Shown: positions 1 through 47,888 of the stretch, piece by piece
Layout of the letters: each line of letters begins with the position of its first letter
Numbering within the stretch: the first letter of the stretch is position 1
Origin: Clostridia bacterium
GTDB taxonomy: Bacteria > Bacillota > Clostridia > Oscillospirales > CAG-272
Length of the DNA: 47,888 nt
Assembly: GCA_017428635.1 (NCBI GenBank)
Contig: JAFRQK010000072.1
Span: 1-47,888, forward strand
Direction: 5' to 3'
Made by a program: the position numbers and the translations under genes
The notes under the pieces: model-generated
The model's input: the letters and a program-made list of their open reading frames with translations, nothing else
The model's database searches: none
Told to the model about the DNA's origin: nothing

Positions 1-1769
1 GCATCGGGAAGACGGCGATCGCCGAGGCGCTGGCGATCCGCATCGCTAAAGGCAAAGTGCCTTATAAACTCAAAGATCACGACATCTGTCTTCTCGATCT
101 CACGGCGCTAGTGGCCGGAACGCAGTTCAGAGGTCAGTTTGAGTCGAGGGTTCTCGGCTTGCTGAACGATATCAGAACGAAGGGCAACGTCATTCTCGTT
201 ATCGACGAGGTGCACAATATCGTCGGAGCCGGGGATGCGGAGGGAAGCATGAACGCCGCCAACATTCTGAAACCCGCGCTCTCACGCGGAGAAATACAGA
301 TAATCGGCGCGACCACTCTTACCGAATACAGAAAACATATTGAAAAAGACACGGCTCTTGAAAGAAGATTTCAACCCGTCATGGTCAACGAACCTTCCGT
401 TTTCGAGACCGAGGAGATCCTGAAAGGAATCAAAAGCTATTACGAGGACTATCACGGGGTAAAGATCCCCGCATCAATTTTATCGGCTGCGAGCAGGCTC
501 AGCGAGAGGTACATAACCGACCGTTATCTGCCCGATAAGGCGATCGACCTGATCGACGAAGCATCTTCTCACGTTTCGATGAATTCTCCCGAGATCAACG
601 AAAGACATGAAGTCGTTGACCGCAGAAAAGCGATAACTGAGGAAATGACGGACCTTGAAGCTAAGACTGCGTCAGGCGGGGATGATGAAGATCTTTATCG
701 CCGGATCGCCGATCTGAAAGCGGAGGAACTTCGCCTCGGAGAACGGCTTGCCGAACTTGACGCTATTTGCGGGAGGATCACGATAACGGAGAGCGATCTT
801 GCCGACGTTATAGAGATTTGGACGGGGATTCCCGCTTCGAATATTTCCGAAAATGAATTTGAGAAACTTGAAAAGCTCGAGGAGCGGCTCTCGTCCCGTA
901 TAATCGGTCAGGATGAGGCGGTTTCCGCGGTTTCGCGAGCCGTCAGAAGAAGCAGAGCCGGCGTGTCGTATAAGAGAAAACCCGTTTCATTCATATTTGC
1001 CGGACCGACGGGGGTCGGAAAAACGGAGCTTGTCAAAGTCCTCGCGCGCGACCTGTTTTCATCGCCGGAGACGCTCATTCGTCTTGATATGAGCGAATTT
1101 ATGGATAAATTCTCCGTCTCGAGGATTATAGGTGCTCCTCCCGGATACATCGGCTACGACGATGCCGGACAGCTGACCGAAAAGATCAGGCGCAGACCGT
1201 ATTCCGTGGTTCTTTTCGACGAGATCGAAAAGGCGCATCCCGACGTTTTGAATATTCTTCTTCAGATCCTTGACGACGGTGTGATCACCGATGCAAGAGG
1301 CAAACAGGTCAGTTTTGCGAATTGCGTTATCGTTATGACGACGAACGCCGGCTCGACTTACGCGATGGCGCCTGTCGGATTCTCCGGAGAAGAAGGGGAG
1401 AGAGACCGGGATAAAACGATGAAGGCGCTTTCCGATTTCCTCCGTCCCGAATTCATCAACAGGGTAGACGAGATCATCACTTTCCGTTCGCTCAGCCCCG
1501 AGGACTTCAAAAAGATCGCGGCGATCATGCTTTCCGATCTCAGGGATCTCCTTGATGAAAAAGGGATTAAATTCTCATGGGACGACGGAGCGGTCGAACT
1601 CGTCGCGGAAAAATCGTTCTCGCGCAAATTCGGCGCGAGAAATATGAGACGTTATATTCAGACCGAGATCGAGGACAGGATAGCCGGCCTCATGATCGAA
1701 AAGCGCGGTGAGATCAGCGCCGTTTCGGTCAGCAGAGACGGTGATGCTCCGACCGTTGTTGCGATTTGA
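1..1769 (+). CDS. Clp-family AAA+ unfoldase (ClpC/ClpE-like), 5' truncated by window edge
   Basis: ATP-driven protein unfoldase that would feed substrates to ClpP in the cytoplasm. The open frame runs in from the left edge, which cuts the first Walker A box; the window begins at its IGKT. Visible after it are the D1 Walker B (VILVIDEVHN), a short middle coiled coil, and a complete D2 ATPase with Walker A (GPTGVGKTE), Walker B (VVLFDEIEKAH), sensor 1 (MTTNAGS) and the arginine-finger region (FLRPEFINRVDEI). A VGF tripeptide near the D2 domain (in MAPVGFSG) matches the ClpP-docking loop of ClpA/ClpC/ClpX and argues against ClpB, as does the short middle domain. The N-terminal domain is missing, so ClpC and ClpE cannot be separated. 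A terminator follows directly. Confidence 0.9.
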   Translation, partial: IGKTAIAEALAIRIAKGKVPYKLKDHDICLLDLTALVAGTQFRGQFESRVLGLLNDIRTKGNVILVIDEVHNIVGAGDAEGSMNAANILKPALSRGEIQIIGATTLTEYRKHIEKDTALERRFQPVMVNEPSVFETEEILKGIKSYYEDYHGVKIPASILSAASRLSERYITDRYLPDKAIDLIDEASSHVSMNSPEINERHEVVDRRKAITEEMTDLEAKTASGGDDEDLYRRIADLKAEELRLGERLAELDAICGRITITESDLADVIEIWTGIPASNISENEFEKLEKLEERLSSRIIGQDEAVSAVSRAVRRSRAGVSYKRKPVSFIFAGPTGVGKTELVKVLARDLFSSPETLIRLDMSEFMDKFSVSRIIGAPPGYIGYDDAGQLTEKIRRRPYSVVLFDEIEKAHPDVLNILLQILDDGVITDARGKQVSFANCVIVMTTNAGSTYAMAPVGFSGEEGERDRDKTMKALSDFLRPEFINRVDEIITFRSLSPEDFKKIAAIMLSDLRDLLDEKGIKFSWDDGAVELVAEKSFSRKFGARNMRRYIQTEIEDRIAGLMIEKRGEISAVSVSRDGDAPTVVAI

Positions 1770-1778
1770 TTTTCAATA

Positions 1779-1810
1779 CCCGAAGCCGCCCGCGGCTTCG
1801 GGCGGTTTTC
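1779..1810 (+). terminator. Rho-independent terminator after the clp gene
   Basis: A perfect 10-bp GC-rich stem (left arm 1779-1788, right arm 1793-1802) with a 4-base loop lies 9 bases after the stop codon and is followed by a short TTTT run. The U tract is weak, so some read-through into the next gene is possible. Confidence 0.75.
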
Positions 1811-1831
1811 GTGTAAAGAAAGGACGAAAAA

Positions 1832-4555
1832 ATGCGTCTGACCGACTGGCATCTTATGGACAGGGAGACCGTAGAGGTGAATCTTATGACGGACCTCTAT
1901 CACGGACTCTCCGAAAAAGAAGCGAACAAGCGCAGAAGAAAGAACGGCGATAATAAAATATGGCAGGTCAAACGCGCTTCCGCAACGCGATATGCTCGCG
2001 ACGCAGCGTTTGATCTGACTACGGTTCTTCTTGTCCTGTGCGCCGTTTTTGCCGCGATCCTTGAGGGCAGCGTTATGGCGATCGCCGTTTGCGCGGTGCT
2101 CGTTATCGGCGTTGCGCTGCGTGTCGCGACTTATATTCGTGCGAAAAGGATCTTTGAGCAAATGGCGGACGAAGGGATCCCGAACGCCACCGTTATCCGT
2201 GACGGTACGACGCGCGTTATAAGAGGCGACGGTCTTGTCAGAGGCGATATTATCTCTCTCGGTGAGGGAGACGTCGTACCTTGCGACGTCAGGATCATTT
2301 CAGACGGCGAGGTCAGAGTAAGCGAAAAGGGGATTACGGAGAATAAATCGTCCGTTATAAAGCGCGATACGGTTATCGTTTCAGACGTAGACGGCGCGGA
2401 GATCCCGTGCGAATACCGTGTAAATATGCTGTTTGCCGGGTCAGTCATCTTGTCCGGAGCGTGCCGCGCGGTCGTTACGGCCTGTTCCGAAGATTCTTTG
2501 ATATGTATGAAAAAAGGCGGGATCGTCGTCCCGTCAGGCGAGTCTCTTCCCGCGATCGTTAAATTTGAAAAGTGGAGCGGCGTCGTAAACCTGTTTATGA
2601 TCGCGCTGATTCTTGTCGTTTCACTTATCTCTATTCCCGTACGGGGAACGGATAGGATCCCCGACGTCTTTTTCGGAATGCTTTCACTTGCCGCGGCGTC
2701 GATAAGTACGTATTTCGGCGCGGTTGGATATATAATCGTCGCGGTTCCTGTCCGCGAGGCGGCAAAAGCGGGTAAAAATTTAGGCAGAGCCGTCATAAAG
2801 GATTCCTCGTTCCTCGAGGATCTCGCTTTTACCGACAGGATCATCGTTGCGGACGTTTCGGCTTTTAAGAGCGGTGACGCCGAAATGTCCCTTTTCTGGC
2901 GCGGCGGCAGGTCATACCGTTCCGGAGAGGGAGAACCGGACGAATTGATCAGACTGCTTTTCGCAACGTCAAGTATGACGGACGACACTTCGTCTCTTTC
3001 CGACAGGTTTGACGAAAAAGCGGAAACAGGAAAAGTACTGCTTGAGAGAGCGTCAGTTCACGCTTCCGAAACGTACGGGCGAAAGATCGTACCTACGATA
3101 CGCGTCATGGACCGTACCGTCAGCCGTGAAGACGGATATCTCATAAATACGGTCGTTGCCCTCAGAGGCGACAGTGTGGAAGCCGTCGCATCGGGCAATA
3201 TACGCGCCATACTCTCAATGTGCGACAGATACATCGACGGAGGAGGGAGCGAGTTTCTCGGCGACGCTTTGAAAGACAAAATACTCGAAGAGGCGGACGC
3301 TGCAGCCGCGCGCGGGGAAAAAGTAATAGCCGTGGCGACAAGAAACTCTCCTTACACGTATATCAAACATGCGGGGATCCTGCACAGCCGTATGCGTTTT
3401 GAAGGTTTCGTGTCGTTTGAGGAACCTCTGTCTGAAAGGGCAAAACTCTATTCCTCGGCTCTTTCGGATCTCAACGTCTCCGTTTCGCTTCTCACTTCCG
3501 ATCCCGCTGAGGACGTTGACTATCTCAAAGCCAAATGCTTTTTCAAAAACGACGTTCCCGTTTTTACCTGTGAGGAGTTTCTGAGGCTCGACGATCTTCC
3601 GGACGGTCTCTACGCCGTTAAGGTCCCTGCTTACGGCGATCCCGAGATGAAGCGGACGGCGATCTCGGATATGAGATGCGCCGTCGTCGGAAAGATATCT
3701 AAAGGCGGCGAGTTGATAACCGTCGTTACAAAAGAAGCTCTCGACAGCCGAATGATGAACGGAACGACCGTAGGCGCGGCGGTTTCTCCGTCCGAAAGAC
3801 GGCCGATCCCTCAGACGCTGAAAAGGCGCAGCAAGATCACGGTATATCCGTCCGCAGCCGAAGGGAGCGGCGGATTCGCTGAAACTTCCAGGGCTTATCT
3901 CTCTTCCGTTCTTGCTCTCACAAATCTTTCTGACGCCCTGATTTACATCGTTTTTTCACAGTCCGCGAGGATCGTTGCGGCGCTTGTCGCCGTTTTCACC
4001 GGCGCGGGTCTTACAAATCCCGTCGGTATACTGGCGCTCGGCCTGCTGTTCGATTTTGCCGCCGTTTTAACTCTTGCTTTCAGGGAAGGAGTAAAACTCA
4101 CTTCCCGAAAGAGAGAAGGCGACGGGATATCGGTACCTAAGGCGTTATTCTGTTCCGCAGCGGGGATCGTTACGGGCGTGATCTGTTCTCTTGTTCCGCT
4201 GTCCGGTCTTATTATTCCGTCGGCAGACGCGGGGACTGCGTCCGCTTCCTTTATCTCAATGCTTCTCGTTCAATTTGCGACAGTAACGTGTCTGCTCACC
4301 TATTGGCGAAAAAAGAAGGGAAGACCTGCCAGAGCGTATTACCTCTACACGGTTCTTGTCGCTGCCGCGTGCGCCCTCACGCTTTTCGTACCCGCGGTCA
4401 GTTCTCTGTTCGGCGACGTCACGCCGCATCTTATTTCCGCAGTTCTTTCCGTTATCCCCGCGCTTCTTGTTCCCTTGATCCTTTGGGCGCTCGGCTCGGT
4501 ACTCGAAAAACGTACCGTTAAGCCTGACGGGAAAAACAGTAAAGTTGAAGAATAA
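1832..4555 (+). CDS. P-type ATPase-like membrane protein lacking catalytic motifs (pseudo-ATPase)
   Basis: A 907-residue protein with the overall plan of a P2-type cation ATPase. It has a cation-ATPase N-terminal domain (about 9-47, with GLSEKEANKRRRKNGDN), two early membrane segments, an actuator-like domain (about 115-220), two further membrane segments, a large cytoplasmic region, and C-terminal membrane segments. The catalytic signatures are not there. The TGES position reads ITEN (about 168-171). The DKTGT phosphorylation site reads DVSAF, with Asp341 kept. The PEGL turn reads PVRE, and no GDGxND hinge is seen. Transport by phosphoenzyme cycling is therefore unlikely. AGGA lies just upstream of the ATG. 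The frame is open throughout, so it is not a decaying pseudogene. The role is unknown; a scaffold or sensor is possible. Confidence 0.75.
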   Translation: MRLTDWHLMDRETVEVNLMTDLYHGLSEKEANKRRRKNGDNKIWQVKRASATRYARDAAFDLTTVLLVLCAVFAAILEGSVMAIAVCAVLVIGVALRVATYIRAKRIFEQMADEGIPNATVIRDGTTRVIRGDGLVRGDIISLGEGDVVPCDVRIISDGEVRVSEKGITENKSSVIKRDTVIVSDVDGAEIPCEYRVNMLFAGSVILSGACRAVVTACSEDSLICMKKGGIVVPSGESLPAIVKFEKWSGVVNLFMIALILVVSLISIPVRGTDRIPDVFFGMLSLAAASISTYFGAVGYIIVAVPVREAAKAGKNLGRAVIKDSSFLEDLAFTDRIIVADVSAFKSGDAEMSLFWRGGRSYRSGEGEPDELIRLLFATSSMTDDTSSLSDRFDEKAETGKVLLERASVHASETYGRKIVPTIRVMDRTVSREDGYLINTVVALRGDSVEAVASGNIRAILSMCDRYIDGGGSEFLGDALKDKILEEADAAAARGEKVIAVATRNSPYTYIKHAGILHSRMRFEGFVSFEEPLSERAKLYSSALSDLNVSVSLLTSDPAEDVDYLKAKCFFKNDVPVFTCEEFLRLDDLPDGLYAVKVPAYGDPEMKRTAISDMRCAVVGKISKGGELITVVTKEALDSRMMNGTTVGAAVSPSERRPIPQTLKRRSKITVYPSAAEGSGGFAETSRAYLSSVLALTNLSDALIYIVFSQSARIVAALVAVFTGAGLTNPVGILALGLLFDFAAVLTLAFREGVKLTSRKREGDGISVPKALFCSAAGIVTGVICSLVPLSGLIIPSADAGTASASFISMLLVQFATVTCLLTYWRKKKGRPARAYYLYTVLVAAACALTLFVPAVSSLFGDVTPHLISAVLSVIPALLVPLILWALGSVLEKRTVKPDGKNSKVEE

Positions 4556-4601
4556 ACTCCGAAAAAAAGTCGTTTTTACAAAAAGATAACCGATTTTTCG
4601 C

Positions 4602-4630
4602 TTGTAATTTTCACTCGGATATTATATAAT
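4602..4630 (+). promoter_or_regulatory. Sigma-A type promoter for mrp and possibly the hydrogenase locus
   Basis: TTGTAA (4602-4607) and TATAAT (4625-4630) are separated by 17 bases, close to the vegetative consensus. An AAGGA ribosome binding site and the mrp ATG follow about 45 bases later. Only 31 bases separate mrp from the next gene, and no terminator is seen there, so this promoter may serve the whole hydrogenase locus. Confidence 0.7.
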
Positions 4631-4676
4631 TATATGAAATGGGCTAAAATTATATTTTTTAAGGAAAACTAAAAAA

Positions 4677-5519
4677 ATGGATGACAATAATTGCACGCAC
4701 GACTGTTCAACGTGCGGCGCCGACTGTTCTTCGCGAGAGACTGCCGCGCCGGCAAAATTGCCGCTATCCGACGGTTCCCGCGTCAGCCGTGTTATCGGCG
4801 TAGTGAGCGGTAAAGGCGGCGTGGGGAAGTCCTTGATCACGTCCCTTTTATCCGTTGCGATGAAACGCAGAGAGTACGGTGTTGCGATTCTTGATGCGGA
4901 CGTTACCGGGCCTTCCGTCCCGAAAGCTTTCGGGATCAAAGGCGGTGTGGAATCAACCGGTGATCTGATACTCCCTCGTCGTACGACGACAGGGATCGAT
5001 ATGATCTCCGTCAACCTGCTTCTTCAGAATGAGACCGATCCGGTCGTATGGCGCGGTCCCGTGATCTCGGGTCTGATCCATCAGTTCTGGTCCGAAGTGT
5101 TCTGGGCCGACGTAGACTATATGTTTATCGATATGCCGCCCGGGACCGGCGACGTTCCCCTTACGGTTTTTCAAAGCCTGCCCGTCGACGGGATAATCGT
5201 AGTTTCAACTCCGCAGGATCTTGTATCGATGATCGTTGAAAAAGCGGTAAAGATGGCAAATCTGATGGACGTTCCCGTTCTCGGCCTTGTCGAGAATATG
5301 AGTTACGTTAAATGCCCCGACTGCGGACGTGAGATCCCGATATTCGGAGAATCACACGCCGAAGAGGTTTCAAAAAGATTAGGCGTTCCTCTTCTCGCCC
5401 GTCTTCCCGTCGATCCCGCTTTTGCATCTCTTTGTGACCGCGGAACGATCGAACTTTACGAGAACGACGAGGTCGAAAAGGTTGCCGACAAGATCGAGAC
5501 GATCCTGCCGCTCAATTAA
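4677..5519 (+). CDS. Mrp/NBP35-type Fe-S cluster carrier ATPase
   Basis: Cytosolic P-loop ATPase that binds and transfers [4Fe-4S] clusters to apoproteins. The 280 residues start with a ferredoxin-like cysteine cluster (Cys6, 10, 13, 17; CX3CX2CX3C) as in NBP35, rather than the MIP18-like domain of many bacterial Mrp proteins. Then come a deviant Walker A (SGKGGVGKS), switch regions with DADVTGPSVP and DMPPGTGDVP, and a C-terminal CPDC pair that usually holds the bridging cluster. It lies immediately upstream of a locus whose products need many Fe-S clusters, so a loading role there is a reasonable inference. The family call is firm; the client is not shown. Confidence 0.9.
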   Translation: MDDNNCTHDCSTCGADCSSRETAAPAKLPLSDGSRVSRVIGVVSGKGGVGKSLITSLLSVAMKRREYGVAILDADVTGPSVPKAFGIKGGVESTGDLILPRRTTTGIDMISVNLLLQNETDPVVWRGPVISGLIHQFWSEVFWADVDYMFIDMPPGTGDVPLTVFQSLPVDGIIVVSTPQDLVSMIVEKAVKMANLMDVPVLGLVENMSYVKCPDCGREIPIFGESHAEEVSKRLGVPLLARLPVDPAFASLCDRGTIELYENDEVEKVADKIETILPLN

Positions 5520-5550
5520 AAAAGTAAAAAAACATTCAGGAGGAAATACA

Positions 5551-6042
5551 ATGAAAAAGCAGATGACTTCAGTTCCTTTCCGTGAAACAGAGGAACAGCG
5601 CGCCGCACTTGAGGCGGTCATCGAAAAGCACCGCGGTGAAGGCGGGGCTCTGATGCCCACTCTTCAGGAGGCGCAGGACATTTACGGTTATCTTCCCACG
5701 GAGGTACAGATCCGTATCGCGCACGGTCTCGGGATGCCTGTTTCCGAGGTGTTCGGCGTCGCTACGTTTTATTCTCAGTTCCTTCTTAATCCGAAGGGAG
5801 AGCATCCGATCAGCGTCTGCCTCGGAACCGCATGCTACGTCAAGGGTTCCGGAGCCGTTATGGAAAAACTCGAATCCCTTCTCGGTATTAAGAGCGGCGG
5901 CATCACCGAAGATCTCAAGTTCTCTCTTGACGCTACGAGATGCATCGGCGCCTGCGGTCTCGCTCCCGTTATGATGATCGGAGAAGACGTCTACGGAAGG
6001 CTTGATCCCAATCAGATCAAGGGAATACTCGAGAAGTATTGA
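5551..6042 (+). CDS. hydC: NuoE-like [2Fe-2S] subunit of bifurcating hydrogenase (HydC/HndA)
   Basis: Small electron-transfer subunit of a multi-subunit [FeFe]-hydrogenase, homologous to NuoE of complex I. The start at 5551 is chosen because a perfect AGGAGG lies 7 bases upstream; the frame is open further 5' but only inside mrp. The 163 residues contain a helical N-terminal half followed by a thioredoxin-like fold with the four cluster ligands Cys90, Cys95, Cys131 and Cys135 (CLGTAC and CIGAC). It is separated from hydB and hydA by about 4 kb of putative signalling genes, but it probably assembles with them, passing electrons to or from the flavin subunit. Confidence 0.9.
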   Translation: MKKQMTSVPFRETEEQRAALEAVIEKHRGEGGALMPTLQEAQDIYGYLPTEVQIRIAHGLGMPVSEVFGVATFYSQFLLNPKGEHPISVCLGTACYVKGSGAVMEKLESLLGIKSGGITEDLKFSLDATRCIGACGLAPVMMIGEDVYGRLDPNQIKGILEKY

Positions 6043-6052
6043 GAGGGACCGT

Positions 6053-6409
6053 ATGAAAATACGAGAACTGAAGGAGCTTTTGTCCGCCGAACTGATGACG
6101 GACGATACCGCGCTCCTTGACGGCGAAGTATTCAACGCCTGCTGCAGTGATATGATGAGCGACGTCCTTGCTTTCGTTAAGGATCAGGGTGTATTGCTCA
6201 CCGGTCTCGTCAACGAGCAGGTCATAAGGACCGCCAGCATGATGGACATGGTCTGTATCGTCTTCGTCCGCGACAAAACGCCCACTCCCGATATGGTTCG
6301 CCTTGCCGAGGAATGCGATATAGTCGTGATGAAATCTGCATATCGCGCTTATGAGGCTTGCGGGAAGTTATATACTTCGGGTCTCGTCGCGCGCGGACCT
6401 CATAACTGA
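6053..6409 (+). CDS. DRTGG domain protein (first copy)
   Basis: A 118-residue cytosolic protein made essentially of one DRTGG domain, a small regulatory fold also found next to CBS domains and in phosphotransacetylase-type proteins. The region around GVLLTGLVNEQVIRTA matches the family core. The start at 6053 has GAGGG upstream and lies 10 bases after hydC. Stand-alone DRTGG genes are often found beside clostridial [FeFe]-hydrogenase genes, but I know of no proven biochemical role. The second copy lies at 8205. I infer a ligand-binding or adaptor role in regulating the hydrogenase. Confidence 0.75.
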   Translation: MKIRELKELLSAELMTDDTALLDGEVFNACCSDMMSDVLAFVKDQGVLLTGLVNEQVIRTASMMDMVCIVFVRDKTPTPDMVRLAEECDIVVMKSAYRAYEACGKLYTSGLVARGPHN

Positions 6410-6412
6410 GCC

Positions 6413-6838
6413 ATGGCGGAGAACGTAGTTTTTCACTTTGACGTTGACGGCGAGGACTTTTCTTCCGCCGGCGGCGCGTCCGTAACGGTCAAGAAAAAAC
6501 TGAGACAACTCGGTATCGCTCCTGAATACATAAGACGCGTAGCGATCGCCATGTACGAGGGTGAGATCAATATGGTCATCCACGCCAACGGCGGATCAGC
6601 GGACGTGATCGTATCCGACGACGAGATCAAGATCGTTCTCACCGACACTGGGCCCGGCATTCCCGACGTTTCTCTTGCGATGCAGGAGGGATATTCCACC
6701 GCGCGTGACAACATCAGATCGCTCGGGTTCGGAGCCGGGATGGGTCTTCCGAATATGAAAAAATACACCGACACGATGGAGATCGACACGGAACTCGGAC
6801 GGGGAACCACTATCACGATGACTGTGAAGATCGCCTGA
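6413..6838 (+). CDS. Anti-sigma-factor-like GHKL ATPase (RsbW/SpoIIAB type)
   Basis: A 141-residue single-domain ATPase of the GHKL superfamily. The N box is EGEINMVIHA, the G1 box DTGPGIPD and the G2 box GFGAGMGLPNM; the C-terminal strand (GTTITMTV) completes the fold. This is the layout of serine kinases such as RsbW and SpoIIAB, which bind sigma factors or anti-sigma antagonists. No sigma factor or STAS antagonist gene is nearby, so the partner is unknown. The ATG lies 3 bases after the preceding stop without a clear ribosome binding site, which suggests translational coupling to the DRTGG gene. Confidence 0.8.
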   Translation: MAENVVFHFDVDGEDFSSAGGASVTVKKKLRQLGIAPEYIRRVAIAMYEGEINMVIHANGGSADVIVSDDEIKIVLTDTGPGIPDVSLAMQEGYSTARDNIRSLGFGAGMGLPNMKKYTDTMEIDTELGRGTTITMTVKIA

Positions 6839-6862
6839 TCCCGACGGGAAAGGAGGCGGAAA

Positions 6863-8212
6863 GTGCAGGAATATAAGCATTCTGTTTCTCTCGACGTAAA
6901 AAAATGTAAAGGCTGCACCACCTGCCTTAAAAGATGTCCCACCGAGGCTATAAGGATCAGGGACGGGCACGCAGTGATAAACTCAAAACGCTGTATCGAT
7001 TGCGGAGAGTGCATCAAGGTCTGCCCGCACAAAGCCAAGCGCGCAACGCACGACGGTCTTGAGACCCTTTCCGATTTCAAGGTCAAAGTTGCGCTGCCGG
7101 CTCCCGCTCTCTACGGACAGTTTGACAACATGGAGAGCATCGATTATATCATCGAAGGACTTTACCGTCTCGGTTTCGATTACGTTTTTGAAGTCGCGGG
7201 AGCCGCGGAGATGGTTTCCGCATACACGCGAATCTATCTCGGCAAACCCGGCGTCAGAAAACCCGTTATCAGTTCGGCTTGCCCGGTCATCACAAGGATG
7301 ATCAACATTAATTTCCCGTATCTCTCCGACAACATCATGCCGATCCTCCCTCCAATAGAAGTCGCCGCGGCTGTAGCGCGCGACCGTATGACGGAGATGA
7401 GACCGGACGTCTCGCCGGAGGATATCGGTATCTATTTCATTTCTCCCTGCACGGCAAAGGTAAGTTACGTCAAAAACGGTTTTGCCGGTTCAAAGAACAA
7501 CGTCGACCGCGTTCTGTCGATGAGGGATCTGTATTTCCGTCTTATCGACGTTATGGACGGGATAGAAGTGCCTGAGCACGCCGCTTCGTCCGGAATGATC
7601 GGGATCGGCTGGGCTTCCACCGGCGGAGAGTCTTCTGCTGTATTCAATGATAAATACCTTGCAGCCGACGGAATTGAAAATTGCATCAAGGTCTTAGAGC
7701 AGATCGAGAATGACGATTTCACCGACCTTGATTTTATCGAACTCAACGCCTGCAACGGCGGTTGCGTAGGCGGAGCGATGACGGTCGCGAATCCTTATAT
7801 CGCACAGGCGCGTCTCCAGACGCTCAAGAGGTATCTTCCGGTATCTCCGAACAGGCCGCGCGAGGTAGACGTTCCGGATCGTTTCTTCGTTGATGAAAAC
7901 GTCAAATTCGATCCCGGTATGCTTCTCTCGGACGACAGGAACGAGGCTATGCGGATGATGTCTGAGATCGAATCGATCGCTTCCGAACTTCCGGGCCTTG
8001 ACTGCGGATCCTGCGGCGCTCCCACCTGTATGGCTTTTGCCGAGGATATCGTTAAGAATGAGACCAACGCGGACGAATGCACCGTCATTATGAGAGAGAT
8101 GTTCCACGATTACCTTGAACGGCACAAGGACACGACGCTTGCGGATGCGTTCCGCGATTATCGCAGCCGTTCCGCAAAGGAAAAGGACGGTTCTCAGGAA
8201 CCCCATGCTTAA
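6863..8212 (+). CDS. Sensory-type [FeFe]-hydrogenase-like protein with N- and C-terminal Fe-S domains
   Basis: A 449-residue protein starting at GTG, with AAAGGAGG 5 bases upstream. The N-terminus has two [4Fe-4S] ferredoxin motifs (Cys15-25 and Cys44-54). The middle is an iron-hydrogenase large-subunit domain that keeps all four H-cluster cubane cysteines: Cys140 (SSACP), Cys196 (SPCTAK), Cys297 and Cys301 (NACNGGC). Residues of the proton relay are replaced: Ala139 stands for the usual relay Cys, Ser stands for Met in SPC, and the Glu of L2 is missing. The C-terminus carries a further four-Cys Fe-S domain (Cys381, 384, 389, 406). This resembles group C/D hydrogenases such as HydS, which are thought to sense rather than turn over H2. 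It has no PAS or phosphatase output domain. Confidence 0.85.
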   Translation: MQEYKHSVSLDVKKCKGCTTCLKRCPTEAIRIRDGHAVINSKRCIDCGECIKVCPHKAKRATHDGLETLSDFKVKVALPAPALYGQFDNMESIDYIIEGLYRLGFDYVFEVAGAAEMVSAYTRIYLGKPGVRKPVISSACPVITRMININFPYLSDNIMPILPPIEVAAAVARDRMTEMRPDVSPEDIGIYFISPCTAKVSYVKNGFAGSKNNVDRVLSMRDLYFRLIDVMDGIEVPEHAASSGMIGIGWASTGGESSAVFNDKYLAADGIENCIKVLEQIENDDFTDLDFIELNACNGGCVGGAMTVANPYIAQARLQTLKRYLPVSPNRPREVDVPDRFFVDENVKFDPGMLLSDDRNEAMRMMSEIESIASELPGLDCGSCGAPTCMAFAEDIVKNETNADECTVIMREMFHDYLERHKDTTLADAFRDYRSRSAKEKDGSQEPHA

Positions 8213-8546
8213 AATGAAACTTTCAGATATTATCAATTCTCTCTCTCTGACCGTCGTCGTCGGAGACGTCGAACGGGATCTCGAGGGAGTTTATGCGGGT
8301 GATTTTCTCTCCCGCGCTATGAGCCGGGTCGAAGCGGGCGATCTTTGGATCACTATTATGAACAACGTTAACGTGATCGCCGTGGCGTCGCTTACCGACG
8401 CCGCCGCGGTTCTTCTCGCAGAGGACGTTTCTCTTATGTCCGACGCGCTTGAAGCGGCCCGTGAAAAGGACGTTACGGTTCTTTCTTCAGGCTTGTCCGT
8501 TTACGAGCTTTGCGTCGCATTGGGCAAATTCGGGACGGCATCATGA
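8205..8546 (+). CDS. DRTGG domain protein (second copy)
   Basis: A 113-residue DRTGG-type protein (core KLSDIINSLSLTVVVGDVE). Two in-frame ATGs are possible. The one at 8205 sits 5 bases after AGGA and overlaps the preceding stop by 8 bases; the other is at 8214. It differs clearly from the first copy in sequence, so this is a diverged pair rather than a recent duplication. Its stop overlaps the next start (ATGA), indicating coupled translation with the PHP phosphoesterase. Function unknown; context points to regulation of the hydrogenase. Confidence 0.7.
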   Translation: MLKMKLSDIINSLSLTVVVGDVERDLEGVYAGDFLSRAMSRVEAGDLWITIMNNVNVIAVASLTDAAAVLLAEDVSLMSDALEAAREKDVTVLSSGLSVYELCVALGKFGTAS

Positions 8547-9277
8547 GCGAGTATCGTTACGATCTTCACGTTCACTCTTGTCTGTCTCCGTGCGCCGACG
8601 ACGATATGACCCCTGCAAATATCGCGGGTATGGCATCGCTCAACGGCATTTCACTCTTGGCTCTTACCGATCATAATTCAGCAAAAAACTGTCCTGCTTT
8701 TTTCGAACATTGTAAAAGATACGGGATCGTCCCCATCCCGGGGATGGAACTTACCACTTCCGAGGACGTTCACGTTATTTGTTTGTTCCCGACGCTTGAG
8801 TCCGCTCTCGAGATGGACCGGATCGCGGGAGAAAAACTGATCAAAGTGAAAAACCGGCCCGAGATCTTCGGCAGGCAGATCGTCGTAGACGAAAACGACG
8901 ATCCGAAATGCGAGCTCGAAGATCTGATCATCAACGCGACGTCCCTCGATCTTAACGCAGCATACGAAACCGTCCTGTCTCTCGGTGGCGTCGCTTATCC
9001 CGCGCATATCGACCGCCAGGCAAACGGTATCGTTTCGATTCTCGGAACGTTTCCCGATTCACCTCGTTTTACGGCATACGAACTGAACGACGGTGACAGC
9101 GCCGAAGGATATGTACACCGTTTCTCGGTCCTTTCCGGGCTCAAAAAGATCGTATCATCGGACGCTCACCATCTTTGGAGTATTTCTGACGGATCCGAGA
9201 TGATTGAACTGTGCGACGATCCTTATTCTTCAGATCTGGTGCGCCGCCGACTGATCGATTATCTTCTCGGGAGGTGA
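8543..9277 (+). CDS. PHP-domain metallophosphoesterase
   Basis: A 244-residue PHP-family hydrolase, related to TrpH/YciV-type phosphoesterases that cleave phosphate esters or nucleotides with a multinuclear metal site. Metal ligands visible are HVHS near the start, LTDHNS, GMELTT, AYPAHID and SSDAHH near the end. The start at 8543 overlaps the previous stop by 4 bases (ATGA). The substrate cannot be read from the sequence. Its position between a DRTGG protein and a GHKL ATPase suggests that it acts on a signalling phosphate or nucleotide, which is inference. Confidence 0.8.
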   Translation: MSEYRYDLHVHSCLSPCADDDMTPANIAGMASLNGISLLALTDHNSAKNCPAFFEHCKRYGIVPIPGMELTTSEDVHVICLFPTLESALEMDRIAGEKLIKVKNRPEIFGRQIVVDENDDPKCELEDLIINATSLDLNAAYETVLSLGGVAYPAHIDRQANGIVSILGTFPDSPRFTAYELNDGDSAEGYVHRFSVLSGLKKIVSSDAHHLWSISDGSEMIELCDDPYSSDLVRRRLIDYLLGR

Positions 9278-9284
9278 TGACGGC

Positions 9285-9839
9285 ATGGAGGAATTCTCGC
9301 TTTACGTTCTCGATATCGTCATGAACTCCGTCAGGGCAGGCGCTGAAAATATCGACGTTTCGCTTGACGACCGCGGCGGTCTTCTCACTTTCAAGGTCAC
9401 CGACGACGGCTGCGGGATGACTGAGGAACAGCTTGAACGGCTTTCAGATCCGTTTTTCACCACGCGTAAGACGCGCGGAGTCGGACTCGGCGTTCCGTTT
9501 CTCAAAATGCTCGCCGAACAGACCGGCGGAGACGTTAAAGTCTCTTCCGTTGCCGCATCGGAATCTCCGGAGAGCCACGGAACCACGCTTGTCGCAACGT
9601 TTCATTCCAACCATATAGATTTCATTCCCATGGGTGATATAAAGGGCACTTTCGTCACTCTCATTCAGGGAAACCCGGACGTTAACTTTACGTTTGTTCA
9701 CGAAACGGACGGCGGGGAAGTGCGATTGTCCTGCGCCGAACTCAAGTCGGTCCTCGGCGACGGCATCCCGCTCTCGAGTCCCGAAGTACTCGCATGGATA
9801 CGCGGATACCTCGCGGAAGCTTATGAAGAAATAAAATAA
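9285..9839 (+). CDS. GHKL ATPase domain protein (histidine-kinase-like, no dimerisation domain)
   Basis: A 184-residue protein whose first 110 residues form a HATPase domain: N box around DIVMNSVRAGA, G1 DDGCGM, and G2 in RGVGLGVPFLKMLA, followed by GTTLVATF. There is no HisKA domain, receiver or membrane segment, so it is not a standard sensor kinase. The last 70 or so residues match no domain I recognise. GGAGG lies upstream of the ATG. It is the second GHKL ATPase of the locus and is more kinase-like than the RsbW-type one at 6413. It may phosphorylate, or simply bind, a partner in the same operon. Confidence 0.75.
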   Translation: MEEFSLYVLDIVMNSVRAGAENIDVSLDDRGGLLTFKVTDDGCGMTEEQLERLSDPFFTTRKTRGVGLGVPFLKMLAEQTGGDVKVSSVAASESPESHGTTLVATFHSNHIDFIPMGDIKGTFVTLIQGNPDVNFTFVHETDGGEVRLSCAELKSVLGDGIPLSSPEVLAWIRGYLAEAYEEIK

Positions 9840-9884
9840 TGATTTATTATTTTAAATAAACACTTAAGGAAGGAAAGCAGCAGT

Positions 9885-10259
9885 ATGAAATCAATCGAGG
9901 AATTGATGGCAATCAAGGAAAAGATGCAGAACAAAGTTTCGCTGAGAAACAGCGCGGGCGACGACGTCAGAGTCGTCGTCGGTATGGCGACCTGCGGTAT
10001 CGCCGCCGGAGCGCGTCCCGTTCTCAACGCGTTCGTTGAGGGCGTCAGCGAAGCGGGTCTCTCAGACCGCGTCATGGTCACGCAAACCGGATGCATCGGT
10101 ATCTGCCAGTACGAGCCGGTCGTCGAGATCTATGAAAAGGACAAGGAAAAAGTCACTTACGTCAAGATGAACGCCGAGAAGGCGAAGGAAGTCATCGAGC
10201 GTCACCTCAAAGGCGGCGAACCGATCTCTGAATACACCATCGGCGCGGCGACTAAATAA
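9885..10259 (+). CDS. Thioredoxin-like [2Fe-2S] ferredoxin (HndB-like hydrogenase subunit)
   Basis: A 124-residue protein of the thioredoxin-like ferredoxin family, matching the HndB subunit of NADP-reducing [FeFe]-hydrogenases. Three cysteines stand in the cluster region: Cys37 (ATCGIAAGA), Cys70 and Cys74 (TGCIGIC). The fourth position of the NuoE-like pattern is Ala, which as far as I recall is usual in this family. AAGGAAGG precedes the ATG. The C-terminus (GGEPISEYTI) is typical. It lies 18 bases before hydB, so the end of the locus keeps an hndB-hndC-hndD order, while the hndA-like gene is displaced to the front. Confidence 0.85.
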   Translation: MKSIEELMAIKEKMQNKVSLRNSAGDDVRVVVGMATCGIAAGARPVLNAFVEGVSEAGLSDRVMVTQTGCIGICQYEPVVEIYEKDKEKVTYVKMNAEKAKEVIERHLKGGEPISEYTIGAATK

Positions 10260-10277
10260 CAAGGAGGACAGGTCGAC

Positions 10278-12068
10278 ATGTTTCGTATTCATGCACTGGT
10301 TTGCGGAGGAACGGGATGTACTTCCTCCGGCAGCGTCAAGGTCAGAGAAGCCCTTGAGGCTGAGATCAAAGCGAAAGGTCTCGAGGAAGAAGTCAAAATA
10401 GTCCAGACGGGCTGTTTCGGACTCTGCGCTCTCGGCCCCGTAATGATCATTTATCCCGAGGGTACTTTCTACAGCATGGTCAAACCCGAGGACGTTCCCG
10501 AGATCGTCGAGGAGCATTTCCTCAAAGGCCGTCCGGTCCAGCGCCTCATTTACAATGAAAAGAAGGAAGAGACGCCTCACGCCTCGTCCCTCAACGAGAC
10601 TGCATTTTATAAAAAGCAGAAGAGAGTCGCTCTTCGCAACTGCGGCGTCATCAATCCCGAGAATATCGACGAGTACATCGCGATGGACGGCTATTTCGCC
10701 ATTGCAAAAGTGCTCAAAGAAATGACTCCGGACGACGTCATAGACGTAATGAACAGATCCGGTCTCCGCGGACGCGGCGGCGGCGGATTCCCCACCGGCA
10801 GAAAATGGTCTTTCGCCAAGGCGAGCGTCTCCGATAAGAAATACGTCGTCTGCAACGCCGACGAGGGCGACCCCGGCGCGTTCATGGACCGTTCCGTCCT
10901 TGAGGGCGACCCGCACGCAGTTCTTGAAGCCATGGCTATCGCAGGATACGCCATCGGAGCCGACGAGGGCTGGATCTACGTCAGAGCCGAGTACCCGATC
11001 GCAGTCCGCCGTCTCAACATTGCCATCGAACAGGCGAGAGAATACGGTCTGCTCGGAAAGGATATTCTCGGCACAGGATTCAACTTTGATATCCACATCC
11101 GTCTCGGCGCAGGCGCGTTCGTCTGCGGCGAGGAAACCGCTCTTCTGACATCTATCGAGGGCAACAGAGGCGAGCCGAGACCCCGTCCTCCGTTCCCGGC
11201 GGTCAAGGGTCTGTTCGGCAAACCCACGATCATCAATAACGTCGAGACTTACGCCAACATTCCTCCGATCATCCTGAAAGGTCCGGAATGGTTCGCTTCG
11301 ATGGGAACCGAGACTTCCAAGGGCACGAAGGTCTTCGCGCTCGGCGGTAAGATCACCAATACCGGACTCGTCGAGATCCCGATGGGCACGACGCTTCGCG
11401 AGATCGTTGAGGAGATCGGCGGGGGCGTTCCGAACGGTAAGAAGTTCAAAGCTGCTCAGACCGGTGGTCCTTCAGGCGGCTGTATCCCCGCTTCTCTCAT
11501 CGACACCCCGATCGACTACGACAACCTCATCAAGATCGGTTCGATGATGGGTTCCGGCGGACTTATAGTCATGGACGAGGACACCTGCATGGTCGACCTT
11601 GCCAAGTTCTTCCTCGAATTTACCGTTGACGAATCCTGCGGTAAATGCGCGCCCTGCCGTATCGGTATGGTAAGGATGCTTGAGATCCTCAAAAAGATCA
11701 CGTCCGGCAACGGCGAGATGGAAGACCTCGATAAGCTTGAGGAGCTCGGCAATTACATCAAGAGCGCGTCTCTCTGCGGACTCGGTCAGACTGCTCCAAA
11801 CCCCGTTCTCTCAACACTTCGCTATTTCCGCGAAGAATACGAGGCGCACATAAAAGAAAAGAGATGCCCTGCCGGCGTTTGCAAGAGCCTTCTCGCATAC
11901 AAGATCGATCCCGAGAAGTGCAAAAAGTGCCACATGTGCGCTAAGGTCTGTCCGGCAGGCGCTATTCAGGGCGAGGTCAAGGAGATCCACTCTATCGACC
12001 CGACTAAGTGCGTGAAGTGCGGCGCTTGCTACGACACCTGCAAGTTCGGCGCGATCATCAAGAAATAA
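10278..12068 (+). CDS. hydB: NuoF-like flavin subunit of electron-bifurcating hydrogenase (HydB/HndC)
   Basis: The NAD(P)H-binding flavoprotein subunit, 596 residues. Domains in order: an N-terminal thioredoxin-like [2Fe-2S] domain (Cys9, 14, 46, 50); the complex-I 51-kDa core with the FMN/NADH glycine loop (GRGGGGFPTGRKW) and the NADH-site motif (EGNRGEPRPRPP); the [4Fe-4S] site ESCGKCAPCR with a distal Cys in SLCGLG; and two C-terminal [4Fe-4S] ferredoxin motifs (CKKCHMCAKVC and CVKCGACYDTC). In trimeric HydABC enzymes this subunit holds the FMN at which electrons from NADH and ferredoxin are joined or split. Length and domain order fit the family fully. Confidence 0.95.
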   Translation: MFRIHALVCGGTGCTSSGSVKVREALEAEIKAKGLEEEVKIVQTGCFGLCALGPVMIIYPEGTFYSMVKPEDVPEIVEEHFLKGRPVQRLIYNEKKEETPHASSLNETAFYKKQKRVALRNCGVINPENIDEYIAMDGYFAIAKVLKEMTPDDVIDVMNRSGLRGRGGGGFPTGRKWSFAKASVSDKKYVVCNADEGDPGAFMDRSVLEGDPHAVLEAMAIAGYAIGADEGWIYVRAEYPIAVRRLNIAIEQAREYGLLGKDILGTGFNFDIHIRLGAGAFVCGEETALLTSIEGNRGEPRPRPPFPAVKGLFGKPTIINNVETYANIPPIILKGPEWFASMGTETSKGTKVFALGGKITNTGLVEIPMGTTLREIVEEIGGGVPNGKKFKAAQTGGPSGGCIPASLIDTPIDYDNLIKIGSMMGSGGLIVMDEDTCMVDLAKFFLEFTVDESCGKCAPCRIGMVRMLEILKKITSGNGEMEDLDKLEELGNYIKSASLCGLGQTAPNPVLSTLRYFREEYEAHIKEKRCPAGVCKSLLAYKIDPEKCKKCHMCAKVCPAGAIQGEVKEIHSIDPTKCVKCGACYDTCKFGAIIKK

Positions 12069-12082
12069 GAGGGGTAACAGAT

Positions 12083-13819
12083 ATGGATATGATCAAAGTT
12101 AAAATCAATAACGTCGAGTACTCCGTTCCCGCCGGTATCACCGTCCTCGAAGCGGCGAAATACGCGGGTATCGAGATACCCACGCTTTGCTATCTCAAAG
12201 ATATTAATGAGATCGGCGCCTGCCGTCTTTGCCTTGTTGAGGTCAAAGGCGCGAGAGGTCTTGTCACCTCCTGCGTTTACCCCGTGAACGACGGGATGGA
12301 GATATTCACCAACACAGAGCGCGTCCGTCAGGCGAGAAAGATGAACATTCAGCTCGTTCTTTCCTCCCACAGAAAGGACTGCCTCTCCTGCATCCGTTCC
12401 ACGACTTGCGAACTTCAGCGTCTTGCAAACGAGTTCGGCGTGGACGAACACTATTTCAACTCCGACGAGAGGAAAGCCGACATCGACGAATCCTCCCCCT
12501 CCATTATCCGCGACAACAGTAAATGTATCCTTTGCCGCAGATGCGTTGCCGTCTGCAATAAGGTCCAGTCTATCGGCGCCATCGGCGCGCAGAACAGAGG
12601 TTACGACACGTCTGTCGGAAGCCAGTTTGAACTTCCTCTTGCCGATACCACATGCATCAACTGCGGTCAGTGTATCGTTGCTTGCCCGGTCGGAGCCCTT
12701 TACGAAAAGGACGACACCGCGAGGATCAACGCCGCTATCGCCGATCCCACCAAACACGTCGCTATCTGCTGCGCTCCTTCCGTTCGCGCTCAGATCGGCG
12801 AGTGCTTCGGCCTTGAGCCCGGCACCGACGCCGAGGGCAAGATGGTCGCCGCTCTCAAGCGTCTCGGATTCGACGGCGTTTACGACATGAATTTCACCGC
12901 CGACCTTACGATCATGGAAGAGGCAAACGAGTTCATTGAGAGACTTCAGAACGGCGGAAAACTTCCGCTCATCACGTCCTGCTCACCTGGCTGGATCAAG
13001 TTCTGCGAGCATTATTTCCCGGATATGACCGAGAATCTCTCGACCTGCAAGTCTCCTCAGCAGATGTTCGGCGCGGTTTATAAGACCTATTTCGCGGAAA
13101 AGATGGGTATCGACCCGAAAGATATCGTATTCGTGTCCGCTATCCCGTGTACTGCGAAGAAGTTTGAGGTCACCCGTGACGATCAGGACGCCGACGGCAT
13201 CCCCGGCGTCGATATCGCGGTCACGACTCGCGAACTCGGAAGAATGATCAACGCAGCGGGTATCGATTTCAAGAACCTCGCTGACGAGAAATTCGACACT
13301 CCGATCGATATCGGTTCCGGCGCGGGCGTCATATTCGGCGCAACCGGAGGCGTTATGGAAGCGGCTCTCAGGACCGCCGCTGAAGTCGTTCTCGGAAAAC
13401 CGCTTGAAAAACTCGACTTTGACGAAGTCCGCGGTACCGAGGGCATCAAGTTCGCAACTTACAAACTCGGCGATCTTGAACTCAACGTTGCCGTCGCTTC
13501 CGGCACCGGAAACGCGAGAAAACTTCTTAACGGCGTCAAGGACGGCACTTACAACGTGCAGTTCATCGAGATCATGGCTTGCCCGGGCGGATGCGTCAAC
13601 GGCGGCGGTCAGCCGACCCAGCCGTTCTCGGTCCGTTCCAACGTCGATCTTCGCGCCGTCAGAGCGAGCGTTCTTTACAACGCCGACAAAAAGATGGATC
13701 TCAGAAAATCTCACGAGAACTCCATCATCAAGAAGATCTACGAGGAGTATCTTGAAAAGCCCGGCAGTCACCGCGCTCACGAACTTCTCCATACTTCTTA
13801 CGTCAAACGCGGACAGTAA
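12083..13819 (+). CDS. hydA: Catalytic [FeFe]-hydrogenase subunit (HydA/HndD)
   Basis: The H2-forming/oxidising subunit, 578 residues. It has an N-terminal [2Fe-2S] domain (Cys36, 47, 50, 64), the His-Cys3 cluster (His96, Cys100, 103, 109), two [4Fe-4S] motifs (from Cys148 and Cys191), then the H-cluster domain. The H-cluster motifs are L1 TSCSPGW (298-304), L2 IPCTAKKFE (Cys356) and L3 MACPGGCVNGGG (Cys500, Cys504). L1 has Ser301 where single-subunit enzymes have a second Cys. The start at 12083 lies 14 bases after hydB and follows GAGGGG; the open frame upstream lies inside hydB. Maturases HydE, HydF and HydG are not in the window. A terminator follows. Confidence 0.95.
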   Translation: MDMIKVKINNVEYSVPAGITVLEAAKYAGIEIPTLCYLKDINEIGACRLCLVEVKGARGLVTSCVYPVNDGMEIFTNTERVRQARKMNIQLVLSSHRKDCLSCIRSTTCELQRLANEFGVDEHYFNSDERKADIDESSPSIIRDNSKCILCRRCVAVCNKVQSIGAIGAQNRGYDTSVGSQFELPLADTTCINCGQCIVACPVGALYEKDDTARINAAIADPTKHVAICCAPSVRAQIGECFGLEPGTDAEGKMVAALKRLGFDGVYDMNFTADLTIMEEANEFIERLQNGGKLPLITSCSPGWIKFCEHYFPDMTENLSTCKSPQQMFGAVYKTYFAEKMGIDPKDIVFVSAIPCTAKKFEVTRDDQDADGIPGVDIAVTTRELGRMINAAGIDFKNLADEKFDTPIDIGSGAGVIFGATGGVMEAALRTAAEVVLGKPLEKLDFDEVRGTEGIKFATYKLGDLELNVAVASGTGNARKLLNGVKDGTYNVQFIEIMACPGGCVNGGGQPTQPFSVRSNVDLRAVRASVLYNADKKMDLRKSHENSIIKKIYEEYLEKPGSHRAHELLHTSYVKRGQ

Positions 13820-13830
13820 ACGTTCCAACG

Positions 13831-13868
13831 CGCCCCTTCCCGCACAGTCGGAAAGGGGCGTTTTACTG
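13831..13868 (+). terminator. Rho-independent terminator after hydA
   Basis: A GC-rich hairpin (left arm 13831-13840, right arm 13850-13860, one bulged A) is followed by TTTT and, soon after, a longer T run. It begins 12 bases after the hydA stop and closes the hydrogenase locus. Confidence 0.8.
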
Positions 13869-13899
13869 TTTTTTTGCTCGAAATACGGGGGCGTAATTA

Positions 13900-13928
13900 T
13901 TTACAAGTATTAAATATTATGGTATAAT
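13900..13928 (+). promoter_or_regulatory. Sigma-A type promoter of the envelope operon
   Basis: TTTACA (13900-13905) and TATAAT (13923-13928) are 17 bases apart, within an AT-rich stretch just after the hydA terminator and about 50 bases before the MBOAT start. No further terminator is seen until lexA, so it could drive the whole run to 23015. Confidence 0.75.
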
Positions 13929-13976
13929 ATTAAGAAATATTTCAAAGGTCAATCTGTTGATATCGGAGCAGGATAA

Positions 13977-15383
13977 ATGGTCTTTTCTACGCCGTTCTTT
14001 ATATTCTTTTTTCTGGCTCTGCTTTTCCCGTGCTACTATCTGTTCAAATCAACTGGTGCGAGAAAAGCGGTCCTTGTTGCGTTCTCTCTGATATTCTATG
14101 CTTTCGGCGAACCGGTACTGATCGCTCTGATGCTCTTTATGATCGCGGTCAACTACCTCGGCGGGCTGCTCGTCGCTTCCTGCCGCACTCTTCGCGGTGC
14201 GCGCGTATGGCTTATCGTATCAGTCGTGATCGATCTCGGTATCCTCTGCGTTTTCAAATATTCGGGGCTCTTTACGGAAACCCTCAATTCAGTCTTTCAT
14301 GTATCTATTCCCGTGCCGACCGTCAGAATGCCGATCGGTATCAGTTTCTATACGTTCCAGGCTATGTCATACGTCATTGACGTATACAGAGGAGACGTTC
14401 GTCCGCAGCGCAAGATCTTCAATCTTCTTCTATACGTTTCGTTCTTCGCCCAGTTGATCGCCGGTCCCATAGTGAGATACAAGGACATTGAAAGTCAGCT
14501 TGACGACAGAAGGGTACGCCTTTACGATCTCAACGACGGTTTCTTCCGTTTTTCAGTCGGATTGGCGAAAAAGATAGTGATAGCCGACCAGTGCGCCGTC
14601 GCGATCAACGCCCTGTACGGTATCTCAAACGTAACTTTCCTCGCGCGATGGGGCGGAGCGTTCTTCTACGCCTTGCAGATCTATTTCGACTTTTCCGGTT
14701 ATTCCGATATGGCGATCGGCCTCGGGAGAATGTTCGGTTTCCACTTCAACGAGAACTTCCGCCATCCTTACGCCTCGTCCTCTGCGACGGAGTTCTGGCG
14801 CAGGTGGCATATCTCCCTTGGAACTTTTTTCAGGGATTACGTCTATATTCCCCTCGGCGGAAACAGACGCCACCAGATCCGCAATATTATCGTTGTTTGG
14901 CTTCTTACGGGATTCTGGCACGGCGCATCGTGGAATTTCCTCCTTTGGGGGGCGTTCTACGCGGTACTTCTTATACTCGAAAAGAACTTCCTTCTCGAGA
15001 GCTTCGAACGAATGCCGCGCGTCCTATCGTTCATTTTGTCAAAACTGTATTTTATATTCATAACAGTATTCGGTTTCGCGATCTTCTATTTTACCAAAGA
15101 TCTGTTTCCTTCGCTCGGATACCTGTTCGGCATAGGGGTATCATCGTTCACGGACGTTCCCACTATGTCTATCCTCTCGCAAAACGTTTTCCTTCTGTTC
15201 GGAGGGATCGTTCTCGCGCTTCCTGCCGTTTCGTCGTTCTTCAAATGGTTCGGACAGAAAGTCGGCGTCTCTTACGGCGTATACAGGTATTCGCGTCTGA
15301 TCGTTTCCGTTGCGCTTCTGTTCCTTGCAACGGTCCGTATGGCGGGCAACAGTTTCAGCCCGTTCCTCTACTGGGCGTTCTGA
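13977..15383 (+). CDS. MBOAT-family membrane O-acyltransferase (AlgI/DltB-like)
   Basis: A 468-residue polytopic membrane protein that would pass an acyl group, usually acetyl, across the membrane for modification of a cell-surface polymer. It has about ten hydrophobic segments, the conserved cytoplasmic re-entrant motif around EFWRRWHISLGTFFRDY (272-288), and the catalytic His315 in FWHGASWN. The ORF ends 12 bases before the gene for a DHHW-type partner, the usual AlgI-AlgJ/X pairing in polysaccharide acetylation. The acceptor polymer is not shown by the sequence. The usual dlt partner genes are absent, which makes D-alanylation of teichoic acid unlikely. Confidence 0.9.
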   Translation: MVFSTPFFIFFFLALLFPCYYLFKSTGARKAVLVAFSLIFYAFGEPVLIALMLFMIAVNYLGGLLVASCRTLRGARVWLIVSVVIDLGILCVFKYSGLFTETLNSVFHVSIPVPTVRMPIGISFYTFQAMSYVIDVYRGDVRPQRKIFNLLLYVSFFAQLIAGPIVRYKDIESQLDDRRVRLYDLNDGFFRFSVGLAKKIVIADQCAVAINALYGISNVTFLARWGGAFFYALQIYFDFSGYSDMAIGLGRMFGFHFNENFRHPYASSSATEFWRRWHISLGTFFRDYVYIPLGGNRRHQIRNIIVVWLLTGFWHGASWNFLLWGAFYAVLLILEKNFLLESFERMPRVLSFILSKLYFIFITVFGFAIFYFTKDLFPSLGYLFGIGVSSFTDVPTMSILSQNVFLLFGGIVLALPAVSSFFKWFGQKVGVSYGVYRYSRLIVSVALLFLATVRMAGNSFSPFLYWAF

Positions 15384-15395
15384 GAGGAGGGAAAC

Positions 15396-16988
15396 ATGAA
15401 AAGAAAGTATTCAGCGCAGTATAAAAAGGTCGATATGATCTGTCTTCTCGTTATCGGCGTTTTGTTTTTCACTTTTGTTATCGTTAACCTTTTCGGGATG
15501 ATCTTTTTCAGACAAGAAAGGTCGGACAGAGAGAAAAGGGATCTTGCAAAGTTTCCGGAACTTACTTTATCCTCCTTGTTCGATGGATCTTTTTCATCCG
15601 GATTGACCGGATTCTTCAGCGATCATCTTATATTCCGCGACGGGATGATCGACCTGTCGAAAAAGATTGATTCCATGTACGGAGTCAATTATACGCTGGG
15701 TGATTCCTCGATCGTCATAATCGACGGCGGACAAAACTCAGGCGACGACAAGACCGATGAGCTGAACGGTCTTATCGACAAGATAACGAACCCCGAAACA
15801 GATCCTGTCGAAACAAACGAGCCCGAACCCGATCTCGGGACGCTTTCACTTTCTAAAAAGAGTATCAAACTTGCCGTCGGCAGCAGTACCACTATATTTT
15901 TGAACGGACTTGAGGCAGACGCTGACGTCAGGTGGTCGGTCGATCCGAGCGGTTCGCTTGAGATCGTATCCAACGACGGCGAGAAAGTCAATATCAAGGC
16001 GATCAACGAAGGTACCGGAACTGTCACCTGCCGTGTAGGTGATGAGGAACTCACCTGTACCGTATCGATCGATAAACTCGAAGTAAAGGAAAACGGCGAG
16101 GTCGACGTCGTCTTCCAGAACGGTCTGTTTATATACGATGGCGCCGTATATACGCCCGGTTTTTACAGTCCCGAGAACTTCTCGTCGCTTGCCGACGTCG
16201 GAGTATACTACAAAAACCTTTTCGGAGCTGACAGAATGACGGTCCTCGTCGGGCCGACGTCCGGCGTCATGCTGGACAACGACGATCTCAGAGACGTCCT
16301 GATCGACTACAAATGGGCGTATGACAGTATGAATTCGATCTGTACATCAAAAGGTCTTAACTGCCCCGATACCCGCGAGATGATCCAGGCTCACCGCGAC
16401 GAGTATCTGTACTACAAGACGGACCATCACTGGACCGATCGCGGAGCGTATTACGCTTACGCTGCGTTCGCCAAATCGGTCGGCTTCACGCCTACCCCGA
16501 TCGATAATTTCAAGGTCGAGATACTCAGCGAAACTTATCAGGGCTCGATGTACGACTACACTCAGAACGAGTTGGTCAAGACTTTCTACGACACCGTCGA
16601 GGCGTATATGCCGACGAAGGCGCAGACGATGACGATCCAGACGAAATCGGGGGAATATCAGACGTTCGATACAAGCATTATGACCTGGAGCGATTCATAC
16701 GCTGCGTTCCTTTGCGGCGACAACCCCTATACAGTCATAAACGTCCCGGAGAATCCTCAGGATCTCAATATCCTCGTTCTCAAAGATTCTTTCGGCAACG
16801 CGTTTATCCCGTTCCTTACCGAGCATTACGGAAACGTTTACGTCGTCGACACAAGATATTCCGCGTTCAATATCAAGGATCTTCTCGGCGATATCCACTT
16901 TACGGATATTCTGTTTGTGAATAACCTTGAGGCTGCTTGTTCGCCTGCATGGCCTACTTTGTATCTCAAGGCGGTCGGAGTTTATTGA
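15396..16988 (+). CDS. DHHW-family (AlgJ/AlgX-like) exported acyltransferase partner with Big2-like insertion
   Basis: A 530-residue protein with one N-terminal membrane anchor (about 12-37) and an extracellular remainder. The SGNH-like fold carries the family motif DHHW (343-346, in KTDHHWTDRGAYYA) and the later block LKDSFGNAF. Between the two parts of this fold lies an acidic, Pro/Glu-rich linker (about 131-147) and a bacterial Ig-like group 2 domain (about 147-228, starting LSLSKKSIKLAVGSSTTIFL). Such Ig domains usually bind or space proteins in the wall. The likely job is the extracytoplasmic transfer of acyl groups supplied by the upstream MBOAT protein. Confidence 0.8.
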   Translation: MKRKYSAQYKKVDMICLLVIGVLFFTFVIVNLFGMIFFRQERSDREKRDLAKFPELTLSSLFDGSFSSGLTGFFSDHLIFRDGMIDLSKKIDSMYGVNYTLGDSSIVIIDGGQNSGDDKTDELNGLIDKITNPETDPVETNEPEPDLGTLSLSKKSIKLAVGSSTTIFLNGLEADADVRWSVDPSGSLEIVSNDGEKVNIKAINEGTGTVTCRVGDEELTCTVSIDKLEVKENGEVDVVFQNGLFIYDGAVYTPGFYSPENFSSLADVGVYYKNLFGADRMTVLVGPTSGVMLDNDDLRDVLIDYKWAYDSMNSICTSKGLNCPDTREMIQAHRDEYLYYKTDHHWTDRGAYYAYAAFAKSVGFTPTPIDNFKVEILSETYQGSMYDYTQNELVKTFYDTVEAYMPTKAQTMTIQTKSGEYQTFDTSIMTWSDSYAAFLCGDNPYTVINVPENPQDLNILVLKDSFGNAFIPFLTEHYGNVYVVDTRYSAFNIKDLLGDIHFTDILFVNNLEAACSPAWPTLYLKAVGVY

Positions 16989-17016
16989 TAATCATCGATT
17001 TACGGGGTGTGTTTTC

Positions 17017-17649
17017 ATGGCTAAAGACGATTCAAGAGAAAATCTTCACTCGAATCACAGAGAACGCCTTCGCGAACGATTCGAACGTGAGGGTGCGCTG
17101 TCCCTCGAGCCTCACGTTTTGCTTGAACTGTTTTTGTTCGACGTATTACCGCGCGTCGACACTAATCCGATAGCGCACCGGCTTCTCGACAGGTTCGGCT
17201 CGCTCGACGGAGTTTTTTCTGCGCCTTACGACGAACTCATTAAGGTTCGCGGAGTCGGACCCGCGACTGCTTCGTATATCAAGAGAACTTCCGATGAAAT
17301 GGTCGAGGCGATCGTCGAATCGTTCAAGTCGTCGCCCGTCGGTACTTTCGAGAAGGCTGCGGGTATACTAGTCTGGACTTTCAGAAGGGATCCGTCGGCG
17401 GAGCTTGTCGTTTTGAATCTCAATGAAGACTGTTTTATTCTGAGGACTGACAGATACAGATGCGGCAAAGTTCCCGCGGATATCGAAGAGCAGATCGGCG
17501 GGTTGGCGGTCTCTGCAAACGCGAAATACGTAATAATCGGAGTCAGGCAAGGAGCGAGAATACCCGCTCCTGAGCAGATACCCGAAGACGTTACCGTTCA
17601 CGATATCATCGAAGTTTCGGGATTTGACGCAAAGTCTCTTATGCCTTGA
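17017..17649 (+). CDS. RadC-like protein without the JAMM metal motif
   Basis: A 210-residue RadC-family protein. The N-terminal half resembles the UPF0758 helical domain and includes a helix-hairpin-helix (KVRGVGPATASYIK, 76-89), a likely DNA-contacting element. The C-terminal half aligns with the JAB/MPN-type domain up to its core, but the HxHP(S/N)G metal motif is replaced by VRQGA (176-180). The end of the domain, which carries the last metal-binding Asp, appears shortened. It is therefore unlikely to be a metalloprotease. The role of RadC itself is unsettled. The gene lies between wall-modification genes with short spacers, so it is probably co-transcribed with them. The start is the ATG at 17017, with GGGG upstream. 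Confidence 0.7.
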   Translation: MAKDDSRENLHSNHRERLRERFEREGALSLEPHVLLELFLFDVLPRVDTNPIAHRLLDRFGSLDGVFSAPYDELIKVRGVGPATASYIKRTSDEMVEAIVESFKSSPVGTFEKAAGILVWTFRRDPSAELVVLNLNEDCFILRTDRYRCGKVPADIEEQIGGLAVSANAKYVIIGVRQGARIPAPEQIPEDVTVHDIIEVSGFDAKSLMP

Positions 17650-17667
17650 CGGCGGATTGGAGTTAAT

Positions 17668-19509
17668 ATGTGCGGATTTGTTGGTTTTACCGGCAGAGTT
17701 GAGAGCAAGGAGACCGTCCTTCGCCGCATGGCTGACAGGATACGTCACAGAGGTCCCGACTCCGACGGATATTATTTTTGGGAAGAGGGCGAGGCTGAAC
17801 CCGTAGCGCTCGGTTTCCGCCGCCTTTCGATCATCGACCTCTCCGACGGCACTCAGCCGATGTACAATGAGGACGGTTCAGTCGCTATCGTTTATAACGG
17901 TGAGATATATAATTTCCCCGATCTCAGGGAAGAGCTTGTTTCCAAGGGACACGTTTTCAAGACGAGATGCGACACCGAAGTCATCGTCCACGGCTACGAG
18001 GAGTACGGCGACGGGATCGTCGACCGCCTTCGCGGGATGTTCGCATTCGTAATCTGGGACTCCCGCCAAAGAAGACTTTTCGGCGCCCGCGATCCGTTCG
18101 GTATCAAACCTTTCTATTATACGATCACACCGTCAGGTCACTTTATATTCGGCTCTGAGATCAAAAGTTTTCTTGAGCACCCCGAGTTCCATCCCGAGGT
18201 CAACCCGAACGCATTGCGTCCGTACCTGAGTTTTCAGTATTCCTCTATGGAGGAAACGTTCTTCAAAAACACTTATAAACTCCCGCCCGCTCATACTTTT
18301 GAATTCTGTGACGGCAAACTCTCTAAGAAAGAATTCTGGGACGTCGATTTTTCAAAGAAGAACAGGATCTCTTACGACGAATGGGCGAATATGATAGACT
18401 CTCGCGTAAGAGAATCAGTCACCGCGCATCGCATCAGCGACGTCAAGGTCGGCTCTTTCCTCTCGGGCGGAGTCGATTCGAGCTACATCACCGCCGCTTT
18501 AATGCCCGACGACACTTTTTCAGTCGGATTCGACGAACATAAATTCGATGAGACCGGAGAAGCGAAGGAACTTTCCCGAATTCTCGGCGTAAACAATTAT
18601 CTCGAGCATCTTACCGCTGACGAATGTTTTGAAGCGTTTTCGGATATCCAGTACCACATGGACGAACCTCAATCAAACCCGTCCTCCGTTCCGCTTTATT
18701 TCCTTGCCCGGCTCGCTTCGCAGCACGTAACCGTCGTGCTTTCGGGAGAGGGAGCTGACGAGATCTATGCCGGTTACGAGTGGTACGATGACGTTCCCGC
18801 CATGAGAAAATACAAAAAGATACCTTCGCCTCTCCGCCGGGCCGCGGCAGCCGTGGCCTCGGGCCTTCCGCAGTTCAAAGGACACGATTTCCTCATCAAA
18901 GGAAGCGGCAAACCCGAGAATTACTTCATCGGTCAGGCGTTCGTATATCCGGAAAAGGACGCGCTTGCGGTCCTTCGTCCCAAATACCGGGGCGGTCCCT
19001 CTATCCGCGACATTACTGGACCCGTATACGACCGGGCGCGCGACCTCTGCGAGGTTGAGAAAAAACAGTACCTCGACATTAAACTTTGGCTCCCGGGAGA
19101 TATTCTTCTGAAAGCGGATAAAATGAGCATGGCTCATTCTCTCGAACTTCGAGTTCCATATCTTGACCGTCTGGTGATGGAGGAAGCGGCAGCCATCCCG
19201 CCGGAGTATAAGATCAACGGCGTCGATACGAAAGCCGTCCTGCGTACTGCGGCAAACAAAACTCTCCCGGACGAATGGGCGAACAGGCCTAAAAAAGGTT
19301 TTCCGGTCCCCATCAGAAAATGGCTCGCGGAAGACAAATTCTATGAACGCGTCAAGAAATCGTTCACGTCCGACGTGGCGGCGGAGTATTTTGAGCCCGA
19401 AAAACTCAACCGTATTCTTGACGATCACAGAAACGGCAAGGCAAACAACGGCAGAAAGATCTGGACCGCGTTCACGTTTTTGACGTGGCACGACAGATTT
19501 ATCAACTGA
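17668..19509 (+). CDS. asnB: Glutamine-dependent asparagine synthase family amidotransferase
   Basis: A 613-residue class II glutamine amidotransferase. Cys2 (MCGFVGF) is the glutaminase nucleophile, exposed after removal of Met1. The glutaminase part includes RHRGPDS and YNGEIYN. The synthetase half has the PPi loop FLSGGVDSS and GEGADEIYAGYEWY. At 613 residues it is closer to the long Bacillus/Lactococcus AsnB/AsnH type than to the 554-residue E. coli enzyme. Long forms include enzymes that amidate peptidoglycan side-chain carboxyls. The next genes encode a putative D-aspartate ligase and racemase, so amidation of D-Asp in the wall is a plausible role; free asparagine synthesis is the alternative. 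GGAG precedes the ATG. Confidence 0.9.
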   Translation: MCGFVGFTGRVESKETVLRRMADRIRHRGPDSDGYYFWEEGEAEPVALGFRRLSIIDLSDGTQPMYNEDGSVAIVYNGEIYNFPDLREELVSKGHVFKTRCDTEVIVHGYEEYGDGIVDRLRGMFAFVIWDSRQRRLFGARDPFGIKPFYYTITPSGHFIFGSEIKSFLEHPEFHPEVNPNALRPYLSFQYSSMEETFFKNTYKLPPAHTFEFCDGKLSKKEFWDVDFSKKNRISYDEWANMIDSRVRESVTAHRISDVKVGSFLSGGVDSSYITAALMPDDTFSVGFDEHKFDETGEAKELSRILGVNNYLEHLTADECFEAFSDIQYHMDEPQSNPSSVPLYFLARLASQHVTVVLSGEGADEIYAGYEWYDDVPAMRKYKKIPSPLRRAAAAVASGLPQFKGHDFLIKGSGKPENYFIGQAFVYPEKDALAVLRPKYRGGPSIRDITGPVYDRARDLCEVEKKQYLDIKLWLPGDILLKADKMSMAHSLELRVPYLDRLVMEEAAAIPPEYKINGVDTKAVLRTAANKTLPDEWANRPKKGFPVPIRKWLAEDKFYERVKKSFTSDVAAEYFEPEKLNRILDDHRNGKANNGRKIWTAFTFLTWHDRFIN

Positions 19510-19524
19510 TACCGGAGGACGTAT

Positions 19525-20769
19525 ATGACTGAACAAAAGGTGACCCCGGTCTTACTCGGAGCGGATCTCAACTGTTATAACGTTGCGCGCGCTTTTCACG
19601 AAGCGTACGGCGTCGTGTCGCACGCTTTCGGCAGATACGCGGTATCCGCGACCAAATATTCGAAAATCGTCGATTTTACGGCGATCCCCGACATTGACAG
19701 CGAGGACGTCGCGTTAAGCGTTCTCTCGGAGTTTGCAGAAAAACACCCGGGCGAAAAACTCGTTCTTTTCGGTTGTACCGACGATTACGCAACGATGATC
19801 GCCCGCCTGCGCGAAAAACTTCCCGAATATATCATTCCGTATCCCGACCCGTCGCTTCAGCCTCAGATGGCTTGTAAAGCGGAGTTTTACGAACTTTGCG
19901 AAAAGTACGGTATCCCGTATCCCGCCACTAGAATTTTTTCAGGGCCTGCAAGCGTATCGGAACTATCCGCTGAAATCATCGGCTTTGCTTATCCGATCAT
20001 CGTAAAACCTTCTTCAAGTATCAAATACTGGAAACACCCCTTTGACGGCATGAAGAAGGTGTACCGTGCTTCTTCGCCTGAAGAAGCCGAGAAGATCATA
20101 TCGGATATATACGCTTCGGGATATCCGGATAAAATGATCCTTCAGGAATTCATAGAGGGCGGAGACGCTCATATGAGAGTTCTCACCTGTTTTTCCGATC
20201 AAAAGGGAAGAGTACGTGCGATGTGCATAGGTCATACCATGCTCGAGGAACATACCCCCAAGGGGCTCGGCAATCACGCAGCGATAGTAACGGAACCGGT
20301 TTCCCGTTATCCAGTTGCGCAGAAGATCAAAGCGCTTCTTGAAGAGATGAAATACACCGGTTTTTCAAATTTCGACATTAAGCTGAACGGTACGGAAGAA
20401 AGCGGCGATTATCGTGTATTTGAGATCAATCTGAGGCAGGGGAGAAGCAACTATTACGTCACCTCTTCGGGTATCAACGTCGCGAAACTCGCGGCGGAGT
20501 TTTTCCTCGATGATACCGACGATCCCGAAACGCTTATGCAGGAAAACGAGTTCTTCTGGCATCACGTTCCGCGTTCCGTTGCGTATAAGTACACGGAAGA
20601 CAGGTCTCTCGTAGAGAAAGCGAGAAAACTCGACCGTACCGGTAAATGCGCATCTTCTCTCTGGTACAAATACGATCTTCGGTCAAATCCGATGCGATTC
20701 ATTTGCGTTGCGGAGCAGCTCCGCCGTCAGAAAAAGAAGTATAAAAAATATCACTCGATAGCCGAATAA
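19525..20769 (+). CDS. ATP-grasp ligase, D-aspartate ligase-like
   Basis: A 414-residue ATP-grasp enzyme of the carboxylate-amine ligase kind. There is a nucleotide-type N-terminal domain (PVLLGADLNCYNVARAFHE), the ATP-grasp A subdomain (PIIVKPSSS near 157), the adenine-binding strand (MILQEFIEGGD), and metal ligands in the FEINLRQGRSNYY block. This layout matches D-aspartate ligase (Asl-fm of Enterococcus faecium), which joins D-Asp to the Lys side chain of UDP-MurNAc-pentapeptide. An aspartate racemase gene 19 bases downstream and asnB 15 bases upstream support that reading. Substrate identity remains an inference, since related ATP-grasp enzymes use other acids. GGAGG precedes the start. 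Confidence 0.75.
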   Translation: MTEQKVTPVLLGADLNCYNVARAFHEAYGVVSHAFGRYAVSATKYSKIVDFTAIPDIDSEDVALSVLSEFAEKHPGEKLVLFGCTDDYATMIARLREKLPEYIIPYPDPSLQPQMACKAEFYELCEKYGIPYPATRIFSGPASVSELSAEIIGFAYPIIVKPSSSIKYWKHPFDGMKKVYRASSPEEAEKIISDIYASGYPDKMILQEFIEGGDAHMRVLTCFSDQKGRVRAMCIGHTMLEEHTPKGLGNHAAIVTEPVSRYPVAQKIKALLEEMKYTGFSNFDIKLNGTEESGDYRVFEINLRQGRSNYYVTSSGINVAKLAAEFFLDDTDDPETLMQENEFFWHHVPRSVAYKYTEDRSLVEKARKLDRTGKCASSLWYKYDLRSNPMRFICVAEQLRRQKKKYKKYHSIAE

Positions 20770-20788
20770 TCTAAAACGGGGAACTTTT

Positions 20789-21484
20789 ATGAAACTTTTA
20801 GGTATCCTCGGCGGTCTCGGACCGCTTTCGAGCGCGTATTTCTACGAGCTCGTAACTAAACATACGAAAGCGTCGCGCGATCAGGATCACATAGATATGA
20901 TCATATCATCCCGTGCCACGACGCCGGACAGAACTGCTTTCATTCTCGGCAGAAGTTCCGACGACCCGCTCCCTTATATGATAGAGGACGCTAAAAGGCT
21001 CGAGGCATACGGTGCAGACGCTATCGTCATACCGTGCAATACTGCCCATTATTTTATCGGTGAGGTCAGAGACGCAGTCAACGTCCCCGTTCCGAGCATT
21101 ATATCCGAGACCTGCGCACACATCAAACGCGCCGGATTCAAAAAAGCAGCGATCCTCGCGACCGAGGGAACGGTCTCATCGCGTTCGTATCAGAATGAGT
21201 TTGATTCGATCGGTTTGGGCTGGGCTGTCCCCGATGCCGAAGGTCAGTCGATCCTTATGGATATCATCTACGGCGACGTAAAGCAAGGTGTGATCCCCGG
21301 AAGGGAAAAACTCGACGCAGTGACCGATCCGCTCAAGAGAGAGGGATGCGACTGCGCAGTGCTCGCATGTACGGAACTTTCTCTGCTCACTTCACGTCTC
21401 GGCGGAGATCCTTTTTACGTCGACTCTCTTGAAGTTCTCGCCGAGTGCGCAGTCAGAATGTTCAACAAGGAATATATTCCCTGA
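20789..21484 (+). CDS. Aspartate/glutamate racemase family protein (probable aspartate racemase)
   Basis: A 231-residue cofactor-independent racemase. Both catalytic cysteines are present: Cys in VIPCNTAHYF (about residue 82) and Cys in LACTELSLL (about 193). The start GILGGLGPLSSAYFYE is typical of the aspartate racemase branch rather than MurI. It would turn L-Asp into D-Asp. Placement directly after the D-aspartate ligase-like gene mirrors the ligase-racemase pair of E. faecium. D-Asp would then feed cross-bridge synthesis. Confidence 0.88.
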   Translation: MKLLGILGGLGPLSSAYFYELVTKHTKASRDQDHIDMIISSRATTPDRTAFILGRSSDDPLPYMIEDAKRLEAYGADAIVIPCNTAHYFIGEVRDAVNVPVPSIISETCAHIKRAGFKKAAILATEGTVSSRSYQNEFDSIGLGWAVPDAEGQSILMDIIYGDVKQGVIPGREKLDAVTDPLKREGCDCAVLACTELSLLTSRLGGDPFYVDSLEVLAECAVRMFNKEYIP

Positions 21485-21497
21485 TCGGAGTATTGAA

Positions 21498-23015
21498 ATG
21501 CTTCTGAAAAAAATGCTGTCGGAGAGCGGTTATTCCGTTCTGAAGGGCAATATCGAAAACGTTGATATCACCGGGATACGGTATGATTCGCGCACCGTAA
21601 CGACGGGTGATCTTTTCGTGTGCCTTCGCGGAGCCCTGACCGACGGCCATTTTTTTGCTGATAAAGCTTATTCTCGCGGCGCAAGGGCTTTCCTGACCGA
21701 TCGACTTCTTGAAGAACTCCCGGATGACGCCGTTCAGATAGGCGTCAGGGACACAAGGAAAGAACTCGCAGTTATATCCGCCGTTTTCCGCGGCCATCCC
21801 GCCGACTCTCTTCACGTGATCGGCATAACGGGAACGAAGGGAAAAACGACGACTGCTCTTCTGATCAGCTCGATCCTCAGCGGCGCCGGGGTACCTTGCG
21901 CCTATATCGGATCAAACGGCGTTATTATAAACGGCGAACATATCGACTCGCCGAATACCACGCCGGAGAGCTGTGAGCTCCAAAAGTATTTCAGAATGAT
22001 GATAGAAGCGGGCGTCCGTCACGTTGCGCTTGAAGTTTCTTCGCAGGCGCTTGATCATTTTCGGGTTTACGGCGTTCCGTTCGACGTCACCGTTTTCACC
22101 AATCTTTACAGAGATCACATAGGAGAAGGGGAACATTCTTCTTTCGAGGAATATAAAGCGGCGAAAACCAAACTGTTCACCGATTATAAAAAGAATCTTA
22201 TCGTAACAAACGCTGACGATCCGAATTCCGACGCCGTTACCGGAGGCGACACGTTAACTCCGCGTCTTTCTTACTCTCTCTCCGACCCGGAAGCCGATTA
22301 TTTTGCCGACGGGATCAAGCCTTTCAGAGACCGGACGAGCCTCGGTATCTCGTTCGTTTGCCATCATAACGGAGCTTCTGTTCCCGTTCATCTCAAATCT
22401 CCCGGAAGATTCAGCGTAAGCAACGCTCTTTCCGCTATCGCAGCCGTCGGAAAGTACGGTATCGATCCGCAGACTGCTTCGGACATTCTTACAAACGTCA
22501 CCGTTACGGGACGGTTCGAGGTCGTTGAGGGCCTTGAAGGGAGAACCTTTATCATCGACTACGCGCATAACGGGATCAGCCTTGAAAGCGCTCTTTCTGT
22601 GTTGAGAGAGTATTCGCCGAAAAGGATCGTCTGCGTCTACGGTTCAGTCGGCGGAAGGACGAGGGAGAGAAGACGAGAACTCGCCGAAGTCGCGTCGCGT
22701 CTTGCCGATTATTCAATTATTACGAGCGATAATCCGGATTTTGAACCTCCTTCCGATATTGCCGAAGAGATCGCGTCTCATCTTGAAAAAGGGACGAAAT
22801 ATGAGATCATTACCGACCGTGACGAAGCAGTCCGCCGAGCTGTACGGATCTCCCGCGACGGAGACGTGGTCCTGTTCGCAGGCAAAGGACATGAGAGATA
22901 TCAGCTCGTCGAGGGAGTAAAGGTTCCATTTTCCGAACGTTCTATAATAGAAGAAGAATGTGAAGCGATCAGAAGAGAAGAAATGAAAAAGAGGATAGTT
23001 CGCTCGAACGGCTGA
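21498..23015 (+). CDS. murE: MurE-type UDP-MurNAc-tripeptide ligase
   Basis: A 505-residue Mur ligase that would add the third residue of the peptidoglycan stem peptide in the cytoplasm. Motifs: the N-terminal UMAG-binding domain (DITGIRYDSRTV), the P-loop GITGTKGKTTTALL, the NTTPES substrate loop, EVSSQALDHFRV, and the C-terminal GKGHERYQ. The amino-acid specificity motif reads DNPD (in SDNPDFEPP), where meso-diaminopimelate enzymes have DNPR. Loss of that Arg argues for a residue other than meso-DAP, such as L-Lys or L-Orn, although GKGHE is kept. The start is the ATG at 21498, which has GGAG upstream; the frame is open 5' only inside the racemase gene. Whether another MurE exists elsewhere is unknown. 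Confidence 0.88.
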   Translation: MLLKKMLSESGYSVLKGNIENVDITGIRYDSRTVTTGDLFVCLRGALTDGHFFADKAYSRGARAFLTDRLLEELPDDAVQIGVRDTRKELAVISAVFRGHPADSLHVIGITGTKGKTTTALLISSILSGAGVPCAYIGSNGVIINGEHIDSPNTTPESCELQKYFRMMIEAGVRHVALEVSSQALDHFRVYGVPFDVTVFTNLYRDHIGEGEHSSFEEYKAAKTKLFTDYKKNLIVTNADDPNSDAVTGGDTLTPRLSYSLSDPEADYFADGIKPFRDRTSLGISFVCHHNGASVPVHLKSPGRFSVSNALSAIAAVGKYGIDPQTASDILTNVTVTGRFEVVEGLEGRTFIIDYAHNGISLESALSVLREYSPKRIVCVYGSVGGRTRERRRELAEVASRLADYSIITSDNPDFEPPSDIAEEIASHLEKGTKYEIITDRDEAVRRAVRISRDGDVVLFAGKGHERYQLVEGVKVPFSERSIIEEECEAIRREEMKKRIVRSNG

Positions 23016-23029
23016 TTTCAAAACCGTGC

Positions 23030-23041
23030 GAACATCTGTTT
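23030..23041 (+). promoter_or_regulatory. LexA (SOS) box upstream of lexA
   Basis: GAACATCTGTTT fits GAACN4GTTC at 7 of 8 fixed positions and, with its preceding C, fits most of the Bacillus-type CGAACRNRYGTTYC. It overlaps the first bases of the lexA -35 element, as expected for autorepression. Confidence 0.65.
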
Positions 23042-23067
23042 ACTTTTTTTAACTTTTATTGTATAAT
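23039..23067 (+). promoter_or_regulatory. Sigma-A type promoter of lexA
   Basis: TTTACT (23039-23044) and TATAAT (23062-23067) are separated by 17 bases. The lexA start is about 30 bases downstream, with GGAG at the proper distance. The -35 element overlaps the SOS-box-like site. Confidence 0.75.
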
Positions 23068-23097
23068 AACGGTAGAAGATATAATTTGGAGTTGAAA

Positions 23098-23700
23098 ATG
23101 GAAAAACTGACCGGTAAAGAGCGCGCAATATACGAATACGTCAAGGAGACGATAGAAAAGAACGGATATTCTCCTTCCGTCAGAGATATTCGTTCCGCCC
23201 TCGGTATAAAGAGTACGTCCACAGTTCACGTCTATATTCAACGGCTTGAAGAGAAAGGCCTGATTTCCAAAGAGGACGGAAAAAGCAGAACGCTTCGTGT
23301 TGACGGGAGCGATCCCGCGGGGATCAAGGTTCCGATCATCGGCGCAGTCACCGCAGGCGTTCCGATCCTCGCAGTGGAAAACAGCGAAGGATACGTTGTG
23401 TGCTCTCCGAGAGGACCCGTGGGGGATAAAAAAAGGTTATTCGCTCTCCGCGTGAGAGGAGAGAGTATGATCGACGCCGGTATCCTTGACGGAGATATTG
23501 TCGTCGCGGAACAGTCTCCGGTTGCAGAGGACGGAGAAATAGTGATCGCTCTTATCGGAGACGAAGCGACAGTAAAGACTTTTTACCGCGAAAACGGTCG
23601 AATAAGGCTTCAGCCTCAGAACAAAACCATGAAGCCAATAATCGTCGACGAGGTCACGATCCTCGGTAAGGTGATCTCTTGCGTAAGATATTACGAGTAA
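23098..23700 (+). CDS. lexA: LexA repressor of the SOS response
   Basis: A 200-residue transcriptional repressor with RecA-stimulated self-cleavage. The N-terminal winged helix (1-68) holds the recognition helix region SVRDIRSALGIKSTSTVHVY. The cleavage site is Ala86-Gly87 (AVTAGVPI), and the catalytic dyad is Ser123 (RGESMIDAG) and Lys160 (ATVKTF). The start at 23098 is preferred because GGAG lies 9 bases upstream and the LexA family begins near MEKLT; an upstream in-frame ATG at 23059 overlaps the promoter. It has its own promoter and a box-like site, so it is probably autoregulated. Confidence 0.95.
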   Translation: MEKLTGKERAIYEYVKETIEKNGYSPSVRDIRSALGIKSTSTVHVYIQRLEEKGLISKEDGKSRTLRVDGSDPAGIKVPIIGAVTAGVPILAVENSEGYVVCSPRGPVGDKKRLFALRVRGESMIDAGILDGDIVVAEQSPVAEDGEIVIALIGDEATVKTFYRENGRIRLQPQNKTMKPIIVDEVTILGKVISCVRYYE

Positions 23701-23714
23701 CTTACAACGCTTAA

Positions 23715-23744
23715 GGGCGGGGTGAAACCCCGCCTTTTTCTTTT
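23715..23744 (+). terminator. Rho-independent terminator after lexA
   Basis: A 7-bp all-GC stem (23716-23722 with 23728-23734) and a TGAAA loop are followed by TTTTTCTTTT. It starts 15 bases after the lexA stop and separates lexA from the glycogen operon. Confidence 0.88.
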
Positions 23745-23779
23745 GCGGAATAATAACGCGCAGTTTCGCCGAAAATACT

Positions 23780-23791
23780 ATTCGATCGAAT
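23780..23791 (+). promoter_or_regulatory. Perfect 12-bp palindrome in the glg leader (possible operator)
   Basis: ATTCGATCGAAT is a perfect inverted repeat lying 5 bases before the GGAGG of glgB and after the lexA terminator. It could bind a dimeric regulator of the glycogen operon. I recognise no known operator, and chance occurrence is possible. Confidence 0.3.
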
Positions 23792-23809
23792 CTATCGGAG
23801 GTGGCGGAG

Positions 23810-25747
23810 TTGTACCACGGCACTTTCTGGGACACGGCAGCGTTTCACAACGGGACCGAACGGGATCTGTACGGCTACCTCGGCGCTCATCCGGTAACAA
23901 CGGACGAGGGCTTTTCATGCGTATTCAGGGTGTGGGCTCCTAACGCTTCGCAGGTATCGCTCATTTGTGAAAAGACGGGTTGGGATAAACCTCAACAGAT
24001 GAAGATTTTTGAGGACTCCGGAGTCTGGGAAACGGAACTGTTTTCATCCTCGTCTTTTTCGGGTGTTCTTTATAAGTTCATTATCTGCGGAAATGATGGC
24101 GTGACGCGCGAAAAAAACGACCCTTTTGCTTTCGGTACGGAGTTTGGAGGAGGACGCGCTTCGATTATAGCGGAACCGCACTTTGCATGGGATGACAAAG
24201 GGTATTTGGAATATCGCAGTTCCTTGACCGAACGCTCGAAACGGACCGGAAGATTTTATCCCGCGCCGCTCAATATTTATGAGGTACATCTTGGATCATT
24301 CATCACCGAAAACGGTGAATCGACGCGTGACGGAAAACATTATTCACACTACAAAACTATTGCTCCGGCACTTGCCGGACACGTAAAGCGCTGCGGTTTC
24401 ACACACGTGGAACTGTTACCGGTAATGGAGCATCCTTTCGACGGATCCTGGGGATACCAGATAACGGGTTATTACAGTCCTACGTCCCGGTTCGGCAAAC
24501 CGGAGGATTTTGCATATTTCATAAACTTTCTCCATCGGACGGGTATCGGCGTAATACTCGATTGGGTACCGGCACATTTCCCGAAAGACGGGCCCGGTCT
24601 TTCTAAATTCGACGGTACGCCCCTCTTCGAATACGGGGAACCCGGAATGATGGAGAATAAAGGTTGGGGAACGCTTTGTTTCGACGTCGGAAAACCGGAA
24701 GTAAGGTCTTTTTTGATCTCAAACGCGCTATTCTGGTTCAGGGAATATCACGTTGACGGGTTGCGGGCAGACGCCGTCGCATCAATGCTTTATCTTGACT
24801 ACGATAAGGAACCCGGAGAGTGGATCCCGGGGAAGTACGGCGATAACAGAAACGCAGAAGCAGCCGATTTCTTCAGAGAGTTGAATACGGCGGTCTTTTC
24901 AGAATTCCCGGACGCCTTAATGATAGCAGAGGAATCTACAGCGTGGCAAGGGGTTACTCATCCTGCCGACCGTGGAGGCCTCGGATTCAATTTCAAGTGG
25001 AATATGGGCTGGGCGAACGATATGTTCGACTACGTATCGGCCGATCCACTGTATCGTTCCGGCATCCATTCAAAACTGACTTTTCCGCTTTTTTACGCTT
25101 TTTCCGAAAACTTCATTCTTCCCGTATCTCACGACGAGGTCGTTCACGGTAAAAAATCCCTGATCGACAAAATGTGGGGTTCTTACGACGAGAAATTTTC
25201 TATGATGCGGGCTTTCTTGCTTTTTATGATGACTTTTCCCGGAAAAAAACTCTTGTTTATGGGTTGCGAATACGCGCAATTCAGAGAGTGGGATTACGAA
25301 AATCAACTCGAATGGTTTATGAAAGACTTTACGCGTCACGGTCAAATGGAATCTTTCGTTTGCGATCTTAACGAGGTTTATATTTCCGAACCGTCCCTTT
25401 GGGAGATCGATTTTGAATGGGACGGATTTGAGTGGATAGATACGAACGACCAATTAAATAATACGTTATCTTATGCGAGAAAATCCATCGCAAAAGACTC
25501 AGTCGTCGCGGTATTCAATTTTTCCGCGACATGGCAACGGCCCTATGTTTTTTCACCGAATTGCGACGGTGAGTACCGGGTTATAATTTCGACCGACGAT
25601 CTGCGCTACGGAGGAACGGGCGGCGTACCAAGCGGATCTGTCTTTTCCTGCGTTGAAAAGCTTTCGCTGAATATGGCGCCGCTTTCAGCAGCGCTTTTAA
25701 AAAGAAAAACGCAAAACGGAGCGATCATAGTTCGTGAGGTGAATTGA
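23810..25747 (+). CDS. glgB: 1,4-alpha-glucan branching enzyme (GlgB)
   Basis: A GH13 enzyme that cuts alpha-1,4-glucan and rejoins it in alpha-1,6 linkage during glycogen synthesis. The N-terminal CBM48-type domain (GYLGAHPV, VFRVWAPNA) is followed by the catalytic barrel with VELLPVMEHPFDGSWGYQ, DWVPAHF, the nucleophile Asp in GLRADAVASM, the acid/base Glu in MIAEEST, and LPVSHDEVVHG. I choose TTG at 23810 (645 residues) because GGAGG at 23797-23801 is 8 bases upstream. An in-frame GTG at 23801 overlaps that site and is less likely. The next gene follows with no gap. Confidence 0.93.
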   Translation: MYHGTFWDTAAFHNGTERDLYGYLGAHPVTTDEGFSCVFRVWAPNASQVSLICEKTGWDKPQQMKIFEDSGVWETELFSSSSFSGVLYKFIICGNDGVTREKNDPFAFGTEFGGGRASIIAEPHFAWDDKGYLEYRSSLTERSKRTGRFYPAPLNIYEVHLGSFITENGESTRDGKHYSHYKTIAPALAGHVKRCGFTHVELLPVMEHPFDGSWGYQITGYYSPTSRFGKPEDFAYFINFLHRTGIGVILDWVPAHFPKDGPGLSKFDGTPLFEYGEPGMMENKGWGTLCFDVGKPEVRSFLISNALFWFREYHVDGLRADAVASMLYLDYDKEPGEWIPGKYGDNRNAEAADFFRELNTAVFSEFPDALMIAEESTAWQGVTHPADRGGLGFNFKWNMGWANDMFDYVSADPLYRSGIHSKLTFPLFYAFSENFILPVSHDEVVHGKKSLIDKMWGSYDEKFSMMRAFLLFMMTFPGKKLLFMGCEYAQFREWDYENQLEWFMKDFTRHGQMESFVCDLNEVYISEPSLWEIDFEWDGFEWIDTNDQLNNTLSYARKSIAKDSVVAVFNFSATWQRPYVFSPNCDGEYRVIISTDDLRYGGTGGVPSGSVFSCVEKLSLNMAPLSAALLKRKTQNGAIIVREVN

Positions 25748-26944
25748 ATGTACAAAAAGCAGGAAACGGTAGCGCTTGTACTTGCAGGAGGGGGCGGAAC
25801 ACGGCTGCGTTCCTTGACGAAAGAAACTGCAAAGCCCGCGGTTACTTTCGGCGGTAAATATAAGATTATTGATTTTACGCTTTCAAACTGCAAAAATTCC
25901 GGGGTCGAAACGGTCGGCGTTTTGACCCAGTATAAGCCTTCGGAACTGTCGGAACACATAGGGGTGGGAGAAGTCTGGGATTTTAACAAAAAAAAAGGCG
26001 GGATATTCATTCTTCCGCCGTATTTTGACCGAAACGGGGGAAGCTGGTATTCAGGTACCGCCGACGCCGTTTACCGCAATACGGATTTTATAAAGCGCTA
26101 TGGGGCGAAAAACGTTTTGATCCTGTCGGGAGATCACGTTTACAAGATGGATTACGGCAGAATGATCGAAGAACACGAGAGACGTGAGGCGGATCTGACC
26201 GTCGCCGTATTTCGTGTCCCGTTCACCGAAGCGAAAAGATACGGGATAATGACGCTCGACGGCGATCTGTTCGTTACGGGGTTCGATGAAAAGCCCGAAG
26301 AACCAGTCTCAGACGTTGCATCAATGGGAGTTTACGTGTTCAGATCCGACGTTTTGTTCGATCTGTTGTCTTCAGACGCCGACGATCCCTTATCGGAACA
26401 CGATTTCGGAAAAAACGTTATTCCTTCTCTTTTATCAAAGGGCGGCAGGATACTCGCATATCCTTTCTTCGGTTATTGGAGAGACGTAGGAACCGTTCAG
26501 TCACTTTGGGAGGCGAATATGGATCTGCTGGGTGACGCACCGCCGTTTGATCCGTACGACTTGAGGTGGACTGTCGCTACAGGCGGCGAACCTCTTCCTC
26601 CTTCAAGGGTCGGGACGGACGCTGACGTCAGAAATTCACTTCTGTCGGACGGAGCTTTTATCTGCGGCGTACTTGAAGATTCTGTCGTTTCCCCGGGCGT
26701 CACAGTTGAAAACGGCGCGGTAGTCCGGTGTTCGGTCCTAATGGACAACGTAAAAGTTAACAGAGGCGCGCGTGTCATTTACTCAGTTGTCGGCAGAAAT
26801 ACCGTTGTCGGCGAAGGAGCGAGGATCGGGTCGGACACCATCGATCCGGAAACGGGTAAAAATTCGATCCTTTTGGTAGAAGACGGGAGTGAAATAGCAT
26901 CCGGCGCGGTAATACGCGCGGTTTCAGAGGCCGCAGCAATATGA
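25748..26944 (+). CDS. glgC: Glucose-1-phosphate adenylyltransferase (GlgC)
   Basis: Makes ADP-glucose from glucose-1-phosphate and ATP, the controlled step of glycogen synthesis. The 398 residues hold the nucleotidyltransferase core (LAGGGGTRLRSLTKETAKPAV), FTLSNCKNSG, GTADAVYRN and the catalytic loop SGDHVYKMDY, then a left-handed beta-helix of hexapeptide repeats with several VVxxG-like turns. The ATG directly follows the glgB stop, and the end overlaps glgA by 4 bases. Many Firmicutes pair GlgC with a second, regulatory-like subunit GlgD; none is present here, so the enzyme may be a homotetramer. Confidence 0.94.
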   Translation: MYKKQETVALVLAGGGGTRLRSLTKETAKPAVTFGGKYKIIDFTLSNCKNSGVETVGVLTQYKPSELSEHIGVGEVWDFNKKKGGIFILPPYFDRNGGSWYSGTADAVYRNTDFIKRYGAKNVLILSGDHVYKMDYGRMIEEHERREADLTVAVFRVPFTEAKRYGIMTLDGDLFVTGFDEKPEEPVSDVASMGVYVFRSDVLFDLLSSDADDPLSEHDFGKNVIPSLLSKGGRILAYPFFGYWRDVGTVQSLWEANMDLLGDAPPFDPYDLRWTVATGGEPLPPSRVGTDADVRNSLLSDGAFICGVLEDSVVSPGVTVENGAVVRCSVLMDNVKVNRGARVIYSVVGRNTVVGEGARIGSDTIDPETGKNSILLVEDGSEIASGAVIRAVSEAAAI

Positions 26945-28359
26945 TAAAAGTATTATTCGTTACTTCCGAGGCGTACCCGTTCGCGAGTACCGGAGGTCTC
27001 GGAGAGGTTTCCGGTTCTTTGCCTCGCGCGATCAACGTGACCGGACGAGCCGAAGTTTCTGTCGTTTTACCGATGTACCTTTCCGTCAAACAAAAGTATT
27101 ATGCGGATACCGAACTCGTATACGAGGGTGAAGTTGCCCTCTCGTGGAGAAAACAGTATATCGGCGTCAGAAAAACGGATCTCGGGAACGTAAAGTACTA
27201 TTTCATAGACAATGAATATTATTTCGGCAGGGAGATGATATACGGTAATTACGACGACGGGGAACGGTTTGCATATTTTGGCAGAGCGGTTTGTTCCATG
27301 ATTGCTGCAGGAGTCGTTACTCCTGATATCGTTCACGCAAACGACTGGCAAAGCGCGCTTTCGGTCGTTTATCTTAAAACTCAATATCCTGCTTTTTCAG
27401 ACAAATGCATTTTTACAATCCATAATATTGCATATCAGGGGAAATACGATCTGAGGATCGCCTCAGACGTGTTCGGACTGTCAAAAGAAGAGGCTGAAAT
27501 ATTGACGCTTGACGGTGATCTGAACCTGATCAAGGGGGCGATCATTCTTTCAGACGCCGTAACTACAGTCAGTCCCGGGTATGCGTTCGAACTTTCAGAC
27601 GGTTTTTATGCTTTCGGTCTTGAAGGAACGTTGCGGGAAAGAAAGGACGGAATACTAGGAATTATTAACGGGCTGGACGGATCGTACGACCCTGCAACAG
27701 ACCGAACTCTTCCGTGTAAGTATTCTTCTTCGGATCTATCGGGGAAAGAAATATGCCGTGAAAAACTGTGCAGAGAGTTTTGTGTTGATAACTTGAAAGA
27801 CAGACCGATCGTTTCTATGGTCACCAGACTTTCCGAGCAAAAGGGGTTAGAGCTCGTTGTTCGCGTGGCCGAGGAGTTGGTAAGAGAACTTGGCGTTATT
27901 TTAATCGTTCTCGGGACGGGACGGCGTGAATACGAAGCTTTTTTTCGTTCTGTTTCCGAGATGATGAGGGGCAGCGTCGGATATATAGACCGTTTTGACA
28001 ATTCACTTTCACGCCTCGTTTATTCCGGATCCGATATGTTTCTGATGCCTTCTTTGTACGAACCGTGCGGGATATCTCAACTTACGGCGTTGAAATACGG
28101 TACGCCGCCGATAGTCAGAGAGACGGGCGGACTTAAAGATACGGTAGTACCGTACAATGAATATACCGACGAAGGAACGGGTTTTTCTTTTCGTAATTAT
28201 GACGCTTATGAAATGAAAGACACGATCGGATATGCGGTATCGGTTTATAAGAATAAAAACAGATGGAACGGAATTATAAAAAGGGCGATGAGCGCTGACT
28301 TCGGTTGGAAAAACTCGGCAGATGAGTACGTTAAGGTATATGAAAAAGTGATGAGGTAA
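26941..28359 (+). CDS. glgA: Glycogen synthase (GlgA, GT5)
   Basis: A 472-residue GT-B glycosyltransferase that elongates alpha-1,4-glucan from ADP-glucose. The N-terminal motif reads STGGLGEVSGSLP, with Ser at the place of the Lys in the classical KTGGL motif. Other family blocks are HANDWQSAL, VSPGYA, VTRLSEQKGLELV and the C-terminal EPCGISQLTALKYGT with its catalytic Glu pair. The start overlaps the glgC stop (ATGA). Length is usual. The Lys to Ser change may occur across a clostridial GlgA branch and need not mean loss of activity. Confidence 0.93.
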   Translation: MIKVLFVTSEAYPFASTGGLGEVSGSLPRAINVTGRAEVSVVLPMYLSVKQKYYADTELVYEGEVALSWRKQYIGVRKTDLGNVKYYFIDNEYYFGREMIYGNYDDGERFAYFGRAVCSMIAAGVVTPDIVHANDWQSALSVVYLKTQYPAFSDKCIFTIHNIAYQGKYDLRIASDVFGLSKEEAEILTLDGDLNLIKGAIILSDAVTTVSPGYAFELSDGFYAFGLEGTLRERKDGILGIINGLDGSYDPATDRTLPCKYSSSDLSGKEICREKLCREFCVDNLKDRPIVSMVTRLSEQKGLELVVRVAEELVRELGVILIVLGTGRREYEAFFRSVSEMMRGSVGYIDRFDNSLSRLVYSGSDMFLMPSLYEPCGISQLTALKYGTPPIVRETGGLKDTVVPYNEYTDEGTGFSFRNYDAYEMKDTIGYAVSVYKNKNRWNGIIKRAMSADFGWKNSADEYVKVYEKVMR

Positions 28360-28364
28360 TATAA

Positions 28365-30758
28365 GTGGCATATTATGAGATCACCCGGGATGAGTTATCG
28401 TCCGAATTTGAAAAAAGGTTCGGTCTAACGCTGCCTGAAGGAAACGCTGAACAGCTTTACTTCACTATATCGGGACTAATCGTGAACCGGCTTGGTGAGG
28501 AGTTGAAAAAGACTGCGGAAGAAAAGTTCAACGTCAAGAGGGTTTATTACCTTTCAATGGAGTTTCTTGTAGGAAAAAATCTTAAATATGCAGCCTCAGC
28601 AGCAGGACTGATAAATAATATAAAGGAACTCCTTGTTAGTTCCGGTTCGAAGATCTCTTTTGAACAGATAGCAGAAGTTGAGAATGATCCCGGACTGGGG
28701 AACGGGGGCTTGGGAAGGCTTGCAGCATGTTATATGAATTCTCTTTCTTCACTCGGTTATCCGGCGATGGGACATTCGATCCTCTACAAGAACGGGTTTT
28801 TTACCCAAACGGTCATTGACGGAGAGCAGATTGAAAAACCGGACGAATGGCTGAATACCGGGACGGTCTGGCTCATTCCACGTGAGGAAGAAGCGGTTGA
28901 AGTCTCAATGGGCGGTAAAATTAGAGAATTGTGGGGGACAGACCGTTTGTGTGTCGTCACCGAAGGAGATGAAAGATTCCGCGCCGTTCCGTACGACCTT
29001 CCCGTTCCGGGGTTCGGATCAAATACCGTTAATAATATCAGACTATGGAAAGCAGAGAAAATCGAATCTGAAACATCGACCCTCGCACCGAGGACCGACG
29101 AGTGGTGCGGAGGGGAGATCTCGTCGTCTCTATATCCGTCGGACGACAGGAACGAAGGAAAGCTGTTACGTCTTTCACAACAGTATTTTCTCGTAAGTGC
29201 GGCTATAGCAGATATTGTGAACAGCCACAAACGCAATTACGGGTCACTCGACCGATTTTCCGAACTTACTGCTATCCATATAAACGACACACATCCCGCT
29301 CTCGCGATACCCGAACTTATGAGAGTGCTGATGGATGAAAACGGTTATTCTTGGGACGACGCCCGGGGGTTAGTAACTTCCGTTTTTTCTTATACGAACC
29401 ATACGGTCATGCCTGAAGCGCTTGAATCGTGGAACGCCGATCTTTTAAGGCTTCGTCTGCCGCGTATCTATGCGATAATTAAAGAATTAAACGAAAGGAC
29501 CTGTCGTACGCTATGGGAAATATATCCGGGTGATTTCGGACGCATTTCGCGTATGTCGCCCGTATCTTATTCACGCATAAAAATGGCTGAATTGTGCGTT
29601 TCTTCAGCGCATACCGTCAACGGAGTATCGAGAGTTCATTCCGACATCCTTAAAACGACGGTTTTCAAAGATTACGCGGAATATGATCCCGGAAAGTTTT
29701 TATCGGTTACAAACGGAGTCTCGCATATCAGGTGGCTCGTTCTCTGTAACCCCGGGCTAACGGCTCTGATAACTGAAGGTATAGGCAATAATTTTATTAA
29801 AGAACCGGATGCATTGAGGGACCTTCTTAAGTTCAAAAACGACGTAACGTTCCTTGAATCCCTTGCGCGCGTTAAAAAAGAAAACGTGAAGTCGTTTTTA
29901 GAAAAATGCGCGACTCACGGAGAACGGAAACCGGACCCCTGCTGCGTTCTGGACGTCCAGATAAAGCGCTTTCACGAGTATAAAAGGCAGTTGATGAACG
30001 TGTTGAAGATATTATATCTTTACGTTCGAATGAAAGACGGATGCTTTACGGATCTTCCGCCCGTTACGTTCGTTTTCGGCGGAAAGGCGGCTCCCGGGTA
30101 TAAGACTGCGAAAACGGTTTTGAAACTGATATGGAATATAGGAGAACTAATTTGCTCTGATTTGTCTGTACGAGAAAGGATAAAAGTCGTTTTTGCGGAA
30201 GACTACGGAGTTTCATCCGCGGAGATTATCATACCGGCTGTTCATATCGGGGAACAGATCTCACTTGCCGGAAAGGAGGCGTCCGGGACTGGATGTATGA
30301 AAATGATGATGAACGGCGCGCTTTTACTCGGTACGCCGGACGGAGCTAATCTCGAAATAAGAGATGCAGTCGGAGATGAGAACGCGTATATATTCGGCCT
30401 TGATCCTTCCGAGGTTGAGAGAACGTCACGGGAAGGATATCGTCCGATGAAATATTATATGCAGAACGAAAGAATTCGAGCAGCCGTAGACGCGCTTGAC
30501 CTGATCCCGGACTATTCGGTTGCAGAGGATATAAAGCGATATCTTCTTTTTTCGGGCGACAGACCGGACCCGTATATGTGTCTTTCCGATCTTGACACTT
30601 ACCTTAACGTGTGGGAAAGAGCCGTGAAAGACGCATTTGACCCTATCTCTTATTCAGAAAAAGCGCTCGTGAATATTGCTCAAAGCGGTCATTTCTCATC
30701 TGATCGGGCAGTTAAGGAATATGCGGAGAAGATATGGGGAATCAAAACGGTCAATTGA
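28365..30758 (+). CDS. glgP: Glycogen/maltodextrin phosphorylase (GlgP)
   Basis: A GT35 pyridoxal-phosphate enzyme that releases glucose-1-phosphate from glycogen chain ends. The 797 residues start at GTG with GAGG upstream. Family blocks: LSMEFLVGKNL, ENDPGLGNGGLGRLAACYMNSL, HINDTHPALAIPELMRVL, KRFHEYKRQLMNVL, and the PLP site EASGTGCMKMMMNGALLLGT. The PLP-site Lys is kept, but Asn of the usual GTGNMKF is Cys here. It is slightly shorter than E. coli MalP/GlgP. Placement with synthesis genes implies co-regulated storage and use. The 3' end overlaps the next gene by 25 bases. Confidence 0.95.
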   Translation: MAYYEITRDELSSEFEKRFGLTLPEGNAEQLYFTISGLIVNRLGEELKKTAEEKFNVKRVYYLSMEFLVGKNLKYAASAAGLINNIKELLVSSGSKISFEQIAEVENDPGLGNGGLGRLAACYMNSLSSLGYPAMGHSILYKNGFFTQTVIDGEQIEKPDEWLNTGTVWLIPREEEAVEVSMGGKIRELWGTDRLCVVTEGDERFRAVPYDLPVPGFGSNTVNNIRLWKAEKIESETSTLAPRTDEWCGGEISSSLYPSDDRNEGKLLRLSQQYFLVSAAIADIVNSHKRNYGSLDRFSELTAIHINDTHPALAIPELMRVLMDENGYSWDDARGLVTSVFSYTNHTVMPEALESWNADLLRLRLPRIYAIIKELNERTCRTLWEIYPGDFGRISRMSPVSYSRIKMAELCVSSAHTVNGVSRVHSDILKTTVFKDYAEYDPGKFLSVTNGVSHIRWLVLCNPGLTALITEGIGNNFIKEPDALRDLLKFKNDVTFLESLARVKKENVKSFLEKCATHGERKPDPCCVLDVQIKRFHEYKRQLMNVLKILYLYVRMKDGCFTDLPPVTFVFGGKAAPGYKTAKTVLKLIWNIGELICSDLSVRERIKVVFAEDYGVSSAEIIIPAVHIGEQISLAGKEASGTGCMKMMMNGALLLGTPDGANLEIRDAVGDENAYIFGLDPSEVERTSREGYRPMKYYMQNERIRAAVDALDLIPDYSVAEDIKRYLLFSGDRPDPYMCLSDLDTYLNVWERAVKDAFDPISYSEKALVNIAQSGHFSSDRAVKEYAEKIWGIKTVN

Positions 30759-32641
30759 CTTATTTCGAATTAAAAAAAGTCTGGGAAAACGGCTCGTACC
30801 GCGACGTTTCACTTTTCGGCTCGTTTTCAGCCGATGAGGAAGTCGTCTTTATTCTTTACGCTCCGCATCGGGATTCTGTATCAGAATGCGGTCTTGCCGT
30901 AACTCCGGACGGCGAATGCGAAACGATATTTTTCAGCGCTGAATTCTTCGGGACAGACAGATCAAGAGACATGTTCAGGACCACTCTGAAAATGACTGAA
31001 CTTACAAAAAAGATAGGTAAAAAAACAGGTTTGTTCTTTTACCGTTGGGAGATATCTTGCAGCTCCGGGACGCGCTTTTTCGGAGGAGAGATGCCAAAAA
31101 AACTGATGGAGTACTCGTCGCCGGAAGATGCGCGCCGTCAACTGCTTGTGTATTCGCAGTTTCCCGACTCAAACCCGTACCTTCTCGGCGGTATAGTTTA
31201 TCAGATATTTCCGGATCGTTTTCGTAGAAGCGGGAGGTGCGGATTCAAGAAAGGCTCTGTTTGCAAAAAATGGGAAGACACGCCGTCGTTTCCCTTATAC
31301 CCGGGAGCGTTCCATCCGAACGACGACTTCTTCGGCGGCGATCTTTACGGGGTTGAAGAAAAACTTGATTATCTGTCTTCGCTCGGAGTCACCGCGATTT
31401 ACATGAATCCCGTTTTCGAAAGCGCTTCAAACCACCGTTACGATACTGGCGATATGCTGAAAGTCGACCGATCTCTCGGTGGCGACGACGCGCTTCGTTC
31501 CCTTATCGAATCTGCCAAAGAAAAGGGAATAGCCGTCATCCTCGACGGAGTATTTAATCACGTGGGTTCGGACAGCGTTTATTTCAATAAAAACGGTCGA
31601 TACGGCAAAGGCGGCGCTTTCAACTCTAAGGAGAGCGAATACTATCCTTGGTTTGTTTTTGAAGAGTACCCGCAAAAGTATTTGTCTTGGTGGGGAATCG
31701 ACGTGCTTCCGAAAGTGAATTGTAATGATGAAACTTACAGAACGTTTATTAAAGATAAGTTTCTGAATAAATGGAACGGTTTCGGAGTGGCAGGATGGCG
31801 TATCGACGTTGCGGACGAATTGTCGGATTCGTTTCTTGCTTTTTTGAGGGAAAACGTTAAAAAAAACGACGCGGACGCCGTTCTCATCGGCGAGGTTTGG
31901 GAGGACGCCTCAAATAAGATCAGTTACGGAAAAAGGCGTGAGTTCCTTTACGGAGACGAACTGGACGGCGTTCTGAATTATCCTCTGCGCGAAGCGCTCA
32001 TCGCTTATCTGTTATACGGTGATACGGAACGTTTGAGAGACGCGACGGAGGGCCTTTACCGCCGGTATCCAAAAAGGGCGTCCGATCTTTCGTTCAATCT
32101 CCTCGGATCGCATGATACCGTTCGTATCCTAACTGCGCTCGGAGGCGAGCCGGGAAAAGAAAAAACGAACGATGAAAAGTCCCGTATGCGTCTTACCCCC
32201 GAAGAAAGAGAACTTGCGAAAAAAAGACTGAAGGCGGCATTTTCGACCGTTTGCGCTCTTCCCGGAGTACCCGTGATCTATTACGGCGATGAGGCTGGTT
32301 GCGAGGGATACGGAGACCCGTTTTGCCGCGGTACTTATCCGTGGGGAAAAGAAGACTATGATCTAATCTGGTTTTTCAGGAAGGAGGGCGAGGAAAGAAG
32401 AAAAGAGCCCCTCCTTGAAAAGGGACTCTTTGAAATAGTATATCTTGACTCCGACGTTTTTTGTTTTTTGCGCATGCCTGAGAAAAACGGAGAATACGCG
32501 CTTTTAACGGTATTAAACAGAAGTGATAAAAAGAGAGAGATCTCTTTTGGAGAAGAATCTTTCACGGTCGGACCCGTCAGCGTTATTAAAAAGAGGATCG
32601 CGGTGTCTGACGGATTGCGAATGATCGATGGTCACGGGTAA
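30734..32641 (+). CDS. GH13 alpha-glucosidase/neopullulanase-like enzyme
   Basis: A 635-residue cytosolic GH13 enzyme (no signal peptide), likely acting on maltodextrins or branched stubs left by the phosphorylase. An N-terminal beta-domain (1-140) precedes the barrel: GGIVYQIFPDRF (152-163), AIYMNPVF, DGVFNHVG (271-278), nucleophile Asp358 (GWRIDVADE), acid/base Glu387 (LIGEVWEDA), and the third acid in GSHDTVRI. This fits the neopullulanase/maltogenic amylase/cyclomaltodextrinase branch. GGAG lies upstream of the ATG, which is inside glgP. The 3' end overlaps the convergent ABC exporter gene by 10 bases. Confidence 0.88.
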   Translation: MGNQNGQLTYFELKKVWENGSYRDVSLFGSFSADEEVVFILYAPHRDSVSECGLAVTPDGECETIFFSAEFFGTDRSRDMFRTTLKMTELTKKIGKKTGLFFYRWEISCSSGTRFFGGEMPKKLMEYSSPEDARRQLLVYSQFPDSNPYLLGGIVYQIFPDRFRRSGRCGFKKGSVCKKWEDTPSFPLYPGAFHPNDDFFGGDLYGVEEKLDYLSSLGVTAIYMNPVFESASNHRYDTGDMLKVDRSLGGDDALRSLIESAKEKGIAVILDGVFNHVGSDSVYFNKNGRYGKGGAFNSKESEYYPWFVFEEYPQKYLSWWGIDVLPKVNCNDETYRTFIKDKFLNKWNGFGVAGWRIDVADELSDSFLAFLRENVKKNDADAVLIGEVWEDASNKISYGKRREFLYGDELDGVLNYPLREALIAYLLYGDTERLRDATEGLYRRYPKRASDLSFNLLGSHDTVRILTALGGEPGKEKTNDEKSRMRLTPEERELAKKRLKAAFSTVCALPGVPVIYYGDEAGCEGYGDPFCRGTYPWGKEDYDLIWFFRKEGEERRKEPLLEKGLFEIVYLDSDVFCFLRMPEKNGEYALLTVLNRSDKKREISFGEESFTVGPVSVIKKRIAVSDGLRMIDGHG

Positions 32642-34500
32642 ACTTCCCGGTGACTTTCCCGTTCCGCTTTTTCCGCCTCGTCTAGGGCGCGTCTGAACTG
32701 TGTCTCGTAAAGATCAGTATAGACTCCGCCCCGTCCGACAAGTTCCGAATGCGTTCCGCGCTCTGTGATCACTCCGTCTTTAAGCACGATTATCTCGTCG
32801 GCGGCAAGCACTGTCGAAAGGCGGTGCGCTATGAGGATACTCGTTCGAGAAGCGATGATCGGTTCTATAGCGTCCTGGATCCTGCTCTCTGAGATCGAAT
32901 CAAGAGATGAAGTCGCCTCGTCGAAGATCAAAAGAGCGGGGTCTTTCAGAAGAACTCTTGCGATCGAGACACGCTGCTTTTCGCCACCTGAGAGCTTCAG
33001 GCCTCTGTTTCCGACTACCGTATCTAGTCCGTCGTCGCATTTTTCAATGAAATCGAGAATATTAGCTTTTCTGCATGCTTCGATAAGTTCTTCTTCGGTT
33101 GCGTCGGGCTTTGCGTACAGAAGGTTGTCCCTGATCGTTCCGTTGAACAAGTACGTTTCCTGACTGACGATACCTACGTTAGCGCGAAGAAATTCAAGAT
33201 CGAGTTTCTTTACGTTGATCCCTCCGAAATCCACTTCACCGCCGGTAACGTCGTACAGACGCGGTATAAGGGATATCAGAGTCGATTTTCCGGAACCTGA
33301 CGGCCCGACGATAGCGATGCTTCTGCCGCTCATGAGGTCGAAACTGACGTCCGTCAGAATCTCTCTTTCCTCATTGTACGAAAAACGTACGTTTTTGAAA
33401 CTTACGCTTCCGTCCGTAGATCGGGGAGTGATAGCGTCCGGCGCGTTCTCGACTTCGACCGGCATATCGTAATACTCGAATATCCTCGTGAACAGAGCCA
33501 TTGAGCGGATCCATTCGACCTGTATGTTCAGAAGAGAATTGACGGGTCCGTACATCCTTCCGAGCAGAGCAACGAGAACGGTGATATCGCCTACCGTAAG
33601 AGACGGATCGTATTTCATCATGATTATCCCGCCGACAAGATACAGGAGCATCGGTCCGACGCTCGAAATAGTTTCGATTATAACCATGAACCATCTGCCG
33701 GCCATTCGTTCCTTGATGTTCAGCTTTATCATTCTGTGGCCGGCGCTGCGGTATCTTTCGTATTCGTATTTTTCCCGCCCGAAAAGTTTTACAAGGAGCT
33801 GTCCGCTGACGGACATCGTTTCATTGAGGATCCCGTTGATCTCGTCGTTGCATTCCTGCGCTTCGCGCGTCAGTTTCCATCTGGTTCTGCCCGCCCACCG
33901 TGTCGGAATGGTAAAGAGAGGGACGATCACGATACCGACGATTGCCAGTATCCAGTTTTGCCTGAACATTATCACGACTGCAGCAACAAGCGTCACAACG
34001 TTAGATAGTATAGATGAAAACGTATTCGATATTACGGATTCCACGCCCGAAATATCGCCGGTCATCCTCGTTATTATATCACCCTGATTGTTGGACGTGA
34101 AGAACCTCTGAGACATTTTCTGAAGATGAGCGAACATCTTATTCCGCATATCGTATGAGATATGCTGCGATATCCAGTGGTTCAGATAACTCTCGCCGAC
34201 TTTGATAAGGTTCGAGCCGAGGCTGACTGCGAGGGATGCGGATATTAGGATCACAAGGATCCTCAGATTTTTGCCTAGCAGACCGTCGTCGACTATTTTT
34301 CCCGTCAGAACGGACGGCAAAAGACCGAGCACGGATGATATGAGAATACACCCGAGCACGACGGCAAGCTGAGCTTTATAGGGCGAAAGATATGAAAAGA
34401 TCCGTTTGAGAAGTTTCCACGTCACCCGCGGTCTGTTCTTCTTTTCTTCCTCGGTGAGCGGGCCCCTTCCCATAAAACCTCTGGGGGGAGGTGGCGGCAT
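32632..34500 (-). CDS. ABC exporter, fused permease-ATPase (MsbA/BmrA-like half transporter)
   Basis: A 622-residue half transporter that would work as a dimer in the cytoplasmic membrane. The N-terminus is Pro/Gly-rich (PPPPPRGFMGRG), then six membrane helices (about 45-330) and a nucleotide-binding domain with Walker A GPSGSGKST, signature LSGGEKQR, Walker B LLIFDEATSSLD and the H-loop AHRLST. Typical cargos are lipids, peptides or drugs; the sequence does not tell which. It has GGAGG and its own promoter upstream, and its 3' end overlaps the glycogen operon's last gene. Confidence 0.9.
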   Translation of the reverse strand: MPPPPPRGFMGRGPLTEEEKKNRPRVTWKLLKRIFSYLSPYKAQLAVVLGCILISSVLGLLPSVLTGKIVDDGLLGKNLRILVILISASLAVSLGSNLIKVGESYLNHWISQHISYDMRNKMFAHLQKMSQRFFTSNNQGDIITRMTGDISGVESVISNTFSSILSNVVTLVAAVVIMFRQNWILAIVGIVIVPLFTIPTRWAGRTRWKLTREAQECNDEINGILNETMSVSGQLLVKLFGREKYEYERYRSAGHRMIKLNIKERMAGRWFMVIIETISSVGPMLLYLVGGIIMMKYDPSLTVGDITVLVALLGRMYGPVNSLLNIQVEWIRSMALFTRIFEYYDMPVEVENAPDAITPRSTDGSVSFKNVRFSYNEEREILTDVSFDLMSGRSIAIVGPSGSGKSTLISLIPRLYDVTGGEVDFGGINVKKLDLEFLRANVGIVSQETYLFNGTIRDNLLYAKPDATEEELIEACRKANILDFIEKCDDGLDTVVGNRGLKLSGGEKQRVSIARVLLKDPALLIFDEATSSLDSISESRIQDAIEPIIASRTSILIAHRLSTVLAADEIIVLKDGVITERGTHSELVGRGGVYTDLYETQFRRALDEAEKAERESHREVYP

Positions 34501-34517
34501 TTTAACGTCCTCCGATC

Positions 34518-34545
34518 GTTATACTAATAGAATCATATCAGTCAA
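34518..34545 (-). promoter_or_regulatory. Probable promoter of the ABC exporter
   Basis: On the minus strand TTGACT (34545-34540) and TATAAC (34523-34518) are 16 bases apart, followed by GGAGG and the exporter ATG at 34500. Confidence 0.6.
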
Positions 34546-34576
34546 TTGTGAGAATCTTGTGAAATCGGGATAAAAA

Positions 34577-35506
34577 TCATTCTCCGAAAAGGGGCGTGGA
34601 AAAATATCTTTCCGCAGTGTCCGGAAGAACCGTCACGACAGTTTTTCCGGTGCCGAGTTTTTCCGCAAGTTTGATCGCCGCTGCGACGTTCGTCCCGCTT
34701 GAGATCCCGCACATGATTCCTTCCTCTCGTGCAAGCCTCTTTGACGTTTCGATCGCGTCGGTGTCGGTTACTACGTGGATCTCATCGTAGATATCACGGT
34801 TCAGAATATCGGGAATTATCCCGTCCCCTATACCCATCTGTATGTGAGTGCCGATCGTTCCTCCCGCGAGTATTGCGGCGTTCTCCGGTTCGACAGCCCA
34901 TATCTCGATTTCGGGGTTCTTTTCTTTGAGGACTTCTCCAATACCCGAGATCGTTCCGCCGGTCCCTATACCGCTGCAAAAACCGTGAATCGGTCCTTCA
35001 ACGTCTGCGAGGATCTCGAGAGCGGTATGTTTGATATGCGCGGCTTTATTGTCGGGATTGGAAAACTGCTGAGGAACGAACACGTGGGGATCCTTTTCCT
35101 TCATTCTCATAGCAGTGGCGAGGCATTCCTCAATACATTTGCCGATATCTCCGGCGTCGTGGATAAGCTTGACCTCCGCTCCGTAGTGGCGGACAAGTTT
35201 CGTTCTCTCCGCGCTGACGGAATCTGGCATGATGATGATTGTTCTGTAGCCTTTGACGGCTCCAACGAGGGCGAGACCGATACCCTGATTGCCGCTCGTC
35301 GGTTCGACAATTATCGAATCGCGGTCGAGAAATCCCTTTTTCTCCGCTTCTTCGATCATATTAAAAGCAGTGCGAGTCTTGATCGATCCGCCGACGTTAA
35401 GTCCTTCAAATTTTACCAGTATCTCGGCTCCTCCTTCGGGAGCCATTTTGTTCAGTCTTATAAGCGGCGTATTTCCGAGCGCTTCAAGAATATTACCGTA
35501 TACCAT
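34577..35506 (-). CDS. cysK: Cysteine synthase-like PLP enzyme (CysK family)
   Basis: A 309-residue fold-type II PLP enzyme, most like O-acetylserine sulfhydrylase, which makes cysteine from O-acetylserine and sulfide. The PLP Lys is in GGSIKTR (usual PGGSVKDR), the substrate loop is TSGNQG (usual TSGNTG), and the phosphate loop is GTGGTISG. QQFSNPDN is conserved. The loop Thr to Gln change lies where the amino-acid carboxylate binds, so a somewhat different substrate is possible, although I believe this variant is frequent in clostridial enzymes. GAGAGG lies upstream. The gene comes 10 bases after the EEP-family gene. Confidence 0.85.
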   Translation of the reverse strand: MVYGNILEALGNTPLIRLNKMAPEGGAEILVKFEGLNVGGSIKTRTAFNMIEEAEKKGFLDRDSIIVEPTSGNQGIGLALVGAVKGYRTIIIMPDSVSAERTKLVRHYGAEVKLIHDAGDIGKCIEECLATAMRMKEKDPHVFVPQQFSNPDNKAAHIKHTALEILADVEGPIHGFCSGIGTGGTISGIGEVLKEKNPEIEIWAVEPENAAILAGGTIGTHIQMGIGDGIIPDILNRDIYDEIHVVTDTDAIETSKRLAREEGIMCGISSGTNVAAAIKLAEKLGTGKTVVTVLPDTAERYFSTPLFGE

Positions 35507-35516
35507 ACTTTACCTC

Positions 35517-36608
35517 TCAGTCAAGAACAAATTCCAAAACGACCGGGTTATGGTCGCTGTTTATAAATCCGAGATCTTTTGTTTCATAACTTGATACTTT
35601 GACGTTTTCCGAGACAATGAAACCGTCTATCAGATAATACTGAAAACTTTCGGGATCTGCGCCTACAAGCGGCTGATCGAGACTTCTGCATGACGGAACT
35701 CTTTCGTCCATCAGGAATTGCCATCCGTCGTCGAACGAAGAAACGTCGATTATACCGGGCGCCCATTTTCCTTCCTGCGCTTTGAAAGGCTCGGGGTCTT
35801 CGGAAGAAAAGATCTGATTGAAGTCGCCTCCGGCTATCACGTAGTTTCCTTTGCCGGATTCTTCTTCAAGGAATCCTTTGAGAGCGGCGGTTTGAAGGAC
35901 TTTGCCTCCACCGTCATCGTATGCTTCGAGATGCAGGTTTACCAGTACGAGTTCATTCTCGCTACCCTCGACCGGGAACCTGTTGACTTCAAGACATCTC
36001 TTGAAATTGATCATGCTGACAGGCCATTTGAACGGAATGGGAAGCTGGATCCTCTCTGCGCTTTCGATCTTGTATTCGGAAAGAGTCATGATTCCGGAGG
36101 AGATCTTTCCCATCGGCGGGATCGGATAGGGAAGATACGCCACTTTGAAATTCAAAGCGTGTGTCGATGAGTACGAGTCGAATGCATCGCGCAGCGACGC
36201 TGTTTCGTTTATCCTGTGAGAACGGTCGGAACTGTCGTCTGTCTCCTGCAGAAGAATTATCGAAGGCTTTTCAGATTTGATGAAAGAGATCACGGCGTCG
36301 AGGTTTTCCTCGGTTCTTTCCTTTGATGATGAAAAGACCGATTTCCCGCCGTCCATGAAGAAATCGGCGTTATCGCCGAGCGCGCAGTATCCTACGTTCC
36401 ACGAAACTATCTTGATGGTCTCGCCTTTTTGTATTTCTTTGTCAGCGTTCCCGTCGACCGTTATCGACTCTCTTTCGGCGGGTTTGTATTCCGTAACGCT
36501 GAGAAACACCAAGAGCCCTGCGAAAAGAAGGATCGCGATCATAATAAAGACCAGAATCGCTTTTAAGATTTTGAAGAACGGATTTTTCTTTTTCTTCTCG
36601 TTGCTCAT
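35517..36608 (-). CDS. Membrane-anchored endonuclease/exonuclease/phosphatase family protein
   Basis: A 363-residue EEP-superfamily hydrolase with a Lys-rich N-terminus and one membrane helix (about 15-34), so the catalytic domain should face outward. Catalytic landmarks are SWNVGYC (Asn), ILLQETDDS (metal Glu), NLHLEAYDDG, AGGDFNQIF (Asp-Asn) and the terminal SDHNPV (Asp-His). Outside the cell such enzymes can act as nucleases or as sphingomyelinase-like phosphodiesterases; the substrate here is unknown. AAAGGAG precedes the start, which abuts the MATE gene stop. Confidence 0.85.
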   Translation of the reverse strand: MSNEKKKKNPFFKILKAILVFIMIAILLFAGLLVFLSVTEYKPAERESITVDGNADKEIQKGETIKIVSWNVGYCALGDNADFFMDGGKSVFSSSKERTEENLDAVISFIKSEKPSIILLQETDDSSDRSHRINETASLRDAFDSYSSTHALNFKVAYLPYPIPPMGKISSGIMTLSEYKIESAERIQLPIPFKWPVSMINFKRCLEVNRFPVEGSENELVLVNLHLEAYDDGGGKVLQTAALKGFLEEESGKGNYVIAGGDFNQIFSSEDPEPFKAQEGKWAPGIIDVSSFDDGWQFLMDERVPSCRSLDQPLVGADPESFQYYLIDGFIVSENVKVSSYETKDLGFINSDHNPVVLEFVLD

Positions 36609-38015
36609 TTAGGTCTCTCCTTTGGATTTCTTGGCAGGTGACTTTTGAACTATAAAGGTAAAGAGAAAGATCGCGAATAACGCGCCGAGCGCTTCACCTG
36701 CAGGGAGCGCAGAGGCAAGACCCGTATCTCCGAAGAGACGATCAAGCAGGAACATCAACGGAATATAAAAGACGAGCTCGCGTACCGCTGCGTGTAAAAG
36801 CGTTTCTTTTCCTTTGCCCATAGCCTGCATACAGAAGGAAGTGTGATAATTGATAAACTGGAACGGAGATGCGATACATCTGATCCTGAGATATAACGTC
36901 GCGAGAGAGACGGTCAGCGCCGCCGTTTCGGCATCTCCGGCGGACGTGCTCAGAAATACTCCGCAGACGGTTTTTGCGAATATCTCGAGAGCGAGTATGC
37001 AAACTGCAGACACGGTAAGTCCGAATAATCTTGCCGTTCTGATGGTGTCGTTCATCCTCTTCCTGTTTCCGGAAGCGTAATTGTACGCGACTATCGGGAG
37101 CATGCCCTGGCACAGTCCGATGTTTACGGCATTCGGTATTCTTTCGACTTTCATAACGATTCCCATCCCCGCGAGAACCAGGTCGTTATGCGCGGAGGAA
37201 AGGATATTCACACAAATACTCGCAACGTCGAAAAGAGCGGTAAGAATCGCCGATGGGATACCGACGGAAAAGAGTTGTTTTAAGTTTCCTTTTCCTATTT
37301 TTTTCGCCAGACGCGGATCGAACGACAGAGGAGCGGTTTGTGAAGCCGAAACGTATGCGAACAGAAGATAGATCAGCCCGACCGTATTGGAGATAAGCGT
37401 TGCGACAGCAGCTCCGACGACCTCGTTTCCCGGCGGAAAGATAACGAACATGAAAAGAGGATCGAGAGCGATATTCAGAATTCCTCCAAGACTCAACCCG
37501 AATGAAGCTCGCGAGGAATAGCCCGTATTTCTCAAAAGATGGGCGAGCGTAAGTGATAGCAGCGTCGGAAGTGAACCGAGTACGATAACGAAAAACGTAT
37601 ATCTTTCCGCGTAACCGACGGTCGCGTCCGAGGCTCCGAGGAATCTGAGAACCGGATCGGAGAAAAAGCCAATAAAAAGGGAATACAGAATAGCCGTTGC
37701 GATGGCGCCGTAACAACTGAACGCGCTCGTTGACCTTGCGGAATCCGTTTCTCCTCTTCCGAGCAGACGCGAAACGAGACTTCCTCCTCCTATGCCGAAC
37801 AGATTTGAAAAAGCGACGTTCAGCATCATGAGCGTTAACGCGACAGTCGTCGCAGCCATCATATACGAGTTCCCGGTCCTGCCGATGAAGAATGCGTCGA
37901 CCATGTTGTATATGAGGTTGATGAGCTGACTGATAACCGTCGGTATCGCCATTTTGGCAAGCGCTTTGGGGACCGGAAGAGACTCGAATATTTCTTTCTT
38001 TGAGATATTTGCCAT
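36609..38015 (-). CDS. MATE-family efflux transporter
   Basis: A 468-residue integral membrane protein with about twelve helices, matching the MATE multidrug/organic cation exporter family. The start has the typical PKALAKMAIPTVISQLINLIY and GRTGNSYMMAA blocks; each half carries the usual internal repeat. The driving ion and substrate cannot be assigned. It lies 23 bases after the M32 carboxypeptidase gene and directly before the EEP gene. Confidence 0.9.
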   Translation of the reverse strand: MANISKKEIFESLPVPKALAKMAIPTVISQLINLIYNMVDAFFIGRTGNSYMMAATTVALTLMMLNVAFSNLFGIGGGSLVSRLLGRGETDSARSTSAFSCYGAIATAILYSLFIGFFSDPVLRFLGASDATVGYAERYTFFVIVLGSLPTLLSLTLAHLLRNTGYSSRASFGLSLGGILNIALDPLFMFVIFPPGNEVVGAAVATLISNTVGLIYLLFAYVSASQTAPLSFDPRLAKKIGKGNLKQLFSVGIPSAILTALFDVASICVNILSSAHNDLVLAGMGIVMKVERIPNAVNIGLCQGMLPIVAYNYASGNRKRMNDTIRTARLFGLTVSAVCILALEIFAKTVCGVFLSTSAGDAETAALTVSLATLYLRIRCIASPFQFINYHTSFCMQAMGKGKETLLHAAVRELVFYIPLMFLLDRLFGDTGLASALPAGEALGALFAIFLFTFIVQKSPAKKSKGET

Positions 38016-38038
38016 AGTTCAGCCTTCACCGGGCGATC

Positions 38039-39541
38039 TTAAAGCCCGTAAATTTCGCTGTATTTTTCAGTGAGGTAATCTGCGTATACCGCAGGATCGA
38101 ATTCTCCTCCGGTTATGCGCCTGATCAATTCGTCGGGGGTATAGAGTTTCCCGAACTGCCAAATATTCTTTCTGTTCCATTCGTTGATCGGGGCGAGATT
38201 TCCGGAAAGAATACATTTCTCGACGTCTATCTCTTTTTTCATTTCGCGGAAGAACTGCGCTCCGTAGGCGTTTCCGAGCGCATACGAAGGGAAGTATCCG
38301 ATCATTCCTCCCGACCAGTGAGTATCCTGCAGAACGCCGACTTTATCGTTCGGAACTTCCACACCGAGATATTCGCGATAAAGTCTGTTCCATTCCTGCG
38401 GAAGATCCCTTACGGTCAGTTCTCCGTGCATAAGACGTTTTTCAAGTTCATACCTGATCATGATATGGAAACAATACGTCACTTCGTCCGATTCGGTACG
38501 GATAAGAGACGGTTCGACACGGTTTACGGCGCGATAAAGGTCTTCTGCGCTGTAACCTTTCATCTGTTCCGGAAATATCTCACGGACCTTAGGAAAAACG
38601 AGAGAACAGAAAGCGCGGCTCCGTCCGATTATATTTTCGTAGAATCTGCTTTGACTTTCGTGTATGCTCATTGCGGTCCCGCCGTCAAGAGCAGTGAAGA
38701 CGAATCGGTCGTCGCATCCGGTTTCGTAAAGCGCGTGACCACCCTCATGGATAACGCTGTACATGGAAGAAGCGAAATCGTCTTCGTAATAATGCGTGGT
38801 GATACGTTCGTCGAGATGCGAGCCGAGACTTATCGTAAACGGATGTTCCGTCGTCGAGAGCGCAACGTGTTCCGGATCAAGACCGATGATATCCATCAGA
38901 TAACGGGACAGTTTTTCCTGATCGGACGCTGCGAAAAAGCCTTTCCTAATCGCGTCGCTTTGTTGAGGAACTTTTGATATAGCGCGCAGAAGCGGAGAGA
39001 TCCTCTCGCGTAAAGTATCAAAGAAATCGTCAAGTTTTCGGGAATTCAGACCTTCTTCATATTCATGAAGACAGAAATCGTACGGATCGGAGTCGGGTTC
39101 CACGTTAGAAGCGATCTCTTTGGTCATATCGAATATTTTTTCGAGTTCGGGAGAGAAAAGAGCATAATCCGAGGATTCCTTGGCTCTGTGCCAGACGTCG
39201 TCGGCGCGCACGACCTGAGCTCTGTAAGCAACGTACAGGTCGCGTGGGATCTTTGCTATTTTTTTGGAATCTTTTTGTAAGAGATAAACTATCCTCGCCT
39301 CTTCAGCAGTCAGTTCTTCACGGACTGATTCGAGAAAAAAAAGCGTTTCGGCGACTTCGGCTGACGTTGAGATCGCGTAAAGTTCGCCCGACAGGATCGC
39401 CATCGTTTCACCGCGTGTCGAAGCGGAGCCCCGCGGCGCGGAAGTCGCGCCGTCGAAATTCAGAAGTTCTAGCGCGTGCAAATATGCAGCGGCCTTTTTT
39501 TGATAAGAGACGAGCTTTTCTCTTGCGGTATTAACGTCCAT
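38039..39541 (-). CDS. M32 family metallocarboxypeptidase
   Basis: A 500-residue zinc or cobalt carboxypeptidase of the Taq/Pfu type, expected in the cytosol and removing C-terminal residues from peptides. The metal site HEGGH sits in SVIHEGGHALYE, and the third ligand lies in IHESQSRFYEN. The family blocks ALDGGTAMSIHES and DTHWSGGMIGYFPSYALGN are present. No signal peptide. GGAGG precedes the ATG. Length is normal for the family. Confidence 0.95.
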   Translation of the reverse strand: MDVNTAREKLVSYQKKAAAYLHALELLNFDGATSAPRGSASTRGETMAILSGELYAISTSAEVAETLFFLESVREELTAEEARIVYLLQKDSKKIAKIPRDLYVAYRAQVVRADDVWHRAKESSDYALFSPELEKIFDMTKEIASNVEPDSDPYDFCLHEYEEGLNSRKLDDFFDTLRERISPLLRAISKVPQQSDAIRKGFFAASDQEKLSRYLMDIIGLDPEHVALSTTEHPFTISLGSHLDERITTHYYEDDFASSMYSVIHEGGHALYETGCDDRFVFTALDGGTAMSIHESQSRFYENIIGRSRAFCSLVFPKVREIFPEQMKGYSAEDLYRAVNRVEPSLIRTESDEVTYCFHIMIRYELEKRLMHGELTVRDLPQEWNRLYREYLGVEVPNDKVGVLQDTHWSGGMIGYFPSYALGNAYGAQFFREMKKEIDVEKCILSGNLAPINEWNRKNIWQFGKLYTPDELIRRITGGEFDPAVYADYLTEKYSEIYGL

Positions 39542-39565
39542 TTTGTCCTCCGGATCTGTATCGTA

Positions 39566-40387
39566 TCACTTGAATCTGACATTCGGTTCGTAATGCTCGA
39601 ATATAACAACGTCGTGGTTTTCTTCGCTTTTCGGGTCGTGAGAAGTCCATGCGATCGGAACTGCACCGAGGGCAAGACATAGTCTGACCGAGAGCGGTTT
39701 TTTACCGATCTTGTAAGCAATGAATTCCGGACGGGCAAAAAAATTGAAGAGTAATCTTCCGAGAAGCGTCCCGGTGATCTTATCCTTAAAAGAATCGCCG
39801 TAATGTTTAGGCGGCTGTGAAAGAAAGCCCCTGAATACTTGTTTAGCGTTTTTCTTGAACCACCTGACTATAAACGGGTCGAAACTTTCGATACAGTACT
39901 CTCCTTCGTACCCATTCAAAAGATCATACGTTTTTTTGCACAGTTCGGCTCTTTTGCCGCACGTTTTAAGTTCGACGATCAGAGGTTCTCTCCCTGCGAC
40001 CGTTTCAAGAACTTCAGAGAAGAGCGGTATCCGCTGATCGGTTTTTTTGAGTGACAGTTCATGCAGTTCATTGTACGAAAGTTCGTCGACGCGCGAGTTG
40101 ACCCCGCACATACGGTTCAGCGTATCGTCGTGGAATACTACGACCTGACCGTCTCGTGAAAGCTGAACGTCGAGTTCCATACCGTATCCTGATTCGCAAG
40201 CGCGGCTGAAAGCGGCGAGTGAGTTTTCAGGAACGGTCTGGTCGGCGCTGAAGAGTCCGCGATGCGCGATATTCCTGCCGTAAAACGGTCTGACTTTTTC
40301 TTCTTTCGGACGGCGCGGAGCGATGAGAAAAACCAAAAGAGGAAAATGAAGCGCAGAAACGATTATTGCGATCAATATCCAAATCAT
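39566..40387 (-). CDS. Glycerophosphodiester phosphodiesterase
   Basis: A 273-residue GDPD enzyme that hydrolyses glycerophosphodiesters to an alcohol and glycerol-3-phosphate. One N-terminal hydrophobic segment (about 2-24) may anchor it. Catalytic features: NIAHRGLFSADQTVPENSLAAF (His-Arg and Glu), GMELDVQLSRDGQVVVFHDDTLNRM (Glu, Asp and second His), then LIVELKTCG. Co-location with a PlsC-like acyltransferase two genes upstream suggests a loose phospholipid theme. Confidence 0.92.
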   Translation of the reverse strand: MIWILIAIIVSALHFPLLVFLIAPRRPKEEKVRPFYGRNIAHRGLFSADQTVPENSLAAFSRACESGYGMELDVQLSRDGQVVVFHDDTLNRMCGVNSRVDELSYNELHELSLKKTDQRIPLFSEVLETVAGREPLIVELKTCGKRAELCKKTYDLLNGYEGEYCIESFDPFIVRWFKKNAKQVFRGFLSQPPKHYGDSFKDKITGTLLGRLLFNFFARPEFIAYKIGKKPLSVRLCLALGAVPIAWTSHDPKSEENHDVVIFEHYEPNVRFK

Positions 40388-40399
40388 AGTCAGTTCCTA

Positions 40400-41830
40400 T
40401 TAATCTCCTTCAAGTGCTTCGATCCCGTGCGAGTTTGCGACCTTTTTTGCTTTAATGTTTTTGACGAGTAAGGTGAAAACGATGAAACTGACGAGGAACA
40501 AAATCGCGGCATAGATCGGAAGAGTGTTCCATGCGGTAGTTATCCTGAATACCAGGCCGAGCAGTACGGGAGTGATAGTCTGCGCCGACATGCTTGCAGC
40601 ATAATAATATCCGGTGAATTTCCCGATTTTTTTGTTTGAACACAGTTCAACGACCATCGGGAAAGAGCAGTTATGTACGAGCGCCATACCGAAGCCTTTG
40701 ATCGCCCACACGGCGAACAACAGAGCCGGGAATGAGAATTCACCGTGCTCTCCGACTGCTTTCCCTGTCGGAGTAACGAAACACATCACTGCCATAGCCG
40801 CGACCGTGATGATCAAACCTCCGGATATTGTCCACTTTCGTCCGATCTTGTCGGCGATCGTTCCTGCGATCACGAAGCCGAGAACGCTGGCGACACCGCC
40901 GACGATAGTGAGGATCATGGTAGCCGATGATGCGGAATTAAGGTAATAAATGACATAGTTGCCTATATACGTGCCTATTGCATTGTCAGCCATGAACCAG
41001 AGGAACTCCGCTCCGAGAATGGCGAGAAGCATCTTCTTGTTAGCTTTTGCCATCGGAGCGTCGTCGTTGACCGGGTTCTCGATCGCCGCCATCTGCTCGC
41101 CGAGTTCCATATCGTCCTTGAGTTCTTCGGCAAGTTTGTTTTCTTTGACAGTGAAGAACAGAACGAACGCCGAGATAACCATCAGAACGGAAGCGATTAT
41201 AAACGGTATTTCAATGATCCAGAGTTTCCTGTCTGCGTCGGGAACGTTGATATAATCCGAGAGTTTAAGGAATATTCCGAGGACCGTCGCCATAGCTCCG
41301 CCGAAATATCCCATAACGTTTATGATACCGTTGGCTTTTGCGCGGAGTGGCTTCGGCGTGATATCCGGCATCAGGGCGACCGCGGGGTTGCGGTACATCA
41401 TCATAAAGATCAGGACTATTATCATTATCGCGATCATTCCGGCTACGTTGTTCGCGTGGAAGAATAGCGGAATGAACGGGAATGCGATCGCTGAAACGAG
41501 CGTTCCGACCAGAATGAAAGGCATGCGTTTTCCGATGGGAGTTATCGCTTTGTCGGAGAGGTTTCCGAATATCGGAAGAAGGATCAGAGCGGCAAGATTG
41601 TCGCATGCCATTATGATACCGACGATCCACTGTACGTTAAGTATTTTTCCGGGGTCTGCGAGTTTAAGTTCTGCGGATGAGAGGTCGTACATCCTGCGCG
41701 CGAAAATGTCGGTCAGGAATGTCGGGCACCAGGAGTCGTAGACCTGCCATAAAAGAAGTATCCCGAAAAAAGCGAAGCCTATGAGAAACGTCCTTTTGAG
41801 GTTGAGTTTGAGTTTACGCTGAGATTCCAT
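40400..41830 (-). CDS. MFS transporter of the SLC45/sugar-transporter type
   Basis: A 476-residue polytopic protein with twelve predicted helices. The stretch PIFGNLSDKAITPIGKRMPF is the MFS loop 2-3 signature, with the GKRMPFI form common in sucrose/maltose-type (SLC45) and GPH-like carriers. A charged central loop (about 225-262) splits the two halves. The substrate is unknown, most likely a sugar or glycoside by family. AAAGGAG precedes the ATG. Confidence 0.8.
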   Translation of the reverse strand: MESQRKLKLNLKRTFLIGFAFFGILLLWQVYDSWCPTFLTDIFARRMYDLSSAELKLADPGKILNVQWIVGIIMACDNLAALILLPIFGNLSDKAITPIGKRMPFILVGTLVSAIAFPFIPLFFHANNVAGMIAIMIIVLIFMMMYRNPAVALMPDITPKPLRAKANGIINVMGYFGGAMATVLGIFLKLSDYINVPDADRKLWIIEIPFIIASVLMVISAFVLFFTVKENKLAEELKDDMELGEQMAAIENPVNDDAPMAKANKKMLLAILGAEFLWFMADNAIGTYIGNYVIYYLNSASSATMILTIVGGVASVLGFVIAGTIADKIGRKWTISGGLIITVAAMAVMCFVTPTGKAVGEHGEFSFPALLFAVWAIKGFGMALVHNCSFPMVVELCSNKKIGKFTGYYYAASMSAQTITPVLLGLVFRITTAWNTLPIYAAILFLVSFIVFTLLVKNIKAKKVANSHGIEALEGD

Positions 41831-41850
41831 TTGTTTGCTCCTTTCCCGGT

Positions 41851-42681
41851 TTAATAATAATCCACTCGTTTGCTGTTATCGAAGATCGGAGGATATAAGT
41901 TTTCTTCGGGATCGATCCCCGCAAGACGGCAAACTTCGTCGTGAGCGCGTTTTGTTATATCGTTCTCTCTTTCATAAGTCGGTATGTTTTCGTCAATGAA
42001 GATCGGTTCTCCGATATGAAGATCGAGCAGCGCGATCTGACGGAATATCTTTTTTCTGATGAATCCGGGTTCACGGTATGAGAAGGCGAGCGGCAATATC
42101 GGTTTTTCCGTCTTAACTGCCAGCGAACCTGCGCCGCCTTTGAACGGTCTGATGGGTTTATAATACTCCCACATACTGCCTTCGGCGTAAATATGGAGCC
42201 AACCGCCGTCACCGAGCATTTTCTTGATAGCTCGCATAAATGAGCCCGCTCCGTGTATGTTATCAGAGGGGAACGGTATTCCACCGGTCAGACGAGACAT
42301 AGTTCCGTTTTCTCCTCTGATATTTCTATCCCAGACGATAACGTATGGTTTGAATGGCCTTACTGCTTTCATCACGCAGATATAATCCCAGAAATGTACG
42401 TGGTTTGAGCAGGAGATCACGCCTTTTTGAAGAAGATCCCTGTGCTTTTTCAAGTTCGTTCTGCCTTTGATTCGCAGACCGGTCCTTACAGTTGCGACGG
42501 GAAAGACGAGAATATACAAAAGGATACGAACGAGCGCTTTTTTGAATCTGAAGAACACGGAACCGTCAATATAAGGATATTTTCCGTCAAAGACGAGGCC
42601 GTTGTCCTTCTTGACAGTTATATAGTGCTTGTCCGTGTCTTCCGGAAACGGAAATTTGTGAGTTTTGGGATCGTAACTCAT
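41851..42681 (-). CDS. plsC: PlsC-like 1-acyl-glycerol-3-phosphate acyltransferase
   Basis: A 276-residue acyltransferase of the LPLAT family. Motif I, NHVHFWD (HX4D), is the catalytic pair; the acceptor-binding motif appears as YAEGSMW. One hydrophobic segment near residues 50-68 would tether it to the inner face of the membrane. It is somewhat longer than a minimal PlsC (about 240) and has a long N-terminal extension before motif I, so another lipid acceptor is possible. Confidence 0.82.
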   Translation of the reverse strand: MSYDPKTHKFPFPEDTDKHYITVKKDNGLVFDGKYPYIDGSVFFRFKKALVRILLYILVFPVATVRTGLRIKGRTNLKKHRDLLQKGVISCSNHVHFWDYICVMKAVRPFKPYVIVWDRNIRGENGTMSRLTGGIPFPSDNIHGAGSFMRAIKKMLGDGGWLHIYAEGSMWEYYKPIRPFKGGAGSLAVKTEKPILPLAFSYREPGFIRKKIFRQIALLDLHIGEPIFIDENIPTYERENDITKRAHDEVCRLAGIDPEENLYPPIFDNSKRVDYY

Positions 42682-42723
42682 AATAGTTCTCCTTTGATTG
42701 AAAGAAAGAATAATCAGACGTTC

Positions 42724-43734
42724 TTAAGTCACGGTCATTTCACCGCGGAGCGGGATCTCCATATTCTTTTTGACTTCTTCCTTGTCCAATCCGCTGCTGA
42801 ATAGATAATAAAGCTTGGATACCGCGGCTTCCGTAGTTAAGTCCAGACCGCTGACGGCGCCGGCGCGTTTGAGTGCGCCGCTCGTTTCGTATGCTCCGAG
42901 CGATACGGCTCCCTGCGGGCATTGCGAACATACCGTCAGTACGGTTCCGTTAGCAAAGGCGCGTTTTATGATCGGCAGCAGTGAGTTTCCGTCGCCGGGA
43001 ATATTTCCCGCGCCGAACGTTTCAATCACTATTCCGCGCAGCTTTTCCGTCATGATAGACTCAAACAGGGAAAACTGTATACCGGGAAATACTTTGATTA
43101 CGCCGATCGGGACGTTCTCGAACGGGTGAAACTTCAATTTGCCTGAAAGCGGAGAAAACAGAGCGGTATCGTTGTATTTGATCGAAATGCCCGCTTCTGC
43201 GAGAGAAGGATAGTTGGGGGAAACGAACGCTATAAGTCCGTCTGCAGAATACTTGGTCGCTCGGTTTCCTCTTAGAAGCGTTCCGCCGAAAAAGAGACAT
43301 ACCTCGCGGACCTTTCGCTCTGCTGCGATGATAAGGGACGTGATCACGTTGTCACGACCGTCGCTTCTGATTTCGCAAAGGGGTATCTGAGAACCGGTCA
43401 GAACGACGGGTTTGGACAGATTTTCCAGCATAAAAGAAAGCGCGGACGCCGTATATGCCATCGTATCCGTTCCGTGAAGAACGACGAATCCGTCGAACCT
43501 GTCATAGTTCTCAACGATTATCGATGCGATCATATTCCATTCGGCGACGGTTATATTAGACGAATCAAGAAGCGGAGACGTTTCGATCAGTTCCCACACA
43601 GGCATTTCTTTTGAATGGAGTTCCGGGATCGCGTCAAGCTGCTCGAGCAAATGTCCCGATTTCGGGGCGTATCCGTTCGGCGTGCGGACCATTCCTATCG
43701 TCCCGCCGGTGTTTATGATCAGAACATTATTCAT
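42724..43734 (-). CDS. ansA: Type I-like L-asparaginase
   Basis: A 336-residue amidohydrolase turning L-asparagine into aspartate and ammonia. The first catalytic Thr is Thr12 in NTGGTIGMV, the second lies in VLHGTDTMAYTASAL, and Ser in the SSNIT region helps bind substrate. No signal peptide, so a cytosolic type I enzyme. Aspartate from this reaction could feed the aspartate racemase elsewhere in the window, but the genes are on opposite strands some 20 kb apart. Confidence 0.93.
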   Translation of the reverse strand: MNNVLIINTGGTIGMVRTPNGYAPKSGHLLEQLDAIPELHSKEMPVWELIETSPLLDSSNITVAEWNMIASIIVENYDRFDGFVVLHGTDTMAYTASALSFMLENLSKPVVLTGSQIPLCEIRSDGRDNVITSLIIAAERKVREVCLFFGGTLLRGNRATKYSADGLIAFVSPNYPSLAEAGISIKYNDTALFSPLSGKLKFHPFENVPIGVIKVFPGIQFSLFESIMTEKLRGIVIETFGAGNIPGDGNSLLPIIKRAFANGTVLTVCSQCPQGAVSLGAYETSGALKRAGAVSGLDLTTEAAVSKLYYLFSSGLDKEEVKKNMEIPLRGEMTVT

Positions 43735-43788
43735 TTTTACTACCTTTAGTCATACTTAAATCATGCGAGGTTGTATCGCAGAAAACTT

Positions 43789-43920
43789 TTACGCCTGTCT
43801 TTCACGTTCTTCCTTTTCCTTGAGCGCTTGACGAAGAGCGGAAAGTGAATTGTACGCGCATATCGCCAAAAAGACGATTACGCCGAGTCCGATAAGTTTT
43901 CCGAAGGTCTTCTTTTTCAT
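43789..43920 (-). CDS. Small single-pass membrane protein (43 residues)
   Basis: An ORF of 43 codons reading MKKKTFGKLIGLGVIVFLAI at the start and ending in a highly charged tail (ALKEKEEREREQ-like, Lys/Glu/Arg-rich). It has a basic N-terminus, one hydrophobic helix (about 8-26), and a helical charged tail. Support for being real: AAGGAAGG lies 9 bases before the ATG, and the start overlaps the hydrolase stop in an ATGA, which suggests coupled translation. No family recognised. Confidence 0.6.
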   Translation of the reverse strand: MKKKTFGKLIGLGVIVFLAICAYNSLSALRQALKEKEERERQA

Positions 43921-44525
43921 TTGTTTGTTCCTTCCTTTATCCATTTATATAAAAAATACAGTTGTTCTTCGGTATGAAACCAATGCTCGCCGCCGTCCAT
44001 AACGGTAAGTTTTGCGCGGTGTTCAACGCAGAACGAACTTACCGTCTCGGGATCGGTCAGAGTGTCTTCACTTCCGTAGAGCACCTCTGTCGGAACGTTC
44101 CACGTTACGGGATGATCCTTAACGAACGAATAATAGTCCCACGATAGCTCTTCTCCGGAATCAGTGCGTATTGACCCCCTGCGCTTGAGTTCTTCATCCG
44201 TTACCCGGGCTTGAGCCATCATTTTACCGATCAGTTTTTCCATATCCACGATCGGAGATATGAAGAATGCTTTTTCGACATATTCTTCGATCCCGGCGTA
44301 CATTGAAAAGTATGCGCCTATGCTGTTTGCGATCAGTATCGGTTTATCAGAATTCAAGCAGAGGGAAACGATCGAATCATGTATTTCTTTACCGACTTCC
44401 CAAGGTGTCGATTTAACGTAATCGATCCCGTAAACGTTTGCGGAAGGGAACAGAGTGCGGTATTGCGCAGCCTCGTCCGCGCTGCCGCCTTTTCCGTGAA
44501 CGTATACGACTGTTTTATTGTTCAT
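43917..44525 (-). CDS. Small alpha/beta hydrolase
   Basis: A 202-residue alpha/beta hydrolase without signal peptide. The oxyanion region is VYVHGKGGSADE, the nucleophile elbow is IANSIGAYFS (Ser in NSIG, a variant of GxSxG), and the likely catalytic Asp and His are in LYGSEDTLTDP and GGEHWFH. The nearest well-known kind is the YqiA/RBBP9-like small esterase set. ATG at 44525 is preferred to the TTG at 44534 because GGCGGG then sits at about 10 bases. The stop overlaps the 43-residue ORF. Confidence 0.8.
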   Translation of the reverse strand: MNNKTVVYVHGKGGSADEAAQYRTLFPSANVYGIDYVKSTPWEVGKEIHDSIVSLCLNSDKPILIANSIGAYFSMYAGIEEYVEKAFFISPIVDMEKLIGKMMAQARVTDEELKRRGSIRTDSGEELSWDYYSFVKDHPVTWNVPTEVLYGSEDTLTDPETVSSFCVEHRAKLTVMDGGEHWFHTEEQLYFLYKWIKEGTNK

Positions 44526-44530
44526 AACGA

Positions 44531-45262
44531 TCAATACCCGCCGAAAACGTATTTTTTGATGAAGAACAGAACAAGCATGTGAAGAGGATATAAAACGTAA
44601 AACAGGATCTTTAAGAAACGATTCTTAACGAATCCTCTTTTACCGTTATAAAATGCGATCGGTATAAAGGCAAAACCGGCCTGCCACGTTTCGGAAAGAA
44701 AACAGGTTCCCGCGATCGCGCGGTAAACCGGATAATTGCGGAACAGACCGAAGAGGAGTATAAAGCCGAAACCTGCAAATCCGTAATCTGCGCGGAGAAA
44801 AACGGAAATGAGGAAAACTGTTAACAGCAGAAGCGTGTTCTTGAACCGATTATCCTCTTTTTTAAGTCTTTCGATAAGGCAAAGTCCGAGATAACCGAGA
44901 AAGAGAGTAAAGAAAACGTTTTGTTTCCAAAAGAAGAACGATCCGCTGTGTTCGAGATCCCACGGTATTTCCGAAATCAGAGCGAAAACGAGAAGACGGG
45001 TACCGTACGCTTTCCTGTTGTGCGTGTGATGGAACCCTTCAACGAGTAAAAAGACGTATATCGGGAAAGCGATCCGTCCGATCCCTCTCATCAACGCATA
45101 CAGCGTTAACTGAAGACCGAAAACATCTATGAGTACAGTTTGATCTGAATGCAACAGGACCGAAGCAACGTGATCAATAATCATTGTTATCAACGCGATA
45201 CATTTCAGTACGCTGTTGTTGAGAAAACGGTATTTTTCGGGGATAAGTCGATAGGATTCCAT
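44531..45262 (-). CDS. TraX-family membrane protein
   Basis: A 243-residue polytopic protein matching the TraX family: VLKCIALITMIIDHVASVLL, RGIGRIAFPIYVFLLVEGF, and HTHNRKAYGTRLLVFALISE. TraX acetylates F-pilin in conjugative plasmids, but chromosomal members are common in Clostridia without any conjugation genes, as here, and their acyl acceptor is unknown. About seven hydrophobic segments are visible. GAGG precedes the ATG. Its stop lies 5 bases before the hydrolase ATG. Confidence 0.85.
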   Translation of the reverse strand: MESYRLIPEKYRFLNNSVLKCIALITMIIDHVASVLLHSDQTVLIDVFGLQLTLYALMRGIGRIAFPIYVFLLVEGFHHTHNRKAYGTRLLVFALISEIPWDLEHSGSFFFWKQNVFFTLFLGYLGLCLIERLKKEDNRFKNTLLLLTVFLISVFLRADYGFAGFGFILLFGLFRNYPVYRAIAGTCFLSETWQAGFAFIPIAFYNGKRGFVKNRFLKILFYVLYPLHMLVLFFIKKYVFGGY

Positions 45263-45286
45263 TCGTTTACCTCATGTTGACGTTGT

Positions 45287-46096
45287 TCAGATGAGTTTTT
45301 TGGCGAACTCATATACTTTTTCGGACCATTCCCAGATGTTGAAGCAGTCGTTTTTAAGAAAATGGATCTTTGATTTGAGTTCGCTCGGAACGTGGTCCTT
45401 TATAATACTTCGATGGTTTTCCGGAGAAATAATGGCGAATACCCAATCTGAAAGCTTGACTTCATCTTTTACCTTCAGCGGCAGAACACCCTCGAAAGTC
45501 GCGTTCGGGTGACGGATCAGCTCGTTATAACGGAAGAAAAACCGCACGCCGGGAGTAAAACCCCGGCTGAGATCATACTCGTTCGGAAAGCGTCCGAGTT
45601 TTCTTTCCATAACAAGTCTGTCGCCCGCCTGACAGTTTCCCCAGGCGAACATTACGTAATCAAAGTAATCCTTCGGATCATGCGCGGCGTTTCGGGACTC
45701 GTTACGTAATTCTTCGGATGGTACACCGCGCGCAAGAACAGGGGAGAGAAGTTTTCCGCAGTCCAGAATTTTGACAGCATTCTCGGGCGGCGAGGTGTGA
45801 CATACAAGATCCGTCATACAGCCACGATACTTCGGGCATGCGGTACACTCCGTGATTTTGTCCGGAGGCGGGATGCGCACGCCTTTATCATACGACGCAC
45901 GGTATTCCCGGATCGCCCGAACGATGCAGTCCTCCGCTTCGATATGACATGATCTCCCGTTTTGTTTTTCGTATTTGATGAAGTCGAGAACCGTCTGTAT
46001 TTCCCAAGCAGTAATATACGGATAACGGGACAACTTTTTGTAAAATACACCGTCCCAGCACTCGGAAATATCAAACCGCCCGATTTTGATAATCAT
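45287..46096 (-). CDS. Uncharacterised Cys-rich conserved protein, possibly ADP-ribosyltransferase-like
   Basis: A 269-residue soluble protein of unknown function. It contains a four-cysteine cluster, Cys84, 87, 93 and 99 (CX2CX5CX5C), which could bind zinc or an Fe-S cluster. The cluster runs straight into CHTSPPENAVKILDCGKLLS (99-118). That segment resembles the start of DarT-like and RNA 2'-phosphotransferase-like ADP-ribosyl folds (His-x-Ser/Thr with a later Gly-x-Leu-Ser); this is my inference from pattern only. I seem to recall homologues labelled phosphate ABC transporter ATPase in clostridial genomes, but no P-loop is present. ATG at 46096 is preferred, with AGGTGG 5 bases upstream; a GTG at 46105 is the alternative. 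Confidence 0.6.
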   Translation of the reverse strand: MIIKIGRFDISECWDGVFYKKLSRYPYITAWEIQTVLDFIKYEKQNGRSCHIEAEDCIVRAIREYRASYDKGVRIPPPDKITECTACPKYRGCMTDLVCHTSPPENAVKILDCGKLLSPVLARGVPSEELRNESRNAAHDPKDYFDYVMFAWGNCQAGDRLVMERKLGRFPNEYDLSRGFTPGVRFFFRYNELIRHPNATFEGVLPLKVKDEVKLSDWVFAIISPENHRSIIKDHVPSELKSKIHFLKNDCFNIWEWSEKVYEFAKKLI

Positions 46097-46254
46097 GCTT
46101 TCCACCTTGTCATCAGAATAACCGATTCAATATGCCTTGGGACAATAGCGTGAATAAAATGGCACGTATCTACGCTATTGTCACGACCGTCCTCGCGGAG
46201 CGGTTCCCATTTGCTTAAACGGTCGAGACAACAGCTTAGACAGTCCGTTTCCAT
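46093..46254 (-). CDS. Possible 53-residue ORF coupled to the downstream gene
   Basis: An ATG at 46254 opens 53 codons (starting METDCLSCCLDRLSKWEP) whose stop overlaps the next ATG in ATGA. It has three clustered cysteines near the start and no membrane segment. The ribosome binding site is weak (GAAG). It lies 4 bases after the GNAT gene stop. The overlap supports it; nothing else does, so it may be chance or a gene remnant. Confidence 0.3.
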   Translation of the reverse strand: METDCLSCCLDRLSKWEPLREDGRDNSVDTCHFIHAIVPRHIESVILMTRWKA

Positions 46255-46258
46255 TGCT

Positions 46259-47122
46259 TCAAATCGTCTTGTAAAGCTCGTAGCAGTTGTGTCCTTTGGG
46301 AACGTCCTTGAGCTCGCCTCTGAGCAAATAGCCGTTCTTTTTGAAGAACTCGACGTTCCACTCGCCTGCATTTGTCATAACAATCGAAGCACCGTTTTCC
46401 TTTGCGAACTTCTCCGCTTCCTTCAAAAGATACGTGCCCAATCCTTGATACCTCAACGCCTCTTCCACAAGCAGCGCATCTACAAAGCCGGTCTCGCCTT
46501 TGTCCACGTCCGCAATCACGCCTGCCGCAAAGCTGCCGTCCTTGTCCGCAAGCTTCTTATAAAAGCCTACGTTTTCACATTCCTGTTCATAGGCTTCGCT
46601 GTATGCGTCAAGGCCTTTCAGTATCACTTCCGCATCGTTATCACTGCCGAGCGAAACCTTGAAGCGCGAACCGCTGTTATCAGTCGGTACATATTCCGGT
46701 GTATCTTTATCAAGGTATTTTACAAGCGAATAACTGATATAGCCGTTCGGCTTCTTTAGAGTGGTAAAGACCGTGTAGCCGTGTTTTTCATAGAACGGTC
46801 TTGCCATATAACTTGCGGTGCCGAGCGTCACGACCCTGCAGCCCTTTCCCCTTGCAATACGCTCAACTTCGTGAAGGATCATTGAGCCGATCCCGTGATG
46901 GCGATAGCGTTCATCCACCCAGAGGTCGTCAAGCAGCACTCTCGACCAGCGGTATTCGTAAGCGGTGGCAACACATCCGCCAATGATCTCGCCGGTTTCA
47001 TTCTCGATTTTGAGCACGAATTCTTCTTCTTCCGCATCCACTTCACTCGGCACGATCTCTTTGATCTTTTCGCCGATATATTCGGCTTCTTCTTGTGTCA
47101 GATTCTCAATTATGTATTCCAT
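46259..47122 (-). CDS. Tandem GNAT acetyltransferase
   Basis: A 287-residue protein with two GNAT domains in a row. The first (about 1-140) carries the acetyl-CoA loop RYRHHGIGSMIL with LLDDLWVDE before it; the second (about 150-287) carries ALRYQGLGTYLL with FVDALLVEE before it and NVEFFKKNGYLL after it. Both loops look able to bind acetyl-CoA. Substrate unknown; tandem GNATs include aminoglycoside- and mycothiol-type enzymes, but I see no specific match. Codon use (many CTG, GTG, GGC) differs from most of the window. Confidence 0.82.
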   Translation of the reverse strand: MEYIIENLTQEEAEYIGEKIKEIVPSEVDAEEEEFVLKIENETGEIIGGCVATAYEYRWSRVLLDDLWVDERYRHHGIGSMILHEVERIARGKGCRVVTLGTASYMARPFYEKHGYTVFTTLKKPNGYISYSLVKYLDKDTPEYVPTDNSGSRFKVSLGSDNDAEVILKGLDAYSEAYEQECENVGFYKKLADKDGSFAAGVIADVDKGETGFVDALLVEEALRYQGLGTYLLKEAEKFAKENGASIVMTNAGEWNVEFFKKNGYLLRGELKDVPKGHNCYELYKTI

Positions 47123-47242
47123 TTCTTTCTCCGCACATACGGATTAAATTAATTCATCTGTTTTGTAGCCTCTGCCCCGGCTCGAGACATCAATACGACT
47201 GATTCAACGGGATTCCGATTGTACTACCAGGAGCATGATTCT

Positions 47243-47875
47243 TTAACCCAGTCCGAATGCCTCTTCTACCATTTCCAGGGTATGCTCAATGCTTCGGCTT
47301 TCATCCCTGATTATCACTTGGAATCCAGAGTGTAAATAGCGGTCATAGTTTTCCTGTGAATTGATCAGCATGAGGCCTTTCCGATAATTATCCATCGCCT
47401 TCTCAGGATCAGGTTCATCCATTATCAGCCGATATAAGAACTGTTTTTCACGATCTGGCCTTTCAAAAAAACGCCGTACAGAGGTTTGAGGATCCGCCAG
47501 CATGACCAGCACATGATCTGCTGGAGTAGTATCCTTCAGCGTCTCTATCGAAATATTCGTATCTACAAACACTGGTTTCCTCTGTTCCTTAAGCTCATCC
47601 AAAAGTCTGAGCTCCAGTATCTCGCACTCGTGAGACACGCCGTCCATCCATGCCTTGTATTCCTCTGGGGTCCTTCTGATGAAGTCACGCCAGTCCTCTA
47701 GATCACGGGTATAAGTCAGAAAAGGAAACTCTATACTGTCAAGCGCTGGCAACAGCTGGTCATGATAGTTCTCTTCACACAGGATACCGTTATATTTCTC
47801 TGCAAGCAGTTTTACCATGGTTGATTTGCCTGCATAGGCCGTACCAGTAATAAAATACGCGTTGTCAAATCTCAT
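47243..47875 (-). CDS. P-loop kinase-like protein
   Basis: A 210-residue P-loop NTPase with Walker A GTAYAGKST (10-18) at the N-terminus, a likely Walker B-type strand at PVFVDTNIS, and HVLVMLADP further on. The size and layout suggest a small-molecule or nucleoside kinase of the AAA_18/shikimate-kinase-like group; the substrate is unknown. GGAG lies 7 bases before the ATG. Codon use rich in CTG, CCA and GTA departs from the rest of the window and hints at acquisition. Confidence 0.7.
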   Translation of the reverse strand: MRFDNAYFITGTAYAGKSTMVKLLAEKYNGILCEENYHDQLLPALDSIEFPFLTYTRDLEDWRDFIRRTPEEYKAWMDGVSHECEILELRLLDELKEQRKPVFVDTNISIETLKDTTPADHVLVMLADPQTSVRRFFERPDREKQFLYRLIMDEPDPEKAMDNYRKGLMLINSQENYDRYLHSGFQVIIRDESRSIEHTLEMVEEAFGLG

Positions 47876-47888
47876 GTCTTACTCCACA

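Follow-up and report, generated by a model that had tools for sequence, protein, structure and literature searches.

Gene content and order of the locus

The window, i.e. the whole stretch of DNA examined, is Clostridia bacterium contig JAFRQK010000072.1 (47,888 nt), of which the part from 5551 to 13819 holds the genes described here. All ten genes that the earlier note had placed in this part were recovered by gene coordinates and Pfam scans, every one on the + strand, and, as it had described, six signalling genes (DRTGG1, RsbWl, HydS, DRTGG2, PHP and GHKL2; hereafter the cassette) sit between hydC and the HndB/hydB/hydA genes. The features are as follows:

4677..5519, +, Mrp/Nbp35-type P-loop ATPase (name assigned from sequence), 31 bases before hydC
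5551..6042, +, HydC, NuoE-type [2Fe-2S] subunit of the bifurcating hydrogenase (PF01257, 168 bits)
6053..6409, +, DRTGG1, one DRTGG domain (Pfam, alignment, fold match)
6413..6838, +, RsbWl, SpoIIAB/RsbW-like GHKL ATPase (Pfam, alignment, solved-structure match)
6863..8212, +, HydS, group D (M2e) [FeFe]-hydrogenase-like protein, GTG start (Pfam, motifs, alignment)
8214..8546, +, DRTGG2, one DRTGG domain, ATG start at 8214 (Pfam, alignment)
8543..9277, +, PHP-domain phosphoesterase (Pfam, alignment, solved-structure match)
9285..9839, +, GHKL2, HATPase without HisKA, with an extra C-terminal region (Pfam, alignment, fold match)
9885..10259, +, HndB-like thioredoxin-fold ferredoxin (Pfam, alignment)
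10278..12068, +, HydB, NuoF-type FMN/NADH subunit (domain match)
12083..13819, +, HydA, catalytic subunit (NCBIfam NADH-dependent group A6, 871 bits against a cut-off of 765)

From hydC to hydA, the successive genes are spaced by 10, 3, 24 and 1 bases, an overlap of 4, and then 7, 45, 18 and 14 bases. A promoter and terminator scan gave 9 versus 5.9 expected and 18 versus 11.5. HydA scores above the NCBIfam A6 cut-off and the set carries Complex1_51K and 2Fe-2S domains, features by which HydA, HydB and HydC are a predicted electron-bifurcating hydrogenase, the output enzyme at this locus. The HndB-like protein has only three invariant cysteines in its alignment (C37, C70 and C74). The Mrp-type gene is a lineage-specific neighbour outside the core cassette: a homologue adjoins hydC in L001, L002, L004, L005, L007, L010 and L014, and another Mrp match occurs in L083.

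Sequence features of the cassette proteins

HydS contains Fe_hyd_lg_C, FeS and Fer4 domains above their Pfam cut-offs, arranged as two N-terminal [4Fe-4S] motifs, an H-cluster domain and a C-terminal Cx2Cx4Cx16C motif. Published descriptions give this same plan, together with the replacement of M353 by Ser/Thr, as marks of group D (PMC8163306), and name E252 and E289 as the relay glutamates of the group D protein TamHydS (PMC10407848). In the window protein, the C-terminal motif reads C381-x2-C384-x4-C389-x16-C406, and its four cysteines are present in 137 of the 138 aligned rows (4 of them duplicates), the exception being L007, which is broken. The M353 equivalent is S194 (S/T in 134/138 rows, A in 4), the position of the group A proton-relay cysteine C299 is occupied by A139 (Cys in 0/138 rows), and the relay glutamates correspond to E256 and E293, numbering having been matched to TamHydS by motif with an offset of +4. 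E293 is found in 134/134 distinct rows and E256 in 128/129 of those outside one family, f39, and the H-cluster site is near-invariant. The earlier assignment of this protein to the group C/D type is thus narrowed to group D, which is backed by five published features, and its identification as a group D (M2e) [FeFe]-hydrogenase-like protein is supported by sequence.

HATPase_c was detected above the Pfam cut-off in both RsbWl and GHKL2, and the alignments revealed that these two proteins and PHP retain their catalytic motifs. In RsbWl, the ExxxN box (E49/N53), D78 and the lid glycines G105, G107, G109 and G111 are conserved in 100% of 73 aligned sequences. Its description as RsbW-like holds at the level of family, although among solved structures it is closer to SpoIIAB (1til, E 1.4e-11) than to RsbW (6m36, E 8e-4). 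GHKL2 had been described as kinase-like and devoid of HisKA; the latter was borne out, and a complete histidine kinase was rejected as its identity since Pfam detected only HATPase domains. The kinase likeness depends on the comparison made: by sequence, the closest solved relatives are histidine-kinase ATPase domains, while a fold search with the whole model places MutL/PMS2, topoisomerase VI and Hsp90-type proteins first and ZraS at rank 20. The extra C-terminal region of GHKL2 contains invariant residues D112, P115 and G117.

DRTGG1 and DRTGG2 score 22.7 and 25.0 bits, respectively, against PF07085, slightly below the cut-off of 25.2. By fold, the model of DRTGG1 resembles the solved DRTGG protein 2ioj (TM 0.79), placing it with DRTGG/HprK-N and not with STAS, the fold of the known partner of SpoIIAB. 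D33, S36 and T50 of DRTGG1 are present in 98-100% of 65 aligned sequences, and D32, S35, T49 and N55 of DRTGG2 in 100% of 70 (the family and alignment work on DRTGG2 used 8208-8546, and its residues are numbered from 8208). The letters of the DR and TGG motifs are not retained in either alignment. On the basis of its invariance, the Ser of D-x-x-S in both proteins is a candidate phosphorylation site. PHP scores above its Pfam cut-off, and H9, H11, D43, H44, E69, H77, H155, D207 and H209, which we take to be the expected metal-ligand set, are present in 95-100% of 63 sequences. As a separate observation, a Rex paper lists a PHP gene, with no link drawn here to this cassette, in a table of predicted Rex sites.

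Conservation, gene fusions and the neighbouring enzyme

Of the 398 genomes sampled from the phylum, 160 contained a HydS match. The related loci all derive from this one phylum and were found via HydS searches, a non-random sample in which 120 regions were chosen among the HydS matches listed; gene calls are stop-to-stop frames scored with profiles built on the same loci. Two rows were left out before counting, namely L013, which is cut by a contig end, and L143, which has a stop within HydS. Across 132 related loci, RsbWl was detected in 126, DRTGG2 in 125, GHKL2 in 119 (120/131 under a laxer score), PHP in 114 and DRTGG1 in 111, and all six cassette genes occur together in 103. Going upstream from HydS, the first gene to be recognised is RsbWl in 126/132 loci; in the other six, a contig end intervenes (L136 and L164) or RsbWl is absent (L074, L106, L150 and L169). 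The earlier note had made absence or disorder of the signalling genes in relatives one half of the test of its proposal, and the survey found them neither absent nor unordered. Because the six genes co-occur in loci of 39 family groups, the arrangement goes far beyond chance, and the maintenance of order across the 132 loci rules out a chance cluster. Nevertheless, DRTGG1 is missing from 19 and RsbWl from 4 of the 130 loci with enough flanking sequence, and PHP from 18/132, so that none of these three is essential everywhere. Placement of hydC before the cassette is a local variant (12/132 loci); in 69/132, hydC lies between PHP and GHKL2.

Gene fusions were identified in 21 loci and are of five kinds: RsbWl-HydS, HydS-DRTGG2 (L069 and L070), DRTGG1-RsbWl (10 loci), PHP-GHKL2 (6 loci) and GHKL2-HndB. 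On the HydS tree, the first four kinds represent at least five events (2+1+1+1), to which the GHKL2-HndB fusion adds one; the latter occurs in one genome only (L101) and could be an assembly error. The fusions connect neighbours into two chains, DRTGG1-RsbWl-HydS-DRTGG2 and PHP-GHKL2-HndB, and constitute the strongest evidence here for contact among the products, pointing to proximity and probable contact rather than to phosphorylation. Smaller units were also observed. The RsbWl-HydS pair adjoins OmpR-type and/or CheW genes in five loci (L060, L088, L100, L125 and L126) and is accompanied by DRTGG1 and CheW in L056 and L167, while HydS-DRTGG2 is found with the hydrogenase alone in the four loci lacking RsbWl. 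Similarly, the GHKL2/HndB arm stays beside the output enzyme in two loci of divergent layout (L048 and L050), and the HndB-like gene, besides its fusion to GHKL2, is retained with it beside Rnf in L086.

The enzyme next to the cassette is mostly a bifurcating HydABC; formate dehydrogenase (Fdh) takes this place in 12 loci and Rnf in 2, and none was seen nearby in 4. What might have been taken for truncated HydA in 12 loci is actually formate dehydrogenase with an in-frame TGA: in 12/12, the frame ends in CARL, followed by the TGA stop and then an open stretch of 541-544 residues starting with H (two of these loci were read full-length and two were Pfam-scanned up to the stop). On a tree in which 22 of 134 rows carried no label, exchange of the output amounts to 9 changes for six labels, the Fdh label alone accounting for 4. 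The output envisaged in the earlier note is thus not always a hydrogenase.

The f39 family bears on the nature of the signal. Its HydS proteins have neither the P2 lysine (0/5) nor one proton-relay glutamate (0/5), each of which is present elsewhere in 128/129; HydF and HydG were not found in the f39 genomes, yet the cassette is retained, and the family includes cassettes with no enzyme seen nearby. Absence of HydG was rejected as proof of lost H2 chemistry, since at E <= 1e-90 HydG was not found in 47 of the 160 HydS genomes. In 39 of the 42 such genomes outside f39, another Fe_hyd_lg_C protein is present, whereas the other 3 (G104, G154 and G356) have HydS alone. As G104 and G154 (loci L130 and L154) retain both H2-chemistry residues even though HydS is the sole Fe_hyd_lg_C protein detected there and the search for HydG found none, the f39 argument rests on the combination of features and not on HydG; taken together, these sequence features indicate a probable loss of H2 chemistry in f39. 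Since f39 retains the cassette and the enzyme neighbour varies, what the cassette senses is probably redox state, to which H2 would contribute as one input, and detection of H2 is probably not a function common to all cassettes.

Proposed function and comparison with known systems

The reading that we favour, with a probability of roughly 55%, is that of a redox signalling module centred on HydS, in which HydS would make direct contacts with RsbWl and DRTGG proteins. The six genes would form a portable module, usually plugged into an enzyme that links the ferredoxin and NAD(P)H pools (here the bifurcating HydABC). Ferredoxin, together with H2 in those proteins that have a complete H-cluster, would determine the redox state of the HydS clusters, which would alter the hold of HydS on RsbWl; RsbWl would then bind or phosphorylate a DRTGG partner, as SpoIIAB does its STAS partner, PHP would undo this, and the GHKL2/HndB arm would hand the state on. 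The phosphorylation step, proposed by analogy, is in itself doubtful, and we know of no pairing of a SpoIIAB-type kinase with a DRTGG substrate. Only tentatively do we extend this to a general low-potential redox signalling device moved among hydrogenase, formate dehydrogenase and Rnf, in which a hydrogenase-derived sensor would work mainly via its iron-sulfur redox state, having stopped handling H2 in one lineage, and a SpoIIAB-type kinase would act on DRTGG proteins. The relay from the H-cluster protein suggested in the earlier note accordingly survives in part: the conserved set, the intact motifs and the RsbWl-HydS fusion speak for it, while a hydrogenase-only output was not sustained and an invariant H2 input is improbable.

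The resemblance of RsbWl to SpoIIAB, its closest relative among solved structures, would also suit an anti-sigma factor that HydS releases or engages, thereby freeing a sigma factor and altering transcription, with DRTGG1 as a substitute for the anti-anti-sigma factor. The Rex gene found in 30/132 loci and the OmpR-type genes next to RsbWl-HydS in L060, L088, L125 and L126 (and beyond CheW in L100) are in keeping with this, but no sigma factor or STAS protein was noticed among the neighbour sequences inspected by eye, and the set remains linked to enzyme genes, with GHKL2-HndB joining it to a ferredoxin-like protein, so that we regard this role as unlikely. A slightly smaller chance is given to the cassette encoding assembly or repair chaperones, with GHKL2, the DRTGG adaptors and HndB loading or protecting the adjoining iron-sulfur enzyme (HydABC, Fdh or Rnf). 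Such a function would account for the MutL/Hsp90-like fold of GHKL2, the GHKL2-HndB fusion and the Mrp-type gene before hydC in this lineage, but would leave unexplained the near-invariant H-cluster site of HydS, the RsbWl-HydS pairs beside CheW/OmpR genes and the f39 cassettes with no enzyme seen nearby.

Two further alternatives assign different chemistry to the set. The DRTGG proteins could bind an adenine dinucleotide that PHP hydrolyses (or a related nucleotide), its level being set by HydS and the ATPases. The DRTGG domain is described as important for diadenosine polyphosphate binding in CBS-pyrophosphatases in the relevant part of PMC7226116, and the best solved relatives of PHP, judged by name, act on nucleic acids; the loss of the DR and TGG letters from both proteins, the lack of any nucleotide synthetase noticed in the set and the loci without PHP nevertheless make this improbable. 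Least probable is that HydS serves as a slow catalytic or electron-entry subunit of the bifurcating enzyme and not as a sensor. TamHydS does turn over H2, and less so when its relay glutamates are changed (PMC10407848, in the part compared), but in other loci the neighbour of HydS is formate dehydrogenase or Rnf, or no enzyme is seen nearby, and gene fusions join HydS to an ATPase and a DRTGG domain.

For the favoured redox module, the fusions name RsbWl as the likely first partner of HydS, followed by DRTGG1 and DRTGG2. If correct, a point at which anaerobes widely control their H2 and formate metabolism would become testable with a few small soluble proteins, and the f39 family would provide a natural control without H2 chemistry.

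As regards known systems, the group C sensory hydrogenases, in which the H-domain is linked to PAS, kinase, MCP or phosphatase domains, share with the window HydS a related H-domain and C-terminal cluster motif. They are proposed H2 sensors and often lie beside bifurcating hydrogenases, according to the sections compared of PMC11406978, PMC5037454 and PMC8163306. In contrast, the Pfam scan of the window HydS detected no PAS, HisKA or MCP domain, separate ATPase and DRTGG proteins being present instead. With the SpoIIAB/RsbW partner-switching kinases, RsbWl shares the ATPase family, the catalytic box and a small adjoining partner (DRTGG1) to which it may be fused; that neighbour is DRTGG by Pfam and fold, not STAS, and neither a sigma factor nor a SpoIIE-type phosphatase stood out when the set was inspected by eye. 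Beside the bifurcating NiFe-HydABCSL of A. mobile, a HydABC-family enzyme, lie two accessory genes, hisK and hydD, whose products are reported to be outside the holoenzyme; they may match GHKL2 and HndB, while the passages compared mention no group D HydS, DRTGG or PHP (PMC9304861).

The closest counterpart is TamHydS, for which the compared parts of PMC8163306, PMC10407848 and PMC13104023 describe the same domain plan, relay glutamates and Ser/Thr for M353, and whose gene likewise accompanies those of a bifurcating trimer and a kinase-like ATPase. The kinases and bifurcating hydrogenases found nearby led to a sensory classification of group D enzymes in 2012 (PMC3561251) and the ATPase neighbour of TamHydS was noted in 2020 (PMC8163306), so neither the sensory idea nor the kinase neighbour is new, as far as these sections go. 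The text compared in PMC8163306 names only the ATPase and an 'AraC family' gene as neighbours and treats the way in which group D proteins would transmit a signal as an open question, and that in PMC3561251 and PMC3492117 mentions kinases, phosphatases and PAS sensors in general terms. The fusions, the exchanged outputs, the probable loss of H2 chemistry, the DRTGG pair, PHP and GHKL2 as such were not met in the portions of group D descriptions compared. For six organisms, Table 6 of PMC3561251 gives group D locus numbers that by our count are five away from those of the trimer, and this, assuming consecutive numbering, matches the gene orders described here.

The gene block and its conservation

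Ten genes run in one direction through the block, separated by gaps of 1–45 bases with a single 4-base overlap, in the following order:

hydC (5551), bifurcating hydrogenase subunit
DRTGG1, first DRTGG protein
RsbWl, SpoIIAB/RsbW-like GHKL ATPase
HydS, group D (M2e) H-cluster protein
DRTGG2, second DRTGG protein
PHP, PHP phosphoesterase
GHKL2, second GHKL ATPase, without HisKA
HndB-like gene (9885–10259), thioredoxin-fold ferredoxin-like protein
hydB, bifurcating hydrogenase subunit
hydA (13819), bifurcating hydrogenase subunit

The earlier note had placed a sensory-type hydrogenase and five putative signalling genes between hydC and HndB/hydB/hydA, and this arrangement was borne out, every name being backed by Pfam and NCBIfam. 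The Pfam matches of DRTGG1 and DRTGG2 fall slightly under the family cut-off; the predicted fold of DRTGG1 (pLDDT 86.7) matches the solved DRTGG protein 2ioj, the DRTGG domains of CBS-pyrophosphatases and the N-domains of HPr kinases. Apart from HydS and HydA, no Fe_hyd_lg_C protein was found in this genome and, since HydF and HydG are both present, H-clusters can probably be matured. A promoter-like site at 13900–13928 (11/12 matches), between hydA and a membrane protein gene at 13977, would fit an operon whose last gene is hydA. The usual phosphorylation motif of P-type ATPases is DKTGT; a 907-aa protein encoded at 1832–4555, with a P-type-ATPase-like N-terminus, apparently carries DVSAFKS in that position and is possibly a degenerate, non-pumping relative.

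The gene-neighbourhood survey that had been proposed for the DRTGG, GHKL and PHP genes indicated that the set recurs. A first scan gave 14 related loci; in a phylum sample, 160 of 398 genomes held HydS matches at E ≤ 1e-60, 120 regions were fetched, and 134 loci were annotated with profiles made from those regions. Among the 132 loci whose HydS scores in full (49 family groups, seven loci unassigned), RsbWl was present in 126, DRTGG2 in 125, GHKL2 in 119, HydC in 115, PHP in 114, DRTGG1 in 111, HydB in 110 and HndB in 107, while the complete six-gene cassette occurred in 103, covering 39 family groups. The position of HydC varies: it lies between PHP and GHKL2 in 69 loci, while 17 have it between HndB and HydB and 12, near relatives of the window, have it upstream of HydS; it is on the opposite strand in 10 and between DRTGG2 and GHKL2 in seven, with none seen in 17. 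A reduced layout, HydS-DRTGG2-HndB-HydC-HydB-HydA, without RsbWl, DRTGG1, PHP and GHKL2, was observed in L074, L106, L150 and L169; in three of these four genomes (G018, G191 and G289) a second, more complete locus was among those retrieved.

Gene fusions, active sites and the proposed mechanism

Neighbouring genes were joined in single open frames at 21 loci.

Fusions, with changes counted on a FastTree phylogeny of HydS that has 134 rows and many long branches
DRTGG1-RsbWl: 10 loci, 2 changes
PHP-GHKL2: 6 loci, 1 change
HydS-DRTGG2: 2 loci, 1 change
RsbWl-HydS: 2 loci, 1 change
GHKL2-HndB: 1 locus

The fused pairs are adjacent genes in every case, and fusion is therefore easily reached; even so, gene fusions are as a rule tolerated only between partner proteins, and four kinds occur in more than one genome each. 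The block splits into divergent halves in L048 and L050 (HydC-GHKL2-HndB-HydB-HydA and DRTGG1-RsbWl-HydS-DRTGG2-PHP), which suggests that the cassette has two arms with distinct functions. Six further loci with a divergent layout (L093, L103 and L157–L160) have the PHP-GHKL2 fusion on the HydS side.

Active-site residues are retained. RsbWl (73 sequences) keeps its lid glycines, ExxxN box and D-x-G-P-G motif at 99–100%; in GHKL2 (66 sequences) N14, D40, G42, G44, G67 and G69 are kept at 100%; and in PHP (63 sequences) the nine expected metal-ligand positions are kept at 95–100%. DRTGG1 and DRTGG2 have in common a near-invariant D-x-x-S and Thr. An HMM alignment with 2ioj, a single comparison across a low-confidence stretch, places other residues in the D and S columns, and the motif may be special to the cassette. 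The HndB-like protein has three invariant cysteines only (C37, C70 and C74; 63 aligned sequences), as opposed to the four of the usual [2Fe-2S] thioredoxin-type ferredoxin.

The best-supported part of the mechanism that we propose is a putative HydS-centred complex with RsbWl and DRTGG2, in which RsbWl would also contact DRTGG1, together with a second arm, PHP-GHKL2-HndB, that would lead to the enzyme. By analogy with SpoIIAB, the redox state of HydS would gate RsbWl, which would phosphorylate serines of the DRTGG proteins, and PHP would reverse this phosphorylation. Less likely rival readings are an anti-sigma output, a chaperone set, a nucleotide signal and a catalytic helper.

Associated enzymes and the family group f39

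Neighbours could be labelled in 112 rows.

Neighbours of the cassette (rows of 112)
HydA-type hydrogenase: 83
Formate dehydrogenase (Fdh): 12
CheW or two-component neighbours, enzyme missing: 7
No neighbour enzyme seen: 4
Rex/RseC-type neighbours, no adjacent hydrogenase: 4
Rnf: 2

On the HydS tree the six labels require nine changes, and the Fdh label alone four. Fdh takes the place of HydA in L084, L085, L093, L103–L105, L130, L144 and L157–L160; it comprises HydA-like N-terminal iron-sulfur domains followed by a molybdopterin domain (Pfam, L084 and L130), and its frame is interrupted by an in-frame TGA in all 12, probably causing automatic annotation to split it. Six of these loci (L093, L103 and L157–L160) have an additional HydA-N-terminal-like frame of 312–318 aa in front. 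Pfam confirmed RnfC in L082, RnfD in L086, Rex in L058 and RseC in L080; frames near the Rex/RseC group look Nfn-like and cytochrome-like, as judged by eye.

Additional H-cluster proteins were observed at some loci. In L060 (6337–8250), downstream of RsbWl-HydS and a regulator of OmpR type, lies one with a fused signalling domain of the methyl-accepting chemotaxis kind (Pfam); the layout of L100 is the same, with CheW and a long H-cluster protein that may be of this kind. In L069 (12772–15081) the gene directly upstream of the cassette encodes a group C type H-cluster protein that carries PAS, HisKA and HATPase domains, and a regulator resembling NtrC accompanies it; this locus holds two kinds of putative sensory hydrogenase, and L070 looks alike. 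HydA reads as two frames in L155, a split that may be real or an assembly error.

Eight of the 20 genomes searched in f39, one family group, have Fe_hyd_lg_C proteins. In five (G173, G223, G028, G295 and G379) the single such protein is of the HydS type, and neither HydF nor HydG was found over cut-off, with a weaker HydG match of about 200 bits in G028 and G295. HydG does exceed its cut-off in each of the remaining three (G247, G108 and G403), whose Fe_hyd_lg_C proteins score high and are of the catalytic type. Of the five HydS-type genomes, four (L076, L095, L161 and L162) were seen to carry the full six-gene cassette without a hydrogenase; G379 was covered in part. The P2-motif lysine contacts the diiron site in CpI. 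In all five HydS proteins this lysine and E256 (relay glutamate E252 of TamHydS, a studied group D hydrogenase) are replaced by Gln, while all cluster cysteines are kept; outside f39 each residue is kept in 128 of 129 distinct rows (exceptions L088 and L086, respectively). The simplest reading is that HydS of f39 retains its iron-sulfur clusters but no longer carries out H2 chemistry, and that the cassette continues to function. Maturase absence was not taken as proof of this loss, since HydG at E ≤ 1e-90 was not found in 47 of the 160 HydS genomes, 42 of them outside f39 and all 42 with Fe_hyd_lg_C proteins; in G104 and G154 HydS is the only such protein found and keeps both residues.

Relation to described group D loci

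HydS fits five published group D features, as set out in PMC8163306 and PMC10407848: the domain plan including a C-terminal Cx2Cx4Cx16C, the absence of a PAS domain, the absence of the group A relay cysteine, Ser/Thr in place of M353, and retention of both relay glutamates. Formate dehydrogenases are already counted among HydABC-family enzymes in PMC9304861, in the accessible parts of which no link to the cassette was found. Likewise, no description of the full cassette was found in the parts consulted of the literature on DRTGG, PHP, anti-sigma, group D and HydS with hydrogenase, a search that covered open-access papers for the most part and did not extend to the 2010 clostridial hydrogenase survey. 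The occurrence of group D genes beside bifurcating trimers with kinases nearby was known before, having been in print since 2012 (PMC3561251, text and Table 6), noted for C. thermocellum (PMC3492117) and stated again for TamHydS in 2020 (PMC8163306). By our own count, the group D locus number in Table 6 of PMC3561251 is always five from the trimer in the six organisms compared, which agrees with the gene orders found here.
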